A stretch of DNA of 58,222 bases from an uncultured bacterium (lineage in GTDB: Bacteria > Bacillota_I > Bacilli_A > RFN20 > CAG-826). The notes beneath the pieces were generated by a model that made no database searches, was not told the DNA's origin, and saw only the letters and a program-made list of their open reading frames with translations. Location of the stretch: the NCBI GenBank assembly GCA_949290395.1, contig CASERQ010000002.1, forward strand, positions 72,505-130,726. The letters are read 5' to 3'. Shown here piece by piece: positions 1 to 58,222 of this stretch (position 1 is its first letter; every line of letters begins with the position of its first letter). The position numbers and the translations under genes were made by a program.

Positions 1-2
1 AT

Positions 3-464
3 AGTGGTGATTGGAATAAAGAACATATCTGGCCTGCCTCAAGACTTCCAAATTATCGAGATGAAACCAAAGAAGGTGCAGATTTATTTAATTTAAGAGC
101 TTCAAATAGTTCAATTAATAGTTCTAGAGGTAATAATTATTATAGTGAACCTGGAGAAGGTGGTTATTACCCAATTGAAGGAAATAAAGCAGGCAATGAT
201 CAAAGAGGTGATGTCGCTAGAGCTATTTTCTATATGGGATTTAAATACGAAAGTATTGGTCTAGAAATTTTAGAAAATCCAAATGAAGATGATAGAAAAG
301 ATGACCAATATTATCAAATGGGTATTCTTTCTACCCTTATTAAATGGAACAAAGCTGATCCGGTTGATGAATTTGAAATGAGAAGAAATTCTAGAATATA
401 CGAATATCAAGGTAATAGAAATCCATTCGTTGACTACCCTGAATTAGTCGAACAATTTTTCTAA
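3..464 (+). CDS. Endonuclease I family nuclease, 3' part (5' end outside window)
   Basis: An open frame runs in from the left edge for 153 codons to TAA. It contains the EndA/NucM-type motif EHIWPASR near its start and a later N-x-x-RGDVARAIFYM block. In Endonuclease I (Pfam Endonuclease_1) the His of H-[IV]-W-P and the Asn/Arg of the second block belong to the metal-dependent active site. Family members are usually secreted nucleases that degrade extracellular or imported DNA or RNA. The N-terminus, signal peptide and any accessory domain lie outside the window. It ends just before a strong terminator and precedes a SipW secretion module. The family call is firm; export and substrate are inferred. 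Confidence 0.85.
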   Translation, partial: SGDWNKEHIWPASRLPNYRDETKEGADLFNLRASNSSINSSRGNNYYSEPGEGGYYPIEGNKAGNDQRGDVARAIFYMGFKYESIGLEILENPNEDDRKDDQYYQMGILSTLIKWNKADPVDEFEMRRNSRIYEYQGNRNPFVDYPELVEQFF

Positions 465-480
465 TTAATTTAATAAAACT

Positions 481-520
481 AAGAACTTATGAACTGGGAT
501 TCATAAGTTCTTTTATTATA
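481..520 (+). terminator. Rho-independent terminator of the endonuclease gene
   Basis: AAGAACTTATGAA (481-493) pairs perfectly with TTCATAAGTTCTT (500-512) around a 6-base loop and is followed by a T-rich stretch. It starts 16 bases after the nuclease stop codon. Confidence 0.9.
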
Positions 521-546
521 GTGGTGCTTTTATATGTAAATTATTC

Positions 547-574
547 TTTACATTTAGTAATTGTGCCTTGTAAT
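547..574 (+). promoter_or_regulatory. Possible sigma-A promoter for a leader or small RNA
   Basis: TTTACA (547-552), 16-base spacer, TGTAAT (569-574). Transcription would begin near 581. The next coding start is at 763 and a terminator intervenes at 683, so the transcript would be either a small RNA or an attenuated leader for the SipW operon. Confidence 0.35.
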
Positions 575-579
575 GCTTG

Positions 580-711
580 CGCTAAAAGGCGCATAATAAA
601 AATATGAGAAAAGAAAAGAGCTTTAATAATTTATATACTCTTCTTGAGAAGTCTATTATTAATTTGCTTTTTGTTTACTAGTAAAATCGCTTTTAAAAAG
701 CGATTTTTTTC
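580..711 (+). other. Candidate structured leader or small RNA upstream of the SipW operon
   Basis: This 300-base gap between the nuclease and the surface protein has no credible ORF. After a possible promoter it can form a long imperfect hairpin: AAAAGAGCTTTAATAAT at about 634-650 faces ATTATTAATTTGCTTTT at about 657-672, around a small CTTC/GAAG helix. The terminator at 683 then follows. I do not recognise an RNA family. It could be an independent small RNA or a terminator-controlled 5' leader of the 763 gene. Confidence 0.3.
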
Positions 712-716
712 TTTTT
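683..716 (+). terminator. Terminator or attenuator just upstream of the SipW operon
   Basis: AAAATCGC (683-690) pairs with GCGATTTT (700-707), with further A-T pairs inside the loop and a T-run on the 3' side. It lies 50 bases upstream of the next start codon and more than 200 bases after the previous gene, whose own terminator is at 481. This position fits an attenuator or the end of a small RNA. Confidence 0.7.
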
Positions 717-762
717 TCAACCTTATTAATGTTGTTTTTTATAAGTTTATGGAGGTGTTTCG

Positions 763-3174
763 ATGAAAAACACAAAGAAATTATTAGTAGGCGTATTAAG
801 TGTTTCAGCTTTAATTGGGACAGGTGTAGCTGCTTGGTCTATCGGTGGGGGCGTTGCAAAGTCTACTCAAGAATTAAGCACAGTTACTGAAGAAATTATT
901 GGTAATCGTGATATTACATTAAATGTTACAAAAGATCCAACAGATGGAATTAGATTTGATTCTGATGCTGATTTAAAAGTTACATATAAAGTAAAAGCTG
1001 AAAGAACAGAAGATAACAAAGATGTAAATTTCGATCCATATGATTTGTCAAATTATGAAAATATCGCTAAAGATTATAAACCTAATTTAAAAATATCAAC
1101 AAAAGTTTTTGATGTAGTTAATGGTGAAAAAGTTGAATTAAAAGAAGATGCTGAATTCTTTAAATATGTGGAGTTACCAAAAGTAGAACCTATTGATTAT
1201 ACTGTATGGCTTGGAGAAGAAGCTAAAGCTAATGATGGTTATGAAGTAGAACTCGAATTTACCTGGGGTTCAGAAATAAACCATGAAAACCCACAAATTT
1301 ATGCAGATAAAAATAATGTTGGAAAAACAGAAGAAGAACAAACAGCTTTCTTCCAAAATATAATTTCTATTTTAGACGATGTTTCATTTGAATTTACTTT
1401 TGAAGTAAATGGAAGAGAAGGAGAAGTTAATCCTCCAGAAAAAGAAACAACAGGAGAAATCACTCTTCCTGAAGTCGCAAATTCTTCATTTACAATTGAA
1501 GGATTTGATGAAGCAACTGGAACAGTAGAAGCTGGTGAACATTTAATTACTATTGAAACAGAAGCTGGAAAGATCCTTAAAGATAATAAATTAACAATAA
1601 CTGAAGGTAGTATTGAAAAAACTATTACTCTTGAAGATACAACTGCTTTAAGTAGAGCAGGAGGTCACATATATACTGCAACTTATAATTTCTTAGCTGA
1701 AAGAGTTTATACTTTTGCTTATGAAGTAATTGATGAACCAACCCATGTAGTTGCACATAAAGTTACATTTAGCGTAACTCCTGAAGAAGGCGGAAGTGTT
1801 GAAGTAATAGTTGATGAAAAAGCTATCACAAGTGGTGATGAAGTTGAAGAAGGCAAAACTGCTATAGTAACTATTAAAAATAATGAAGGTTATCATTTAA
1901 GTAGTGTTACTGTTAATAAGGAAGAACAAGAAATTTCAAATAGTACTTTAAACATCAAAGTTGATGGAGCAAAAGATATTGTTGTTACATTTGAAAAAGA
2001 TGAAACACCAGAACCAGAGCCAGTAGTTTTTGAACAAGGTAAACTAAGTTTATGGCAAAATAATACTGGTAAAGCTTTGTATTTTAACGGAAAGATGGAT
2101 TCATATAACCGTTATTTAGATACAACTGAAAATTTTAACGAAGCTGTAGATTTAACTGTTTTTAAAACCAATGAAAATAAATACTTAATTCAAATTGATG
2201 GTACAAATACTTATATTGGAGCTATAAATGTTGATAATAAATATGATAATTACATTATTAGTGAAGAAGCATATCCTTGGGATTATGATGAAACTTATGA
2301 TGTGTATACAACTGATGTTGGCAACGGAAAAGTTTTCATGGCTACTTATCAAACAAATAGTGATATTAGATTAACCGAATATGATACTTGGATTAATGTT
2401 GAAGCAACTTCCAAAGTTCATATTGATTCCAATGAAGTAAAGGCTCCTTTGGCATCGGAAATTTCCGTATCGGCAACTTCTAACTCTATAAAAGTAGGAG
2501 AAACAACCGAGTTATCTATTTCTACATTCCCGGTTGGTTCAACAACAGGTGAAGTAACTTATGAAATTGTTGGGGAAAATAATGGAGTCGTAGAACTTTT
2601 AGATAATGTAATCACAGGCGTTGGAGAAGGTAGTGTTCAAGTTGCTGCAAAAGCTGGTGAATTAGAGAGCAATCCGATCACTATTACTGTTATCTCGGAA
2701 GATACACCTATCCCAGAAACTGTTACATATGAGTATAAGTTCAAAATGAATGGGGAAAATGTCGATAACAATTCTTATAATAATGCGACTGAACTAACGG
2801 AATCTACTGCTTTGGCTAACTTAGAAAGTGGTAATACTGAGTTTGATATTTTTGAATCTGTAGTTTCTATCAGTAAAGTTTATAGTCTTAACGATTATAA
2901 TGGCATGAAATTTGGAAGTTCATCTGTTAAAGGAACCATATCTTTCAAAACAAGCTACAGCATTTCAAAATTACAAGTAAGTTATATTTCATGGAGTAAT
3001 GATAACGCAACACTTACTGTGAATGATGAAAGTGGAGAAATTGTTGAGGAAAATGGAAATGTTAAAACGTATATTTTTAATCTTGCTGAACCAACAAAAG
3101 AAATCACAATAAGTGCAAGTAAGGCTAGCAAATGTAGATTCTTCCTCACCGGCCTCGAATTCTTCCTTGCTTAA
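763..3174 (+). CDS. Large secreted surface protein with SipW-type signal peptide and Ig-like domains
   Basis: 803 residues, start supported by GGAGG at 751. The N-terminus (KKLLVGVLSVSALIGTGVAAW) is a SipW/TasA-type signal peptide, with likely cleavage near A24. Residues about 330-412 look like an InlB-B or bacterial-repeat module (VTPEEGGSVEV). A PEPEP linker follows, then a beta-rich region at about 425-560. A BIG2 Ig-like domain (SVSATSNSIKVGETTELSI) covers about 563-645 and another beta-sandwich-like domain 650-803. There is no LPXTG motif or C-terminal membrane anchor, so it is probably released or matrix-associated. It is followed at once by a second SipW substrate and the peptidase, as in tapA-sipW-tasA of Bacillus. 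Role as biofilm matrix or adhesin is inferred; no enzymatic domain is recognised. Confidence 0.75.
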   Translation: MKNTKKLLVGVLSVSALIGTGVAAWSIGGGVAKSTQELSTVTEEIIGNRDITLNVTKDPTDGIRFDSDADLKVTYKVKAERTEDNKDVNFDPYDLSNYENIAKDYKPNLKISTKVFDVVNGEKVELKEDAEFFKYVELPKVEPIDYTVWLGEEAKANDGYEVELEFTWGSEINHENPQIYADKNNVGKTEEEQTAFFQNIISILDDVSFEFTFEVNGREGEVNPPEKETTGEITLPEVANSSFTIEGFDEATGTVEAGEHLITIETEAGKILKDNKLTITEGSIEKTITLEDTTALSRAGGHIYTATYNFLAERVYTFAYEVIDEPTHVVAHKVTFSVTPEEGGSVEVIVDEKAITSGDEVEEGKTAIVTIKNNEGYHLSSVTVNKEEQEISNSTLNIKVDGAKDIVVTFEKDETPEPEPVVFEQGKLSLWQNNTGKALYFNGKMDSYNRYLDTTENFNEAVDLTVFKTNENKYLIQIDGTNTYIGAINVDNKYDNYIISEEAYPWDYDETYDVYTTDVGNGKVFMATYQTNSDIRLTEYDTWINVEATSKVHIDSNEVKAPLASEISVSATSNSIKVGETTELSISTFPVGSTTGEVTYEIVGENNGVVELLDNVITGVGEGSVQVAAKAGELESNPITITVISEDTPIPETVTYEYKFKMNGENVDNNSYNNATELTESTALANLESGNTEFDIFESVVSISKVYSLNDYNGMKFGSSSVKGTISFKTSYSISKLQVSYISWSNDNATLTVNDESGEIVEENGNVKTYIFNLAEPTKEITISASKASKCRFFLTGLEFFLA

Positions 3175-3183
3175 TTTACAACA

Positions 3184-3372
3184 ATGAAAAAACTCTTATT
3201 AGTATTATTATTAATAGGTGGTTTAGTAGGAACAGGAATGTCTGCTTGGTATTTATCTACCAAGCAGACTTCACATACTGAAACTTTAAAGCCTGATGTA
3301 GGTGACTTCAGAGAAGATATTAAAGTAGAAGAAACTACTGAAACACTAGAAGAAGACTTAGAAAACCTTTAA
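3184..3372 (+). CDS. Small acidic secreted protein with SipW-type signal peptide
   Basis: 62 residues. The N-terminus KKLLLVLLLIGGLVGTGMSAW matches the signal of the upstream surface protein in design (KKLL, hydrophobic core, GTG-x-x-A-W). If cleavage is near A21, the mature peptide is only about 41 residues and strongly acidic (FREDIKVEETTETLEEDLENL). It starts 9 bases after the previous stop, with no clear Shine-Dalgarno sequence, and lies 26 bases before the sipW-like gene, so it is probably translated by coupling. I recognise no family beyond the signal type. It may be an assembly partner (as TapA is for TasA), a cofactor or a signal peptide. Confidence 0.65.
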   Translation: MKKLLLVLLLIGGLVGTGMSAWYLSTKQTSHTETLKPDVGDFREDIKVEETTETLEEDLENL

Positions 3373-3398
3373 AATTTTAAATAAGGCGTAACTTTTTT

Positions 3399-4352
3399 AT
3401 GAATCAAGATATACTTACATTAATTTTATCAATTGTTGCTTTAACAATAGTCTTTGTTGTTATTGTTTTATTAATCTCTATGAGTTTTACAAGTTTTAAA
3501 ACAAAAATAGAGAAATTTGAACTTGATTATAAATATAAAAAAGAATTACCTCATAGAGAGATTAAATTCTATTCAATATCAATTAAACCTGCTTACAATC
3601 AAGGTTTTGTTGAAATAAATAAATATACTCCTTATATAAAAAGTAAAGGTTTAACAAAAGCAAATTCATATAAAGAATACTATTACTATGAAAATGAAGA
3701 AGATGTAAAAAAGAAAATTAAATGGAACATATTTAAAATTATTTTCAGTGTTCTTTTTTACTTAATATGTATTGGTTTAATTGCATTTGGTTTAGTTTAT
3801 AGATTTAATAGCGATTTGTTTACAGTTAACAACGAAACTTATATTACTATTAAAACCGGAAGTATGAGTGAAGCAAATGAAGCTAATGAATATTTAAAAG
3901 AAAACAAATTAACAAATCAAATTCCTACATATAGTTTCATTGGTTTAGAAAAAGTAACAAAAACTTCTGAGTTAAAGTTATATGATATAGCAGCATATAA
4001 GGATCAAACAACAGGCGAACTTATTGTTCATAGAATAATAGATGTAGATATTAGAAATGGGGAAAGGTATTTTACTTTTAGAGGGGATGCTAATTTATAT
4101 AGTGACTATTATTTAGTAAATGAAGATGATGTCTTATATAAATATAATGGCTATATCAATACGCCACTCGGTTATTTCTTTACATTTTTATCAAGTTATC
4201 AGGGAGTAATAGCAATTGCTTATTCAATACTTGCTTTAAATATTCTTGATTATTATGAACACAAAAAACAAAAGTTATTTGTTCAGTATAGAAGTGATGC
4301 AATTAAAAGAATTAATTATAGTGAATATCTGACTTCACTAAATATGAAATGA
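3399..4352 (+). CDS. sipW: SipW-type (Ser-His, ER/archaeal-like) signal peptidase I
   Basis: 317 residues. It has an N-terminal membrane helix at 5-30, a charged region, a second helix at about 111-133, the catalytic domain, and a C-terminal hydrophobic stretch near 270-290. The catalytic Ser is S155 in KTGSM, and the position that is Lys in ordinary bacterial SPases is H211 in ELIVHRI. The FRGDAN block follows. The Ser-His dyad marks the ER/archaeal/SipW class, which cleaves the SipW-type signals of the two genes just upstream. It is longer at the N-terminus than Bacillus SipW (about 190 residues). It ends in TGA, evidence that TGA is a stop here. Confidence 0.88.
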   Translation: MNQDILTLILSIVALTIVFVVIVLLISMSFTSFKTKIEKFELDYKYKKELPHREIKFYSISIKPAYNQGFVEINKYTPYIKSKGLTKANSYKEYYYYENEEDVKKKIKWNIFKIIFSVLFYLICIGLIAFGLVYRFNSDLFTVNNETYITIKTGSMSEANEANEYLKENKLTNQIPTYSFIGLEKVTKTSELKLYDIAAYKDQTTGELIVHRIIDVDIRNGERYFTFRGDANLYSDYYLVNEDDVLYKYNGYINTPLGYFFTFLSSYQGVIAIAYSILALNILDYYEHKKQKLFVQYRSDAIKRINYSEYLTSLNMK

Positions 4353-4454
4353 AAAATAATTTTTTAGGATTAAATTTCTTCTAATATCAAGCTTTTTAAC
4401 ACAAAACTCACAAAATATGCGATAATAATTACATAAAAATAAGGAGACAAAATA

Positions 4455-4691
4455 ATGGCAAAAAAATTCTTTGATTTACCAAGATTAGTTCAAATAATCT
4501 TGCTTATCCTTCCTATTGTTGGTTGGATTGTTGAACTCATTATTAGATGGAGTGCTGTACTTGAAAAATTCACAATTTTAAATTTAGTAGCAGCTCTTGT
4601 CTATACTTTCTTAGGTTGGGGTATTGTTCTTCAAATCGTTGATATTATTTGGATTATACTCTTCAAACATTTATTCCTTACAAAAGCATAA
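4455..4691 (+). CDS. Small two-helix membrane protein, unknown function
   Basis: 78 residues with AAGGAG ribosome binding site at 4441. Two hydrophobic helices (about 12-30 and 43-69) contain several Trp residues; the ends are basic (MAKKFF, FKHLFLTKA). It stands as a single gene: a possible extended -10 (TGCGATAAT at 4418) lies upstream and a strong terminator downstream. I recognise no family. The start, codon use and flanking signals make it a credible real gene. Confidence 0.6.
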   Translation: MAKKFFDLPRLVQIILLILPIVGWIVELIIRWSAVLEKFTILNLVAALVYTFLGWGIVLQIVDIIWIILFKHLFLTKA

Positions 4692-4699
4692 TGAAAGTA

Positions 4700-4731
4700 A
4701 AAATTGTCTCCTTGAAGGGGACAATTTTTAA
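4700..4731 (+). terminator. Rho-independent terminator
   Basis: AAAATTGTCTCC (4700-4711) pairs with GGGGACAATTTT (4717-4728), one G-T wobble, 5-base loop, T-run. It ends the small membrane protein transcript. Confidence 0.88.
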
Positions 4732-4895
4732 TAATAAACAACATTTAAAAATTTTCAATAATAGATGTCTTGCGAGTTTTACCAATTTAATCCAATATAT
4801 TTACTTTTCACGATAAATGCTAGAATAAAAGCAGAAGAACTAAACAACATAATTTTCTTTAATTTTTTTTAGTAATCAACGATGAGGAACAGGAA

Positions 4896-5519
4896 ATGAA
4901 AACAATTGGGAACATAATTAAAAAAAGAAGAATAGAAAAAGGTATTAGTTTGGATGATTTTGCTAATACTACAGGTTTTGATACTGAGTTTTTAAAAGAA
5001 ATTGAAAGAGGGTCTTTAATTCCAAATGAAGAATCTTTAAAAATTGTATTAAATGGTTTGGACTTAAACTTTGACTCTTATAAAAACTATATTTCACAAA
5101 ATTATCTAACTAAACTAGAAAAACAGGAAAAAGTTTATAATAGGATGTTGACTTTAAGCGTTGTATCTTTTTTAGTGACTTTTGCTGTCTTGTTTTTCGC
5201 TTATTGGATAACACATAATATAAGAGATATTGGATATATGCTTTACCCTAATAACTCTACCAGAGTAAAGGAAGCTTTTAACATTAATTTCGAATTTATA
5301 TTCTTAGCAACTTTGGTTTTTCCAATTATAAACGCGTATTCTTTTGTAAGATATTCAATCTTTTTCGCTAAAGAAATTAAAGACTTAAAAATATTAATTA
5401 CAGGCTTAATAATGCTTGCTCTTTTAATAGTAGTTATAGTATGTATGTTCGATTTTTATAATAATCGCATTAATAACTATCAATTTATTTTTTATAAAGA
5501 TCCAGAGCGTTTTTATTAA
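4896..5519 (+). CDS. XRE-family helix-turn-helix regulator with membrane-spanning C-terminus
   Basis: 207 residues, ribosome binding site GAGGA at 4883. Residues 1-62 form a Cro/C1-type HTH (IGNIIKKRRIEKGISLDDFANTTGFDTEFLKEIERG). The rest holds about three membrane helices (82-105, 133-153, 166-188). Such membrane-tethered XRE proteins are usually transcription factors that sense envelope state or act with a partner; the target is unknown. A probable extended -10 (TGCTAGAAT) is at 4818. It is convergent with the phosphofructokinase gene. Confidence 0.75.
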   Translation: MKTIGNIIKKRRIEKGISLDDFANTTGFDTEFLKEIERGSLIPNEESLKIVLNGLDLNFDSYKNYISQNYLTKLEKQEKVYNRMLTLSVVSFLVTFAVLFFAYWITHNIRDIGYMLYPNNSTRVKEAFNINFEFIFLATLVFPIINAYSFVRYSIFFAKEIKDLKILITGLIMLALLIVVIVCMFDFYNNRINNYQFIFYKDPERFY

Positions 5520-5536
5520 TAATTAAATTCACTGAT

Positions 5537-6745
5537 TTATAACTTAAAGGCCTTAAAGATTTCTTTATCGCCTTTTTCTTTTACCATTGGAAGTATATAT
5601 TCAAAGAATTTATCACTAATATTATCTAAACTTTCATTAATATAAGCTAAAGGTAAGAATTTAATTTTGTTAGCAACAGATTCTATGTCTTCTAATTTAT
5701 AGTTTACTTTGTAAGGAGTGTTACTAACTCTTTTTATCGTAACGATTTTTTCGTTATTCCCTTTAAGCGCAAATTCAAGAGCTTTTGCTCCACATTTTAT
5801 TGCTTCTTTGGTGTCTATTTTAGAAGGAACAATTGAATTTGCTCTTTGAAGAAGTGAAAGCTCAATATAGCGAGTTTTAATATTAAACTTACTTGTAATT
5901 AAGTTAGCTAAATATACACTTACGCCACCTAGCTGTGTATGTCCAAAAACATCTTCTTCCTCTTTGAGTTTTCCAATGATGTTTCCATTTTTATCATGAA
6001 TCCCCTCAGAGATTACAACAAGACAGTGTCCTTTTTTATCATAAATTTCTTTTGATTTCTTTAAGAAGTTATCTAAATCAAAATCAACTTCAGGAACATA
6101 TATTAAATCAATTTTTGCTCCGTTTAATTCAGCAAGTTTACTAGAAGCTGTGAGCCATCCAGTATTTCTTCCCATAACTTCGACTATATTGATTCTTCCT
6201 TTTTTATAACTAAAGTCATCGTAATATATTTCGCTAACAGAGTTAGCGATAAAATTTGCAGCACTTAAATAACCTGGAGTGTGATCTAGTAAAACTAAAT
6301 CGTTATCGATAGTTTTAGGGATTCCTATTGAATATATGGTGTAGCCAACTTTTTTAGCGTAGCGAGATATTTTTAAGATGGTTTCCATTGAATCGTTTCC
6401 ACCATTATAGAAAAAGTAACGTATATTATATTTTTTAAATAGATTAATGATTTTATCAAATTTCTCTTTATCAGTTATATCATCATTTAATTTATAGCGG
6501 TTGCTTCCAAATATAGCTCCAGGCGTAGTTAATAAAGCTTTTAGATCTTCATCATTATATTTATCGATATCTATGATATCCTCATTTAAAAGACCTTCGA
6601 TTCCATAATGCATAGCATATACTTTTTCGATTATATCTTTATGTTTTCTAGTTTCTTTAAATAGTCCATAAGCAGAAGAGTTAATAACGCTGGTTGGTCC
6701 TCCACTTTGACCATATATTAAGTTCCCTTTAACTAATTTTTCCAT
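5537..6745 (-). CDS. pfp: Pyrophosphate-dependent 6-phosphofructokinase
   Basis: 402 residues, complete. The fold signatures are GQSGGPTSVINSS at 12-24, GGNDS at 115-119 and PKTIDND at 143-149, followed by the GRNTGWLT substrate loop. In ATP-dependent PfkA the equivalent positions read GGDGS and PGTIDND. The Asp in GGNDS and the Lys in PKTIDND are the known markers of PPi-dependent enzymes, so the protein should make fructose-1,6-bisphosphate from fructose-6-phosphate and PPi, reversibly. Other glycolytic genes (gapA, pgk, tpiA) lie 43 kb away. Its promoter appears to place the transcription start on the ATG itself. Confidence 0.88.
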   Translation of the reverse strand: MEKLVKGNLIYGQSGGPTSVINSSAYGLFKETRKHKDIIEKVYAMHYGIEGLLNEDIIDIDKYNDEDLKALLTTPGAIFGSNRYKLNDDITDKEKFDKIINLFKKYNIRYFFYNGGNDSMETILKISRYAKKVGYTIYSIGIPKTIDNDLVLLDHTPGYLSAANFIANSVSEIYYDDFSYKKGRINIVEVMGRNTGWLTASSKLAELNGAKIDLIYVPEVDFDLDNFLKKSKEIYDKKGHCLVVISEGIHDKNGNIIGKLKEEEDVFGHTQLGGVSVYLANLITSKFNIKTRYIELSLLQRANSIVPSKIDTKEAIKCGAKALEFALKGNNEKIVTIKRVSNTPYKVNYKLEDIESVANKIKFLPLAYINESLDNISDKFFEYILPMVKEKGDKEIFKAFKL

Positions 6746-6751
6746 AAGGAA

Positions 6752-6780
6752 ATTTTATCAATTTAAAAGGTCTATTTCAA
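6752..6780 (-). promoter_or_regulatory. Promoter of pfp giving a leaderless mRNA
   Basis: On the minus strand TTGAAA (6780-6775), a 17-base spacer and TAAAAT (6757-6752), followed by only 6 bases before the ATG at 6745. The predicted start of transcription is the A of ATG. No Shine-Dalgarno sequence precedes the gene. Confidence 0.65.
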
Positions 6781-6893
6781 AAATATCTACTAGAAATCTA
6801 CTAATATTTTGAGTTTTAAGAATAGTTAAAATTTGAAATTAATTTCTAAGCTTTTTATTGATAAGATTTAAAAGAAAAAATGAGGAAACATCT

Positions 6894-9413
6894 ATGATAA
6901 AAGTAATTAAAAAACGTGATGGTAGAGAAGAAGAATTTAAACTTGAAAAGATTTCTAAAGCAATAGGAAAAGCTTTTAAATCTATAAACCAAAAAATTAC
7001 TAACGAAGAACTTGAGAAGATAGATGAAAGAGTACTTTCTTTAATTGATACTGAAGCGCCAACTGTTGAAGAAATTCAAGATATTGTTGAAAAAGTTTTA
7101 ATGGAACTTGGATATTTTGATTGTGCTAAAAGCTATATTTTATATAGAAACAATCGAAAAGAGAAAAGAGAAGTGAGAGATGAATTAAACACTCTTGTTA
7201 CATCTCTTGATTTAAGACTTGTCTTAAAAGGTATTGAAAAAGATTTTCCTGAAGAAGAATATGATTTAAAACACCTTTTAAAGAAATTTAAAAACTTCTT
7301 AACTAGTGAAACAAAAGAAAATGACAAGATTAATTTATTAATCAAAGCTGCAGTAGAACTTACTAGTATTAACGCTCCTAAATGGGAATTTATTGCAAGT
7401 AGATTATATATTCATTCATTTAATTCAAAATTAAGAGTAGTTCAAAAAGAATTAAACTTTAATTCTTTATATTCCAAGATTGTTTATCTTGTAGATAACG
7501 ATATATATGGTCACTATTTACTAGAAAACTATACCAAAGAAGAAATAGATGAATGTGAAAAAATGATTGTTAAAGGAAGAGACAAACTCATTAACTATTC
7601 TTCTTTTGAACTTATTTTAAAAAGATACCTTGCAAAAGATCATAGTGGTCTTGTTTTAGAAAGCGTTCAAGAAATGTGGCTTACTATTTCAATGCATTTA
7701 GCAATGAAAGAAGAAAACAAACTTTACTGGGTCAAGAAATTCTATGACGCTTTATCCAAACTTGAATTTACACTTGCTACCCCTACTATGGGGAACGCCC
7801 GTAAACCATTTCATCAATTATCAAGTTGTTTTATAGATACAGTAGATGATTCTTTAGATGGAATCTTTAAATCAATTACTAACTTTGCTCGTGTTTCTAA
7901 ATACGGCGGTGGAATGGGCTTATATTTTGGGAAGGTAAGAGCAAACGGCTCAAGTATAAGAGGTTATAAAGGTGCTGCCGGAGGCATCATACGCTGGATA
8001 AAAATAGTTAATGATACAGCGGTTGCTGTTGATCAACTTGGAGTACGAGCAGGAGCCGTTGCTTGTTATTTAGATGTATGGCATAAAGATTTACCTGAGT
8101 TTTTACAAATCAGAACCAATAATGGTGATGATAGAATGAAAACTCATGATGTTTTCCCAGGCATTTGTTACCCAAATTATTTCTGGCGTCTAGCACGAGA
8201 CAACATCAATTCAATGTGGTATTTAATGGACCCAAAAGAAATATATGATGTTAAAGCTTATCATTTAGAGGATTACTTTGGAGTTGATTGGGAAAATAAA
8301 TATTTTGAATGTATAAATGATGCTCGTATCTCAAAAAGAGAAATTCCAGTTAAAGAAATAATTAGATTAATTATTAAATCAGCTGTTGAAACAGGAACAC
8401 CATTTACATTTAATAGAGATTTAGTAAATGAAACAAATCCTAATAAACATTTAGGTATTATATATTGTTCAAATTTATGCACAGAAATTGCTCAAAATAC
8501 GAGTTCAATAAATGATTTCGAAGTTAGCACAACAAAAACAAAAGAAGGCGATGATGTTGTAATTGAAAGAACTAAAGCAGGCGATTTTGTTGTTTGTAAT
8601 TTAGCATCACTTTGTTTAGGAAATTTCGATGTAGATAATGAGGATAAGCTTGAAGATGTTGTTAATGTTGCAGTAAGAGCATTGGATAACGTAATTGATT
8701 TAAATATGTATCCTTTAGAGTATGCTTCAATTACTTCTAAAAAATATAGAGCAATTGGCTTAGGTGTAAGTGGCTATAATCATCTTTTAGCAAACAAAAA
8801 GATAAGCTGGGAAAGCGAAGATCACCTTAATTACGTTGATAAACTTTTTGAAAATATTAACTACTATGCAATTAAGAGTAGCAATAATCTAGCAAAAGAA
8901 AGAGGAGCATATCAAAACTTCAAAGGTAGCGAATGGGATAACGGAAATTATTTCCGTTCTAGAAATTACAACTCTTTTAGATGGTATGATTTAGAAAAAA
9001 GTGTCCACGAAAATGGTTTAAGAAATGGTTATCTTTTAGCAATTGCTCCTACATCATCAACATCTATAATTGCAGGTACAACAGCGGGAGTAGACCCAAT
9101 CTTAAAACAATTCTTCTACGAAGAGAAAAAAGGAGAAATGATTCCAAGAGTTGCCCCTGAACTTTCTTCTTTAAATGCACGCTACTATAAAGCAGCTCAT
9201 GAAATTGATCAAACTTGGTCTATAAAAGCTGCTGGCATTAGACAAAGACATATCGACCAATCTCAAAGTGTGAATTTATATATAACAAATGATTATTCAA
9301 TGAGACAGATTTTAGAACTTTATATTAAAGCTTGGGAAGTAGGAGTAAAGACGATTTACTACGTTAGAAGTAAAGCTTTGGAAGTTGATGAATGCGAAGG
9401 TTGTGCTAATTAA
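6894..9413 (+). CDS. nrdA: Class I ribonucleoside-diphosphate reductase, alpha subunit
   Basis: 839 residues from the ATG at 6894, which has GAGGA at 6882. An in-frame TTG at 6858 would add 12 residues but lacks support. An ATP-cone (IKVIKKRDGREEEFKLEKISKAI) covers residues 1 to about 90, so activity is probably allosterically controlled by ATP/dATP. Catalytic residues align with E. coli NrdA: C312 (LSSCF), N527/C529/E531 (SNLCTE), Y822-Y823 (TIYYVR), and the C-terminal redox pair C834/C837 (CEGC). It reduces NDPs to dNDPs using the radical of NrdB, encoded 62 bases downstream. Confidence 0.93.
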   Translation: MIKVIKKRDGREEEFKLEKISKAIGKAFKSINQKITNEELEKIDERVLSLIDTEAPTVEEIQDIVEKVLMELGYFDCAKSYILYRNNRKEKREVRDELNTLVTSLDLRLVLKGIEKDFPEEEYDLKHLLKKFKNFLTSETKENDKINLLIKAAVELTSINAPKWEFIASRLYIHSFNSKLRVVQKELNFNSLYSKIVYLVDNDIYGHYLLENYTKEEIDECEKMIVKGRDKLINYSSFELILKRYLAKDHSGLVLESVQEMWLTISMHLAMKEENKLYWVKKFYDALSKLEFTLATPTMGNARKPFHQLSSCFIDTVDDSLDGIFKSITNFARVSKYGGGMGLYFGKVRANGSSIRGYKGAAGGIIRWIKIVNDTAVAVDQLGVRAGAVACYLDVWHKDLPEFLQIRTNNGDDRMKTHDVFPGICYPNYFWRLARDNINSMWYLMDPKEIYDVKAYHLEDYFGVDWENKYFECINDARISKREIPVKEIIRLIIKSAVETGTPFTFNRDLVNETNPNKHLGIIYCSNLCTEIAQNTSSINDFEVSTTKTKEGDDVVIERTKAGDFVVCNLASLCLGNFDVDNEDKLEDVVNVAVRALDNVIDLNMYPLEYASITSKKYRAIGLGVSGYNHLLANKKISWESEDHLNYVDKLFENINYYAIKSSNNLAKERGAYQNFKGSEWDNGNYFRSRNYNSFRWYDLEKSVHENGLRNGYLLAIAPTSSTSIIAGTTAGVDPILKQFFYEEKKGEMIPRVAPELSSLNARYYKAAHEIDQTWSIKAAGIRQRHIDQSQSVNLYITNDYSMRQILELYIKAWEVGVKTIYYVRSKALEVDECEGCAN

Positions 9414-9475
9414 TTACTAAATGAACATATAATTATCAACTAAAAAACTACTAATTATATTAAAAGGAGTTAAAA

Positions 9476-10531
9476 ATGAATATTAATGAACTTTTGGCAA
9501 GAAAACAATTATTTAACCCAAATGGCGATATTGAGATCTCGAAAAGACGTATGATAGGTGGTAACACAACAAACTTAAATGACTTCAATAATATGAAATA
9601 TTCTTGGGTAAGTAATTGGTATCGTCAAGCTATGAATAACTTTTGGATTCCAGAAGAAATAAATATGAATCAAGATGTTAAAGATTATAGAAGTGCTTTA
9701 ACACCTGCTGAAAAAAGAGCTTATGATAAAATCCTTTCATTCTTAATTTTTCTTGATTCATTACAAACAGCAAATCTTCCAAATATTGGTGAATATATAA
9801 CCGCTAACGAAGTTAATATGTGTTTAAATATTCAAAACTTCCAAGAAACAATTCATTCTCAAGCGTATTCTTATATGCTGGATACTATTTGTTCACCAAT
9901 TGAAAGAAATGAAATTTTATATCAATGGAAAAATGATAAACACTTATTAAGAAGAAATGAATTCATTGGAAATGCTTATAATTCTTTTTTAGAAGATAAA
10001 AGAGCATTTAATTTCTTAAAAGTTTTAGTAGCCAATTACATTTTAGAAGGTATTTATTTCTATAGTGGTTTCATGTTCTTTTATAACCTTGCTAGAAACA
10101 ACAAAATGAGTGGCTCTGTACAAAACATCAGATATATTAATCGTGATGAAAATACTCATTTATGGCTATTTAGATCAATTATTTTAGAACTTAGAAAAGA
10201 AGAGCCAGAATTATTTACTCCAGAAAACGAAAAAGTGATGCGAGATATGCTTTTAGAAGGATGCAAGCAAGAGATGGAGTGGGGAATGTATATTATTGGT
10301 AATGACATTCCTGGCTTGAACGAAACTATGGTTAAAGATTATATTAAGTACCTTGGTAATTTAAGAGCTACATCAATAGGATTAGAAAAATTATATCCAG
10401 GCTACGACAACGAACCAGAAAGTATGAGCTGGGTATCAAAATATAGCGATGCAAATATGATTAAAACGGACTTTTTTGAAGCTAGAAACACTGCTTATGC
10501 AAAATCTAGTGTCATAAAAGATGATTTATAA
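9476..10531 (+). CDS. nrdB: Class I ribonucleotide reductase, beta (radical) subunit
   Basis: 351 residues with AAGGAG at 9462. The ferritin-like metal ligands are present: D94, E124 and H127 (in ETIHS), E191 (LEGIYFY), E225 and H228 (RDENTH). The radical Tyr is Y131, with the same spacing to its neighbours as Y122 in E. coli (D84, E115, H118). It forms the tyrosyl-radical cofactor that starts catalysis in NrdA. No nrdI, nrdH or nrdR lies beside it, unlike the usual class Ib operon of Bacilli. Confidence 0.93.
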   Translation: MNINELLARKQLFNPNGDIEISKRRMIGGNTTNLNDFNNMKYSWVSNWYRQAMNNFWIPEEINMNQDVKDYRSALTPAEKRAYDKILSFLIFLDSLQTANLPNIGEYITANEVNMCLNIQNFQETIHSQAYSYMLDTICSPIERNEILYQWKNDKHLLRRNEFIGNAYNSFLEDKRAFNFLKVLVANYILEGIYFYSGFMFFYNLARNNKMSGSVQNIRYINRDENTHLWLFRSIILELRKEEPELFTPENEKVMRDMLLEGCKQEMEWGMYIIGNDIPGLNETMVKDYIKYLGNLRATSIGLEKLYPGYDNEPESMSWVSKYSDANMIKTDFFEARNTAYAKSSVIKDDL

Positions 10532-10556
10532 TACCTGCAAAAGTGAAAAATAGGTA

Positions 10557-10585
10557 TTGTCAAAACCAAAAAAATGTTTTATAAA
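10557..10585 (+). promoter_or_regulatory. Strong sigma-A promoter of an orphan RNA
   Basis: TTGTCA (10557-10562), exactly 17 bases, TATAAA (10580-10585), starting 26 bases after the nrdB stop. Transcription should begin near 10592. The only thing downstream before a terminator is a 150-base non-coding stretch. Confidence 0.65.
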
Positions 10586-10591
10586 TTAAGT

Positions 10592-10740
10592 ACATAGAGA
10601 TATAAATATCTCGTCTAAAAGAAACAGCGAACCTGATAATTAAAGCTGTTAATCAAGAGAATAGGATTCAGTGCCTATTAACGTCATCAATGTTTGGATG
10701 ATAGAAAAAAAGAATCGTGTAAAGAAACGATTCTTTTTTT
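10592..10740 (+). ncRNA. Unidentified small RNA of about 150 nt
   Basis: The stretch lies between a consensus promoter and a terminator and has no credible ORF. It can fold as a row of five hairpins: GAGATAT/ATATCTC (10597-10612 region), AACAGC/GCTGTT (about 10623-10650), AATAGG/CCTATT (about 10660-10679), TCATC/GATGA (about 10684-10702) and the terminator stem. Loops of the second and third hairpins can make a short CUGA-UCAG contact. It does not match RNase P, SRP, 6S, tmRNA, T-box or common riboswitch cores that I can recall. It resembles a stand-alone small RNA; a 3'-UTR-derived RNA of nrdB is the alternative. Confidence 0.5.
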
Positions 10741-10741
10741 A
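10704..10741. terminator. Bidirectional terminator between nrdB/small RNA and udk
   Basis: AGAATCGT (10711-10718) pairs with ACGATTCT (10727-10734). It has a T7 run on the plus strand and an A-run at 10704-10710 that gives a T-run on the minus strand. The udk stop codon overlaps its edge. Confidence 0.85.
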
Positions 10742-11359
10742 GAGTCTATCTTTAATCATGAAGTCTAAGACAGAACAGATGACATCAATTGATTTATTAT
10801 CATATCCATCATTATTAACGATTAAATCTGCGTAATATTGAGACGGGCCAATTATTTCTTCATACATTGGTTGGACAGTGGAAAAGTACTGACTTACAAT
10901 TGATTGTTCATCACGTCCTCTTTCAATCTTGTCTCTATCCATTCTTCTTAAAAGTCTTCTCTCACGGCTTGCATTAATAAATATTTTAAGATCGCCTAAT
11001 TCACGTATATCTTTGTTAACAAGAGCCATGATTCCTTCGACAATGATTAATTTATTAGGTTTAACTTTAACAATTTTTTCAGCTCTTGTATGAAGAACAT
11101 AATCATAAGTTGGTTTTTCAATCTCTTGATTGTTTTTAAGTTTTGAAAGTTGTTCTCTCATGAGTTTCCAGTCAAATGCTTTAGGGTGATCAAAATTTTG
11201 TTTCTTTCTTTCCTCTAGAGGAAGATTTGATAAGTCTTTATAGTAGTCATCAATGGAGAAGTGAGTAACGTTTTCACTTCCCAATTTCTTGATAACTTGA
11301 TCAATAACGTATGTTTTCCCACTTGCGGAACCGCCGCCTACTAAAACTATTTTTGCCAT
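10739..11359 (-). CDS. udk: Uridine kinase
   Basis: 206 residues. P-loop GGGSASGKT at 8-16, the nucleoside-binding segment SIDDYYKDL, FDHPKAFDW and the YDYVLHTR lid region are all typical of Udk. It phosphorylates uridine and cytidine to UMP and CMP in pyrimidine salvage, in the cytoplasm. Length matches the family. An AAGGG sequence lies 10 bases before the ATG and a TACAAT -10 element ends 17 bases before it. It is a single-gene transcript that shares a bidirectional terminator with the nrdB side. Confidence 0.92.
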   Translation of the reverse strand: MAKIVLVGGGSASGKTYVIDQVIKKLGSENVTHFSIDDYYKDLSNLPLEERKKQNFDHPKAFDWKLMREQLSKLKNNQEIEKPTYDYVLHTRAEKIVKVKPNKLIIVEGIMALVNKDIRELGDLKIFINASRERRLLRRMDRDKIERGRDEQSIVSQYFSTVQPMYEEIIGPSQYYADLIVNNDGYDNKSIDVICSVLDFMIKDRL

Positions 11360-11417
11360 AATAATGTGCCCTTAAAATTGTATCACGAACCATATTAATT
11401 TTGTATTTATTTGGGAA

Positions 11418-11474
11418 AATTACTAAAAATTGCTGAATTATACATAATTTAAATATTTTAGTAATTATTTAGTA
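11418..11474. repeat. Inverted and direct TTTAGTA repeats upstream of the DegV gene
   Basis: AATTACTAAAA (11418-11428) is perfectly inverted as TTTTAGTAATT (11456-11466). A further TTTAGTA (11468-11474) sits 11 bases, one helical turn, from the copy at 11457. This is the main feature of the 250-base divergent gap between udk and the DegV gene. It may be an operator, or chance in AT-rich DNA. Confidence 0.35.
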
Positions 11475-11610
11475 TATTTTAAGTAAATAAATTGTATATA
11501 ACTAGTAGGTAAACAATTCTTTTATTAAAAAAGTAATGTTTTATTATCAAAATTGATATAAACTTAATGAGACATATCTATTTTCTTAATTAAGTATATG
11601 GAGTTATTTT

Positions 11611-12441
11611 ATGAAATTTGAAATTTGTGTTGATAGTAGTTCAAACTTATTAAGTAATCATATTGTTGATGATGAAGTAGGCTTTGATGTAGTTCCTTTA
11701 ACGATAAGGGTAGGAAATGAAGAATTTGTTGATGACGACAACTTAAATGTTCCTGAGTTCCTTAAAAAGATTGAAAGTACTAGTGAAGTTTGTAAATCAG
11801 CTTGCCCATCCCCACAAGATTTCCTTAACAATTACGAAAAAGCTGATTATACAATCTGTGTTACTATCAGTAATAAGTTAAGCGGATCTTATAACAGCGC
11901 ACTTGTTGCTAGAGATATGAGCGACAAAAAAGAAAATATCCTTGTTGTTGATAGTCTTTTAACAGCCGGTGCTATGAGATTAATTGTTGATAAAGCTTAT
12001 TCTTTAATAAAAGAAGGAAAAGATTTTGAAACTATTAAAAAAGAAATCTTAGAATATCGTGATTCAATTAAGCTTTTATTTGTTTTAGATAAGTTTGATA
12101 ACTTAGTTAAAAATGGCAGAATGAGTAAAGTTGTTGCTTTTATTGCCCAACTTGCTGCAATTAAACCACTTTGTTATGGCGACGAAGGCGAAATTAAAAT
12201 CAAAGAAAAAATCAGAACTTTTAAGGGCGTCTTAAAAAGGTTAGTTCATAATATTGGAGTAATGTGTCCAGTAACAAAAGGAAGAACTTGTGTTATTTCA
12301 CATACTCAAAACGAAGAAAGTGCTTTACTCTTAAAGGCACTAATTGAAGAAGCATATCAATTTGATTCTATTATTGTTGAAGACAATAGAGGATTATGTT
12401 CTTTTTATGCTTTAAGAGGCGGCTTAATTGTTAGTTTTTAA
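11611..12441 (+). CDS. DegV family fatty-acid-binding protein (FakB-like)
   Basis: 276 residues. It has the DegV pattern: N-terminal ICVDSSSNL, TSEVCKSACPSPQDFLNNYE, the ligand-site segment ISNKLSGSYNSALVARDM, and the C-terminal domain. DegV/FakB proteins bind a fatty acid and present it to the FakA kinase for phospholipid synthesis. No fakA lies beside it here. GGAG at 11600 supports the start; a weak promoter is TTGATA-N16-TATCTA (11553-11580). An unusual TTTAGTA repeat cluster lies upstream. The family is sure; the ligand is inferred. Confidence 0.85.
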   Translation: MKFEICVDSSSNLLSNHIVDDEVGFDVVPLTIRVGNEEFVDDDNLNVPEFLKKIESTSEVCKSACPSPQDFLNNYEKADYTICVTISNKLSGSYNSALVARDMSDKKENILVVDSLLTAGAMRLIVDKAYSLIKEGKDFETIKKEILEYRDSIKLLFVLDKFDNLVKNGRMSKVVAFIAQLAAIKPLCYGDEGEIKIKEKIRTFKGVLKRLVHNIGVMCPVTKGRTCVISHTQNEESALLLKALIEEAYQFDSIIVEDNRGLCSFYALRGGLIVSF

Positions 12442-12463
12442 TCTTAAAAAATCCTATTAATTT

Positions 12464-12472
12464 TGCTATAGT
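12464..12472 (+). promoter_or_regulatory. Extended -10 promoter placed for a leaderless GTG start
   Basis: TGCTATAGT fits an extended -10 (TGn-TATAAT). It ends 7 bases before the GTG at 12480, so transcription is predicted to begin at the start codon. The -35 region (TTAAAA) is weak, as is usual for extended -10 promoters. Confidence 0.45.
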
Positions 12473-12479
12473 TAAGAGC

Positions 12480-12830
12480 GTGAAGAAAAGAGTAACTAGA
12501 ACGCAAAAATATCAAGATTACAGAGAAGAAATTAAAAATTCTTCTTTTTCTTTAGATGTTCAAGAAAAGAGTAATGAAGTTAGATCAATTAAACAAACTA
12601 TAAAAGAAAAAACTGCTAACTTAACTACAAAAACGCAACCTCAACAAAGTAAACATTTTCTTGATAAAAAAGAAGAAAAAGAACTTGAAAAGACAGTTTA
12701 TGATATTTATCAATCTAAAAGAAGATGGAGAAGATTTTTCTATTCACTTTTTGTCTTGATTTTTATTAGCGCAATCATTATGCTTTTTTTATTTTTGGGT
12801 AACAAGTATTTGGAGTTTAACTTATGGTAA
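12480..12830 (+). CDS. Single-pass membrane protein of unknown function, upstream of cmk
   Basis: 116 residues with a GTG start. The body is highly charged (Lys/Glu-rich, probably partly helical); one membrane helix (about 86-108) is preceded by the basic cluster SKRRWRR, which favours a cytoplasmic N-terminus. It overlaps cmk by 7 bases and is likely co-transcribed with cmk-der-gpsA. No family is recognised. The apparent absence of a ribosome binding site, with a -10 box 7 bases upstream, suggests leaderless translation. Confidence 0.6.
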   Translation: MKKRVTRTQKYQDYREEIKNSSFSLDVQEKSNEVRSIKQTIKEKTANLTTKTQPQQSKHFLDKKEEKELEKTVYDIYQSKRRWRRFFYSLFVLIFISAIIMLFLFLGNKYLEFNLW

Positions 12831-13501
12831 AGAATTTCTCAATCGCAATAGATGGTCCTAGTGCAAGTGGCAAAAGTACCGTTGCTAAGTTAATAGCAAA
12901 AAAATTAAATTTTACTTATATTGATACAGGAGCAATGTATCGTGCTTTTACATTAGGTGTAATCGAAGCTGGTTTAGATCCTAAAAGTGAAGAGGAAAGT
13001 AATTCTTTAATAGGTAAAATTTCAATTTCTTTTGATGAAGAAAATCATATTACATTAAATGGAAAAGATGTTTCTCAAAGAGTTAGAGAAAATGATGTAG
13101 CAAATAACGTTAGTTATATTGCAAGTTATAAAGGAATTAGACTTCATCTTGTTGATCTTCAAAGAAAAATTGCTAAGAACAAATCTGTTGTAATGGATGG
13201 AAGAGATATTGGAACTTATGTTTTAGAAGATGCAGATTTAAAAATTTATCAAGTTGCAACTGCTGAAGAAAGAGCTAAAAGAAGATATAAAGAAAACTTA
13301 GAAAAAGGAATTGAAACAAGTTTTGAAGCTTGTTTAGATAATATTAATAAACGCGATTACATTGATTCTCATCGTTCTTTCTGCCCATTACATCCTGCAA
13401 ATGATAGCGTTGAAATTAACACAACTGATATGACAATTGAAGAAGTCGTAGACGCAATTATTGAAATTGCTAAACAAAGAGGTTTAACAAATGGCAAATA
13501 A
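12824..13501 (+). CDS. cmk: Cytidylate kinase
   Basis: 225 residues. P-loop DGPSASGKS at 10-18, YIDTGAMYRAFT for the nucleotide monophosphate site, VVMDGRDIGTYV and the late KRDYIDSHRS motif identify CMP/dCMP kinase. It makes CDP and dCDP for nucleic acid and phospholipid synthesis. It overlaps the preceding membrane protein and der (11 bases). The order cmk-der-gpsA-hup is a conserved Bacillota block. Confidence 0.95.
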   Translation: MVKNFSIAIDGPSASGKSTVAKLIAKKLNFTYIDTGAMYRAFTLGVIEAGLDPKSEEESNSLIGKISISFDEENHITLNGKDVSQRVRENDVANNVSYIASYKGIRLHLVDLQRKIAKNKSVVMDGRDIGTYVLEDADLKIYQVATAEERAKRRYKENLEKGIETSFEACLDNINKRDYIDSHRSFCPLHPANDSVEINTTDMTIEEVVDAIIEIAKQRGLTNGK

Positions 13502-14798
13502 ACTTGTTGCTATAGTTGGCGCTCCTAGCGTTGGTAAATCAACAATTTTTAATAGAATAATTGGTGAAAGAAAATCAATTATTGAATCTCAAAGAGGAGT
13601 TACTCGTGATAGAATCTATGCTCATGGTTCTTGGTTAACTCGTCATTTTAATGTTGTTGATACGGGCGGAATTGAAGTAGAAAATAGGCCATTTCAAGAG
13701 CAAATTAGAGCGCAAGTTGAAATTGCGATAAATGAAGCTGATATTATTTTAGTTGTTGTTGATGGGAAAGTTGGTTTAACAGATGATGATCAACTTGTTG
13801 CTAGAATGTTATATAAGACTGACAAACCAATTATTTTAGCAGTTAACAAAATCGATGATTCACACTTAAAAAATAACATTTATGAATTTTATTCTTTAGG
13901 GCTTGGTGATCCAATTCCTGTAAGTGGAGCTCATGGTGTTGGTATTGGTGATGTCTTAGATAAAATTGTTTCTTACATTCCTGAAGAAGATAAAAAAGAA
14001 GAAAAAGATGAAATTAGATTTTCAATTATTGGACAACCTAATGTTGGAAAATCAAGTCTTTGTAACGCAATTTTAAATGAAGAAAGAGTTATTGTATCTA
14101 ATATTGAAGGAACAACTCGTGATGCAATTGACACTCCTTTTAAAAGAAACGATAGAGATTATGTTGTTATTGATACAGCCGGTCTTAAAAAACGTGGGAA
14201 AATCTATGAAGCGATTGATAAATATGCTGCTTTAAGAGCGTTAAGAGCAATTGATAATAGTGATGTTGCAATTCTTGTAATGGATGGAGAAAAAGGTATC
14301 ACAGAACAAGATAAACACGTTGTAGGTTATGCAGTTGAAGCTAAAAAAGCAATTATTCTTGTTGTTAATAAATGGGACCTTGTTAAAAAAGACAATAACA
14401 CTCAAGCTGAGTTTACAAAAAATATTCGTAAAGAATTTAAATTTTTAGACTATGCGCCTGTTATTTATTTAAGTGCAATCAATAAAACAAAAATTAATGA
14501 TTTATTTAAACTTATTGAAGAAGTTTATGAATCATATACTTTTGAAATTAAAACAAGTGTTTTAAATGAAATTATTCAAGAAGCACAAATGATGAATGAA
14601 ACTCCTGATTTTAATGGAGGCAGAGTAAGAATATATTATGCTCAACAAGTTTCTAGTAAACCCCTTACTATTGCACTTTTTGTTAACGAACCTCGTTGGA
14701 TGCATTTTTCTTATTTAAGATATATTGAAAATAGAATTAGAGAATCTTTTGAACTTAAAGGATCGCCAATTAACCTTATTTTAAGGAAAAGAAAATAA
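13491..14798 (+). CDS. der: Ribosome biogenesis GTPase Der (EngA)
   Basis: 435 residues with two tandem GTPase domains and a C-terminal KH-like domain, the Der architecture. G domain 1: GAPSVGKST at 10, DTGG, NKID. G domain 2: GQPNVGKSS at about 182, DTAGL, NKWD. It assists 50S subunit maturation. The first P-loop has Ala-Pro-Ser where most Der proteins have Arg-Pro-Asn, a mild deviation. It starts inside the end of cmk and abuts gpsA (stop and start share a base). Confidence 0.96.
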   Translation: MANKLVAIVGAPSVGKSTIFNRIIGERKSIIESQRGVTRDRIYAHGSWLTRHFNVVDTGGIEVENRPFQEQIRAQVEIAINEADIILVVVDGKVGLTDDDQLVARMLYKTDKPIILAVNKIDDSHLKNNIYEFYSLGLGDPIPVSGAHGVGIGDVLDKIVSYIPEEDKKEEKDEIRFSIIGQPNVGKSSLCNAILNEERVIVSNIEGTTRDAIDTPFKRNDRDYVVIDTAGLKKRGKIYEAIDKYAALRALRAIDNSDVAILVMDGEKGITEQDKHVVGYAVEAKKAIILVVNKWDLVKKDNNTQAEFTKNIRKEFKFLDYAPVIYLSAINKTKINDLFKLIEEVYESYTFEIKTSVLNEIIQEAQMMNETPDFNGGRVRIYYAQQVSSKPLTIALFVNEPRWMHFSYLRYIENRIRESFELKGSPINLILRKRK

Positions 14799-15796
14799 TG
14801 AAATTTTTTACTATAGGTAGCGGAGCTTGGGGACTTGCATTAAGCAATGTTTTATCAGAAAACGGTCACCACGTTTTTGTTTACGCTAGAAATAATGAAT
14901 TAATAAATGAAATAAATGAATTTCATAAAGCAAGTAAATATCTAAGTGATGTTAATTTACACTCAAATTTAGTTGCGACAAATGATTTTAATCTAATTAA
15001 TGAATCGGATTTTGTTCTTATTGCTGTACCTAGTAAAAGCATTAAAGACGTTGTTTTAAAAACTAACGAAACATTAAATAAAAAGACAGATTTTATAAAC
15101 GCAACAAAAGGCCTTGAGCCGTCTTCTAATAAAAGAATCCAAGAATATTTGATCGAAAATTTAAAACCAGAGGTTTTAAATTATTTAGCTTCCATTCTTG
15201 GTCCTGGTTTTGCTTATGAAGTTTGTAAACATAATTTAACTTGCTTAAACTCTATTTCTTTCAATTTAGATTATGCTAAAAAAGTGCAAAAGATTTTTTC
15301 AAACGCATATTTTAGAGTTTATGTTAGTGATGATGTAATCGGCGCGGAATTTGCTAGTTCTATAAAAAACGCAATTGCTATAGCAAGTGGGATCATAAAA
15401 GGTTTAGGATATAACGAAAATTCTAAAGCAGCTTTAATAACTAGAGGCCTAGCTGAAATGGCGCGTTTTGGAATTAATGAAGGAGCTAAAAAAGATACAT
15501 TTTTTGGCTTAACAGGAGTTGGCGATTTAGTATTAACATGCAACTCAACTGAATCTAGAAATTATAGTTTTGGTTATAAGGTAGGCAAAGAAAAAGATGT
15601 TAAGAAAATTGTTGAGAGTAATACTCAAACAATCGAAGGTTTATATACAATCAAAGTAATTTATGATTTAGCAAAACTTAAAAAGATTGACACTCCAATA
15701 ATTGATGCGCTTTATGATATATTTTATATATATAAAGATATAGAAAAGGTCGTAAACGATCTCATGTTACGTCCTTTAAAAAGTGAAAAAATATGA
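14798..15796 (+). CDS. gpsA: Glycerol-3-phosphate dehydrogenase [NAD(P)+]
   Basis: 332 residues. The N-terminal Rossmann motif is GSGAWGLALS (7-16). The catalytic Lys lies in FASSIKNAIAIASG, with GLTGVGDLVLTCNS and the C-terminal NDLMLRPLK typical of GpsA. It reduces dihydroxyacetone phosphate to sn-glycerol-3-phosphate, the backbone for phospholipids, and so feeds pgsA and the glycolipid genes nearby. It follows der directly in one operon. Confidence 0.95.
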   Translation: MKFFTIGSGAWGLALSNVLSENGHHVFVYARNNELINEINEFHKASKYLSDVNLHSNLVATNDFNLINESDFVLIAVPSKSIKDVVLKTNETLNKKTDFINATKGLEPSSNKRIQEYLIENLKPEVLNYLASILGPGFAYEVCKHNLTCLNSISFNLDYAKKVQKIFSNAYFRVYVSDDVIGAEFASSIKNAIAIASGIIKGLGYNENSKAALITRGLAEMARFGINEGAKKDTFFGLTGVGDLVLTCNSTESRNYSFGYKVGKEKDVKKIVESNTQTIEGLYTIKVIYDLAKLKKIDTPIIDALYDIFYIYKDIEKVVNDLMLRPLKSEKI

Positions 15797-15803
15797 TTAA
15801 CTA

Positions 15804-15851
15804 CCTAATTTAATTTTTCACGATAAAATCGGTAAAAAATATCGTATTAGG
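15804..15851 (+). other. Bipartite inverted repeat between gpsA and hup
   Basis: CCTAAT (15804-15809) and ACGATA (15820-15825) together pair with the contiguous block TATCGTATTAGG (15840-15851), giving a two-part stem with a 10-base bulge and a 14-base loop. No T-run follows, so it is not a canonical terminator. It may be a processing site, leader structure or operator for hup. Confidence 0.4.
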
Positions 15852-15931
15852 ATAAAAAATAGTATTTTATGCCAGTATTTATTATTGAATTGGCTTAAAT
15901 GCTGTGTTTTAATAAAAAAAAGGAGAGGATT

Positions 15932-16207
15932 ATGAACAAGGCCGAATTGATTGTAGCTGTTTCTGAAGCTTATGGTTCAAGTAAAAAAGATGCTGAAAGA
16001 TTCATAGATATTTTATTCTATGAAATTCAACAATGCCTTTCTCGTGGTGAAGAAGTAAAAATCTCTGGTTTTGGTGCTTTCCAAGTTAAAAGCAGAAAAG
16101 CACGTACAGGAAGAAGCCCTATTGGCAGTCACGAAAAGATTGAAATTCCAGCAACAAAAACTATCGGATTTAAAGCTAGTAAAAATCTTAAACAAAGTGT
16201 TAAATAA
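15932..16207 (+). CDS. hup: DNA-binding protein HU
   Basis: 91 residues from the ATG at 15932, chosen for its AAGGAGAGG ribosome binding site; an upstream in-frame start is not supported. MNKAELI at the start, VKISGFGAFQVKSRKARTGRSP at mid-length and IPATKTIGFKASKNLK at the end are the HU signature, with the beta-arm that bends DNA. It is a nucleoid protein. It follows gpsA as in many Bacillota and ends in its own terminator. Confidence 0.96.
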   Translation: MNKAELIVAVSEAYGSSKKDAERFIDILFYEIQQCLSRGEEVKISGFGAFQVKSRKARTGRSPIGSHEKIEIPATKTIGFKASKNLKQSVK

Positions 16208-16230
16208 TAAGCACTTTGTTATTTTTGTTT
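16191..16230 (+). terminator. Terminator of hup overlapping its last codons
   Basis: AACAAAGTG (16191-16199) pairs with CACTTTGTT (16212-16220), followed by ATTTTTGTTT. The 5' arm lies inside the hup coding sequence. Confidence 0.75.
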
Positions 16231-16244
16231 AATTAATTTTCGTT

Positions 16245-16250
16245 TATAGT
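16245..16250 (+). promoter_or_regulatory. -10 box placing the transcript start on the ATG at 16258
   Basis: TATAGT ends 7 bases before the ATG, and no ribosome binding site is present. The -35 region is T-rich and weak. This fits a leaderless mRNA for the CCA-transferase-like gene. Confidence 0.4.
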
Positions 16251-16257
16251 AATTACT

Positions 16258-16890
16258 ATGGACGAAATTTTTGATAACTTTAAAAAGATATTTAACGAAC
16301 ATAACTTTCGTCTTTATATGATTGGCTCTACAAGCCGTGATTTTTTGCTCCAAAAAGAGATCAGAGATTATGATTTTGTAACCGATGGAACGCCAGACGA
16401 AGTTATGTCTTTTTTAAAGTGTAATGATCGCTATAAAAAATTTGGTACTTTATCTTTAAAATATAAAGATAAGCACATTGATATTGTAACTTTAAGAGAA
16501 GAATCGATTTACGAAGATTCTCGTCACCCAAAAAATATCAAATTTATAAAAGATGTTCAAACTGATTATAAAAGACGAGATTTTACAATTAATGCAATCT
16601 ATATTGATGAAAATTATAAAATTTTAGATATTTCAAAAGATTCTTATTTAGATTTAAAAAATAAAATTCTTCGTTTTATAGGTGATCCTGAAAAGCGAAT
16701 TAAAGAAGATCCTTTAAGAATATTAAGAGCAAAAAGATTTATCGTTGAATATGATCTAGAAGTTGAAGAAAAAACATTAAATGCTTTAAAAAAATATAAA
16801 GACTTAGTTTTTAAAATTAGTGAAGGAAAACTCATAGAAGAAAAACGAAAATTTGATAAAATATCTAATGGTAAAAATTATGAATTTTAA
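16258..16890 (+). CDS. CCA tRNA nucleotidyltransferase/poly(A) polymerase family, short form (head and neck only)
   Basis: 210 residues; normal bacterial CCA-adding enzymes have about 380-450. Present: the nucleotidyltransferase head with IGSTSRDFLL (usual form GG-x-VRD), the metal site DYDFVTDG, RRDFTINAI, GDPEKRIKEDPLRILRAKRF, and the neck-helix segment KISEGKLIEEKRK. The body and tail domains, which grip the tRNA, are absent; the gene ends 11 bases into dnaD. The metal Asp pair and template-like motifs look intact, so it may still act. Alternatives: a partial remnant of a larger gene, or a factor for another RNA. No second half is visible in any frame. Confidence 0.75.
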   Translation: MDEIFDNFKKIFNEHNFRLYMIGSTSRDFLLQKEIRDYDFVTDGTPDEVMSFLKCNDRYKKFGTLSLKYKDKHIDIVTLREESIYEDSRHPKNIKFIKDVQTDYKRRDFTINAIYIDENYKILDISKDSYLDLKNKILRFIGDPEKRIKEDPLRILRAKRFIVEYDLEVEEKTLNALKKYKDLVFKISEGKLIEEKRKFDKISNGKNYEF

Positions 16891-17455
16891 TAACGCAAAC
16901 GCAATAAATTTTTCTTATCTATTAATTGAAATGTATAAAAAAATTGGACTACAAGAGGATGAACTTGCAGTAGTTTTAGTAATTGACCATCTATTGAGTC
17001 AAGGTAATTCTTTAATAACTTCATCAACAATTGCTTTAAACATGAATTATGATGAAAAACAAGTTGATTCAATTTTGGCCAAACTTTATGAGAAAAAATA
17101 TATTGATATCAACGTTTCACAAAGTGGGATTACTGTTTCTTTATCAAGTTTAAAAGATATTCTTTATCACAAATTTCAAGAAAGTATTTTTACTGAAAAA
17201 CAATTAAAAGAAGATGAAGATGCTGAAAAGATAAGAAGTGACGCTTTTAATACTTTAGAAAAACTTTTTAATCGTTCTTTGACCCCAGTTGAAATTAATA
17301 GAATTGATGATTGGTTAAGTGATTCTGATAACTATGAATTTATACCGGAAGTTTTAAAAGAAGCAGTTTCAAAAAGATACACAAATATTAATCAACTTGA
17401 TCGAGCTTTAATTAAACGCATTCGCCAATCCTTAATTAAACAAGATGACAAATAA
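16880..17455 (+). CDS. dnaD: DnaD-like replication initiation protein
   Basis: 191 residues from the ATG at 16880, which overlaps the upstream stop by 11 bases; earlier in-frame ATGs exist but would overlap further. The N-terminal part (about 1-95) looks like the DnaD winged-helix domain and the C-terminal part (about 115-185, with NRSLTPVEINRIDDWLSD and INQLDRALIKRI) is the DnaD/DnaB2 domain. In Bacillus DnaD helps load the helicase at oriC with DnaB and DnaI. Its place directly before nth is the conserved Bacillota order. Confidence 0.85.
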   Translation: MNFNNANAINFSYLLIEMYKKIGLQEDELAVVLVIDHLLSQGNSLITSSTIALNMNYDEKQVDSILAKLYEKKYIDINVSQSGITVSLSSLKDILYHKFQESIFTEKQLKEDEDAEKIRSDAFNTLEKLFNRSLTPVEINRIDDWLSDSDNYEFIPEVLKEAVSKRYTNINQLDRALIKRIRQSLIKQDDK

Positions 17456-18074
17456 AGAGAAGTGCGAAATAATTGAAAAATATCTTGATGAAATTTTACC
17501 TGATGCTGGGTGTGAATTAACCTACACTTCGGATTATGGGTTTTTGATTTCGGTCATGCTTTCAGCGCAGTGTACTGATAAAAAAGTAAATAAGGCTACT
17601 GAGCCATTTTTTGAAAAATATAAAACTTTAGAACAAATCGACTCTTTATCTTTAATTGAAGTTGAAGAAGCAATAAAATCGCTTGGTTTATATAAAAATA
17701 AAGCAAAGAATTTAAAAGGAATCGTTCATGAACTTTTAACTAGATTTGACTCTAAAGTTCCTAGTGACAAAAAAGAGCTTATGTCTTTGCCAGGAGTTGG
17801 AAATAAAACTGCAAACGTCGTGCGTGTTGAACTTTTTAAAATTCCTGAATTTCCTGTCGATACTCATGTTGAAAGAATTGCTAAAAGGCTTGGTTTAGCT
17901 AAAAAAGATGGCTCTGTAATAGAGGTAGAAGAAAAACTAAAGAAATCTTTTTCAAAAGATCACTGGATAAAATTACATCATCAATTTATTCATTTTGGAA
18001 GATATCATTGTAAAGCAATTTCCCCAGATTGTAAAAACTGCAAATTACGTGGAATTTGCACAAAAAACATTTAA
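17445..18074 (+). CDS. nth: Endonuclease III (DNA glycosylase/AP lyase)
   Basis: 209 residues. The helix-hairpin-helix LMSLPGVGNKTANVV carries the catalytic Lys, FPVDTHVERI carries the catalytic Asp, and CKAISPDCKNCKLRGIC gives the C-x6-C-x2-C-x5-C [4Fe-4S] site. It removes oxidised pyrimidines. The start overlaps the dnaD stop by 11 bases. Its stop overlaps that of the convergent recU by a few bases, so no terminator separates them. Confidence 0.96.
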   Translation: MTNKEKCEIIEKYLDEILPDAGCELTYTSDYGFLISVMLSAQCTDKKVNKATEPFFEKYKTLEQIDSLSLIEVEEAIKSLGLYKNKAKNLKGIVHELLTRFDSKVPSDKKELMSLPGVGNKTANVVRVELFKIPEFPVDTHVERIAKRLGLAKKDGSVIEVEEKLKKSFSKDHWIKLHHQFIHFGRYHCKAISPDCKNCKLRGICTKNI

Positions 18075-18616
18075 AACTCATATATTTTTTCTAAAATTTT
18101 AATGTAATTTAATGGCGGAATTATCTCACGTTTTATTTCAAAAGCATTCTTTTCTAAAAAATTTAAAGAAATGCTTTTTTTATTTTTTTCTCTTAAAAAG
18201 TTTAAAAAAGTTTCGCCTGTGAGAAGAAAATAACGCCCTAAACTTGTAAAAGAAATAATTAAAAAAGCAATTCCAGAATGAGCCAAAACATTTTCAATAT
18301 GTTCTATTTGATTAGGCTGAATATTTGCTAAAGGAAGAGAAGTTTTAGAAGAAGTTTCTTTAGCTTCGAAATCAATATATTTTCCTTTGTATACGCCATT
18401 ATAATCGGTTGTTGAAGATTCTAAAAAGTAGGCTTCACTAATTTTATTATCTTTACATTTTACAATTTTAATTGGAGTTGGCTTTTTATAAATTAAAGCC
18501 ATGTTAAAACGGCGATAATAATCGTTAGTTTCATTAATTTCGTCTTCTAATTCCATCCCTTTATTTGAAGAGAAAACTATGTGATTGGATTCATCAATTT
18601 TGAATTTAAAATGCAT
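18071..18616 (-). CDS. recU: Holliday junction resolvase RecU
   Basis: 181 residues from the ATG at 18616, which has GAGGA upstream. NKGMELEDEINETNDYYRRFNMALIYKKPTPI and the nuclease block with D71, E84 and K86 (STTDYNGVYKG, IDFEAKET) reproduce the catalytic spacing of B. subtilis RecU (D88, E101, K103). It cuts four-way junctions during recombination and chromosome segregation. It follows the exonuclease gene by 3 bases. In Bacillus recU also lies close to dnaD-nth and gpsB-rnpB. Confidence 0.93.
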   Translation of the reverse strand: MHFKFKIDESNHIVFSSNKGMELEDEINETNDYYRRFNMALIYKKPTPIKIVKCKDNKISEAYFLESSTTDYNGVYKGKYIDFEAKETSSKTSLPLANIQPNQIEHIENVLAHSGIAFLIISFTSLGRYFLLTGETFLNFLREKNKKSISLNFLEKNAFEIKREIIPPLNYIKILEKIYEF

Positions 18617-18619
18617 CAA

Positions 18620-19345
18620 CTATTTAAGGTCCTCATTAATATAAGTATAGAAATCATCTAAAGAGACAAAATTTTCTTTCTTTAATTTTTCTAAAACTTT
18701 TTTAATAGGAGCCCTTAAATTAGGATTGTTCATTAAAACTTTTAAATATTCATTTCGGACAACAGTTGGATTTTTTAAAAAAGCATCAAAAAGAAGCATA
18801 AGATTTTTAGCATCACTTAATGGATCGTGATATGGTTCAACTGGTCTAACATGAAATAATCTTAAAGAGTTAATTAAAGATAATGTATGATTTGTAGGAT
18901 CTTTTATATATTGATTAAAGAACGCAGAAAAGTCTGTATTTTTTGAAAAAATCTGCAAAACTAGGTTATTCTCATTTAAATTGTACTTAGATGCGGTCGC
19001 ATGAAGTAAACGCATATCATATCCACCAAAAGTAAAAAAATGAGTGAAATTTAAATTTTTACCAATGTAGTTACTAAGTTTATCAAGCGCTTCTTTAAAG
19101 CTAATTCCTTTTTCGTCTAAAAGTTTATTTGTGATTTTAGTCATCTCTTCAATAACAGGAGTGATTGGGGTGTCGGTATAGACATAGCATTTAAAACCTT
19201 CATCATATGATTTGATTTGGTTTTTGTTATCAAGCTGAGCTTTAATGGCTCCGATTGATATAATTTCAAAAGTTTGTTCAGTAGCTTCAAAATCTAAAAA
19301 CACGACTGTTTTACTATCTTTTAAAATCTTGTTTAAACTTTTCAT
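18620..19345 (-). CDS. DEDDh-type 3'-5' exonuclease (DnaQ-like)
   Basis: 241 residues. Exonuclease motif I is VVFLDFEATEQTFEIISIGAI (D and E), motif II lies near FFTFGGYDMRLL, and motif III is HDPLSDAKNLMLLFDAF with the His and Asp of the DEDDh class. It degrades DNA or RNA from the 3' end; substrate unknown. Some DnaQ-like proteins act as polymerase proofreading subunits, others as RNases. An in-frame GTG lies 6 bases upstream. The ATG at 19345 is preferred because the -10 box ends 7 bases before it, implying a leaderless message. Confidence 0.8.
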   Translation of the reverse strand: MKSLNKILKDSKTVVFLDFEATEQTFEIISIGAIKAQLDNKNQIKSYDEGFKCYVYTDTPITPVIEEMTKITNKLLDEKGISFKEALDKLSNYIGKNLNFTHFFTFGGYDMRLLHATASKYNLNENNLVLQIFSKNTDFSAFFNQYIKDPTNHTLSLINSLRLFHVRPVEPYHDPLSDAKNLMLLFDAFLKNPTVVRNEYLKVLMNNPNLRAPIKKVLEKLKKENFVSLDDFYTYINEDLK

Positions 19346-19352
19346 ATGCACA

Positions 19353-19380
19353 ATTATAAATTAACCTTTCTTTATTGCAA
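19353..19380 (-). promoter_or_regulatory. Promoter of the exonuclease-recU operon, leaderless
   Basis: Minus strand TTGCAA (19380-19375), 16-base spacer, TATAAT (19358-19353), then 7 bases to the ATG at 19345. A perfect -10 so close to the start, without a ribosome binding site, predicts a leaderless mRNA. Confidence 0.65.
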
Positions 19381-19444
19381 TTTATTTGTTTATTTCGAGG
19401 TTTAAAAGATGGCGAAAAATTCACGATTTAATGCTTTAGCATTA

Positions 19445-19473
19445 TTGAAAAAATGCTAATTATCGAATATAAT
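19445..19473 (+). promoter_or_regulatory. Promoter of gpsB (and probably rnpB)
   Basis: TTGAAA (19445-19450), 17-base spacer, perfect TATAAT (19468-19473). Predicted start near 19480, giving a 12-base leader that contains AGGA. Confidence 0.75.
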
Positions 19474-19491
19474 TTAGGAGTTAGGAAAATT

Positions 19492-19848
19492 ATGAAATTA
19501 CGTTTAAATTCAAGAGAAATTTTAAACAAAAAATTTAAGCAAGCTCCAAACGGTTATAATCCTGATGAAGTTGATGCTTTTTTAGATAAAATTCTCGATG
19601 ATTATCGTAGTATTGATGAAGAAATTGAAAGCTTAAATACGGAGATTATTTCTTTAAGAAGAGATAATGAAACCTTAAAAGCAAATTTAAGAGATAAAGA
19701 TCAAATTATCTCTATTCAAAAGAGTAAAAATATTGCTTTGATGAGCCAACATCAATCTTCACTTGATAATTTAGAACTCCTTCAAAAATGTAGTGCTTAC
19801 GAAAGAAAGCTCTATGAACTTGGAGTCGATCCTAATAAAGTAAAATAA
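19492..19848 (+). CDS. gpsB: DivIVA-domain cell division regulator GpsB
   Basis: 118 residues from the ATG at 19492; an upstream ATG would begin within the promoter. The N-terminal DivIVA lipid/PBP-binding domain is clear (NSREILNKKFKQAPNGYNPDEVDAFLDKILDDY), followed by a coiled coil (about 40-90). GpsB couples division and elongation by docking penicillin-binding proteins. Immediate adjacency to rnpB, with recU nearby, is the arrangement known from Bacillus (ypsB-rnpB). The presence of gpsB implies a cell-wall-forming organism, unlike true mollicutes. Confidence 0.9.
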   Translation: MKLRLNSREILNKKFKQAPNGYNPDEVDAFLDKILDDYRSIDEEIESLNTEIISLRRDNETLKANLRDKDQIISIQKSKNIALMSQHQSSLDNLELLQKCSAYERKLYELGVDPNKVK

Positions 19849-19852
19849 ATTT

Positions 19853-20190
19853 CAGTCTATGTAATCGCTGCTTCTTTTATGGAGTAGAGGAAAGTCCTGG
19901 CTTGCACAATCTGCGATGATTGTAGTGATTATGCTAGTTGAATCAATAAAACTAGGTACTTTGGAGAAAGTAACGGCGAAAATAGTCTAAAAGCTTTGCT
20001 TATGATGATTTTTCTTAACGTGCCACAGAGACGAGTTTGAAGGAAACTTCAAAATGAAACGCGGTAAACCCCTTAAGCAAGAAACTCAAATTTTGGTAGA
20101 GGAAACCAGTTGAGAGAATTGAATTAAGACTGGTAAGTTCTTAGAACTTAGATAAATGATTACATAAAACAGAACTAGGCTTACGGACTG
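19853..20190 (+). ncRNA. rnpB: RNase P RNA, type B-like
   Basis: About 338 nt. The 5' CAGTC (19853-19857) pairs with the 3' GACTG (20186-20190). The core elements are present: GTAATCGCTGC near 19861, GAGGAAAGTCC (19887-19897), CCACAGAGACGA near 20023, AAACGCGGTAAACCCC near 20057, CAAATTTTGGTAGAGG near 20087, and ACAGAACTAGGCTTACGG near 20169. The layout follows the Bacillus type B molecule. It starts 5 bases after the gpsB stop and ends 24 bases before pgsA, so no separate promoter fits; it is probably cut from the gpsB transcript. Confidence 0.95.
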
Positions 20191-20214
20191 AATACTCACA
20201 TGTAATTTTAAAAT

Positions 20215-20871
20215 ATGAAGAAAATTAATTTACCAACAAAAATCACTATCGCTCGTATTGCTCTTGCGGCATTACTAATTTTAACAATTGTAGTTTTGTA
20301 CATTTGTGACGAATTTAATGTGCTTTCAATTGCTCAAAGTGGAAACATCCTTTTATCAGAAAATGGAGCAACAATTAATTGGATTATGCTAATTTTAATG
20401 TTCATATTCCTTTTTGCTTCTTTTACTGATTTTTTAGATGGTTATCTTGCCAGAAAAAACAATGAAGTAACTGATTTAGGGAAATTTTTAGATCCTATCG
20501 CCGATAAAATGCTTATTAATTCAATGATGCTATTTTTATCATTAAATTTTGTAAGTTTAGGCGCCAATCAAAAATTCCCATTTTTCTTAGTTATTATCAT
20601 GATTGTTCGTGATCTTGTAGTTGATGGATTAAGATTTATGGTTGCTAAGAAAAATGTCGTTGTTGCTGCTAATATTTATGGGAAGTTAAAAACAGTAACC
20701 CAAATGGTAGCAATTGTTGTCGTTTTTCTTAATGGTTTCCCATTCTCATATTTTGATTATAATTGGCCAACTTATTTGCATATAAGTGACTGGCTATGTT
20801 ATATCGCCACCTTTTTTAGTGTTTTAAGTGGCGTAATTTATGTTAAAGAAAACATTAAATACCTATTTTAA
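20215..20871 (+). CDS. pgsA: CDP-diacylglycerol-glycerol-3-phosphate phosphatidyltransferase
   Basis: 218 residues, with about five to six membrane helices. The CDP-alcohol phosphotransferase motif is complete: DFLDGYLARKNNEVTDLGKFLDPIADK (D-x2-DG-x2-AR-x8-G-x3-D-x3-D). It makes phosphatidylglycerophosphate, precursor of phosphatidylglycerol. There is no Shine-Dalgarno sequence in the 24 bases between rnpB and the ATG; a TGTAAT box ends 8 bases before it. The order pgsA-cinA-recA-rny-ymdB is conserved in Bacillota. Confidence 0.93.
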   Translation: MKKINLPTKITIARIALAALLILTIVVLYICDEFNVLSIAQSGNILLSENGATINWIMLILMFIFLFASFTDFLDGYLARKNNEVTDLGKFLDPIADKMLINSMMLFLSLNFVSLGANQKFPFFLVIIMIVRDLVVDGLRFMVAKKNVVVAANIYGKLKTVTQMVAIVVVFLNGFPFSYFDYNWPTYLHISDWLCYIATFFSVLSGVIYVKENIKYLF

Positions 20872-20881
20872 GGAGGGAAAT

Positions 20882-21346
20882 ATGAATAGCGCGCAAAATT
20901 TAGTTGAAAGATTAACAGAAAAAAATCTTACTTTAGGTTCTGTTGAAAGTTTCACTGGCGGATTATTTGCTAAAACAATCACCGACATAAGCGGAGCAAG
21001 TAATACGTTTAAAGGAGCTCTTGTTACTTATAGTAAAGAACTCAAAGAAAACTTACTTAAAATTCCAGCAGATTATATTGCTGAACATGGTGTTGTAAGT
21101 TATGAGGTTTGCCAACAAATGGCAATCAAAGGACAAAAAGTTCTTGGTGTTGATGTTTGTGTTGCATTTACCGGCAACGCTGGACCAGAAGTTAGTGAAG
21201 ATGGCGGAGAAGTTGGAGAAATCTATATTGCTATAGTTTATAAAGGACATATTTGGCCAATCCCACTACATTTAAATCTTGGTAGAGAAAAAAATAGAGA
21301 ATACGCAGTTGAAGCAGCAATTAATGCTCTTTTAAGTATTATCTAA
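20882..21346 (+). CDS. cinA: CinA C-terminal-domain protein (NMN deamidase family)
   Basis: 154 residues from the ATG at 20882, with AAGGAGGG 7 bases upstream; an earlier in-frame ATG overlaps pgsA without support. ESFTGGLFAKTITDISGASNTFKGALVTYS and VCVAFTGNAGPEV match the PncC/CinA-C domain, which deamidates nicotinamide mononucleotide for NAD recycling. The N-terminal MoaB-like domain of full CinA is absent, a common short form. Two Glu in the region usually reading GPGG (NAGPEVSEDGG) are notable. It is placed between pgsA and recA as in Bacillus. Confidence 0.88.
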   Translation: MNSAQNLVERLTEKNLTLGSVESFTGGLFAKTITDISGASNTFKGALVTYSKELKENLLKIPADYIAEHGVVSYEVCQQMAIKGQKVLGVDVCVAFTGNAGPEVSEDGGEVGEIYIAIVYKGHIWPIPLHLNLGREKNREYAVEAAINALLSII

Positions 21347-21400
21347 TTTTTTTAATATTTTTTTGATTTGATGCGTTTGTATTAATGAAAGGAGTTTTTT

Positions 21401-22417
21401 ATGTCAGAAAACAAAGTAGTTGGTAAAGACGCATTAAAAGAAATTTTAACGCAAATCGAGCATGAGTTCGGTCGTGGCTCGGTCGTAAGACTTGGAGACA
21501 AACCAAGTGTTGATGTGGAAGCCATTTCTAGCGGCAGCATTCTTTTAGATGAATGCCTTGGAATTGGTGGATACCCAAAAGGAAGGATTGTTGAAATATA
21601 TGGTCCTGAAAGTAGTGGCAAAACAACTCTTGCGTTAACAGCAGTAGCTGAGGTTCAAGCAAGAGGAGGAATAGCCGCTTATATTGATGCTGAAAATAGC
21701 ATCGATCCAGATTATGCAAAAAATTTAGGTGTAGATATCGATAATCTTATACTTTCTCAACCAGATAGCGGCGAGGAAGCTCTTGAGATTGTCGAAACCT
21801 TAGCAAAGAGTGGAGTTTTTTCCTTAATTATTGTTGATAGCGTTGCAGCTTTAGTTCCTCAAGCTGAGCTTGATGGTCAAATGATTGATTCTAATGTTGG
21901 ACTTCAAGCTAGGATGATGTCTAAAGCAATGAGAAAAATAACAGGCGTTTTAAATAAAAACGATTGTACTGTTATTTTTATAAATCAACTTAGAGAAAAA
22001 GTTGGTGTAATTTATGGAAGCAATGAGACAACAACAGGAGGACGCGCTCTTAAATTTTATTCCTCGGTTCGTATAGATATTAGAAGAGCAGAAGCAATTA
22101 AAGATGGAATGAATATTGTTGGCAACGTTATGAATATTAAAGTTGTCAAAAATAAAGTCGCTCCACCATTTAAATCTTGTAAAGTTGATATCATATATGG
22201 CAAAGGAATTTCTAAAGAAGGTGAATTATTGGATTTAGCAATACAACATGGTATTGTTAAAAAATCTGGTTGCTGGTACGAAGTTTATGGAGAAAGAATG
22301 GGTCAAGGTAGAGAAACTGCTAAAGCCTATTTAAGAGAGAATATCGAAGTATTTAAACAAATTAAATCAGAGATTTTAGAAAAGAAAGCTAAACCAATTA
22401 GAGAAGCCGAAATATAG
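21401..22417 (+). CDS. recA: Recombinase RecA
   Basis: 338 residues with AAAGGAG at 21389. The Walker A motif is GPESSGKTT, Walker B LIIVDSV, the DNA-binding loop region [14 protein letters not shown] and the [12 protein letters not shown] segment are intact. Small departures from the usual text include IDAENSIDP (usually IDAEHALDP) and [12 protein letters not shown] (usually VGVMFGNPETTT). It forms the strand-exchange filament and activates SOS where present. I see no LexA-type (GAAC-N4-GTTC) box upstream. The recX regulator lies 10 kb downstream. Confidence 0.97.
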
Positions 22418-22461
22418 ATTAAACACAATTCCTCTTTATAGAGTAATATAAATTGCTTGCA

Positions 22462-22484
22462 TAATCCTTTTTAGTGGAGGATTA
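22462..22484 (+). promoter_or_regulatory. Hairpin that covers the rny ribosome binding site
   Basis: TAATCCT (22462-22468) is perfectly inverted as AGGATTA (22478-22484). The Shine-Dalgarno GGAGG (22476-22480) overlaps the 3' arm, so the structure could mask translation of rny. A CATAAT box at 22460 overlaps the 5' arm, so if transcription starts there, the repeat could instead act as DNA operator. Confidence 0.4.
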
Positions 22485-22489
22485 GTAAA

Positions 22490-24088
22490 ATGAATATTTT
22501 TTCAAATGTCTTAGTTGACTCACCAATTGATTTAGGGATTTCAATTTTATTGATTGTTATCGCTTTAATTCTTGGTCTTGCAATTGGCGGTTTCTTAGTA
22601 TTTTTCTTAGCAAAAGAAAAAGTAAAAAAAGCTGGAACAAATGCTGAAAAAATAGTTAATGATGCAAATATCAAAGCTGAAAAAATTCAAAAGAATGCAC
22701 AAATTGATGCAAAACAAACTATTTTTGAAATGAAACAAGAAGCCGAAAAGGATATTAAAGAAAGAAAACAAGAAGTTGTTATTCTTGAAAATAAACTCAT
22801 TCAAAGAGAACAATCAATTGATGCTAGAGATCAAGCTTTGCTTAAAAAAGAAAATGCATTAGATGCTAAAGAAAAGAATCTTGATCGTCAAATTGAAGAA
22901 AATAAGAAAAAAGCAGAAACTTTAAACGAAAAGATCAATTCTATTGTTCTTGAACTTGAAAAAGTTTCAAATTTAAGTGAAAAAGAAGCAAGAGAAGAAA
23001 TTTTCCGTAGAGTTGAAGAAAAAGAAACTCAAAATATTGCTAAATATATGAAAGAAAAAGAAGATGAAGCTGAAAGTTTGGCAGCTGAAAAATCTAAAGA
23101 AATTCTTGCAATGGCAATGGCTAGAAACGCACAAGATGTAACAAATGAAAGAACTGTTACAACTATCTCCCTTCCAAGTGATGAAATGAAAGGAAGAATC
23201 ATTGGTAGAGAAGGAAGAAATATTAAATCATTAGAACAACTTTTAGGTGTTGATATCATAATTGATGATACCCCTGAAGCATTAACCGTTTCTTGCTTTA
23301 ATCCAATTAGAAGAGAAGTTGCTTGTAGAGTTTTAAATTCTTTAATTAAAGATGGAAGAATTCAGCCAGGAAGAATTGAAGAAGTTACTAATAAATGTCA
23401 AAAAGAAATTAATGAAATTATCAAAAAAGCTGGTGAAGAAGCCGTTGCTAAACTTGGGATTTCTAATATGAATAAAGAACTTGTTGCTCTTGTTGGGCGA
23501 CTTAAATACAGAACAAGTTATGGCCAAAACCAATTAACTCACTCTATTGAAACTGCTCAAATTTGCGGAGCTATGGCTAGTGAACTTGGTTTAAATGTCC
23601 AACTTGCAAAAAGAGCTGCTTTATTACATGACTTAGGAAAAGGACTTGATTATGAAGTAGAAGGAAGTCACGTTGAAATCGGTGCTAGACTCGCTAAAAA
23701 ATATGGTGAAAATGATCTTGTAGTTAACGCTATTGAATCTCACCATGGTGATGTTCCTGCAAAATCAGTTATTGCTTATCTTGTTCAAGCCGCTGATACT
23801 TTATCTGCTGCTAGACCTGGAGCAAGAAGCGAAACATTAGAATCATATATTAAAAGAGTTGAGCAACTTGAGAATATTTGTAAGTCTTATGATGGCGTTC
23901 AATCTTGCTATGCTATGCAATCTGGAAGAGAAGTAAGAGTTATGGTTATTCCAGAAAAAATCAATGATTTGCAAGCTTTTAAATTAGCTCACGATATAAA
24001 AGAGAGAATTGAAAACGAAATGAGTTACCCTGGACAAATTAAGGTTAACGTCATTCGCGAATACCGCGCGCAAGAGACAGCAAAATAA
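22490..24088 (+). CDS. rny: Ribonuclease Y
   Basis: 532 residues. An N-terminal membrane helix (about 17-45) is followed by a long coiled coil (about 45-185), a KH domain (about 222-285, with GRIIGREGRNIKSLEQLLGVD) and an HD domain (about 350-445, RAALLHDLGKG and ESHHGD). It is the membrane-bound endoribonuclease that starts mRNA decay in Bacillota. It overlaps ymdB by one base. A YlbF/YmcA-type gene, related to a regulator of RNase Y in Bacillus, lies 2.2 kb downstream in the same run. Confidence 0.97.
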   Translation: MNIFSNVLVDSPIDLGISILLIVIALILGLAIGGFLVFFLAKEKVKKAGTNAEKIVNDANIKAEKIQKNAQIDAKQTIFEMKQEAEKDIKERKQEVVILENKLIQREQSIDARDQALLKKENALDAKEKNLDRQIEENKKKAETLNEKINSIVLELEKVSNLSEKEAREEIFRRVEEKETQNIAKYMKEKEDEAESLAAEKSKEILAMAMARNAQDVTNERTVTTISLPSDEMKGRIIGREGRNIKSLEQLLGVDIIIDDTPEALTVSCFNPIRREVACRVLNSLIKDGRIQPGRIEEVTNKCQKEINEIIKKAGEEAVAKLGISNMNKELVALVGRLKYRTSYGQNQLTHSIETAQICGAMASELGLNVQLAKRAALLHDLGKGLDYEVEGSHVEIGARLAKKYGENDLVVNAIESHHGDVPAKSVIAYLVQAADTLSAARPGARSETLESYIKRVEQLENICKSYDGVQSCYAMQSGREVRVMVIPEKINDLQAFKLAHDIKERIENEMSYPGQIKVNVIREYRAQETAK

Positions 24089-24876
24089 TGAACATTCTTT
24101 TTGTTGGTGATATTGTAGGTAAAGTAGGTAGAAAAGCACTAAGCGAAAATTTAACGCAAATTAAGGAAAAATACGATATTGAGTTTGTTATTGCAAACGG
24201 CGAAAACATATCTCGAGGCAAAGGAATAACGAAAAATCACTATGATTTTCTTATTAAAAGCGGGGTTGATTGCATAACTTTAGGCAATCACTATAAAGAT
24301 CGTGAAGATATTAAAAATTATATCGATAGAGTCGATAAACTAATCAGACCTCTTAATTTAAAAGAAGATTTTCCAGGAGTTGGAACTAAAATTTTTTATA
24401 AAAACGGAGTTTCAATTAGAGTAAGTAATCTTTTAGGACTTGCTTACTCTAAAATTCCTGTTAACGATCCTTATTTAGAGATCTTAAGTGTTATTGAAAC
24501 TGATGATAGTGATATTCATATTATTGATTTTCATGCTGATGCAACAGGTGAGAAAAAAGCCTTTGCGTATGCTTTAAAAAACAGTGTTAGTGCAGTAATT
24601 GGAACGCATACTCACGTACAAACGCGTGACGCTCAGATTTTAAATGGCTCTTTACTTTATATTACTGACGTTGGAATGTGTGGAAGTTATAATAGCATTT
24701 TAGGTACAGAAATTAATAGCGTAATAAATAGGATTATTCTTCACGACGAAACTAAACATTTTGAATATTTGGATGAAGATGATAGACTTTTCTCTGCAGT
24801 CGTTTTGAAGTTCGACGATTTAACATTAAAAGGAACTGAGATTATTCCTATTTATATTATTAATAAGCGAGGCTAA
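24088..24876 (+). CDS. ymdB: YmdB-type metallophosphoesterase (2',3'-cyclic phosphodiesterase)
   Basis: 262 residues. Binuclear metal ligands are visible in NILFVGDIVGKVG, IANGENIS, TLGNHYKDRED, IDFHADATGEK and GTHTHVQTRD. The length and N-terminus match B. subtilis YmdB, which hydrolyses 2',3'-cyclic nucleotides and influences RNase Y-linked gene expression and biofilm formation. It follows rny directly, the conserved pairing, and lies 3 bases before miaB. Confidence 0.93.
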   Translation: MNILFVGDIVGKVGRKALSENLTQIKEKYDIEFVIANGENISRGKGITKNHYDFLIKSGVDCITLGNHYKDREDIKNYIDRVDKLIRPLNLKEDFPGVGTKIFYKNGVSIRVSNLLGLAYSKIPVNDPYLEILSVIETDDSDIHIIDFHADATGEKKAFAYALKNSVSAVIGTHTHVQTRDAQILNGSLLYITDVGMCGSYNSILGTEINSVINRIILHDETKHFEYLDEDDRLFSAVVLKFDDLTLKGTEIIPIYIINKRG

Positions 24877-24878
24877 GT

Positions 24879-26327
24879 ATGGGTAGAAATGTAATTGTAG
24901 AATCAATGCCAGATTTAAATAAAGCAAGAATGAGAGTTGGTAAAGTTGAAACCATCAATTTTTCATATAAACCAAGCGAAGAATTAATCAAACATTTTTC
25001 AGGTAAAAAAGTTTTTATTAGAACTTATGGCTGTCAAGCTAATATGAGAGATGAAGAAACTTTACTTGGCTTACTTTCTTTAATTGGTATGACTCGTACC
25101 GAAAATCCTGATGAAGCTACAGTTGCTATTTTAAATACCTGTGCCGTAAGAGAAAACGCTGAAGATAAGGTCTATGGTGAGATTGGACAATTTAAAGCAA
25201 TCAAAGCAAAAAACAAAGAATTAGTCTTGATGCTTTGTGGATGCATGGTTGAACAAAAACATATTGTTGAAGATGTTTTAACAAAATTCCCTCATATAGA
25301 TATTTTCTTTGGAACTCATAATTTAGAAGATGTTTTAAACTTACTTGAGAAATTTATTCAGGATAAAAAACATTGTCGTCACGTTGATGTTTTATCTCAA
25401 GAAGGTAATATTATTGAAAAAATGCCAGTTACAAGAGTTGATGATTATAAAGCTTTTGTAAACATTTCTTATGGCTGCGATAAATTTTGTACTTATTGCA
25501 TCGTTCCATATACTAGAGGCAAAGAAAGAAGTAGAAATATAAAAGACATTTTAGAAGAATGTAAAGTTTTAGTCGATGCAGGTTATAAAGAAATCACATT
25601 ACTCGGTCAAAATGTCGATAGCTATGGAAAAGATTTAGACGATGGCATAACTTTTGCAAAACTTCTTGAAGAAGTTGCAAAACTTGGAATCCCTAGACTT
25701 AGATTTTTAACGAGTTACCCAAGTGATTTTAGTGATGAAGTAATTGATGTAATTGCAAAATACGATAACATCATGAAATATATTCATCTCCCTATTCAAA
25801 GTGGAAACGACAACGTCTTAAAAAGAATGGGTAGACGTTATTCAAGCGAAGTTTACTTAGATTTAGTGTCTCGTATTAGAGCTAAAATTCCTAATATTGC
25901 AATATCAACTGATATTATTGTTGGCTTTCCAAATGAAACTTATGAAGAGTTTTTAGATACCATTAAAGTTGCAATGAAAGCAGATTATACAAGTGCTTTT
26001 ACCTTTATTTATTCTCCAAGAAAAGGTACGCCAGCTGCAAAACTTGTTGATGATGTAAGTTATGAAGAAAAAGTTAAAAGATTTAAAGAACTTGTTGATA
26101 ACTTAGAAATTAATTTTAAAAAACATGCTGATGAGATGGTTGGAAAAGTTTACGAAGTCCTTGTTGAAGGAGAAAGTAAAAAGAACAAGGATTTACTTTC
26201 TGGCTATGCTGAAAATATGAAAGTAATTCACTTTAAAGGTGATAGTTCTCTTGTTGGAAAACTTGTTAAAGTTAAAGTAACTGAATCACATGTTTACTCT
26301 TTAATTGGAGAGTTAGTGAATGATTAA
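24879..26327 (+). CDS. miaB: tRNA-2-methylthio-N6-dimethylallyladenosine synthase
   Basis: 482 residues. An N-terminal UPF0004 domain carries three cluster Cys (TYGCQAN, NTCAVRE, LCGCMVE). The radical-SAM core has C-x3-C-x2-C (GCDKFCTYCIVPYTRG), and a C-terminal TRAM domain covers about 400-475. It adds the methylthio group to i6A37 of tRNAs reading UNN codons. It needs two [4Fe-4S] clusters, which the Suf system of this window can supply. It acts after MiaA, encoded 290 bases downstream, and overlaps the next gene by 8 bases. Confidence 0.96.
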   Translation: MGRNVIVESMPDLNKARMRVGKVETINFSYKPSEELIKHFSGKKVFIRTYGCQANMRDEETLLGLLSLIGMTRTENPDEATVAILNTCAVRENAEDKVYGEIGQFKAIKAKNKELVLMLCGCMVEQKHIVEDVLTKFPHIDIFFGTHNLEDVLNLLEKFIQDKKHCRHVDVLSQEGNIIEKMPVTRVDDYKAFVNISYGCDKFCTYCIVPYTRGKERSRNIKDILEECKVLVDAGYKEITLLGQNVDSYGKDLDDGITFAKLLEEVAKLGIPRLRFLTSYPSDFSDEVIDVIAKYDNIMKYIHLPIQSGNDNVLKRMGRRYSSEVYLDLVSRIRAKIPNIAISTDIIVGFPNETYEEFLDTIKVAMKADYTSAFTFIYSPRKGTPAAKLVDDVSYEEKVKRFKELVDNLEINFKKHADEMVGKVYEVLVEGESKKNKDLLSGYAENMKVIHFKGDSSLVGKLVKVKVTESHVYSLIGELVND

Positions 26328-26616
26328 TCAAGAAATTTTATCTAACATTCAAAACTTAAAAAAAGAGATTTATAATACTAAACTTTTTAGTGAATATTTT
26401 AACCTTAAAAACGAACTTAAAAATTCAAAAACCTTGCAAAACACTGATAAAAATATTATTTTTGCAAATTATAACTCGCTAAATAATGAAGAAAAAAAGC
26501 GTTACGCTTATATAAAAATGAATTCTTCTAAATCTCCATTGCTTTATAATTTCTTTATGTTAAAAGAAGAAGTTGAAGATTATATTGAAGAAATTAATAA
26601 ACTTTTATTTTTATGA
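26320..26616 (+). CDS. YlbF/YmcA family protein (possible RicA-type regulator)
   Basis: 98 residues, helical and Lys/Asn-rich, without Cys. Its pattern (IQNLKKEIYNTKLFSEYFNLKNELKNSKTLQ ... LKEEVEDYIEEINKLLF, seen here in parts) fits the Com_YlbF family. Its place straight after miaB is that of ymcA in Bacillus. YmcA, YlbF and YaaT form a complex that steers RNase Y processing; rny lies upstream in this same cluster. YmcA is known to help bind Fe-S clusters through Cys in its family; here no Cys is seen. It ends in TGA. Family moderately sure, role inferred from context. Confidence 0.6.
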   Translation: MINQEILSNIQNLKKEIYNTKLFSEYFNLKNELKNSKTLQNTDKNIIFANYNSLNNEEKKRYAYIKMNSSKSPLLYNFFMLKEEVEDYIEEINKLLFL

Positions 26617-27446
26617 TTTATGCTGTTTTAGGTGCAACGTGTTCTGGGAAAAGCGAAGTCGCAGAAAAACTTAGTCAAAAATATGATGCAATCGTCATAA
26701 ATTTTGATGCTTTTCAAATTTATAAAGAACTTGAAAAAGGAACTGCGAAGCCTTCTAAAGAAGAACTTACTTCAGGAAGATACTTTTTATACGATTACGT
26801 TTCTATATTAGAAGATTATAGTGTAAGTCGTTATCAAAATGATGTTCGTTTACTTTTAGATAAATATAAAGATAGAAATATTATTTTAGTAGGGGGGACT
26901 GGGCTCTATTTAAAGGCGGCTTTATTCGATTACAAGTTTTTAAAAGAAGACCCAATGCCAGAAAATTATTTAAGCGATTTAACAAATGAAGAACTTTTTA
27001 AAAAAGTTTTAAATTTTGACCAACAAGATGCCCTCAAAATCGGTATTAATAATAGAAAGAGACTTTTAAGGGCAATATATATTTACGAAACCCACTATAA
27101 AAGCAAAACGGATCTTAATGAAAACGGGAAAGATACTTTGCTTTATAATGTCAAGTTTATAGGAATAGAACTTGAGCGAAAAACTCTTTATGAAAGAATA
27201 GATAAAAGAGTTGATTTGATGTTCGAAAATGGGTTAGAAGAGGAAGCGAAATATTTATTTAGTCATTATGACAATTCTTTAAGAGCTCTTCAGGCTATTG
27301 GTTATAAAGAATTTCTTCAAAGCGATGATGTTAACGAAGTAAAAAAATTAATTAAAAATAACACTCACCATTACGCAAAAAGACAGATGACATTTTTCAA
27401 ACATCAATTTAAGGATGTAGAATGGAAGAAATTAGATGAATTCTAG
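26613..27446 (+). CDS. miaA: tRNA dimethylallyltransferase
   Basis: 277 residues, slightly shorter than the usual about 300. P-loop GATCSGKSEV at 7 (usual GPTASGKT), FDAFQIYKELEKGTAKPS, GGTGLYLKAALFDY and RALQAIGYKEF identify MiaA. It transfers a dimethylallyl group to A37 of tRNAs decoding UNN codons, the substrate that MiaB then thiomethylates. It overlaps the YlbF-family gene by 4 bases and tcdA by 11 bases. Confidence 0.94.
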   Translation: MIYAVLGATCSGKSEVAEKLSQKYDAIVINFDAFQIYKELEKGTAKPSKEELTSGRYFLYDYVSILEDYSVSRYQNDVRLLLDKYKDRNIILVGGTGLYLKAALFDYKFLKEDPMPENYLSDLTNEELFKKVLNFDQQDALKIGINNRKRLLRAIYIYETHYKSKTDLNENGKDTLLYNVKFIGIELERKTLYERIDKRVDLMFENGLEEEAKYLFSHYDNSLRALQAIGYKEFLQSDDVNEVKKLIKNNTHHYAKRQMTFFKHQFKDVEWKKLDEF

Positions 27447-28122
27447 TATTGATTCTCGTTCAAAACTTTTATTAGGCGAAGACTTTGGGAAAATAAAACT
27501 TTATAAAATAGCCGTAATTGGACTAGGAGGCGTAGGTTCGATTATTCCTTTATCGCTAGTTAGAAGTGGTATTACAAAATTAATTTTAGTGGACGGCGAT
27601 AAAGTTGAGATTACAAATTTAAATAGACAAATTGCTTATACTCGTGATGATATAGGTAAATTTAAAAGTGAAGTTTTAAAAGAAAAACTCTTTTCTATTA
27701 GAGAAAAGATTGATGTTCAATCATATCCACTAATGATTGATGAAAAATTTGAGTTTAATGTCTTTAAAGATGTTGACTATCTAATTGACTGCATTGATGA
27801 TTTAAAAGCAAAAGTTTTACTCGCTAAGTTTTGTAGTGAGAATGATATTAACTATATTTCTTCGATGGGAACAGGAAATAGATTAAATCCTGAGAAGCTT
27901 TCTGTGGTAAAATTGAATAAAGCAACTGGAGATCCTTTAGCTCGCAAGTTTAGATATTTATTAAAAAGAGAAAATGTTGATTTATCAAAAGTCGATGTAG
28001 TTTTCTCTTCTGAAGAACCAATTGTAAGAGGAAAAAAAGTTTCTTCTATGGTTTTTGTTCCAAATGTTGCAGGGCTATTATTGAGCTCTTTTGTATTAAG
28101 AAAACTGATTGCAGGAGAATAG
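27436..28122 (+). CDS. tcdA: tRNA threonylcarbamoyladenosine dehydratase (TcdA/CsdL family)
   Basis: 228 residues of the ThiF/E1-like fold. GLGGVGSIIPLSLVRSG is the ATP site, with VDGDKVEITNLNRQ, DYLIDCIDDLKAKVLL, ISSMGTGNRLNPEK and VVFSSEEP matching TcdA rather than MoeB or ThiF. It cyclises t6A37 to ct6A37 in tRNAs reading ANN codons using ATP. It follows miaA with an 11-base overlap, so three A37-modification genes are in one run. It lacks the zinc Cys pair usual in MoeB/ThiF. Confidence 0.85.
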   Translation: MNSSIDSRSKLLLGEDFGKIKLYKIAVIGLGGVGSIIPLSLVRSGITKLILVDGDKVEITNLNRQIAYTRDDIGKFKSEVLKEKLFSIREKIDVQSYPLMIDEKFEFNVFKDVDYLIDCIDDLKAKVLLAKFCSENDINYISSMGTGNRLNPEKLSVVKLNKATGDPLARKFRYLLKRENVDLSKVDVVFSSEEPIVRGKKVSSMVFVPNVAGLLLSSFVLRKLIAGE

Positions 28123-28124
28123 TT

Positions 28125-29747
28125 ATGAGATTAGAAAATATTGTTAAAGTCGCAAAAAGATTTGGAATTGGCGAGGAATTTGTCGAAAATTATGGTAAAT
28201 ATAAGGCCAAAGTTGACTATAAAAGTTTATACGAAAGTGTAAAAAACAAACCAGATGGCGATTTAATCTTGGTAACTGCGATAACTCCTACAAAAGCTGG
28301 AGAAGGTAAAACAACAACAACTATATCTTTAATTGATGGTTTAGCAAAAATTAATCAAAAAGCTATAGGCTGCCTTAGAGAACCTAGTTTAGGTCCTGTT
28401 TTTGGTTTAAAAGGCGGAGCTACTGGAGGAGGCAAAGTCACTATTGAACCTCATGAAGATATCAATCTTCATTTTACTGGCGATATGCATGCACTTACTA
28501 GTTCAATAAATTTAATTAGTGCAGTCATAGATAATCATATTTATCAAGGGAATGAGCTAGATATTGATCCGAATCGAATCGTTTGGAAAAGAGCTCTTGA
28601 TATGAATGATCGAGAACTTCGTGAAATTGAAATTGGATTAGGTAGTGATAAAAATGGCATTAAAAGAACTGACCATTTTCAAATTACCGTTGCAAGCGAA
28701 TTAATGGCAATATTATGCCTAGCAAAAGATGAAGAAGATTTTATTAAACGCGTCAAAAGAATAATTGTAGCTTATAGTTATGATGATAAGCCTATTTATT
28801 TAGAGGAATTAAGAATTTCAAACGCAATCTTGAAATTAATGCGTAATGCTTTGAATCCAAATATTGTTCAAACTCAAGAGCATAACCTTGTTTTTGTTCA
28901 TGGTGGGCCTTTTGCAAATATTGCTCATGGATGTAGTAGCTTACTTGCTACAAAAGTTGCCTTAAAACTCTCTCCTATTGTTGTTACGGAAGCTGGTTTT
29001 GCTTCAGACTTAGGTGCTGAAAAATTCTTTGATATTAAATGTCGAATTGGAAACTTAAAACCAAAAGCGACAGTTTTGGTTGCAACTATCAGAGCTTTAA
29101 AATTACATGGTGGCGTCGATTTTGAAGATTTAGATAAAGAAAATCTAGAAGCCTTAGAAAATGGATTTAAAAATCTTGAACAGCATTATCAAAATCTAAG
29201 AAAATATGATGTTCCTGTTGTAGTTGCGATAAACCATTTTAAATCTGATTCAGATAATGAAGTTAAAAAGCTTATCGAACTTTTAAATAAAAATTATTAT
29301 CCATTTGCTTTCTTAGACGGATATTTAAATGGCGGTAACGGAAGCAGAGAACTTGCTAGTAAAGTCATGGAAATATTAGAAACCAAAAGGTCTAATTTCC
29401 ATCCACTTTATAAATTAGAAATTAGTATCAAAGATAAAATTGAAACTCTTGCAAAAGAAATTTATAGGGCATATGGAGTGGAGTATAGCGAAGAAGCGGA
29501 ACGCAAAATTAGTTTTTATGAAAACTCTGGTTTTATTAATTTACCAATTTGTATCGCAAAAACCCAATCCAGTTTTTCTGATGATCCTAAATTATTAAAT
29601 GCACCAAGAAATTTTAAACTCCACGTTAAAGATATCTCTTTATCAAATGGGGCCGGTTTCTTAGTGGTATATTGCGGAAACATTTTAACTATGCCAGGTT
29701 TGCCAAAAATTCCTGCGGCAGTAAAAATGGAAGATGAAAGATTATAA
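28125..29747 (+). CDS. fhs: Formate-tetrahydrofolate ligase
   Basis: 540 residues. The ATP-binding segment TPTKAGEGKTTTTISLIDGL, LREPSLGPVFGLKGGATGGG, NLHFTGDMHALTSS and the late TMPGLPKIPAA signature are diagnostic. It makes 10-formyl-THF from formate, THF and ATP for purine and fMet-tRNA synthesis. It starts 3 bases after tcdA and seems to be the last gene of the long pgsA/rny-fhs run; a 154-base gap follows without a clear terminator. Confidence 0.96.
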   Translation: MRLENIVKVAKRFGIGEEFVENYGKYKAKVDYKSLYESVKNKPDGDLILVTAITPTKAGEGKTTTTISLIDGLAKINQKAIGCLREPSLGPVFGLKGGATGGGKVTIEPHEDINLHFTGDMHALTSSINLISAVIDNHIYQGNELDIDPNRIVWKRALDMNDRELREIEIGLGSDKNGIKRTDHFQITVASELMAILCLAKDEEDFIKRVKRIIVAYSYDDKPIYLEELRISNAILKLMRNALNPNIVQTQEHNLVFVHGGPFANIAHGCSSLLATKVALKLSPIVVTEAGFASDLGAEKFFDIKCRIGNLKPKATVLVATIRALKLHGGVDFEDLDKENLEALENGFKNLEQHYQNLRKYDVPVVVAINHFKSDSDNEVKKLIELLNKNYYPFAFLDGYLNGGNGSRELASKVMEILETKRSNFHPLYKLEISIKDKIETLAKEIYRAYGVEYSEEAERKISFYENSGFINLPICIAKTQSSFSDDPKLLNAPRNFKLHVKDISLSNGAGFLVVYCGNILTMPGLPKIPAAVKMEDERL

Positions 29748-29901
29748 TAAACTATACAAAATTTAAAAAGTATTTAGATAATCTAATTTATTGAATTTTG
29801 CCATTAATGGTTTAAAACATAAGTTCTCTTTTGTGTTTATTAAACTATATCGGCTATGGTTAAAATTGGCATAATTTGATAGAATAGTTGCGGTTAAATT
29901 T

Positions 29902-31491
29902 ATGGTAGATGACAAAAAAAGGAAAGAACCAACTTCTTTAGAAATTAATGAAGGTAACGATTTTAAAGAAGTTGATGAAATAAATAAAAATCCTGCAAAT
30001 CAGGATGATTTTGAAGAGAATTTAGAATCTGATTACGAGCATAAAACTTCTGAAAAAGATGATATTTTAAATGAAGTAATTACAGAAGATGTTCAAGAAG
30101 CAAAAGCTGAAAAAGATAAAGTTAAAGAAAAACAAGAAAGTAAATTTAAATATTTAATTTATTTGTCAATTATTTTAATTATTACAGCTTTTGTTTTGTG
30201 GTTTAATTTAACTCAAACAACCACCGGTCCTGACGGAGAGCAATGTCAAGTATATGAAACAATTCCAGATGTTTTAGGACATATAAATCTTGGTTTCTTC
30301 TTTTTACTTATAGGGTCAATCGTTTTTGGTTTTTTGGTCTCAGCTATTATTCTTCGGGTTTTTTCAAAACTTTATACAAAGCATTATAAGTTGCATCAAG
30401 CGCTTGCAAATTCATTGATAGGTTCTTTTTATAGCGCTATTACACCTGGTTCAAGTGGAGGTCAATTTGCCCAAGTTTATATATTTAAAAAACAAGGCAT
30501 GGCTATATCAAGCAGCGCCTCTATTCTTGTAATGAGTTTTATTGTTTATCAAATCTGCCTTATTCTTTTTGGAGCAATCTCGCTTATTACAAGTATGCAT
30601 GCAATTTTAAACATTAATGTTGTCCCAATTAGTATTGGTGATCTTCATTTTGATTTACCAATTTGGATTTTTATTGCTTTAGGCTTCTTTTTAAATCTCA
30701 TAGTTATTTTTGCACTTGTTTTTATGTCGTTATCAAGGAGATTTCAAAACTTTGTTTGCAATGGCGTAATAGGTTTACTTGCAAAAATTAGACTTATTAA
30801 AGATCCAGAAGAGAAAAGAAAATCGATCAGATTACAAGTAGAAAATTATCGTATTGAATTTAGAAGATTACAATCTAATTTAGCATTTACTGGGTTAATT
30901 TTCTTAATTTATTGCTTTTCGATAATTAACACCAACATACAACCTTTTTTGTGTGGATTAGCTTTAAATGCTTTTGATCCTTCATCAATTGATACTTTTG
31001 GTGAAGTTATGGCTAAAATTTATGATAGTATTGTCTATTCAAACTTCCATCAAATGGCTACTGGGTTATTACCATTGCCAGGTAGTGCTGGAGTAAGCGA
31101 AATTGTTTTCGGAGCTCTTTTTGGACCTACAGGACATTATTTTAGCGAAAGTTTTTATTTAGAAGGTGGCGGAATCAATATTTTGTTACTTTTATGGCGT
31201 TTTATGACTTTCTATATTCCATTTATTATCAATGGTATAGTTGCTGCTACTTATAAATCTAGAGGTATGCCAATTGCTGAAAGAATTGTACCTGTTGGCG
31301 ATAAGAAAACTATGCTTACAATTTCGTTAGAAACATATCAAGAAAGAAAGTTTACTTCTGATATTGCCTATGAAACAAGAGTCATGGAACGTAAAGAATT
31401 ATTAGAACGTATAAAAAATACAACTAAGAAGAATACTAGTAAAAAGAAACGTTCAAAAAATGACGATAGTGAAGAGATAAAAGAAGAATAA
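29902..31491 (+). CDS. LPG-synthase-TM/YbhN-like integral membrane protein with acidic N-terminal extension
   Basis: 529 residues. Residues 1-85 are acidic, repetitive in Glu/Asp/Lys and probably disordered. Some seven to eight membrane helices follow, the first near 88-105. The family signature TPGSSGGQFAQVYIFKKQG (near 182) and a second PLPGSAGVSEIVFGALFGP (near 395) are typical of the flippase-like domain of lysylphosphatidylglycerol synthase and UPF0104 proteins. The C-terminus is a Lys-rich tail. The soluble lysyl-transfer domain is absent, so lipid translocation rather than lysylation is likely. Its stop overlaps the start of a GT4 glycosyltransferase, suggesting a shared role in moving or making glycolipids. 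Confidence 0.75.
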   Translation: MVDDKKRKEPTSLEINEGNDFKEVDEINKNPANQDDFEENLESDYEHKTSEKDDILNEVITEDVQEAKAEKDKVKEKQESKFKYLIYLSIILIITAFVLWFNLTQTTTGPDGEQCQVYETIPDVLGHINLGFFFLLIGSIVFGFLVSAIILRVFSKLYTKHYKLHQALANSLIGSFYSAITPGSSGGQFAQVYIFKKQGMAISSSASILVMSFIVYQICLILFGAISLITSMHAILNINVVPISIGDLHFDLPIWIFIALGFFLNLIVIFALVFMSLSRRFQNFVCNGVIGLLAKIRLIKDPEEKRKSIRLQVENYRIEFRRLQSNLAFTGLIFLIYCFSIINTNIQPFLCGLALNAFDPSSIDTFGEVMAKIYDSIVYSNFHQMATGLLPLPGSAGVSEIVFGALFGPTGHYFSESFYLEGGGINILLLLWRFMTFYIPFIINGIVAATYKSRGMPIAERIVPVGDKKTMLTISLETYQERKFTSDIAYETRVMERKELLERIKNTTKKNTSKKKRSKNDDSEEIKEE

Positions 31492-32666
31492 TGAATATTG
31501 CAATATTTTCTGATACATATCTCCCTGAAATAAACGGGGTTGCAGTTAGCGTTAATTCACTTTTTAAACTATTAAAAAAGTATGGGCATAATGCTTATGT
31601 TGTAACAACAAGTAGTGAGAAAGAGATTTCTTTTGTTGATGATGTTATAAGGATTCCTGGTTTAGAGCTTAAAAAACTTTATGGCTATAAAGCATCATTT
31701 ATTTATAATGAAAAAGCTTTTCAAATTCTAAAGAAACTCAATTTAGATCTTGTCCATATAAATACTGAGTTTGGTATTTCACAATTCGGTTTTATTGTTG
31801 CTTCAAAACTTGGAATTCCAAGTGTTTATACATACCATACAATGTATGAAGATTACACCTATTACGCAACAAAAGGTTATTTTGATCGTTTTTCAAAATG
31901 GGCTATCAGAGAATTCGATAAGTCGTGTATGAATAGAGCGACTGAAATAATTTCTCCAAGTGAAAAAACAAAGATTTATATCAGATCTGTTGGTGTTGAA
32001 AAATATATTAATGTTGTTCCTACAGGCTTTGATTTTGAAAGATTCATTCCTAATCAAGAAAAGATAGAAAAAGCAAAAGAAATGAAAAGAAAAATCGGCT
32101 TAAATGATAGCGATAGAATGCTTTTATGTTTAGGTCGTATAGCTAAAGAAAAAAGTTTTGATGTTATAATTGAAGGTTTCGCTGATTATCTTAATAAATA
32201 TTGTAATGATATCTCTAGCTATTTAGTTTTTGTTGGTGATGGTCCTGCAAGAAGTGAACTAGAAAATTTAACAGTAAAATTAAAAATTAATGATAGAGTC
32301 AAGTTTGTTGGTAAAGTAGACAATTCGCTTGTTCCTTATTATTACATTATGAGTGATTTGTTCTTGAATGCATCAATAAGTGAAACGCAAGGCTTAACTT
32401 TTATGGAAGCAATGGCTGCTAATTTGCTCGTATTATGTCGTTTTGATAATAACTTAGTTGGGGTTATTGACAATAATAAAACTGGTTTTTTCTTTCAAGA
32501 AGTTAATGATTTTAAAGATAAGCTAAATTATGTTTTAAATCTTGACCAAAAAGTACAGGATCAAGTTCGTAAAAACGCATTTGAATCAATAGATTGTTTT
32601 TCAGAAAAAACATTCTACTATAATATAATCGAGGTATATAAACGTGCACTTAGAAGAAGTTGGTAA
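31491..32666 (+). CDS. GT4 family glycosyltransferase, probable diacylglycerol glucosyltransferase
   Basis: 391 residues, GT-B fold. The N-terminus IAIFSDTYLPEINGVAVSVNSL, YTYHTMYEDYTYY and PTGFDFERF resemble the 1,2-diacylglycerol 3-glucosyltransferase group of Bacillota and acholeplasmas. LCLGRIAKEKSFDVIIEGF begins the C-terminal domain and the E-x7-E donor motif is ETQGLTFME. It probably transfers glucose to diacylglycerol at the inner membrane face, giving membrane glycolipid or a lipoteichoic acid anchor. The acceptor is inferred from similarity and from coupling to the flippase-like gene. Confidence 0.72.
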   Translation: MNIAIFSDTYLPEINGVAVSVNSLFKLLKKYGHNAYVVTTSSEKEISFVDDVIRIPGLELKKLYGYKASFIYNEKAFQILKKLNLDLVHINTEFGISQFGFIVASKLGIPSVYTYHTMYEDYTYYATKGYFDRFSKWAIREFDKSCMNRATEIISPSEKTKIYIRSVGVEKYINVVPTGFDFERFIPNQEKIEKAKEMKRKIGLNDSDRMLLCLGRIAKEKSFDVIIEGFADYLNKYCNDISSYLVFVGDGPARSELENLTVKLKINDRVKFVGKVDNSLVPYYYIMSDLFLNASISETQGLTFMEAMAANLLVLCRFDNNLVGVIDNNKTGFFFQEVNDFKDKLNYVLNLDQKVQDQVRKNAFESIDCFSEKTFYYNIIEVYKRALRRSW

Positions 32667-33477
32667 TATTGATTTAAAAATCAAAAGTGTTAAAGATAAA
32701 GGCAATAAGGTAATTGTTACTTTTTCGAATGATGAAAAACTTAAAATAAGTAAAGAAACTTATTTAGAATTTAATATTTGCGAAGATTCATTTTTAACAA
32801 AATCTGAATTAAAAGAAATTTCTTCTTATGAAACAAGGGTTGAAATTGTTTCATATATAAAATCTTTGCTTGCCAAAAAACCTTATACAGAGAGAGAAGT
32901 TTTCAAAAAAGCTTTGGCAAAATTTGAAAATTATCATCTGGTAGCGGAAGCTATAAAGGATTTAAAAGACAGAAAATGCATTAACGATAATGATTACATT
33001 GACAATTATTTAGATTATTTTGATAGAAATAATTATGGAAAATACTTTATCATAAACTATTTTAGAAATACCAAACTTGATGAGGATTTAATTAAAAAAC
33101 TTGAGTTTGATGAAGAAAACGAAAAAAGAAAAGCCTTTAATTATTTTGAAAGCATTAAAAATAAGTTTGTTAGCAGTAATTTTGCAAAGCAAAAAAAGAA
33201 GATTTATGACAGAATGCTTCAAAGAGGATTTAATATTGAAATAATTAATTCTCTCATTAACAATCTTAAAATCGATGAAGAAAACGAAAAAGAACGCTTA
33301 GTAAAAGATTTTAAGAAAGCAAAGGCAAAATACTTCCAAACTAACGATAAAAGAGTAGATGCTAATTCTAAAATTGTTAATATTCTTATTAATAAAGGCT
33401 ATATGCTTGAAGATATTAATGAAATTATTAGTTCTGATAAAGATTTCTTCGATGACGAGGTAGAGATTGATGATTAA
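32644..33477 (+). CDS. recX: Regulatory protein RecX
   Basis: 277 residues with a GTG start at 32644 supported by GAGG 8 bases upstream; it overlaps the glycosyltransferase by 23 bases. The three-helix repeats of RecX are visible (YIKSLLAKKPYTEREVFKKAL, AIKDLKDRKCINDNDYIDNYLD, MLQRGFNIEIINSLIN, LINKGYMLEDINEII). RecX binds the RecA filament groove and limits its activity. It is separated from recA by about 10 kb here. Its location downstream of a glycolipid GT and before yhaM is not functionally explained. Confidence 0.85.
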   Translation: MHLEEVGNIDLKIKSVKDKGNKVIVTFSNDEKLKISKETYLEFNICEDSFLTKSELKEISSYETRVEIVSYIKSLLAKKPYTEREVFKKALAKFENYHLVAEAIKDLKDRKCINDNDYIDNYLDYFDRNNYGKYFIINYFRNTKLDEDLIKKLEFDEENEKRKAFNYFESIKNKFVSSNFAKQKKKIYDRMLQRGFNIEIINSLINNLKIDEENEKERLVKDFKKAKAKYFQTNDKRVDANSKIVNILINKGYMLEDINEIISSDKDFFDDEVEIDD

Positions 33478-34402
33478 GGATTTAAAAGATACTTCTAATG
33501 CTTCTGGATTATATTTATTAAAAGACGTTGCTAAATGTGTAACTAATAATGGAAAGCCATATTTTAATCTCCACCTTCAAGATTCATCTGGAGTAATAGA
33601 TGCAAAAAAGTGGGATGTATCAGATAAAGATAGTGAAATCTTAATACCAGGCAAAATTATTAGAGTAGATGGAGAAGCGCTCGAATATCGTGGTAAAATG
33701 CAAATTAAAGTTTTAAATGTATTTGAGGTTAATGAAGATGAAACAGATCTTTCTGACTTTTTGATGGATTCTCCGATTCCTTCAGATATACTTGTAACCA
33801 AGTTTAGAAAATATGTAAAAAGTGTAAAAAATCCTGATTGCAAAGCAATTTTAGAAGATATTTTTGCAAGATATTATAAAGATTTCATTATTTATCCTGC
33901 AGCAGTTAAGAATCATCATGAATTTTATCATGGGCTTTTATACCATACAGTGTCTATGTGTGAAATTGCTGAGTTTTTAGCAAGTCATTACCAAGATGTA
34001 GATTATGATATTTTAATCAGTGGTTGCCTTTTACACGATTTAGGTAAAATAATTGAATTATCTGGTCCTATTGCAACAAAATATACTGATGAAGGATTTT
34101 TACTTGGCCATTTAACAATTGGAATGAGTATAATTCGTGAAACAGCCGAAAGAATTAAAATTACAAGTGATATACCACTTTTATTAGAACATATGGTCAT
34201 CTCACATCATGGAAAATTAGAATTTGGAAGTGCTGTTTTACCATCAACTAGAGAAGCTTTGCTTCTTTCTATGATTGATGATATGGATGCTAAAATGATG
34301 GTTTTAGATAAAGCTTATAATGGAGTAGAACCAGGTAATCTTACAGAAAGGATTCCAGCATTAGATAATAGAAGTTTCTATAAGAAAAAATTAAAAAAGT
34401 AG
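33470..34402 (+). CDS. yhaM: 3'-5' exoribonuclease YhaM family
   Basis: 310 residues from the ATG at 33470, overlapping recX by 8 bases. An N-terminal OB fold (about 1-90) is followed by an HD domain (about 150-290) with HHEFYHGLLYHTVSM, GCLLHDLGKI and ISHHGKLEFGS. Length and architecture match B. subtilis YhaM, a 3'-5' exonuclease acting on RNA and DNA in mRNA turnover. Together with rny and ymdB it makes the third RNA-decay gene in the window. Convergent with the hit-lipoprotein operon across a bidirectional terminator; yhaM, prsA and hit are near each other in Bacillus too. Confidence 0.92.
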   Translation: MIKDLKDTSNASGLYLLKDVAKCVTNNGKPYFNLHLQDSSGVIDAKKWDVSDKDSEILIPGKIIRVDGEALEYRGKMQIKVLNVFEVNEDETDLSDFLMDSPIPSDILVTKFRKYVKSVKNPDCKAILEDIFARYYKDFIIYPAAVKNHHEFYHGLLYHTVSMCEIAEFLASHYQDVDYDILISGCLLHDLGKIIELSGPIATKYTDEGFLLGHLTIGMSIIRETAERIKITSDIPLLLEHMVISHHGKLEFGSAVLPSTREALLLSMIDDMDAKMMVLDKAYNGVEPGNLTERIPALDNRSFYKKKLKK

Positions 34403-34423
34403 AACTTTGAAATTCTACTTTTT
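34394..34423. terminator. Bidirectional terminator between yhaM and hit
   Basis: AAAAAGTAGAA (34394-34404) pairs with TTCTACTTTTT (34413-34423). Both strands carry a T-run after the stem, and the flanking genes converge on it. Confidence 0.85.
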
Positions 34424-34441
34424 AATGTAATTTTATTTAAG

Positions 34442-34861
34442 TTAATTAAGTTTTGATTTAATTTCTTCAGCGACAACTGGAAGGTTAACTTCCTTAAGTT
34501 TTTTGAATTCCAATTTAAATCCATCAGTTGCTGCATATCTAGGAATTACATGAACGTGGAAATGACTGACTTCTTGTCCGGCAGCTTCTTTACAGTTGAT
34601 TAAAATGTTAATTCCTTTTGCACCGAGTTGTTCGATTTGAACTTGGCCAATTCTTTGAGCCACATTCATTACCTTATTCATTATGTCCTTAGGACAAGAA
34701 AGAAAGTTTGGATAATGTTTTTTAGAAATAACTAAAGCATGGCCATATGTAACAGGATTAACATCTAAAAAAGCTAAAACATCATCATCTTCGAAAAGTT
34801 TAGCTGAAGGAATGTCGCCATTAACTATTTTACAAAAAATACAATTTACATCATAATCCAT
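34442..34861 (-). CDS. hit: HIT family hydrolase
   Basis: 139 residues with AGGAG before the ATG. CIFCKIVNGDIPSAKLFEDDD at the start and the HFHVHVIPR histidine triad (residues about 96-104) define a HINT-like nucleotide phosphoramidase. C5/C8 with the later His may bind zinc. It hydrolyses adenosine phosphoramidates; physiological role unclear. A terminator stands only 14 bases upstream of its ribosome binding site, so it is either expressed by read-through from the lipoprotein genes or from a promoter hidden in their 3' end. Confidence 0.93.
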   Translation of the reverse strand: MDYDVNCIFCKIVNGDIPSAKLFEDDDVLAFLDVNPVTYGHALVISKKHYPNFLSCPKDIMNKVMNVAQRIGQVQIEQLGAKGINILINCKEAAGQEVSHFHVHVIPRYAATDGFKLEFKKLKEVNLPVVAEEIKSKLN

Positions 34862-34875
34862 ATAAGTTCTCCTTT

Positions 34876-34904
34876 ACAAAAAAAGCCTGCAAAAACAGGC
34901 TTTT
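34876..34904 (-). terminator. Terminator between the lipoprotein gene and hit
   Basis: On the minus strand AAAAGCCTG pairs with CAGGCTTTT (34904-34881, 6-base loop), with a T7 run after it, ending just before the hit ribosome binding site. Confidence 0.85.
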
Positions 34905-34913
34905 CTCTAATTA

Positions 34914-36809
34914 TTAATCAAATAAATCTGGATAAGTTGAAGCGAAGTAATCATATACATCTTGATCATGGTAATTGATATTACATTGTTCAAGGTAGTA
35001 TGTAATTGCGTTAGTAGTATAAGTATCTCCACTAGCAAGTGAGTAACCAATTAATCTAGCTTTTTCTTCTCTATCAACTTTAGTAGCCGCATCATCATCA
35101 TTAGAAATTGCAACAAGGTTAGGAGTAACGATATCTTCAATTTCAACAAGATAATAATTATCGCCATCGTTCCATAAAATAGAATCAATAGTGTTGCTAT
35201 AAGCATCTTTTCTTAAATATGACTTTTTAGAAACAGGTGATTGATAAATATAAGATCCACGATATGCGTTTTCAGATACGATTGCATTATTCCATTCATT
35301 AACAAAACCGAAACTATAAAGTTTGTTTTTGATAGCATCAGGTAAAGAACTTTCGCTCTTTGTTTGCCAATCATTGGTTGTATAATCAGCTACACGTAAT
35401 TCGTCAGTTTTAATTGCAAATCCGACATTTGGATCGTAATTATGAGAATCGATTGATGTGAAAGTTGTAAAGTTTTCAGCATTATTGGTTTGCGGATCAT
35501 TTGTTAATGTTGAATATTGTTCAATAAGATCAGCATATGGTGTGTTTTTGTAGTAAGAGAAGTACTTCTCGTTTGCTTCAGTTGTTGCAAAGATTTGATA
35601 GTAACTATTGTAGTTATTATTTTCATCATCAATAGCGACATGACCATCCAAACCGGCTGAAGGGTTTTTAGTAGTAGGCACGTCAAATTGACCGTCGGCC
35701 AACAATTTGGCGTTATCATTTTCTGCGGTTTCGAACGCAATACCTTTCCAAGCTGTTTCAAGAATTGCATATTCGTCCGCAGTCGACATTTCTTCGAGTC
35801 CGCCATTTTCAGTTTTGTCTTCGTCAGTAACGAATTTTTTGATGAAGCTATTGAATAATGCAGGAGCATCTTTTTCGGCGTTATCAGCGATTGTAATATA
35901 ATTTACTTTTCTTGATTGTGTATTTCCAATTGCTGTGTATTGTTGTTCAAAAATATATTGTTCAACAAGTAAATTTTGGATAATTTCAGGCATAATTGTT
36001 TGATTAATATATTCAATATAATAATCAAAGTGAAGAACTGATTTAATTTTTTCGATTCCTTCTTCGGTTGTTGTGTTGAAACTTCCGTCAATTAAAGCGC
36101 CCTTTGTGAAGCCGTTTTTAGTTTGTATTGAATCGTTAAATCCAATGAAGTCACCTTTTTCATCTAGGATATAGTGATCGTCGTATTTTGGATTTGTGTA
36201 TAAAACGTTTTCGAGAGTGTTTTCAGCTCCGCCCAATGCTTCTTGGCTTATATTTATGCTGTAAAGTTGTTCATAAATATTACGAGCGAAAAGTACTTCA
36301 TAAAATCTATTGTTTCTTTTATAACTTGAGGCATTTGCTTGGCCCCAAAGAGTGGAAACAATTTCATTTTCAATAATCTTTTTAACACTTGCAATTCTAG
36401 TATCGAATTCAGCTTGAGAAGGAGCTGTTTCTGATAAAGTTAATCTATAGCCTGATACATCCCAATTATTGTAAGCAGGATGAGAAGCGATAAATGCGTT
36501 TTTATCTGCTCCCTCTGTATCATAACCGTCTAAAACGACATTAAATCCGTTAGATTCATCTGCTACTACATAGAAATTTCCGATAACTTCAGTGGCTAAT
36601 GCATTACTAAGAATTGAATTTATATCGCTTTCATAATTATCAGAATTTTTGATTGAATCATAGATAACATCTAATGTGTTGTGATCTAATGAAATTGGAG
36701 TGTTTGTTAAAGGAGTGTCTCCGTTAGGAAATTCAACAGTAATCTTTCCACAAGATGAAAGGAGAAGTGTTGAAGTAGCTAAAGTTAATAATAAAATGTT
36801 TTTCTTCAT
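34914..36809 (-). CDS. Large lipoprotein of unknown function, partner of the PrsA-like gene
   Basis: 631 residues. A lipoprotein signal peptide ends in the lipobox LLSSC (Cys near residue 20), so it should be anchored outside the membrane. The body has no motif I can name: acidic, rich in Asn/Asp/Tyr, with an early helical stretch SVKKIIENEIVSTLWGQANASS and a later FDYYIEYINQTIMPEIIQNLLVEQYIF resembling the chaperone arms of SurA/PrsA proteins in character only. It lies 17 bases behind the PrsA-like foldase gene in the same operon. It may be a foldase-like chaperone that has lost or lacks the rotamase domain. Confidence 0.6.
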   Translation of the reverse strand: MKKNILLLTLATSTLLLSSCGKITVEFPNGDTPLTNTPISLDHNTLDVIYDSIKNSDNYESDINSILSNALATEVIGNFYVVADESNGFNVVLDGYDTEGADKNAFIASHPAYNNWDVSGYRLTLSETAPSQAEFDTRIASVKKIIENEIVSTLWGQANASSYKRNNRFYEVLFARNIYEQLYSINISQEALGGAENTLENVLYTNPKYDDHYILDEKGDFIGFNDSIQTKNGFTKGALIDGSFNTTTEEGIEKIKSVLHFDYYIEYINQTIMPEIIQNLLVEQYIFEQQYTAIGNTQSRKVNYITIADNAEKDAPALFNSFIKKFVTDEDKTENGGLEEMSTADEYAILETAWKGIAFETAENDNAKLLADGQFDVPTTKNPSAGLDGHVAIDDENNNYNSYYQIFATTEANEKYFSYYKNTPYADLIEQYSTLTNDPQTNNAENFTTFTSIDSHNYDPNVGFAIKTDELRVADYTTNDWQTKSESSLPDAIKNKLYSFGFVNEWNNAIVSENAYRGSYIYQSPVSKKSYLRKDAYSNTIDSILWNDGDNYYLVEIEDIVTPNLVAISNDDDAATKVDREEKARLIGYSLASGDTYTTNAITYYLEQCNINYHDQDVYDYFASTYPDLFD

Positions 36810-36826
36810 ACTATTTATTCCTCACT

Positions 36827-38875
36827 TTATTGGTTGTTATTGCCTGTATTGATATCGGAATAGGCAGGATTGTAACCAGGAGCACCTTCTTTATAAAGAT
36901 TTTCATTTCCGAAATCAGCAGCTAAGATTTCAGGAAGCAACATATATTGTCTTTGCTTTGTTTGGGTATTGATTGAATTGAGATAACTAATCCATGCATC
37001 TTCTAAAGTTTGAGCTGCACTATCGATAGATGCTCTTTTTTCTTTATTAATATATCTATCAACAGTTTCTTGTATATTGTTGCCAGCGATCTCGTTGAGA
37101 GTTATCTTATTTTCACCTTCTGGGTTTAACCATTCATATGTGTCATAAGTATCAATAGAAGTTCTGATGTCTGTAGATAATGTTGAAACACGTGAAGTAT
37201 ATGTGCCAACTCTGTTATTAACATCACTATCAGCATTAATATCTTCAGTTTGAACATAAGTTTTCTTAGGAAGGGTAATACCATTGTCGACATAGGTTGG
37301 GAAAGTACCATCTGTTAACCAATATGGTCTTCCAGTTGAAGGGTCAATACCATCGATTTGTTTTGGTGAAACCGGTGCATAATATTGTTCAATAGAAGCT
37401 TTTGATCCATCGTTACCTTCTGTGTCAAAAGCAGATCTTTCGATAACAATAAAGTGAATTCCTGAAGAAGATTCTTGATTTCTTACAACAAGAATTGGAT
37501 TGCCATTAGTATCACAAAGAACATTTTCTTCATGCCCATTTATTGTTAAAGGTTTAAAATTAAGTTTTTGTGCTTCTGTAAGGTTTCGATCAACATTTGT
37601 TGAAGTTTTATAGTGTCCATTTTCATCGATATCGCTATAAATTTTAGAATTTCCAGAAACAGGATCTTCACGAGTAATCATGAATTCGCCGTTTTGACCT
37701 GTATATGAATCATCATAAACTGGATTTTCGCTTCCAACTAATTCTTTTTTAGAAGAAAGAGCTTTATCAGTGATGAATGCCACATTTCTGTTTTGGAAAT
37801 ATTTATTAAAATAAATGTTTCTTGGAAGGTAATCTTCATCACCACCATAAACAGATGTTCCGTTTTTAGTTGTGACATCTCTAACTCTTTCCATTTCAGC
37901 AATAACACCATAAGGAATATAAGAAACACCAAAATTCTCTAAATCTTCTCGGACATTTTCTTTGATGTGTAAATTCTCATATTTTTCAGAATAAGTTGCT
38001 TCATTGGTGTCGTGTGTATTATGTAAAATTAAATCATAAGTATATACGCCAAGTTTGAATTCATTAACGAAGCTTGTTTCGTTATTCATGATATATTCTC
38101 CACCAAGTTTTTGACCATCTTGTTCGTTACCTGGATCATCAGAATATAAATTTGCTGTTTCAGCAAAACTAGTTCCATTTACAAGTGCGGTGACGACTTG
38201 ATAAATTTGGTGAACATCTTCACTTGAAATATGTCCCCTTGAATAACCATAATCTTGGTTTGCGTCGACTTGAACTAAAATATGTCTAACGTGATATGGA
38301 ACTTTTTGTTGAATATATCCGTTTGTTCCATAAAGTAAGTTATATTCATCTTGCAATTCTGGATCTTTTACATCTGGTTTGCTAGGATCATATCCGGAGA
38401 ATGTTTCAAAATATTCATCTTGAACGGTAGTTTGCATCTCTTCATATTGAAGTTGTAAGAAATATTCGTTTTCTTTTTCTTCAAGTGTAAGGCTTTCGCT
38501 ACCTGTGACATTTGTGTTTAAATAATCTTCCCAAGTTTGACCATTGTCATCAGCTTTATTTTTCGCTCTTTCGACAGCATCATTTGCAGCATTATTTACT
38601 GTTGGCAAAAAATCTTCTAATTTTCCGTCATCTTCGAATGCATTTCTTATAACAATTTCGTTTAAAGCATCAAAAAAAGCAGCGGCGTGGTTATTTTTGT
38701 CTTGAGTTAAATATCTAGCAATAATATCGCCAGTGCTTATTTGCAATTCTTTTCCATTGTAGGTGTAGGTAATAATATACCCTTCATCATTTTTTGTTAC
38801 TGAACTACAACCTGAAAGGGAAACAGCGCTTAAAACCGCTAAAGCTAAGCAAATTGATTTCTTTCTTCTAATCAT
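36827..38875 (-). CDS. prsA: PrsA-type peptidyl-prolyl isomerase lipoprotein (foldase), oversized
   Basis: 682 residues from the ATG at 38875, with AAAGGA 6 bases before it. The lipobox is LSGC near residue 25. A parvulin (PPIC rotamase) domain is seen at about 190-280: VPYHVRHILVQVD, then FAETANLYSDDPGNEQDGQKLGGEY and FVNEFKLGVY. The remaining 400 residues are unassigned, whereas Bacillus PrsA is about 290 residues. It should fold secreted proteins at the membrane-wall interface. The order prsA-lipoprotein-hit against yhaM recalls the prsA/yhaM/hit region of Bacillus. The large C-terminal region may hold extra chaperone or substrate-binding modules. Confidence 0.78.
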   Translation of the reverse strand: MIRRKKSICLALAVLSAVSLSGCSSVTKNDEGYIITYTYNGKELQISTGDIIARYLTQDKNNHAAAFFDALNEIVIRNAFEDDGKLEDFLPTVNNAANDAVERAKNKADDNGQTWEDYLNTNVTGSESLTLEEKENEYFLQLQYEEMQTTVQDEYFETFSGYDPSKPDVKDPELQDEYNLLYGTNGYIQQKVPYHVRHILVQVDANQDYGYSRGHISSEDVHQIYQVVTALVNGTSFAETANLYSDDPGNEQDGQKLGGEYIMNNETSFVNEFKLGVYTYDLILHNTHDTNEATYSEKYENLHIKENVREDLENFGVSYIPYGVIAEMERVRDVTTKNGTSVYGGDEDYLPRNIYFNKYFQNRNVAFITDKALSSKKELVGSENPVYDDSYTGQNGEFMITREDPVSGNSKIYSDIDENGHYKTSTNVDRNLTEAQKLNFKPLTINGHEENVLCDTNGNPILVVRNQESSSGIHFIVIERSAFDTEGNDGSKASIEQYYAPVSPKQIDGIDPSTGRPYWLTDGTFPTYVDNGITLPKKTYVQTEDINADSDVNNRVGTYTSRVSTLSTDIRTSIDTYDTYEWLNPEGENKITLNEIAGNNIQETVDRYINKEKRASIDSAAQTLEDAWISYLNSINTQTKQRQYMLLPEILAADFGNENLYKEGAPGYNPAYSDINTGNNNQ

Positions 38876-38927
38876 ATCCATTCCTTTCAATACTAAAAAT
38901 GTAGCTAAAAATTAATTAGCGTTTTTA

Positions 38928-38956
38928 ATTTTATACTATAAGTATAAATAACGCAA
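38928..38956 (-). promoter_or_regulatory. prsA operon promoter with a palindrome in its spacer
   Basis: Minus strand TTGCGT (38956-38951), 17-base spacer, TAAAAT (38933-38928). The perfect palindrome TTTATACTATAAGTATAAA (38930-38948; 8-base arms, 3-base centre) fills the spacer and part of the -10, a classical position for a repressor or MerR-type activator site. Confidence 0.5.
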
Positions 38957-39190
38957 TTATTTATAATGGTTAATTACAATTTTTGTTTAAAAAAATTTCA
39001 ATCGAAATTTATTTGTCAATTATTACATAAAAAAGCGGTTAAAATTTAGAAAATAAAACTAAAAATTCGTTAATTTTATAATTTTGATTCACAAAAGTTC
39101 TTAAAAACAAAATCTAAAGGTCGTGAAAAAATATTCAATTAATTTTTTCATGATGTTTATTTGAATGTATTTTTTTATGTGAAGACAAGA
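38957..39190. other. Non-coding divergent region between prsA and suf operons
   Basis: There is no credible gene in this AT-rich stretch. The only clear element is a 12-base inverted repeat, TCGTGAAAAAAT (39121-39132) with ATTTTTTCATGA (39142-39153), one G-T wobble, 9-base spacer. No T-run follows it on the plus strand. It could be an operator or an upstream element of the suf promoter. Confidence 0.4.
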
Positions 39191-39245
39191 AAAACAATTT
39201 TTATTTATCAAATTGTTTTAAAGACGATTTGAATTAGTATAAAAT
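39191..39245 (+). promoter_or_regulatory. suf operon promoter with overlapping inverted repeat
   Basis: TTTAAA (39217-39222), 17-base spacer, TAAAAT (39240-39245); GAGGA at 39255 precedes the start. The perfect repeat AAAACAATTT (39191-39200) and AAATTGTTTT (39210-39219) overlaps the -35 box, a likely operator for an iron-sulfur or metal-responsive repressor (inferred). Confidence 0.5.
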
Positions 39246-39265
39246 TAGTTGCTTGAGGAATGACT

Positions 39266-40099
39266 ATGGATACTTTAGAGATAAAAGATTTACATGTTAG
39301 TGTAGAAGGAAAAGAAATATTAAAGGGGTTAAACCTTTTAATTCATAAAGGTGAGAAAGTTGCTTTACTTGGTCCAAATGGACATGGTAAAAGTACTCTT
39401 TTAAACGCAATTATGGGGAATCCAAGATATAAAATTACTCAAGGCGAAATTTATTTTAATGGTGAAAACGTTCTTGCGATGAAGGTTAATGAAAGAAGTA
39501 AAAAAGGCTTATTCTTAGCTTTCCAAAATCCAGTTGAAATACCTGGAGTTATAAGCGCAGATTTTTTTAAAAGTGCTCTTCAAGAACATAATGAGAAAAG
39601 AATTTCGCTTTTCCAATTTTATAAAACACTAGATGATGCTTCAAAAGACGTGAAAATTCCTTTTGAAATGTTTAATCGTGCTTTAAACGATGGTTTTAGT
39701 GGTGGAGAAAAGAAAAGAAATGAAATCTTACAAATGATGCTTTTAAAACCTAAAATTGCCATGCTCGATGAAATTGATAGTGGACTTGATGTTGATGCAA
39801 TTAACACAGTTAGTGAATGTATAAATAAAATGTTTGAAAAAGAACAAACTGGGTTTTTAGTTATTTCCCATTATGCTAGATTATTTGAACTTATAAAACC
39901 CACAAGAAGTGTTGTAATCATTAACGGAAAAGTAGCTTTAGAAGGTGGCCCAGAAGTCTTTAAACGTATCGATAAAGAAGGCTATGAATGGATCAAAGAA
40001 GAACTTAATATTTCTATCGAAAATGAAAATGAAAAAGGAATGAACCAAGTTTCAATTGGTGTTTGTGCAACTAAAGAGATTATTAAAAATGATAAGTAA
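39266..40099 (+). CDS. sufC: Fe-S cluster assembly ATPase SufC
   Basis: 277 residues from the ATG at 39266, which is 6 bases after GAGGA; an ATG 6 bases earlier abuts that site. Walker A is GPNGHGKST, the ABC signature is FSGGEKKRNE and Walker B is IAMLDEIDSGLD, the variant typical of SufC. It is the cytoplasmic ATPase of the SufBCD scaffold. The C-terminal tail (about 250-277) is longer than usual (family about 250-260). It overlaps sufD by 11 bases. Confidence 0.95.
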   Translation: MDTLEIKDLHVSVEGKEILKGLNLLIHKGEKVALLGPNGHGKSTLLNAIMGNPRYKITQGEIYFNGENVLAMKVNERSKKGLFLAFQNPVEIPGVISADFFKSALQEHNEKRISLFQFYKTLDDASKDVKIPFEMFNRALNDGFSGGEKKRNEILQMMLLKPKIAMLDEIDSGLDVDAINTVSECINKMFEKEQTGFLVISHYARLFELIKPTRSVVIINGKVALEGGPEVFKRIDKEGYEWIKEELNISIENENEKGMNQVSIGVCATKEIIKNDK

Positions 40100-40844
40100 T
40101 GTTCAAGAAAAAAACATATCTTTTCTAGACAAAAAAGAGCAAGAAATTAATGTTGCAACAAATGAAAATTGTACTTTAGTTTTGAGCAATATTTTTGACG
40201 CTTCATTAAATTTATTTCTACAAAAAGATAGTAATTGTAAATTGCTTGTATTTTTCAAAGATGAAAAAAATAGTTTAGTTTTGCGAGCTAATTTAATGGA
40301 AAACGCTAATTTAGAGATATATTTTGCTGATTTTTCTAGTGGAAATTCAGAACTTAGCAGTAATGTAATTTTACTTGGAGAAGGCAGCGAAAGTATCTTT
40401 AAATTCTCTTCTTTAACTAAAAATAACGACATAAAAAAATATCAAATTTCATTCTCTCATATTGGAGAAAAAACAAAGTCAAATCTTGAAGGATATAGTG
40501 TAAACATGAACACTTCAAAATTAAAAGTTGATGGAGTTTCTCATATTGAAAAAAGCGCAGTAAAAGCAAACGCAAAACAAAAAGTTAAAGCGATTTTATT
40601 TGATAAAGAAAGTGCTGCGATCGCTAATCCAATTTTAAAAATTGATTGCGAAGATATTGAAGCAAGCCATGCTTGTGCAATTGGTAGTTTAAACGAAAAT
40701 CATTTATTCTATCTTTTAAGTCGTGGCATTTCCTTAAGTGACGCAAGAAAGCTTATAACAATCGGCTATTTAAGCCCAATTGTAAATAACTTTAACGAAA
40801 GTGATAAGGAAGAATTGGAGAGTTATATTCAAAGGGAGCTTTAA
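40089..40844 (+). CDS. sufD: Fe-S cluster assembly protein SufD (short form)
   Basis: 251 residues from the ATG at 40089; the usual length is 350-440, and the missing part is the N-terminal helical region. The beta-helix core and the C-terminal SufB/SufD signature are present (ILKIDCEDIEASHACAIGSLNENHLFYLLSRGISLSDARKLITIGYL, seen here in sequence order). It forms the SufBC2D scaffold. Position between sufC and sufS confirms the identity. Confidence 0.9.
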   Translation: MISNVQEKNISFLDKKEQEINVATNENCTLVLSNIFDASLNLFLQKDSNCKLLVFFKDEKNSLVLRANLMENANLEIYFADFSSGNSELSSNVILLGEGSESIFKFSSLTKNNDIKKYQISFSHIGEKTKSNLEGYSVNMNTSKLKVDGVSHIEKSAVKANAKQKVKAILFDKESAAIANPILKIDCEDIEASHACAIGSLNENHLFYLLSRGISLSDARKLITIGYLSPIVNNFNESDKEELESYIQREL

Positions 40845-40845
40845 G

Positions 40846-42081
40846 ATGTTTGATGTTAATAAAATAAGAAAAGATTTTCCAATGTTTAATGAATATGCCT
40901 TTGGAAAAAATGGTAAAAAAACAGTTTATTTAGATAACGCCGCAACAACATTTAAACCATATTCAGTTATTGAAGCTTGTGATAAATATTATAAAGAAGA
41001 AAGTGTAAATGCTCATCGTGGCGATTATGATTTAGCGTATAAAGTTGATACAAAAGTTGATGAAGTTCGTGAAAAGATTGCTAAATTTATCAATGCTAAA
41101 AAAATCGAAGTTGTTTTTACAAGTGGTTGCTCTATGAGCATGAACCTTATTGCTTTTGGCTATGGATTTAAATTCTTAAAAAGCGATGATGAAATTTTAT
41201 TAACGGAAGCAGAACATGCAAGTAATGTTTTACCTTGGTTTAAGGTTTCAGAATTAACAGGCGCAAAAATTCGCTACATTCCTTTAACAAAAGAAGGAAA
41301 ATTAACCCCAGAAAACCTTAAAAAAGTCATGAACGAACACGTTAAAGTAGTTAGTGTCGCTCAAGTTACTAATGTTTTAGGATTTAAAAACGACATTAAA
41401 GAGTTAAGCAAGATCGCTCATGAATACGGAGCACTTCTTGTATGTGATGCCGCTCAAAGTGCCCCACATATGAAAATTGATGTTAAAGATTTAGATTGTG
41501 ATTTTTTATGTGCAAGCGCCCATAAAATGTGTGGACCAACTGGTATTGGCTTACTTTATGGAAAATATGAATTATTAAAAAAGGTTGATCCATTTATGAC
41601 GGGCGGCGGAGATAATGCGCGTTTTGATATGTGTGGAAACGTTGCTTACCTTGAACCACCAGCAAAATTTGAAGCTGGAACTATGAATCTTGCTGGAATT
41701 TATGGATTTGGAGCAGCAATTGATTATCTAAATTCAATTGGAATGGATAACATTGAAAGATATGAAGCCGAGCTTCATGATTATGCGATTTCTAAACTTA
41801 AGACAATCAAGGACTTAATTATTTATAACGAAACTGCTGATAGTGGAATTATAACTTTAAATTACAAAGGCGTTTTTGCTCAAGATGAAGCAAGTTATCT
41901 TAATAGTAAAGGAATCTGTGTAAGAAGCGGCGAACACTGCGCTAAATTATTAAAAGATGTCTTAAAAACACCTGCTACTGTAAGAGTTAGTTTATATTTT
42001 TATAACACTAAAGAAGATATTGATGCTTTATATGAAGCGCTTAAAAATGGAGGTAATTTCTTAGATGCCTATTTCAATTAG
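40846..42081 (+). CDS. sufS: Cysteine desulfurase SufS
   Basis: 411 residues from the ATG at 40846, with AAGGGAG upstream. YLDNAATTFKP and the PLP-binding Lys K227 in CASAHKMCGPTG are clear; the persulfide Cys is C365 in RSGEHCAK. It releases sulfur from Cys and passes it to SufU. Besides Fe-S assembly it probably feeds MnmA, whose gene is also in this window. It overlaps sufU by 17 bases. Confidence 0.96.
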   Translation: MFDVNKIRKDFPMFNEYAFGKNGKKTVYLDNAATTFKPYSVIEACDKYYKEESVNAHRGDYDLAYKVDTKVDEVREKIAKFINAKKIEVVFTSGCSMSMNLIAFGYGFKFLKSDDEILLTEAEHASNVLPWFKVSELTGAKIRYIPLTKEGKLTPENLKKVMNEHVKVVSVAQVTNVLGFKNDIKELSKIAHEYGALLVCDAAQSAPHMKIDVKDLDCDFLCASAHKMCGPTGIGLLYGKYELLKKVDPFMTGGGDNARFDMCGNVAYLEPPAKFEAGTMNLAGIYGFGAAIDYLNSIGMDNIERYEAELHDYAISKLKTIKDLIIYNETADSGIITLNYKGVFAQDEASYLNSKGICVRSGEHCAKLLKDVLKTPATVRVSLYFYNTKEDIDALYEALKNGGNFLDAYFN

Positions 42082-42508
42082 TCCTCAAATGATGAGAGAA
42101 ATCATAATGGATCACTATAATAATCCAATAAACAAAAAAGTGCCTTCAAATATTGCTGATTATAAGAAGATTAGAATGGATAGTGATTCATGTATTGATG
42201 ATATTACTATTTATTTAAAAATAGAGAACGATAAGATAGTTGATGCTTGTTTTGATGGAATTGCTTGTACAATTTCAACAGCTTCAACTGATATTTTATG
42301 TGAATTAATTAAAGGTAAAACTAAAGAAGAAGCTTTTTATATCACTGAGCAATATAAAAATATGATTTACGAAAAAGAATTTGATGAAAATGCTTTGGAT
42401 GAGTTAATTGTTTTTATAAATACTCATAAACAAGCCGCAAGAATAAAATGCGCAACTTTAGGATCGACTGGAATCGATGCGATTCTTAATGGAAATGATG
42501 ATAAATAG
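42065..42508 (+). CDS. sufU: Sulfur-transfer protein SufU
   Basis: 147 residues. C43, D45, C68 and C129 take the positions of the zinc/sulfur site C41, D43, C66 and C128 of Bacillus SufU. The GATL-like insert typical of SufU compared with IscU is consistent with the longer middle region. It accepts persulfide from SufS by zinc-ligand exchange. It overlaps sufS and lies 2 bases before sufB. Confidence 0.94.
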
Positions 42509-42510
42509 TT

Positions 42511-43920
42511 ATGAAAAAAGAAACTGAGTTAAACTTAAAAGAAGAAAAAGAGTATAAATACGATTTTAAAGATGATGCAAAAAGCATTTTTTCAACTGGA
42601 AAAGGAATTAGCGAAGAAGTTGTAAGAGAAATTTCAAAAGCTAAAAACGAACCAGAATGGATGCTTAATTTTAGACTTGATGCATTTCATAAATTTGAAA
42701 AACTCCCTTTCCCTAAATTTGGACCTGATGTTTCTAATTTAGATTTTGATAGTTTTACTTATTTTACTCGTTATGCAAAAGGCGATAAAAATTCATGGGA
42801 AGAAGTTCCTGAAACTATCAAAAACACCTTTAAAAAACTTGGTATACCAGAGCAAGAACAAAAGTATTTAAGTGGCGCAGCTACTCAATACGAATCTGAA
42901 ATGGTTTATCACAATATGCTTAAAGAAGTTGAAGAAAAAGGTGTTATCTTTTTATCAACTGATATGGCATTACAATTATATCCAAATTTAGTAAAAAGAT
43001 TTTTTGGTACTGTTGTTCCAGTTGCTGATAATAAATTTTCGGCTTTAAACGGAGCTGTTTGGAGTGGCGGAAGCTTTATTTATGTCCCGAAAGGCGTAAA
43101 ACTTGAAAAACCATTACAATCTTATTTTAGAATTAATAATGAAAAAACAGGTCAATTTGAAAGAACTTTAATTATTTGTGATGAAGGAAGCGACGTACAT
43201 TATGTTGAAGGATGTACAGCTCCTATTTATTCAAAAGAATCTTTACATGCTGCCGTTGTTGAAATTATTGTAATGAAAGGCGCAAAATGTCGTTATTCAA
43301 CTGTCCAAAACTGGTCGAATAACATCGTAAACATGGTTACAAAAAGAGCTTTTGTCTATGAAGATGGTGTTATGGAATGGATTGATGGCAACATAGGAAG
43401 TCAAGTAAACATGAAATATCCAGCTTGTATATTAAAAGGAGAAAGAGCAAAAGGAATTTGTATTTCGATCGCTGTTGCTGGAAAAGGACAATATCAAGAT
43501 GCTGGCGCTAGAATGGTACACGAAGCACCTAACACAACAAGTTCAATCATTTCAAAATCTATTGTTAAAAATGGCGGAACAAGTAATTATCGTGGAACTT
43601 GTAGAATTAAAAAAGAAGCTATTAATTCCAAAGCGCATGTTGAGTGTGATACTTTGATATTAGATAGATTTTCAAATTCAGACACTATTCCTAAGAATGA
43701 ATGTCACAATAATTCAAGTTTTCTTGAACATGAAGCAACAGTCAGTAAGATTAGTGAAGATCAATTATTCTATTTAATGAGTAGAGGAATTAGTGAAAAA
43801 GATGCTACTCAAATGATTATTATGGGATTTATTGAGCCATTCTCTAAAGAACTTCCTATGGAATATGCTGTTGAACTTAATCAACTTATTAAATTAGATA
43901 TGGAAGGAAGCGTCGGTTAA
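42511..43920 (+). CDS. sufB: Fe-S cluster assembly protein SufB
   Basis: 469 residues. [53 protein letters not shown], and the C-terminal [20 protein letters not shown] and [14 protein letters not shown] blocks are typical. It is the scaffold core on which new [4Fe-4S] clusters form, in complex with SufC and SufD. It is the last suf gene; mnmG begins within the TAATG stop-start overlap, so the two operons are translationally joined. Confidence 0.97.
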
Positions 43921-45797
43921 TGATGAATTACGATTATGATGTAATTGTAGTTGGTGGAGGTCACGCAGGTTGCGAGGCTTCTTTTGCATGTGCTCATCGT
44001 GGCGACAAAACCTTACTTATAACTTTAAATATAAAGATGGCGGCTAATATGCCTTGTAACCCTTCAATTGGAGGAAGTGCTAAAGGAATAGTAGTTAGAG
44101 AAATTGATGCTTTAGGTGGTATGATGGGGAAAATTTGCGACCAAGAATACCTCCAAATGAAGATGCTTAATACTAAAAAAGGGCCTGGTGTTCAATGTTT
44201 AAGAGCGCAAGCTGATAAACATAGGTATCCACATCATATGCAAGAAGAGCTTTTAAATACTAGGAATTTAAAAGTGATTGAAGGTGAAGTTAAAACTTTA
44301 TTACATGATGAACATTCAGTTTTTGGTGTTACTTTAGAAGACGGAAGAGAAATAACTTCTAGAGCAGTAATTTTAGCGACTGGTACATATATGAATAGTG
44401 AAATCCTAAGGGGTCACAATAAAATTAGCCAAGGGCCTGATGGCGAAAAACCAAGTGTTGGTTTAAGCGATTATTTACTTTCGATGGGTATCAAGTTACA
44501 AAGATTAAAAACTGGAACTCCTCAAAGAATCGCTAAAGAATCAATAGACTTTACAAAAGCTGAAATTCAATATGGGAATGTTGAAGACCAAGCTTTTAGT
44601 TATGAAACTCACTCATTTTTGCCTATAAAGGATCAAATTCCTTGCTGGCTTATTTACACAACACCAAAAACACACGAAATTATACGTGCTAATTTAGATA
44701 AAAGTGCGATGTATGGCGGGATTGTACAAGGTGTTGGACCAAGATATTGCCCATCCATTGAGGACAAAATTGTTCGTTTTGCTGATAAACCTCGTCATCA
44801 ACTATTTTTAGAACCTGAAAGTTATGATTCTAATTCAATCTATTTACAAGGTTTTTCAACTAGTATGCCTGAAGATGTTCAAGAAGACATGGTTCATTCC
44901 TTGCCAGGCTTAGAAAAAGCAAAGATTTTAAAATATGCTTACGCTATTGAATATGATGCTTTAGAAAGTGATGAATATGATGTTTCATTAATGGTAAAGA
45001 AATGGCCTGGCTTATTTGTTTCTGGGCAAATTTGTGGTACAAGCGGCTATGAAGAGGCTGCAGGTCTTGGCTTAATGGCCGGAATAAACGCTTCAAAATT
45101 TATCAAAAATGAAGCTCCTTTTGTTTTAAAAAGAGATGAAGCTTATATTGGCGTTATGATTGATGATTTAATTACAAAAGGAACCAAAGAACCTTATAGA
45201 CTTCTCAGTAGTAGAGCAGAATATAGGTTACTTTTAAGAAGCGATAATGCTGACATGAGATTAACTGAATACGGTCATGAATTAGGATTAATTAGTGATT
45301 CTCGATATGAAAAATTCATCGATAAAAAGAATAAAATTTCTAAGATTAAAGATATTTTAGAAAAAACTTATTTTGGCGAGACTAGTTCATTAAATGAATA
45401 CTTGATGAGCTTAGGATATGAAAAGTTATCTAGTGGCGTAAAAGGAACAGATATTCTTAAAAGAAACGGAGTTTCTTATAAAAAATTAAAGAGATACTTA
45501 AACTTACCTTCTGAACTTTCATTAGATAGTCTTGGTGACTTTCAACTAGAAGTTATGGTTAAATATCAAGGTTATATTGAGAATGAAAGGAAAGAAGCTC
45601 TTAAATTAAGAAAACTTGAAAACATTAAACTTTCTCCAAATCTTGATTATATAAATATGGATGGATTAAGACTCGAAGCTAGACAAAAATTAGATCGTGT
45701 AAGGCCAACAACTGTTGGTCAAGCAAGCAGAATTAGCGGAGTTAATCCTAGTGATATTTCTGTTTTAATTTTACATTTAAAGAAAGGTGCAAACTAA
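43920..45797 (+). CDS. mnmG: tRNA uridine 5-carboxymethylaminomethyl modification enzyme MnmG (GidA)
   Basis: 625 residues. VVGGGHAGCEASFACAHRG is the FAD site; MPCNPSIGGSAKG, GPGVQCLRAQADKHRY and EAAGLGLMAGINAS are GidA signatures, and the C-terminal helical domain is complete. With MnmE it modifies U34 of several tRNAs. The gene sequence mnmG-rsmG-parA-parB is the classic Bacillota origin-proximal block, here directly joined behind the suf operon. mnmE is not in the window. Confidence 0.97.
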   Translation: MMNYDYDVIVVGGGHAGCEASFACAHRGDKTLLITLNIKMAANMPCNPSIGGSAKGIVVREIDALGGMMGKICDQEYLQMKMLNTKKGPGVQCLRAQADKHRYPHHMQEELLNTRNLKVIEGEVKTLLHDEHSVFGVTLEDGREITSRAVILATGTYMNSEILRGHNKISQGPDGEKPSVGLSDYLLSMGIKLQRLKTGTPQRIAKESIDFTKAEIQYGNVEDQAFSYETHSFLPIKDQIPCWLIYTTPKTHEIIRANLDKSAMYGGIVQGVGPRYCPSIEDKIVRFADKPRHQLFLEPESYDSNSIYLQGFSTSMPEDVQEDMVHSLPGLEKAKILKYAYAIEYDALESDEYDVSLMVKKWPGLFVSGQICGTSGYEEAAGLGLMAGINASKFIKNEAPFVLKRDEAYIGVMIDDLITKGTKEPYRLLSSRAEYRLLLRSDNADMRLTEYGHELGLISDSRYEKFIDKKNKISKIKDILEKTYFGETSSLNEYLMSLGYEKLSSGVKGTDILKRNGVSYKKLKRYLNLPSELSLDSLGDFQLEVMVKYQGYIENERKEALKLRKLENIKLSPNLDYINMDGLRLEARQKLDRVRPTTVGQASRISGVNPSDISVLILHLKKGAN

Positions 45798-46501
45798 TGG
45801 ATATTAACTCATTAAAAAATATATCTTTCTTAAAAGAACTTGATGATGCTAAATTGGACAAGCTTCAAAAATATATGTCTTTAACGCTAGAAGAAAACAA
45901 GAAAATTAATTTAACAGCCTTAGATGATGAAGAAAGTTTCATCGTTAAAAACATTCTTGATTCTCTTATGTTAGTTGAAAGTTTAAAAGATGATGTTAGT
46001 GAAAAGAGTTTTATAGATATAGGAAGTGGTGCTGGACTTCCAGGAATTCCACTTGCTGTATATTACCCAAATACTTATTTCTTTCTTTTAGAGCCAACAA
46101 CTAAAAGAGCTAACTTCTTAAAAAAAGTAGTTGATGAACTATCTTTAAAAAATGTAACTGTTATTAATGAACGTGCTGAAATTTTTGCAAGAAGGTCACC
46201 AAAGAAATTTGATTATGGAACTGCAAGAGCAGTAGCAAATATTAACATTCTTCTAGAACTTGCTATTCCTTTATTGAAAGTCGGCGGAACTTTTATAGCC
46301 TATAAAGGAAAAAACTACGAAAATGAGGCTTCTAGTATATTTTCAGTATTTGACAAGTTGAAAATTAGTGAAAAATTGGTAGTTAAAACTGAGCTACCTA
46401 TAGCAAATGGAGAAAGAATTTTAATATTTTTTCAAAAAAATGATAAAACCCCAAACATTTACCCTAGAAATTATAGTTTAATAAAAAAGAAACCATTATG
46501 A
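45797..46501 (+). CDS. rsmG: 16S rRNA (guanine-N7)-methyltransferase RsmG (GidB)
   Basis: 234 residues. KKINLTALDDEESFIVKNILDSL and the SAM motif FIDIGSGAGLPGIPLA, followed by the ARAVANINILLELAIPLL stretch, identify RsmG, which methylates G527 of 16S rRNA. It shares one base with mnmG and 4 bases (ATGA) with parA. It ends in TGA. Confidence 0.96.
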   Translation: MDINSLKNISFLKELDDAKLDKLQKYMSLTLEENKKINLTALDDEESFIVKNILDSLMLVESLKDDVSEKSFIDIGSGAGLPGIPLAVYYPNTYFFLLEPTTKRANFLKKVVDELSLKNVTVINERAEIFARRSPKKFDYGTARAVANINILLELAIPLLKVGGTFIAYKGKNYENEASSIFSVFDKLKISEKLVVKTELPIANGERILIFFQKNDKTPNIYPRNYSLIKKKPL

Positions 46502-47277
46502 AGAACTGGATTATATCAATAGTAAATCAAAAAGGTGGTGTAGGAAAAACCACAACAGCTATTAATTTAGCTGCATCTTTAGCACGCTTAAAAAAGAAAG
46601 TCCTTATTGTTGATTTTGATGCACAAGGAAATAGTTCAAGAGGTTATGGTATTGATATTTCTTTACTTAATAAAACTATTCATGAAGCTATGATTGGCAA
46701 ATGTGATGTTAATTCGTGTATTAAAAAAACGTTAGTTAAAAACGTCGATATTATTCCTTCAAATTTGAGATTATCAGCTTTCGAAAGTGAAATTTATGAT
46801 ATAACCAATGAACCTTTTACGGTTTTGAAAAACACTTTAAATAAAATTACCAAAAATTATGATTTTATTTTGATTGATTGTCCACCAAGTTTAGGATTGC
46901 TTTCAATAAACGCATTAACAGCCTCTAATTCAGCAATAATTCCAGTTCAATGTGAATATTTTGCAATGGAAGGTCTTGCCCAAATCCTTTCAACAATTAA
47001 AAAAGTACAAGGTTCTTATAATAATGAATTAGAAATTGAAGGTTTCTTATTAACAATGTATGAAACTCGTTCAAATTTAGGAAAAGAAGTCGTCGGACAA
47101 GTTCGCAATTTATTTAGAGAAAATACTTTTAACGTAGAAATACCAAGAAACATATCAATCAGTGAAGCTAGTGGAAAGGGAATGCCTGTTCTTTTATATA
47201 AACCTACAAGCGCTGGAGCCAGAGCTTATTTACAATTAGCAAAGGAGATTTTAGATAATGACAGTAGAAGAAAATAA
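46498..47277 (+). CDS. parA: Chromosome partitioning ATPase ParA/Soj
   Basis: 259 residues. The deviant Walker A is QKGGVGKTTTAINLA at about 10, Walker A' VLIVDFDAQGN and Walker B FILIDCPPSLG follow. It binds DNA with ATP and works with ParB in origin segregation and control of DnaA. It overlaps rsmG and parB. Its chromosomal rather than plasmid nature follows from the rsmG context. Confidence 0.95.
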   Translation: MKNWIISIVNQKGGVGKTTTAINLAASLARLKKKVLIVDFDAQGNSSRGYGIDISLLNKTIHEAMIGKCDVNSCIKKTLVKNVDIIPSNLRLSAFESEIYDITNEPFTVLKNTLNKITKNYDFILIDCPPSLGLLSINALTASNSAIIPVQCEYFAMEGLAQILSTIKKVQGSYNNELEIEGFLLTMYETRSNLGKEVVGQVRNLFRENTFNVEIPRNISISEASGKGMPVLLYKPTSAGARAYLQLAKEILDNDSRRK

Positions 47278-48091
47278 GGAAGTAGTTATTCAAAATGATT
47301 TAAAAACTTTAATTGAACGTTTTTCAAAGAATGATGTAATTCAAGAAATTGATCAAAACTATCAAAGAGAGAACGTTAAATATCTTTCTTGTGATGAAAT
47401 CGTTGATAATTCATTTATTAAAGGTGCAAAAATCGATAAAGAAACTATTAAAAATATCGAAAAATCTATCATTGAAAGAGGGATTTATAACCCTTTAATA
47501 GTTAGAGAATATAAAAAAGGGAAATATGAAGTTATTCTTGGAAGAAAAAGATGGATTGCTTCTAAAAAATTAGATTATAAAAAGATTCCAGTTATAATCA
47601 AAAAATATGATGATCAAGAAACACTTTTGATTTTACTTTGCGATGCTAGAGAAAATAAAAATTTTAATCCTATTGAAATTGGACTTGTTATAAAGCATTT
47701 AGCTGATGACTTTAATTATAAAAAGAAGGATATTGCTGATATTATGCATGTTTCAAGTGGACAAATTAGTAATTATTTATCCTTACTTAATATGCCTAAA
47801 GATGTAATTTATGATATTTCAACAAATAAACTTTCTTTCGGACATGCTAAAGCGATTTCTAGATTAAAAGAAAAAGACATTAAAGCAATTATAAAAAGAA
47901 TTTATGAATCTAATTTAAGTGTTCGTGAAACTGAAAAACTTGCTAGTAATTTAGAGTATAAGAGTTTAAAAACAAAAAAACCTTATTCAATAAGAAAGAA
48001 AAATAGATCTATTATTATTAAAATTAACGAAGAAGAAAAGTTTAATAAAATCTATAAAAAAGTTAATGAATTTTTGAAAAAAGAATTCTAG
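47258..48091 (+). CDS. parB: Chromosome partitioning CTPase ParB/Spo0J
   Basis: 277 residues. The N-terminal ParB domain has NPLIVREYKKGKYEVILGRKRWIASKKL (the usual G-E-R-R text reads G-R-K-R here) and the central helix-turn-helix has KDIADIMHVSSGQISNYLSLL. The C-terminal dimerisation part is short. It should load at parS as a CTP clamp. I found no TGTTTCACGTGAAACA-like parS site in the window. It overlaps parA by 20 bases and is the last gene before the FMN riboswitch. Confidence 0.9.
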   Translation: MTVEENKEVVIQNDLKTLIERFSKNDVIQEIDQNYQRENVKYLSCDEIVDNSFIKGAKIDKETIKNIEKSIIERGIYNPLIVREYKKGKYEVILGRKRWIASKKLDYKKIPVIIKKYDDQETLLILLCDARENKNFNPIEIGLVIKHLADDFNYKKKDIADIMHVSSGQISNYLSLLNMPKDVIYDISTNKLSFGHAKAISRLKEKDIKAIIKRIYESNLSVRETEKLASNLEYKSLKTKKPYSIRKKNRSIIIKINEEEKFNKIYKKVNEFLKKEF

Positions 48092-48107
48092 TAATGCTTA
48101 TTTAGTG

Positions 48108-48229
48108 TATAATTTAAGTGCTTCAGGGATAGGTGAAATTCCTTATTGGCGGTATACCCCGTGCGAGATAACTCTCATGAACTAGTGAAATTCTGGTGGC
48201 AGCAGTAAAGTCTGATATAAAGAAGTACT
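48108..48229 (+). promoter_or_regulatory. FMN riboswitch (RFN element) with its promoter
   Basis: A TATAAT -10 box (48108-48113) puts the transcript start near 48120, at the edge of the aptamer. P1 is AGTGCTTC (48117-48124) with GAAGTACT (48222-48229). RFN core text is present: AGGGATAGGTGAAATTCC, GGCGGTATACCCC, GTGAAATTCTGGTGGCAGCA and AGTCTGAT. It binds FMN and should switch off the riboflavin transporter gene downstream when FMN is abundant. Confidence 0.95.
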
Positions 48230-48241
48230 TTTTACTTTTTT

Positions 48242-48271
48242 AGGACCTGAAGTATTGGAGGTCCTTTTTTA
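48242..48271 (+). terminator. Expression-platform terminator of the FMN riboswitch, containing the ribU ribosome binding site
   Basis: AGGACCT (48242-48248) pairs with AGGTCCT (48259-48265), followed by T6. The Shine-Dalgarno GGAGG (48257-48261) overlaps the loop and 3' arm and lies 10 bases before the ribU ATG, so the hairpin can both end transcription and hide the ribosome binding site. Confidence 0.85.
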
Positions 48272-48895
48272 ATGAATACAAAACGTAAAAAAATTATTGA
48301 TTATATTTCACAAACTGCAATTTTTGGTGGAATAGCTGCGATCTTGTATTGCGTGCCAGGTTTGCAATTTCAATTACCATTTCTAGCTCCTAGCTTTATG
48401 TCAATTCATCTTGATGAAATACCTATTCTTATTTCTTCATTTGCTTATGGCCCTTTACTCGGAGTCTTTGAAATTATCTTAAAGACTTTAATTAAATTAC
48501 CAATGACTTCAAGTTTATGCGTGGGTGAATTAGGAGATATGTTATATTCTTTTGCTCTTATAATACCAGCTGCTCTAATTTATAAGCATAATAGAACCAT
48601 AAAAGGAGCAATAATTGGGTTGAGTGTAGGTGTTCTTGCGAACTTATTTATGACATCTATTGTAAATCTTTATACTATTTTTCAATTTTATAAATTTGTT
48701 TATGGATTTGAAGATGGATATATTGCAGGTGCTTTTAATGCAATATTTAACTGGGGAATAACTAGCGATTTAGATGCTCGACTTGCAATTCTTCTTCTAC
48801 CATTTAATCTTGTAAAAAATGCAATAGTAGTGGTTTTCACTTTGCTTTGTTATAAACCATTAAGATTTCTTTGTGAAAAAGTTTATAAGCATTAA
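48272..48895 (+). CDS. ribU: Riboflavin ECF transporter S component RibU
   Basis: 207 residues, about six membrane helices. HLDEIPILISSFAYGPLLGVFEIILKTLIK matches the riboflavin-binding S-component pattern, and control by an FMN riboswitch confirms the substrate. It needs the shared ECF module EcfA-A'-T, which is not in this window. No riboflavin synthesis genes accompany it, so the cell may depend on uptake. Confidence 0.92.
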   Translation: MNTKRKKIIDYISQTAIFGGIAAILYCVPGLQFQLPFLAPSFMSIHLDEIPILISSFAYGPLLGVFEIILKTLIKLPMTSSLCVGELGDMLYSFALIIPAALIYKHNRTIKGAIIGLSVGVLANLFMTSIVNLYTIFQFYKFVYGFEDGYIAGAFNAIFNWGITSDLDARLAILLLPFNLVKNAIVVVFTLLCYKPLRFLCEKVYKH

Positions 48896-48925
48896 AAAAG
48901 GTCGTTCCTAGTGAACGACCTTTAT
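48896..48925. terminator. Bidirectional terminator between ribU and ferredoxin
   Basis: GGTCGTTC (48900-48907) pairs with GAACGACC (48913-48920); flanking A and T runs serve both strands. The two genes converge here. Confidence 0.9.
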
Positions 48926-48943
48926 TACTTTTTATTTTATAAA

Positions 48944-49123
48944 CTATTCTTTTTCAATAGCAGCAACTGGACATGATTCAACAACTGTGTCGACCATACC
49001 ATCATCAACATCAGCGATGACTTCAGCCTTGCCTTCGCCATTGATTGCGAATGATTCTGGGCATGTAGCTGCACAAAGTCCACAACCGATACATGCTTCA
49101 CTATTAATTTTTACCTTTGCCAT
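48944..49123 (-). CDS. Small [4Fe-4S] ferredoxin
   Basis: 59 residues. It starts MAKVKINSEACIGCG with GGAGG upstream. C11, C14 and C17 form C-x2-C-x2-C and C51 (ESCPVAAIEKE) gives the fourth ligand of one cluster. C21 (CAATCP) may form a disulfide or is left from a two-cluster ancestor. The protein is acidic, as expected for a low-potential electron carrier. It is a single gene between a bidirectional terminator and its own promoter. Its redox partner is not evident here. Confidence 0.93.
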   Translation of the reverse strand: MAKVKINSEACIGCGLCAATCPESFAINGEGKAEVIADVDDGMVDTVVESCPVAAIEKE

Positions 49124-49144
49124 TTTCCTTAACCTCCGTAAATT

Positions 49145-49172
49145 AGTATAACAATTAGAGTCTTTTTTACAA
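49145..49172 (-). promoter_or_regulatory. Promoter of the ferredoxin gene
   Basis: Minus strand TTGTAA (49172-49167), 16-base spacer, TATACT (49150-49145); GGAGG and the ATG at 49123 follow. Confidence 0.6.
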
Positions 49173-49364
49173 GTTTTTTTGAGGCCAGGACTTCTAAAAA
49201 ATCACCAAACTCGTGTTAACTATATTATTAAAAAGATAAAAGTTTTTTTCTTTTATTCAAAATTATATGAGTCTTCATAGAATAGAAGTAACTTTTAAAG
49301 AAAAGCAAGACATTAAAAATCATAATTTTTGAGCAAAAATCGTTATATATTTTAATTATATTAG
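49173..49364. other. Non-coding divergent region between ferredoxin and gapA
   Basis: AT-rich intergenic stretch without a credible gene, terminator or strong repeat. It separates the promoters at its two ends. Confidence 0.5.
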
Positions 49365-49393
49365 TTTAAAAGACATTGTTTTTGTTATATAAT
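49365..49393 (+). promoter_or_regulatory. Promoter of the gapA operon
   Basis: TTTAAA (49365-49370), 17-base spacer, perfect TATAAT (49388-49393); leader of about 30 bases with AAGGAGG at 49411. Confidence 0.65.
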
Positions 49394-49429
49394 AAACCCG
49401 ATAAAATTCTTAAGGAGGAATTTAAAAAT

Positions 49430-50446
49430 ATGGCTATTAAAGTAGCAATTAATGGATTCGGAAGAATCGGTCGTCTTGCATTTAGACAAATGTTTAGAGC
49501 AGAAGGATATGAAATCGTAGCAATCAACGATTTAACAGATCCAAAAATGCTCGCTCATCTTTTAAAATATGATTCAGCTCAACGTAGATATGAATTAGCT
49601 GACAAAGTTACAGCTACAGATCATTCAATTATCGTTGATGGTGATGAAATCGAAATCTTAAGCGAAAAAGATGCAGCTAACCTTCCATGGAAAAAACTTG
49701 GTGTTGATGTTGTCTTAGAATGTACAGGTTTCTATACAAAGAAAGAAAAAGCAATGGCTCACATCAATGCTGGTGCTAAAAAAGTTATCATCTCCGCTCC
49801 AGCTGGAAACGATTTAAAGACAATCGTTTATGGTGTTAACGAAAAAACATTAACAAAAGATGATCAAATCATTTCCGCAGCTAGCTGTACAACAAACTGC
49901 TTAGCTCCTATGGCTGGTGCATTAAATGCATTATATCCAATTCAATCTGGTATCATGACAACTGTTCACGCATATACTGGTGACCAAATGGTACTCGATG
50001 GACCACACAGAAAAGGTGATTTAAGAAGAGCAAGAGCTGCAGCTATGAACATTGTTCCTAACTCAACAGGTGCTGCTAAAGCAATCGGATTAGTTATCCC
50101 AGAACTCAATGGTAAATTAATCGGTAGTGCACAAAGAGTTCCAGTTTGCACAGGTTCAACCACAATCCTTGTTGCTGTTGTTGAAGGCAAAGATGTTACA
50201 AAAGAAAGCATCAATGAATATATGAAAAACCACACATCAGAAAGCTATGGATACAATGAAGATCCAATCGTTTCAACTGATGTTATTGGTATGAGATATG
50301 GTTCATTATTCGACGCAACTCAAACCATGGTTAGTAAATTAGATGATAATCATTATCAAGTTCAAGTCGTTGCTTGGTACGATAATGAAAATTCATATAC
50401 CAGCCAAATGGTCAGAACAATCAAATACTTTGCTGAATTAAAATAG
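49430..50446 (+). CDS. gapA: Glyceraldehyde-3-phosphate dehydrogenase
   Basis: 338 residues from the ATG at 49430, 9 bases after AGGAGG; earlier in-frame starts lie within the promoter. NAD site [13 protein letters not shown], catalytic Cys in [12 protein letters not shown], and [10 protein letters not shown] near the end are diagnostic. Codon use is smoother and C-richer than its neighbours, as expected for a highly expressed gene. A partial terminator follows, then pgk. Confidence 0.98.
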
Positions 50447-50463
50447 TTAAATAATTTGATTTT

Positions 50464-50497
50464 AAGGGTTTAATAATGAACTATTAAACCCTTTTTC
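50464..50497 (+). terminator. Intercistronic terminator between gapA and pgk
   Basis: AAGGGTTTAATA (50464-50475) pairs with TATTAAACCCTT (50482-50493), then T-run. A TATAAT box (50498-50503) follows immediately, so pgk may have its own promoter or rely on read-through; this would make gapA more abundant than pgk. Confidence 0.85.
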
Positions 50498-50516
50498 TAT
50501 AATTAAGGAGATTTTA

Positions 50517-51731
50517 ATGAATACAATTGATAATTTAAAAGGAATTGCTGGCAAAAAAATTCTTGTCAGAGTTGACTTCAACGTCCCATTAAAAGGAACT
50601 GAAGTTAGAGACGACAACAGAGTTGTTGCTGCTTTGCCTACAATCAAAAAATTACTTAGCGAAGGCGCAGCATTAGTTTTAATGTCCCACTTAGGAAAAA
50701 TTAAATGGGGTAAAGTTGATGATGCTGAAATCGCTAAACAAAAAGAAAAGAACAACATGGAATATGTTTACCCTGTTCTTGCAAAACATTTAGAAGGTGT
50801 CACAGTTAAATTCTCAAAAGCTACAAGAGGTGAAGAACTCAAGAAAGCTATTGATGAACTTAAAGGTGGCGAAGTTTTACTTGTTCAAAATACAAGATAT
50901 GAAAAAGGCGAAAGCAAAAACGATGCTGAACTTTCAAAAGAATGGGCAAGCTATGTTGATGGCTTTGTAATGGACGCTTTTGGTAGCGCTCATAGAGCTC
51001 ATGCTTCAACATATGGCGTTCCAGAAATCTTAAAAGCAGCAGGAAAACCAGTTGCTTTAGGTTACTTAATGGAAAAAGAAGTCAAGAACTTAGGTGCTTG
51101 CGTTAAAGGCGATAATCATCCTTACGTTGCAATTCTTGGCGGATTCAAAGTCTCAGATAAGATTAAGGTTATTGATTCCTTACTTAAAAAATGCGATAAA
51201 ATCTTAATTGGTGGCGCTATGGCTTATACATTCTTAAAAGCTAATGGTGCTAAAGTTGGAAATTCCCCTGTTGAAAACGATCAACTTGATTATGCAAGAA
51301 ATTGCTTCGCAAGTGGTAAAATCTTACTTCCAGTTGATAATGTTATTGCTGATGGATTTGACAATTACAATAAAGATAACATCAAAGTTACAGATGATGA
51401 AAATATTCCAGATGGTTTCCAAGGCTTAGACGTTGGACCAAAAACAGTTGCTTTATATAGTGCTGAAATCGCTAAAGCAAAAACTATTTTCTGGAATGGA
51501 CCAATGGGCGTTTTCGAAGATGAAAACTTCCAAAAAGGCACAGTAGAAGTTTGTAAAGCTATTACTGAAAATAAAGATGCTTTCTCTGTTATCGGTGGCG
51601 GAGATAGTGCTGCAGCTGCAAAACAATTTGGCTACGCAAGCAAATTCTCACACGTTTCAACAGGTGGTGGTGCTTCCCTTGAAATGATCGAAAACGATGG
51701 TCATCTTCCAGGAATTGATGTCATTGGATAA
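50517..51731 (+). CDS. pgk: Phosphoglycerate kinase
   Basis: 404 residues with AAGGAG before the ATG. RVDFNVPLKG, MSHLGKIKWGK, MDAFGSAHRAHAS, and the C-terminal GGGDSAAAAKQFG and STGGGASLEMIE segments are typical of Pgk. It makes ATP from 1,3-bisphosphoglycerate. tpiA starts 3 bases after its stop. Confidence 0.98.
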   Translation: MNTIDNLKGIAGKKILVRVDFNVPLKGTEVRDDNRVVAALPTIKKLLSEGAALVLMSHLGKIKWGKVDDAEIAKQKEKNNMEYVYPVLAKHLEGVTVKFSKATRGEELKKAIDELKGGEVLLVQNTRYEKGESKNDAELSKEWASYVDGFVMDAFGSAHRAHASTYGVPEILKAAGKPVALGYLMEKEVKNLGACVKGDNHPYVAILGGFKVSDKIKVIDSLLKKCDKILIGGAMAYTFLKANGAKVGNSPVENDQLDYARNCFASGKILLPVDNVIADGFDNYNKDNIKVTDDENIPDGFQGLDVGPKTVALYSAEIAKAKTIFWNGPMGVFEDENFQKGTVEVCKAITENKDAFSVIGGGDSAAAAKQFGYASKFSHVSTGGGASLEMIENDGHLPGIDVIG

Positions 51732-51734
51732 TTT

Positions 51735-52493
51735 ATGAGAAGAAAATTATTACTTGGCAACTGGAAAATGAATAAAACACCAAGCCAAGCTATTGAATTT
51801 GCAAAAGCAAGTAAAGATCTTGGTAAACTTGCACGTTCAAATAGAATTGACATGGGTGTTTGTGTTCCATATATTGATTTAGTTCCTGTCAAAAAAATTA
51901 TTAAAAAGTCTCTTATTGTTGGTGCTGAAAATTGCCACTATGAAGATCATGGCGCATTCACTGGTGAAATTTCAATTCCAATGTTAAAAGAAATTGGAAT
52001 TTCTTGGTGTATTATTGGCCATTCTGAAAGAAGACAATATAATGGCGAAACAAGTGAAACATGTAATAAAAAGATTCTTGCTTTATTAAAGAATGACATG
52101 GTTCCTGTTTATTGCTGTGGAGAATCTTTAGAAACATATAACGAAGGAAAAACAAAAGAATTCGTTAAAGAACAAATTATTACTGGGTTCAAAGATGTTG
52201 CATATGAAGATGCAGCAAAAGTAGTAATTGCTTATGAACCAATTTGGGCTATCGGAACTGGTAAAAATGCTAGTGAAGAAATCGCTGAAGATATTTGTAA
52301 GTTCATAAGAAAAACTATTAAAGATTTATATGATGTCAAAGTCGCTAATAAAGTTAGAATACTTTATGGCGGAAGCGTTAAACCTGCTTCAGTCAAAGGC
52401 TATCTCTCTCAAAAAGATGTTGATGGTGCTTTAGTTGGTGGTGCAAGCTTAGAAGTTGAATCATATAAAGAATTATTAACTTCAATTATTTAA
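51735..52493 (+). CDS. tpiA: Triosephosphate isomerase
   Basis: 252 residues. GNWKMNKT at 9-16, the catalytic His in IIGHSERR, the catalytic Glu in VIAYEPIWAIGTGK and the phosphate loop YGGSVKP are all present. It interconverts DHAP and G3P. It closes the gapA-pgk-tpiA operon with a strong terminator behind. Confidence 0.98.
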   Translation: MRRKLLLGNWKMNKTPSQAIEFAKASKDLGKLARSNRIDMGVCVPYIDLVPVKKIIKKSLIVGAENCHYEDHGAFTGEISIPMLKEIGISWCIIGHSERRQYNGETSETCNKKILALLKNDMVPVYCCGESLETYNEGKTKEFVKEQIITGFKDVAYEDAAKVVIAYEPIWAIGTGKNASEEIAEDICKFIRKTIKDLYDVKVANKVRILYGGSVKPASVKGYLSQKDVDGALVGGASLEVESYKELLTSII

Positions 52494-52501
52494 TGACAAA
52501 T

Positions 52502-52540
52502 AACAACTCACTCTTTTTGAGTGAGTTGTTTGCTTTTTGT
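52502..52540 (+). terminator. Terminator of the gapA-pgk-tpiA operon
   Basis: AACAACTCACTC (52502-52513) pairs perfectly with GAGTGAGTTGTT (52519-52530) around T5, followed by TGCTTTTTG. Confidence 0.92.
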
Positions 52541-52548
52541 TAAAAAAG

Positions 52549-52665
52549 TTCGCAAATCCTGGCTATTTTTCTTTAAATAACTAAGGTTTGCGAAGTTTAA
52601 TTTGTTTAAAAAATAATTTTGCAAATATTTTCAAACAATTATTAATTCTAATTGTATTAATAATT
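52549..52665. repeat. Two inverted repeats upstream of the Bax-inhibitor-1 gene
   Basis: TTCGCAAA (52549-52556) is inverted as TTTGCGAA (52587-52594) across 30 bases, with further TCCT/AGG pairing. A second repeat, AATTATTAAT (52637-52646) with ATTAATAATT (52656-52665), lies just before the ribosome binding site. They could be operators or leader structures. Confidence 0.4.
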
Positions 52666-52682
52666 AGAGGTAGGAGAAGAAA

Positions 52683-53486
52683 ATGGAAAATTACGTTCAA
52701 GAAAATGTTACGAGCCAAATTTTCGAATCTAAATCTAGCAAAAGTAAATTCTATAGCCAAATTTTCCTTTATTTTGGTTTAGGAATTTTACTTACTGCAG
52801 TTACTAGTATCTTGGTAAGCGTTGCTTTTAGTCAAATTTGGCCAATGTCAATTATTAGCGATGGAATAGTTTACATCAATGAAGAATCAATGATGGCTTA
52901 CACGGTCATGCTTATTGTAAGTTTTATTGCTCTTTTCGTTTTGTCACTTGTAATTACCTTTAAATCTTTAAAGAATAGCGGATCGCTTGTTGTCCCATAT
53001 GTTTTGTATTCAATTGTTATGGGAATTATGCTTTCAAGTGTATCTTTCTTTGTTGGTGATCTTTATATTATTGGTGAAGCTTTATTAATTACTGCTTTAC
53101 TTTTCTTAGGAATGTGTGGTGTTGGTTATTTAACTCACAATAAACTTGCAACATGGGCTAAAGTCATGATTGGCTTATCAATATTTGTAGTTTTATTCTG
53201 TCTTTTAAATTTTGTTTTAATTCCATTTACGATTTTTGGCGGAAATTATGTAGCTTTTGAAGCTTCAATGTGGATTTATATGCTAACAGAAGTTATAGTT
53301 TTTGCTTTATTCCTTGTTTTAACAGCTGTTGATATGGCTAGAATTAGAAAAATTGCTGAAAACGGATCTGGAAGTAAAAATATTGCTTTATATTGTGCAT
53401 TAAATTTATATTGTGACTTCATTAACTTATTTATCTACGTTTTAAGAATTCTAATCCTTCTTGTCGGTAGCAGTAGAAATAATTAA
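52683..53486 (+). CDS. Bax inhibitor-1/YccA family membrane protein
   Basis: 267 residues with about seven membrane helices and the C-terminal signature NLYCDFINLFIYVLRIL. Start is supported by GGTAGGAG. Bacterial members form pH-sensitive calcium-leak or stress-related membrane proteins; YccA also interacts with FtsH. Single gene with terminators on both sides. Function in this cell is inferred only from the family. Confidence 0.85.
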   Translation: MENYVQENVTSQIFESKSSKSKFYSQIFLYFGLGILLTAVTSILVSVAFSQIWPMSIISDGIVYINEESMMAYTVMLIVSFIALFVLSLVITFKSLKNSGSLVVPYVLYSIVMGIMLSSVSFFVGDLYIIGEALLITALLFLGMCGVGYLTHNKLATWAKVMIGLSIFVVLFCLLNFVLIPFTIFGGNYVAFEASMWIYMLTEVIVFALFLVLTAVDMARIRKIAENGSGSKNIALYCALNLYCDFINLFIYVLRILILLVGSSRNN

Positions 53487-53513
53487 GTTTGATATTAAAG
53501 ATAAAAAAGAATA

Positions 53514-53549
53514 AAAAAATAAGATTTCGAAGAGAAATCTTATTTTTTC
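53514..53549. terminator. Bidirectional terminator between the BI-1 gene and rarA
   Basis: AAGATTTC (53521-53528) pairs with GAAATCTT (53534-53541) with A/T extensions on both sides; the rarA stop overlaps the stem. Confidence 0.85.
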
Positions 53550-54817
53550 TTATATAATTCTTTTATTTTCTTTATATCTTTACTTCTAAAGGTGCTTAGA
53601 TATTTCTTGTATTGTTCATTTAAAAATTTTTCATAACTTGATTCAGCATGCGGATTCATTATAAAGAATTTAGTGTTTTTGATTATATCTGGAAGATATT
53701 GTAGATGTGGCCAAACTTCAGGCATATCATAAGGATATTTTTCGTCTTCTGAAACGTTAACTGGCGTATATCTTAAATAGTCTAATACATCGATTGGTAA
53801 ATCTTGGTTTTTTTCCATAGCTTTTGCCATTGCTAAATATGCTTGCTTGGATTTTGGAGATAACGCTAAATCAACAATTGCAACTGAAATAGGGATTATA
53901 GCTTCAGGCAATCCGACTTCATAAGCAGATTCAATCGCGATTTTGGTTCTCATACACGCTTGAGGATTTGCTATTCCTATGTCTTCATAAGCTGTAACTA
54001 AAAGTCTTCTTGTTAAAGAATCAAGATCGCCGGCGGCAAGTAATCTAGAAGCGTAAAAAATAGCAGCATTCACATCGCTTCCTCTAATTGACTTTTGAAG
54101 TGCACTTACCGCGTCATAATGTCCATCTTCATCGTTATCAATTCCTGAATTTGGAACCTTTATAATGGATTTAACCTTATCTAAAGTTACATTTTCATCT
54201 TTATATGTAAAAGAGATAATTTCTAGGTAGTTTAACGCGAAACGAAAATCTCCATTAGATTGTCTTGCAATATATCTAATAGCTTCATCATCAATTTTTA
54301 ACTTATTATCTAAGCCATTTGGAGAGGCAATTGCTCTTTTTATACCTTCTTGGAGTTCATTTAAGTTTAATTTTTTAACTTCAAGTAAATGACAACGACT
54401 TCTTATAGCTTTATTAATTGAGATATAAGGGTTAGCGGTTGTTGCACCAATTAAATATACTGTTCCATCTTCAAGTGCTGGAAGAAGTATATCTTGTTTA
54501 TCTTTATTTAATCGATGAATCTCATCAATAATAAGAATTGGACATTCATAATTTTTGCTTTGCTCAATGGCATCGACTAGGTCCTTTTTGTTAGAACTTG
54601 TTGCGTTAATTTTGAAGTATTTTGCGTGCATTTCATTAGCGTAACATTCAGCAATTGTTGTTTTTCCAGTTCCTGGTTCACCAAAAAGAATAAAAGAAAA
54701 AGGAGTTTTATTTTCAACACTTTTTCTTAAAAAACCATTTTCTCCTACTAAATCTTTTTGACCAATTACATCATCTAATTTTGTAGGTCTTAATCTAAAT
54801 GCCAAAGGTCTTTTCAT
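53540..54817 (-). CDS. rarA: Replication-associated recombination protein RarA (MgsA)
   Basis: 425 residues from the ATG at 54817, before PLAFRLRPTKLDDVIGQ; an upstream in-frame ATG would lie before the -10 box. Walker A is GEPGTGKTT, Walker B ILIIDEIHR, sensor 1 LIGATTANP. The C-terminal tetramerisation domain is present (RGSDVNAAIFYASRLLAAGD and YLRYTPVNVSEDEKYPYD). It is an AAA+ ATPase acting at stalled forks. A TATAAT box ends 9 bases before the ATG, leaving almost no leader. Confidence 0.95.
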   Translation of the reverse strand: MKRPLAFRLRPTKLDDVIGQKDLVGENGFLRKSVENKTPFSFILFGEPGTGKTTIAECYANEMHAKYFKINATSSNKKDLVDAIEQSKNYECPILIIDEIHRLNKDKQDILLPALEDGTVYLIGATTANPYISINKAIRSRCHLLEVKKLNLNELQEGIKRAIASPNGLDNKLKIDDEAIRYIARQSNGDFRFALNYLEIISFTYKDENVTLDKVKSIIKVPNSGIDNDEDGHYDAVSALQKSIRGSDVNAAIFYASRLLAAGDLDSLTRRLLVTAYEDIGIANPQACMRTKIAIESAYEVGLPEAIIPISVAIVDLALSPKSKQAYLAMAKAMEKNQDLPIDVLDYLRYTPVNVSEDEKYPYDMPEVWPHLQYLPDIIKNTKFFIMNPHAESSYEKFLNEQYKKYLSTFRSKDIKKIKELYKKK

Positions 54818-54826
54818 AATAAACAA

Positions 54827-54859
54827 ATTATACACATTTAAAATGCTATTTTATATAAT
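54827..54859. promoter_or_regulatory. Overlapping divergent promoters of rarA and dtd
   Basis: Plus strand: TACACA (54831-54836), 17-base spacer, TATAAT (54854-54859), then 7 bases to the dtd ATG at 54867. Minus strand: TATAAT (54832-54827), then 9 bases to the rarA ATG. The rarA -10 overlaps the dtd -35, so the two promoters compete for the same DNA. Both messages would be leaderless or nearly so. Confidence 0.6.
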
Positions 54860-54866
54860 TATGTTT

Positions 54867-55319
54867 ATGAAAGTCGTACTACAAGTTGTTCAAAAAGCCA
54901 GCGTAGAAATCGATAAAAAATTGGTTTCTCAGATTGATAAAGGCTATTTATTGCTTGTATCTTTTACGCAAGGAGATAGTGAAGATATTGCAATGAAAAT
55001 GGTTGAAAAAATTTCCAAGTTACGTGTATTTTTAGATGAAAATGGTAAAACAAATTTATCAATTTTTGATGTTAATGGTGAAGTTTTATCAGTTTCACAA
55101 TTTACTCTTTATGGTAATTTAAGAAAAGGAAATAGACCAAGTTATATTGAAGCTTTAAAAGGTGATGAATCAATTATTTTATATAAGAAATTTAACGAAT
55201 TTCTTAGAGAAAGAAATCTTCATGTAGAGGAAGGTGTATTTGGTACTGATATGAAAGTAAATTTAATTAATGATGGTCCATACACTCTTGTTTTAGATAG
55301 TAAGGAATTAGGTTTTTAA
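54867..55319 (+). CDS. dtd: D-aminoacyl-tRNA deacylase
   Basis: 150 residues from the ATG at 54867 (KVVLQVVQKASVEI); an in-frame ATG 24 bases upstream precedes the -10 box and is unlikely. SQFTLYGNLRKGNRPSY and the Gly-cisPro loop NDGPYTLVLD (usual GPVT) are present. It clears D-amino acids and mischarged Gly from tRNA. It lies 2 bases before mnmA. Leaderless by promoter position. Confidence 0.93.
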   Translation: MKVVLQVVQKASVEIDKKLVSQIDKGYLLLVSFTQGDSEDIAMKMVEKISKLRVFLDENGKTNLSIFDVNGEVLSVSQFTLYGNLRKGNRPSYIEALKGDESIILYKKFNEFLRERNLHVEEGVFGTDMKVNLINDGPYTLVLDSKELGF

Positions 55320-55321
55320 TC

Positions 55322-56452
55322 ATGAAAATAATGGTTGGTTTAAGTGGTGGCGTTGATAGTGCTGTCGCCGCATATTTATTAAAAAAACAAGGTCATGAAG
55401 TTATTTGCTGTTTCATGAGAAATTGGGATTCAATGGCAAATAATGATTATTTAGGAAACCCTACTGTCGATGATGATATCTGTCCTCAAGAAAAAGATTA
55501 TCAAGATGCTGTTGAAGTGGCAAAAAAATTAGGTCTACCACTTCAAAGAGTAGATTACGTTAAAGAATATTGGGACAATGTTTTTTCTTATTTTTTAGAT
55601 GAATATAGCAAAGGCAGAACTCCAAATCCTGATGTTTTTTGTAACAAATACATTAAGTTTGGCCCTTTTTTAGAACACGCAAAAAAAGAAGGATGCGACA
55701 TGATTGCCATGGGGCATTATGCTAAAAGAGTTGATAAAGATGGAAAATCATATTTATTAAAAGCAAAAGATTTAAATAAAGATCAATCATATTTTTTAAG
55801 CCAAATCTCATCTTATCAATTATCAAGTTGTCTTTTTCCGCTAGGCGATATAACAAAAGAAGAAGTAAGAAAAATAGCACACGAACTTAATTTGAGCAGC
55901 GTTCAAGACAAAAAAGATTCAACTGGAGTATGTTTTATTGGTGAAAGAAACTTTAAAGAATTCTTAAAAAATTATATTCCTGCTAATAGAGGGGATATCG
56001 TAGATATCGATACAAACGAAGTTATCGGACATCATGAAGGTGTAATTTATTACACAATTGGACAAAGAAAAGGACTTGGAATTGGCGGCATTAAAGGACT
56101 TCCAACAAATGGTCGGTTTGTTTGCAAAAAAGATGTTGCTAATAACATTTTATATGTTGGAAGTGGCAGTGAAGATAAGCATCTTTTCAGTGATTCTTGT
56201 ATTGTTGATAATATTAACTTGTTCAACGGAAAAATCGAAGACGGAACACATATTAATGTCAAATTTAGATATCGTCAAAAAGATCAAGGAGTAACTCTTT
56301 ATAATATTGAAGACAATAAAATAAGACTTGTTTTTGATGAAAAATATAAGGCTGTCACACCTGGACAAATCTGTGTTTTTTATGATGGAGATGTTTGCTT
56401 AGGTGGCGGAATCATCGATAAGGTTTTTATCAATAACAAACAAATTAACTAA
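55322..56452 (+). CDS. mnmA: tRNA-specific 2-thiouridylase
   Basis: 376 residues. PP-loop GLSGGVDSAV at 6-15, catalytic C107 in NPDVFCNKYIKF and C204 in STGVCFIGER are the two active Cys of MnmA. It makes s2U34 in Lys, Glu and Gln tRNAs, taking sulfur from a desulfurase such as SufS in this window. MnmG modifies the same base at C5. Confidence 0.96.
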   Translation: MKIMVGLSGGVDSAVAAYLLKKQGHEVICCFMRNWDSMANNDYLGNPTVDDDICPQEKDYQDAVEVAKKLGLPLQRVDYVKEYWDNVFSYFLDEYSKGRTPNPDVFCNKYIKFGPFLEHAKKEGCDMIAMGHYAKRVDKDGKSYLLKAKDLNKDQSYFLSQISSYQLSSCLFPLGDITKEEVRKIAHELNLSSVQDKKDSTGVCFIGERNFKEFLKNYIPANRGDIVDIDTNEVIGHHEGVIYYTIGQRKGLGIGGIKGLPTNGRFVCKKDVANNILYVGSGSEDKHLFSDSCIVDNINLFNGKIEDGTHINVKFRYRQKDQGVTLYNIEDNKIRLVFDEKYKAVTPGQICVFYDGDVCLGGGIIDKVFINNKQIN

Positions 56453-56497
56453 AAAGTTCTTTTTGGAATAAAATCACTCTAACAAAAATTAATAAGA

Positions 56498-56526
56498 TAT
56501 TAGACGCAGTCTAATAGTTTTTTTCG
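56498..56526 (+). terminator. Terminator of dtd-mnmA
   Basis: TATTAGAC (56498-56505) pairs with GTCTAATA (56509-56516) around a 3-base loop, then G and T7. Confidence 0.88.
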
Positions 56527-56630
56527 AACATTTTTTCTTCAATTTCTAACTTTAGGAAAGATAAAAACTTTTTATTTTTATTTGAAAACCTGCAAATCTT
56601 TGATAAAATTTAGTAAAAGGGAGAAAGATT

Positions 56631-57203
56631 ATGGCAAAAAAGAAAAAGTCAAGTTTTTTAAGCAACCTTATTTGGTGGGTGTTGATTTTAGGGTTCGTTG
56701 TTGTGGGGGCTATACTTTTTATTAGTTTACTTCCAAGCACAGGTATATCTATTAATTATAGTATGGAGCTTCTTGGTAAAACATTTGCTTATAGCATTTC
56801 CATTATTGGTTTTCCTGCTTTATTTGGCGGGGAAGTTACAAACTTTGCTTTTACAAGGAATGGAGAAACATTAAATCTTACTGACCTCCCAGTTGGATCT
56901 GATTATGCATTTAACGCATGGGTTTTCGTTGGTATTTTATTAGTTTTAGTTGGGACAATAGTAGCTCTTTTATTCTTTAAAAAGAAAACAGTCTCTTTAA
57001 TTTGCGCTTTATTAATAATTGTTGGTGCTGTTTTCCTTTGCACAGACGGATTTATGTTCCCGATTGTAAATTCTGAAACTCTTGGTGATTTAAGAGAAAT
57101 TGAAGGTGTTAGTTTCTTAGATCTCCCAAGTTTAATGTTTGGAATATTTAGTGGGGTCGCTGGATTAATCACATTAGGACACGCACTCACAATTAAAAAA
57201 TAA
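56631..57203 (+). CDS. Multi-pass membrane protein of unknown function
   Basis: 190 residues with GGGAG before the ATG. The basic N-terminus MAKKKKSS is followed by about four to five membrane helices (13-33, 50-66 weaker, 93-113, 119-141, 166-187). No family is recognised. It is a single gene flanked by terminators. Confidence 0.6.
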   Translation: MAKKKKSSFLSNLIWWVLILGFVVVGAILFISLLPSTGISINYSMELLGKTFAYSISIIGFPALFGGEVTNFAFTRNGETLNLTDLPVGSDYAFNAWVFVGILLVLVGTIVALLFFKKKTVSLICALLIIVGAVFLCTDGFMFPIVNSETLGDLREIEGVSFLDLPSLMFGIFSGVAGLITLGHALTIKK

Positions 57204-57220
57204 TTTTTAGATTCGATAAT

Positions 57221-57270
57221 AAGGTCCAAAAGAGATTTTAAAGTTCCCTTTTGGACCTTTTAGTTTTTCT
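57221..57270 (+). terminator. Terminator after the membrane protein gene
   Basis: AAGGTCCAAAAG (57221-57232) pairs perfectly with CTTTTGGACCTT (57248-57259), 15-base loop, then TTAGTTTTT. Confidence 0.9.
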
Positions 57271-57298
57271 TTACATTTATGTTCTAAAAATATATATT
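57270..57298 (+). promoter_or_regulatory. Promoter of the alaS T-box transcript
   Basis: TTTACA (57270-57275), 17-base spacer, TATATT (57293-57298); start near 57305. Confidence 0.65.
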
Positions 57299-57304
57299 TT
57301 TAGA

Positions 57305-57488
57305 GGAAAGAAATTAAAGAGAAACTTTTTTAGAGAGATGCAGTTTGGTGCGATGCATTAAAGTTTAATTTAATTAGCCACTCCAAATTTTATAAATTAA
57401 CAAGTAATTAAGTGCTTAACGTAAGTTAAGAAATAGGATGGTACCGCGATAAATTCGTTCCTAGTATTTCTAGGATTTTTTTATTTTT
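57305..57488 (+). promoter_or_regulatory. T-box riboswitch controlling alaS
   Basis: The conserved T-box AGGATGGTACCGCG is at 57435-57448. Upstream, a short stem I is framed by AAACTTT/AAAGTTT with AGAGAG and the GGTGCGA loop at 57350-57356. The terminator is TCCTAG (57459-57464) with CTAGGA (57470-57475) and T7. The alternative antiterminator pairs TAGGA (57434-57438) with TCCTA (57459-57463). A GCA triplet in the stem I region is a plausible Ala specifier (inferred). Uncharged tRNA-Ala should turn alaS on. Confidence 0.92.
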
Positions 57489-57501
57489 AAAGGAGTATTT
57501 T

Positions 57502-58222
57502 ATGAAATATCTAACTAGTCAACAAGTAAGAGAAACATGGCTCAACTTTTTTAAAGAAAGAGGACATATGATTGAACCTGGAGCAAGTCTTGTTCCACAT
57601 AATGACCCATCTTTATTATGGATTAACGCTGGTGTTGCTGCTTTAAAGAAATATTTTGATGGAAGTGCAGTACCAGATTCAAAAAGAATAACTAACGTTC
57701 AAAAATGTATTAGAACAAATGATATTGATAACGTCGGAAGAACTGCTAGACACCATACTTTTTTTGAAATGCTTGGTAACTTTTCAATTGGTGATTATTT
57801 TAGAAAAGAAATCGTAAAATGGGCTTATGAAATTTTAACTAGTGATAAATATTTTGGAATGGACAAAGATAAACTCTATGTTACTTACCATCCAAGCGAC
57901 CTAGAAACACGTGAATTATGGATTAAAGAAGGAATGGATCCAGAACACTTAATTCCATTAGAAGGAAATTTCTGGCAGATTGGTGAAGGTCCATGCGGTC
58001 CAAATACAGAAGTTTTCTTTGATCGTGGAGAAAAATGGGATCCTGAACATAAGGGTGTTGATCTATTAAGAAATGATTTAGAAAATGACCGTTATATTGA
58101 GATTTGGGGCATTGTTTTCTCTCAATTTAATGCTGTCAATGGCGTAAAAAGAGAAGATTATAAAGAATTACCTCATAAAAACATTGATACAGGCGCTGGG
58201 CTTGAGAGAATATGCTGTGTTT
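57502..58222 (+). CDS. alaS: Alanyl-tRNA synthetase, 5' part (runs off the right edge)
   Basis: 240 codons in the window, start with AAGGAG upstream. [65 protein letters not shown] and [14 protein letters not shown] are the class II catalytic-domain text of AlaRS. The editing and C-terminal domains lie outside. Controlled by the T-box in front of it. Confidence 0.97.

Follow-up and report, generated by a model that had tools for sequence, protein, structure and literature searches.

The window (the whole 58,222-nucleotide stretch that was analysed, from an uncultured bacterium of the genus CAG-826) carries near its start three adjacent genes encoding a giant secreted protein, a 62-residue protein and a SipW-like signal peptidase. 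The three open reading frames lie where the initial annotation had placed them and, as it had also reported, the first two products share a SipW-type signal. The genes and the features in and around them are as follows.

3..464, + strand: end of an endonuclease I gene, a neighbour outside the module (domain match)
481..512, + strand: terminator-like hairpin behind endonuclease I (terminator scan)
683..707, + strand: second terminator-like hairpin, ahead of the giant gene (terminator scan)
763..3174, + strand: giant secreted protein, 803 aa, a multidomain adhesin with a SipW-type signal (open reading frame list and model)
763..831, + strand: SipW-type signal of the giant, residues 1–23, with a predicted cleavage site (sequence, alignment)
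832..897, + strand: N-terminal tail that lies free in the mature giant, the proposed donor strand (pLDDT 43–46 over the first 20 residues)
913..1431, + strand: N-domain of the giant, with conservation across nine species (alignment, profile, model)
2440..2703, + strand: Big_2 Ig-like domain of the giant (model; Pfam Big_2, E 0.0022)
2716..3171, + strand: C-terminal domain of the giant, a jelly-roll like those of carbohydrate-binding modules (model)
3184..3372, + strand: 62-aa SipW substrate made up of a signal and a tail (open reading frame, alignment, profile matches)
3240..3269, + strand: RNA hairpin in the small gene, 12-bp stem and 6-nt loop (terminator scan, folding, comparison)
3268..3288, + strand: codons 29–35 of the small gene, a strand in the read-through fusion model
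3399..4352, + strand: SipW-like Ser-His signal peptidase, 317 aa, with S155 at 3861–3863 and H211 at 4029–4031 (profiles, alignment)

The giant gene is preceded by a strong ribosome-binding site (GGAGGTG, 751–757). The endonuclease I sequence further upstream forms the last part of a lipoprotein-like protein of 901 aa, and it had been taken as a sign that the module might be linked to extracellular DNA handling. We regard it as a separate unit, since two terminator-like hairpins lie in between and the gene occurs near the module in only four of the nine genomes; the link is thus unsupported.

We modelled the giant protein to assess its domain composition. In the monomer model the N-domain folds confidently, starting at about residue 28 of the mature protein, and the initial 22 residues of the mature chain are free. 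The N-domain had no match among Pfam, NCBIfam and PDB sequences, including TasA, TapA and camelysin, and a structure search returned nothing significant, the TasA fibre 8aur ranking fourth (E 0.25) and the highest Z, 5, being to unrelated Ig-like folds; such a missing structural match is not evidence of absence. A larger model assigned residues 537–624 (mature numbering) to the Big_2 domain (Z 10–12) and residues 629–781 to a jelly-roll resembling carbohydrate-binding modules (Z 8–9). This C-terminal domain occurs only once in the genome, which rules it out as a general secretion tag. The modelled domains fit a protein of the surface or matrix, such as an adhesin, that binds carbohydrate, and the Big_2 and carbohydrate-binding-like domains accord with the matrix or adhesin role suggested initially.

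In the peptidase, S155 and H211, as well as G154, M156 and D230, are invariant in an alignment of ten relatives; the initial reading of the third gene as a Ser-His peptidase is therefore right, its catalysis being predicted. The protein also shows the S26B mark, a Ser in the GSM box with His, not Lys, as the general base. Its scores fall below the NCBIfam cut-offs (TIGR02228, 50.8 versus 51.85 bits; NF046067, 45.8 versus 190), and by these profiles it is a relative, not an equivalog, of Bacillus SipW. Four SipW-like peptidase genes are present in the genome that contains the window (G000, 1.37 Mb, 21 contigs), two of the other products exceeding the TIGR02228 cut-off.

We then considered related genomes, in which the module was sought both via the peptidase and via a profile of the N-domain of the giant. 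The order giant, small protein, peptidase was present in nine species of the genus; in one of them (G020) the module is divided between two contig ends that agree with this order. The small reading frame, whose lack of conservation would have spoken against it, is open in the eight other species, at the same slot and with the same signal. Its product has 62 residues in the window, 70, 56, 51, 50, 61, 60 and 47 in seven species and 172 in G007. The module peptidases form a group of 11 among the 279 genomes of the order, scoring 287–440 bits compared with at most 201 for all others, from which an 86-bit gap separates them, and outside the genus the group is found only in G261 and G113. Among 43 SipW loci, SipW-type proteins shorter than 150 aa occur in this group only, always directly before sipW. 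The slot in G261 holds a 195-aa protein with a whole N-domain, next to a giant of 608 aa, and in G113 a 199-aa protein lies ahead of sipW at the start of a contig. Given the whole domain in the slot of G261 and the 199-aa protein of G113, the small protein is most simply read as a minor subunit of which only the front end is left. For most pairs dN/dS of the small gene is about 0.4–0.5 (0.86 for the closest pair). We are highly confident that the small gene encodes a real, conserved SipW substrate, and the kept gene order supports the proposal of a dedicated module that pairs a single giant adhesin with a single micro-subunit. Our literature search found no paper joining SipW with a microprotein.

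The small protein resembles the front end of the giant not only in the signal, which in both has KK, a hydrophobic core and GTGxxAW. Its layout across the species is a signal of the form MKKLLLxLL..GxGxSAW followed by a tail bearing a PxIG(D)F-like motif, and cleavage before AW, the predicted site, would leave about 42 residues. The N-domain profile of the giant recovered the small protein of its own genome (E 4.3e-5, positions 4–44) and that of G015 (E 6.3e-5), and a profile-profile comparison of the small protein with the giant aligned signal plus tail with a probability of 96.8. The tails of the two proteins were more alike within species than between species (permutation p 0.0012, and p 0.017 beyond residue 8, with p 0.16 for the signal core as the control), in a test on nine related species that amount to few independent events. 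Examples of such likeness, small protein first, are HVSG/HISG in G015 and G009, YIINGFY/FVINGTY in G007 and SKDGTIDYEIG/SNDGEIPFEIATIG in G006. The acidity of the tail, to which the initial annotation had attached importance, is not conserved: the tails have 3–13 D/E residues, and those of G006, G017, G019 and G020 are acid-poor. The signalling unit that it had envisaged is left unsupported.

We found no Shine-Dalgarno sequence ahead of the small gene in the nine species examined, and the start lies 2–49 nt past the stop of the giant gene in all nine. Because of these two properties, the small gene is probably translated by reinitiation. In the window, as in four relatives, the giant and the small gene share one frame across the stop that separates them. 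We folded an artificial read-through translation of the giant and the small protein as one chain (pTM 0.32); residues 29–35 of the small protein formed a strand (pLDDT about 75), and the giant's own tail was disordered. The strand in this model is only a hint toward strand donation.

Scanning for terminators brought up an inverted repeat of 12 bp at 3240–3269, which lies at codons 19–29 of the small gene. The initial annotation did not mention this hairpin. Its energy is −22 kcal/mol in 60 nt, compared with a mean of −8.4 among synonymous recodings. In eight of the nine members of the genus the strongest hairpin ahead of sipW maps to roughly these codons of the small gene, with z values of −3.4 to −6.5 against synonymous recoding in these eight species, and small genes account for seven of the top eight hairpins among 117 SipW-type genes; G019 has the small gene without this hairpin. 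One stem is retained in four species, with changes on both sides beside the loop and at the base, and 35 of 500 shuffles reached the observed score, a modest result as most pairs are invariant. In the remaining species the sequence differs, yet a stem is found at the same place. Between G015 and G009, third-position changes number 0/12 in the arms and 17/48 elsewhere (p 0.013), and the innermost pair changes from A-U to G-C through I-to-V and L-to-A replacements. These comparisons make it very probable that the hairpin is under selection, and on the aligned sequences its pairing dictates some amino acids of a predicted secreted protein. The TKQ shared by the tails of four species is itself dictated by the pairing and is not countable as protein conservation. 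The four-species motif has one site per genome, and Rfam contained nothing at 3240–3269. The hairpin is not a terminator, as no U-tract follows it in any species. A programmed frameshift into the sipW frame was also rejected: the −1 frame reaches a TGA at 3279–3281, and the spacing to sipW differs modulo 3 among the relatives.

To place this hairpin in a wider context, we scanned 421 genes (455 kb) for in-gene hairpins. Nineteen of the top 20 lay in SipW-operon genes, namely the small genes, other substrate genes and sipW; one of these 19, L146, was classed as other by the pattern applied, yet has a SipW-type start. Hairpins of −20 kcal/mol or stronger numbered 19 in sipW and substrate genes, compared with 1.6 expected from synonymous-codon shuffles, and 4 in other genes, compared with 1.8 expected, with the reservation that orthologous genes are not independent and such counts overstate the number of events. 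Within sipW genes the excess peaks at nt 60–260. A frequent position is early in the gene that follows the leading substrate gene or genes, with exceptions such as the 18-bp stem at about nt 625–667 of sipW in G003 and G021, which shows two compensating double changes, both altering amino acids. It is conceivable, at clearly less than an even chance, that coding-sequence hairpins in SipW operons of this order set the ratio of subunit to peptidase at the mRNA level and constrain their host proteins, the host gene in one group having shrunk to a strand-donor micro-subunit in which the hairpin dictates part of the mature N terminus. We found no description of hairpin-set subunit ratios in SipW operons in the literature.

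The anatomy of the module recalls the tapA-sipW-tasA operon of Bacillus subtilis, which likewise combines two substrates bearing SipW-type signals with a dedicated Ser-His signal peptidase. There the TasA subunits connect through N-terminal donor strands, the first of which presumably comes from TapA, whose own N terminus is similar to the donor strand of TasA (PMC10151520, PMC9674648). Similarly, in our module the N-terminal tail of the minor component resembles that of the main subunit, by profile and by permutation. In contrast to the B. subtilis operon, the domains here are not detectably related in sequence to those of TasA and TapA, a multidomain adhesin of 600–1040 aa serves as the main component, and the gene of the minor subunit carries an RNA hairpin. 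TapA has a folded V-set Ig domain, whereas the 62-aa protein consists of signal and tail only; this difference stands, but the contrast with TapA drawn initially is weaker than claimed, since the 14 residues 44–57 after the TapA signal suffice for biofilm formation (PMC10151520). The sipW-calY operon of Bacillus cereus, with CapP, also joins sipW to fibre subunits and a third, chaperone-like part, as far as the accessible part of the source describes it (PMC13082335). The sipW-bsaA genes of Clostridium perfringens likewise combine sipW with fibre subunits, and the accessible text on them describes one operon with transcripts of different length (PMC7395162). Gene sizes and order in these two systems differ from those here, and the portions of the sources available describe no in-gene hairpin for either. 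A precedent for ratio control is the cip-cel cellulosome operon, in which strong stem-loops just past genes for products required in excess set the subunit ratios (PMC4423207). Here, too, a strong stem-loop follows shortly after a gene whose product is likely to be needed in excess (the excess is assumed), although it lies within the next gene, unlike the described cip-cel stem-loops, which are intergenic.

Since the module shares the anatomy of TasA/TapA, with a minor subunit reduced to the part that suffices in TapA, we tentatively favour, at slightly less than an even chance, the reading that the small protein serves a SipW-dependent adhesin as a minimal strand-donor subunit, whose amount is limited through reinitiation and the in-gene RNA hairpin. 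From the observed conservation, gene order, tail and signal homology, catalytic residues and hairpin with its selection, we infer a cleavage site, strand donation, a role in assembly and a partitioning of the mRNA. The giant would be exported by its SipW-type signal and cut by the adjoining Ser-His peptidase, and its freed tail would become the donor strand of a further beta-sandwich, most likely that of the N-domain in the following giant. By giving the first (or last) such strand, the small protein would initiate, cap or chaperone the giant's assembly; for strand donation itself we consider the chances even. It would be needed in a far lower amount than the giant, and its scarcity would come from the missing ribosome-binding site, through termination-reinitiation at the giant's stop, while the hairpin would probably shield the end of the giant's mRNA and lower expression of the genes downstream. 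Stoichiometry control of this kind might equally well hold or fail.

The strongest rival to this reading puts the RNA first: the main task of the small reading frame would be to carry a hairpin for the processing or stability of the mRNA, through which the giant-to-sipW ratio is fixed, and the peptide would have little or no function outside the cell. Selection on the hairpin that overrides amino acids, the in-gene hairpins of sipW and other substrate genes in SipW operons, and the cip-cel precedent (PMC4423207) all agree with it. A pure RNA element would, however, have no need of a signal peptide, and the signal and the PxIG(D)F-like motif, which lie outside the hairpin, are in frame in nine species, while G019 retains the reading frame without the hairpin. 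We consider it rather unlikely, if less so than the other alternatives.

In the SecM and MifM secretion monitors, a short secreted reading frame precedes an export gene. The small gene, a short secreted frame with an mRNA hairpin immediately before an export gene, could be a leader of this type, its export or cleavage governing translation of sipW. We consider this improbable: unlike SecM/MifM, the small proteins have no conserved C-terminal arrest motif, their C termini differing freely; no masked ribosome-binding site was found, the hairpin stopping 129 nt short of the sipW start and leaving it uncovered; and the same type of hairpin is also found in genes that do not precede sipW. Slightly less probable again is a secreted micropeptide that has a signalling or antimicrobial role and no relation to the giant; the short, exported product with its variable C-terminal part would suit it, but the tail is homologous to that of the giant and matched to it within species, and the slot is filled by a whole domain in G261 and by a protein of 172 aa in G007. 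We give a similarly low probability to the inverted repeat acting as DNA, as an operator or recombination site: the dyad is near-perfect and its motif unique per genome, but the repeat lies well within coding sequence, the stem is kept though its sequence is wholly different among species, and other SipW operons hold similar stems of unrelated sequence. Least probable of all is a functionless, decaying remnant of a minor subunit, which the variable length and the shortening relative to the 195-aa form of G261 might suggest, but against which stand the reading frame open in nine species, the conserved signal, the dN/dS of mostly 0.4–0.5 and the selected hairpin.

Among the strand-donating helpers of TasA-type surface fibres, the small protein, as a minimal strand donor, may be the smallest yet known. 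If this reading is right, it would offer a natural parallel to the TapA trimmed in experiments, a starter consisting of an export signal and a strand only, and the minimal need for donor-strand assembly in Gram-positive-type bacteria would become directly testable. The in-gene hairpins, for their part, suggest a way to set subunit ratios within SipW operons.

Strong RNA hairpins within coding sequences were also found in SipW operons other than the module of the window, and these hairpins were enriched relative to synonymous-codon shuffles. They lie at the following loci:

L045, 6257-7174, minus strand: sipW, in-gene hairpin
L047, 10005-10832, plus strand: SipW operon, in-gene hairpin
L049 and L050, about nucleotides 625-667 of the coding sequence: sipW, in-gene hairpin
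L046, L053, L054, L130, L132, L137 and L152: SipW operons, in-gene hairpins

In the G003/G021 pair, the stem is 18 bp long and carries two compensating double changes. The L046 operon (7422-13267), from the same genome as the window, encodes several SipW-type substrates in succession followed by one sipW, and the SipW-like peptidases of L052, L053, L054, L127 and L133 carry long extensions, giving total lengths of 628-1013 amino acids.

G007 encodes a 172-residue protein in the small-protein slot (L040:6697-7215), which matched the giant adhesin only over its first 37-39 residues, and its gene retained the hairpin at codons 16-30. G019 (L042:4927-9726) has two ORFs, of 623 and 150 amino acids, in place of one giant, a small gene lacking the hairpin, and a sipW followed by a second protein with the giant's N-terminal domain (334 residues).

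Downstream of the module (window 4455-5519), a hydrophobic membrane protein of 78 residues is encoded, as is a helix-turn-helix protein for which three membrane segments are predicted. Upstream of the window start lies a cluster of secreted lipoprotein-like proteins (L044:1262-10464), made up of an OB-fold protein, two 5′-nucleotidases and endonuclease I, whose end is window 3-464. This cluster looks like a nucleic-acid scavenging unit.
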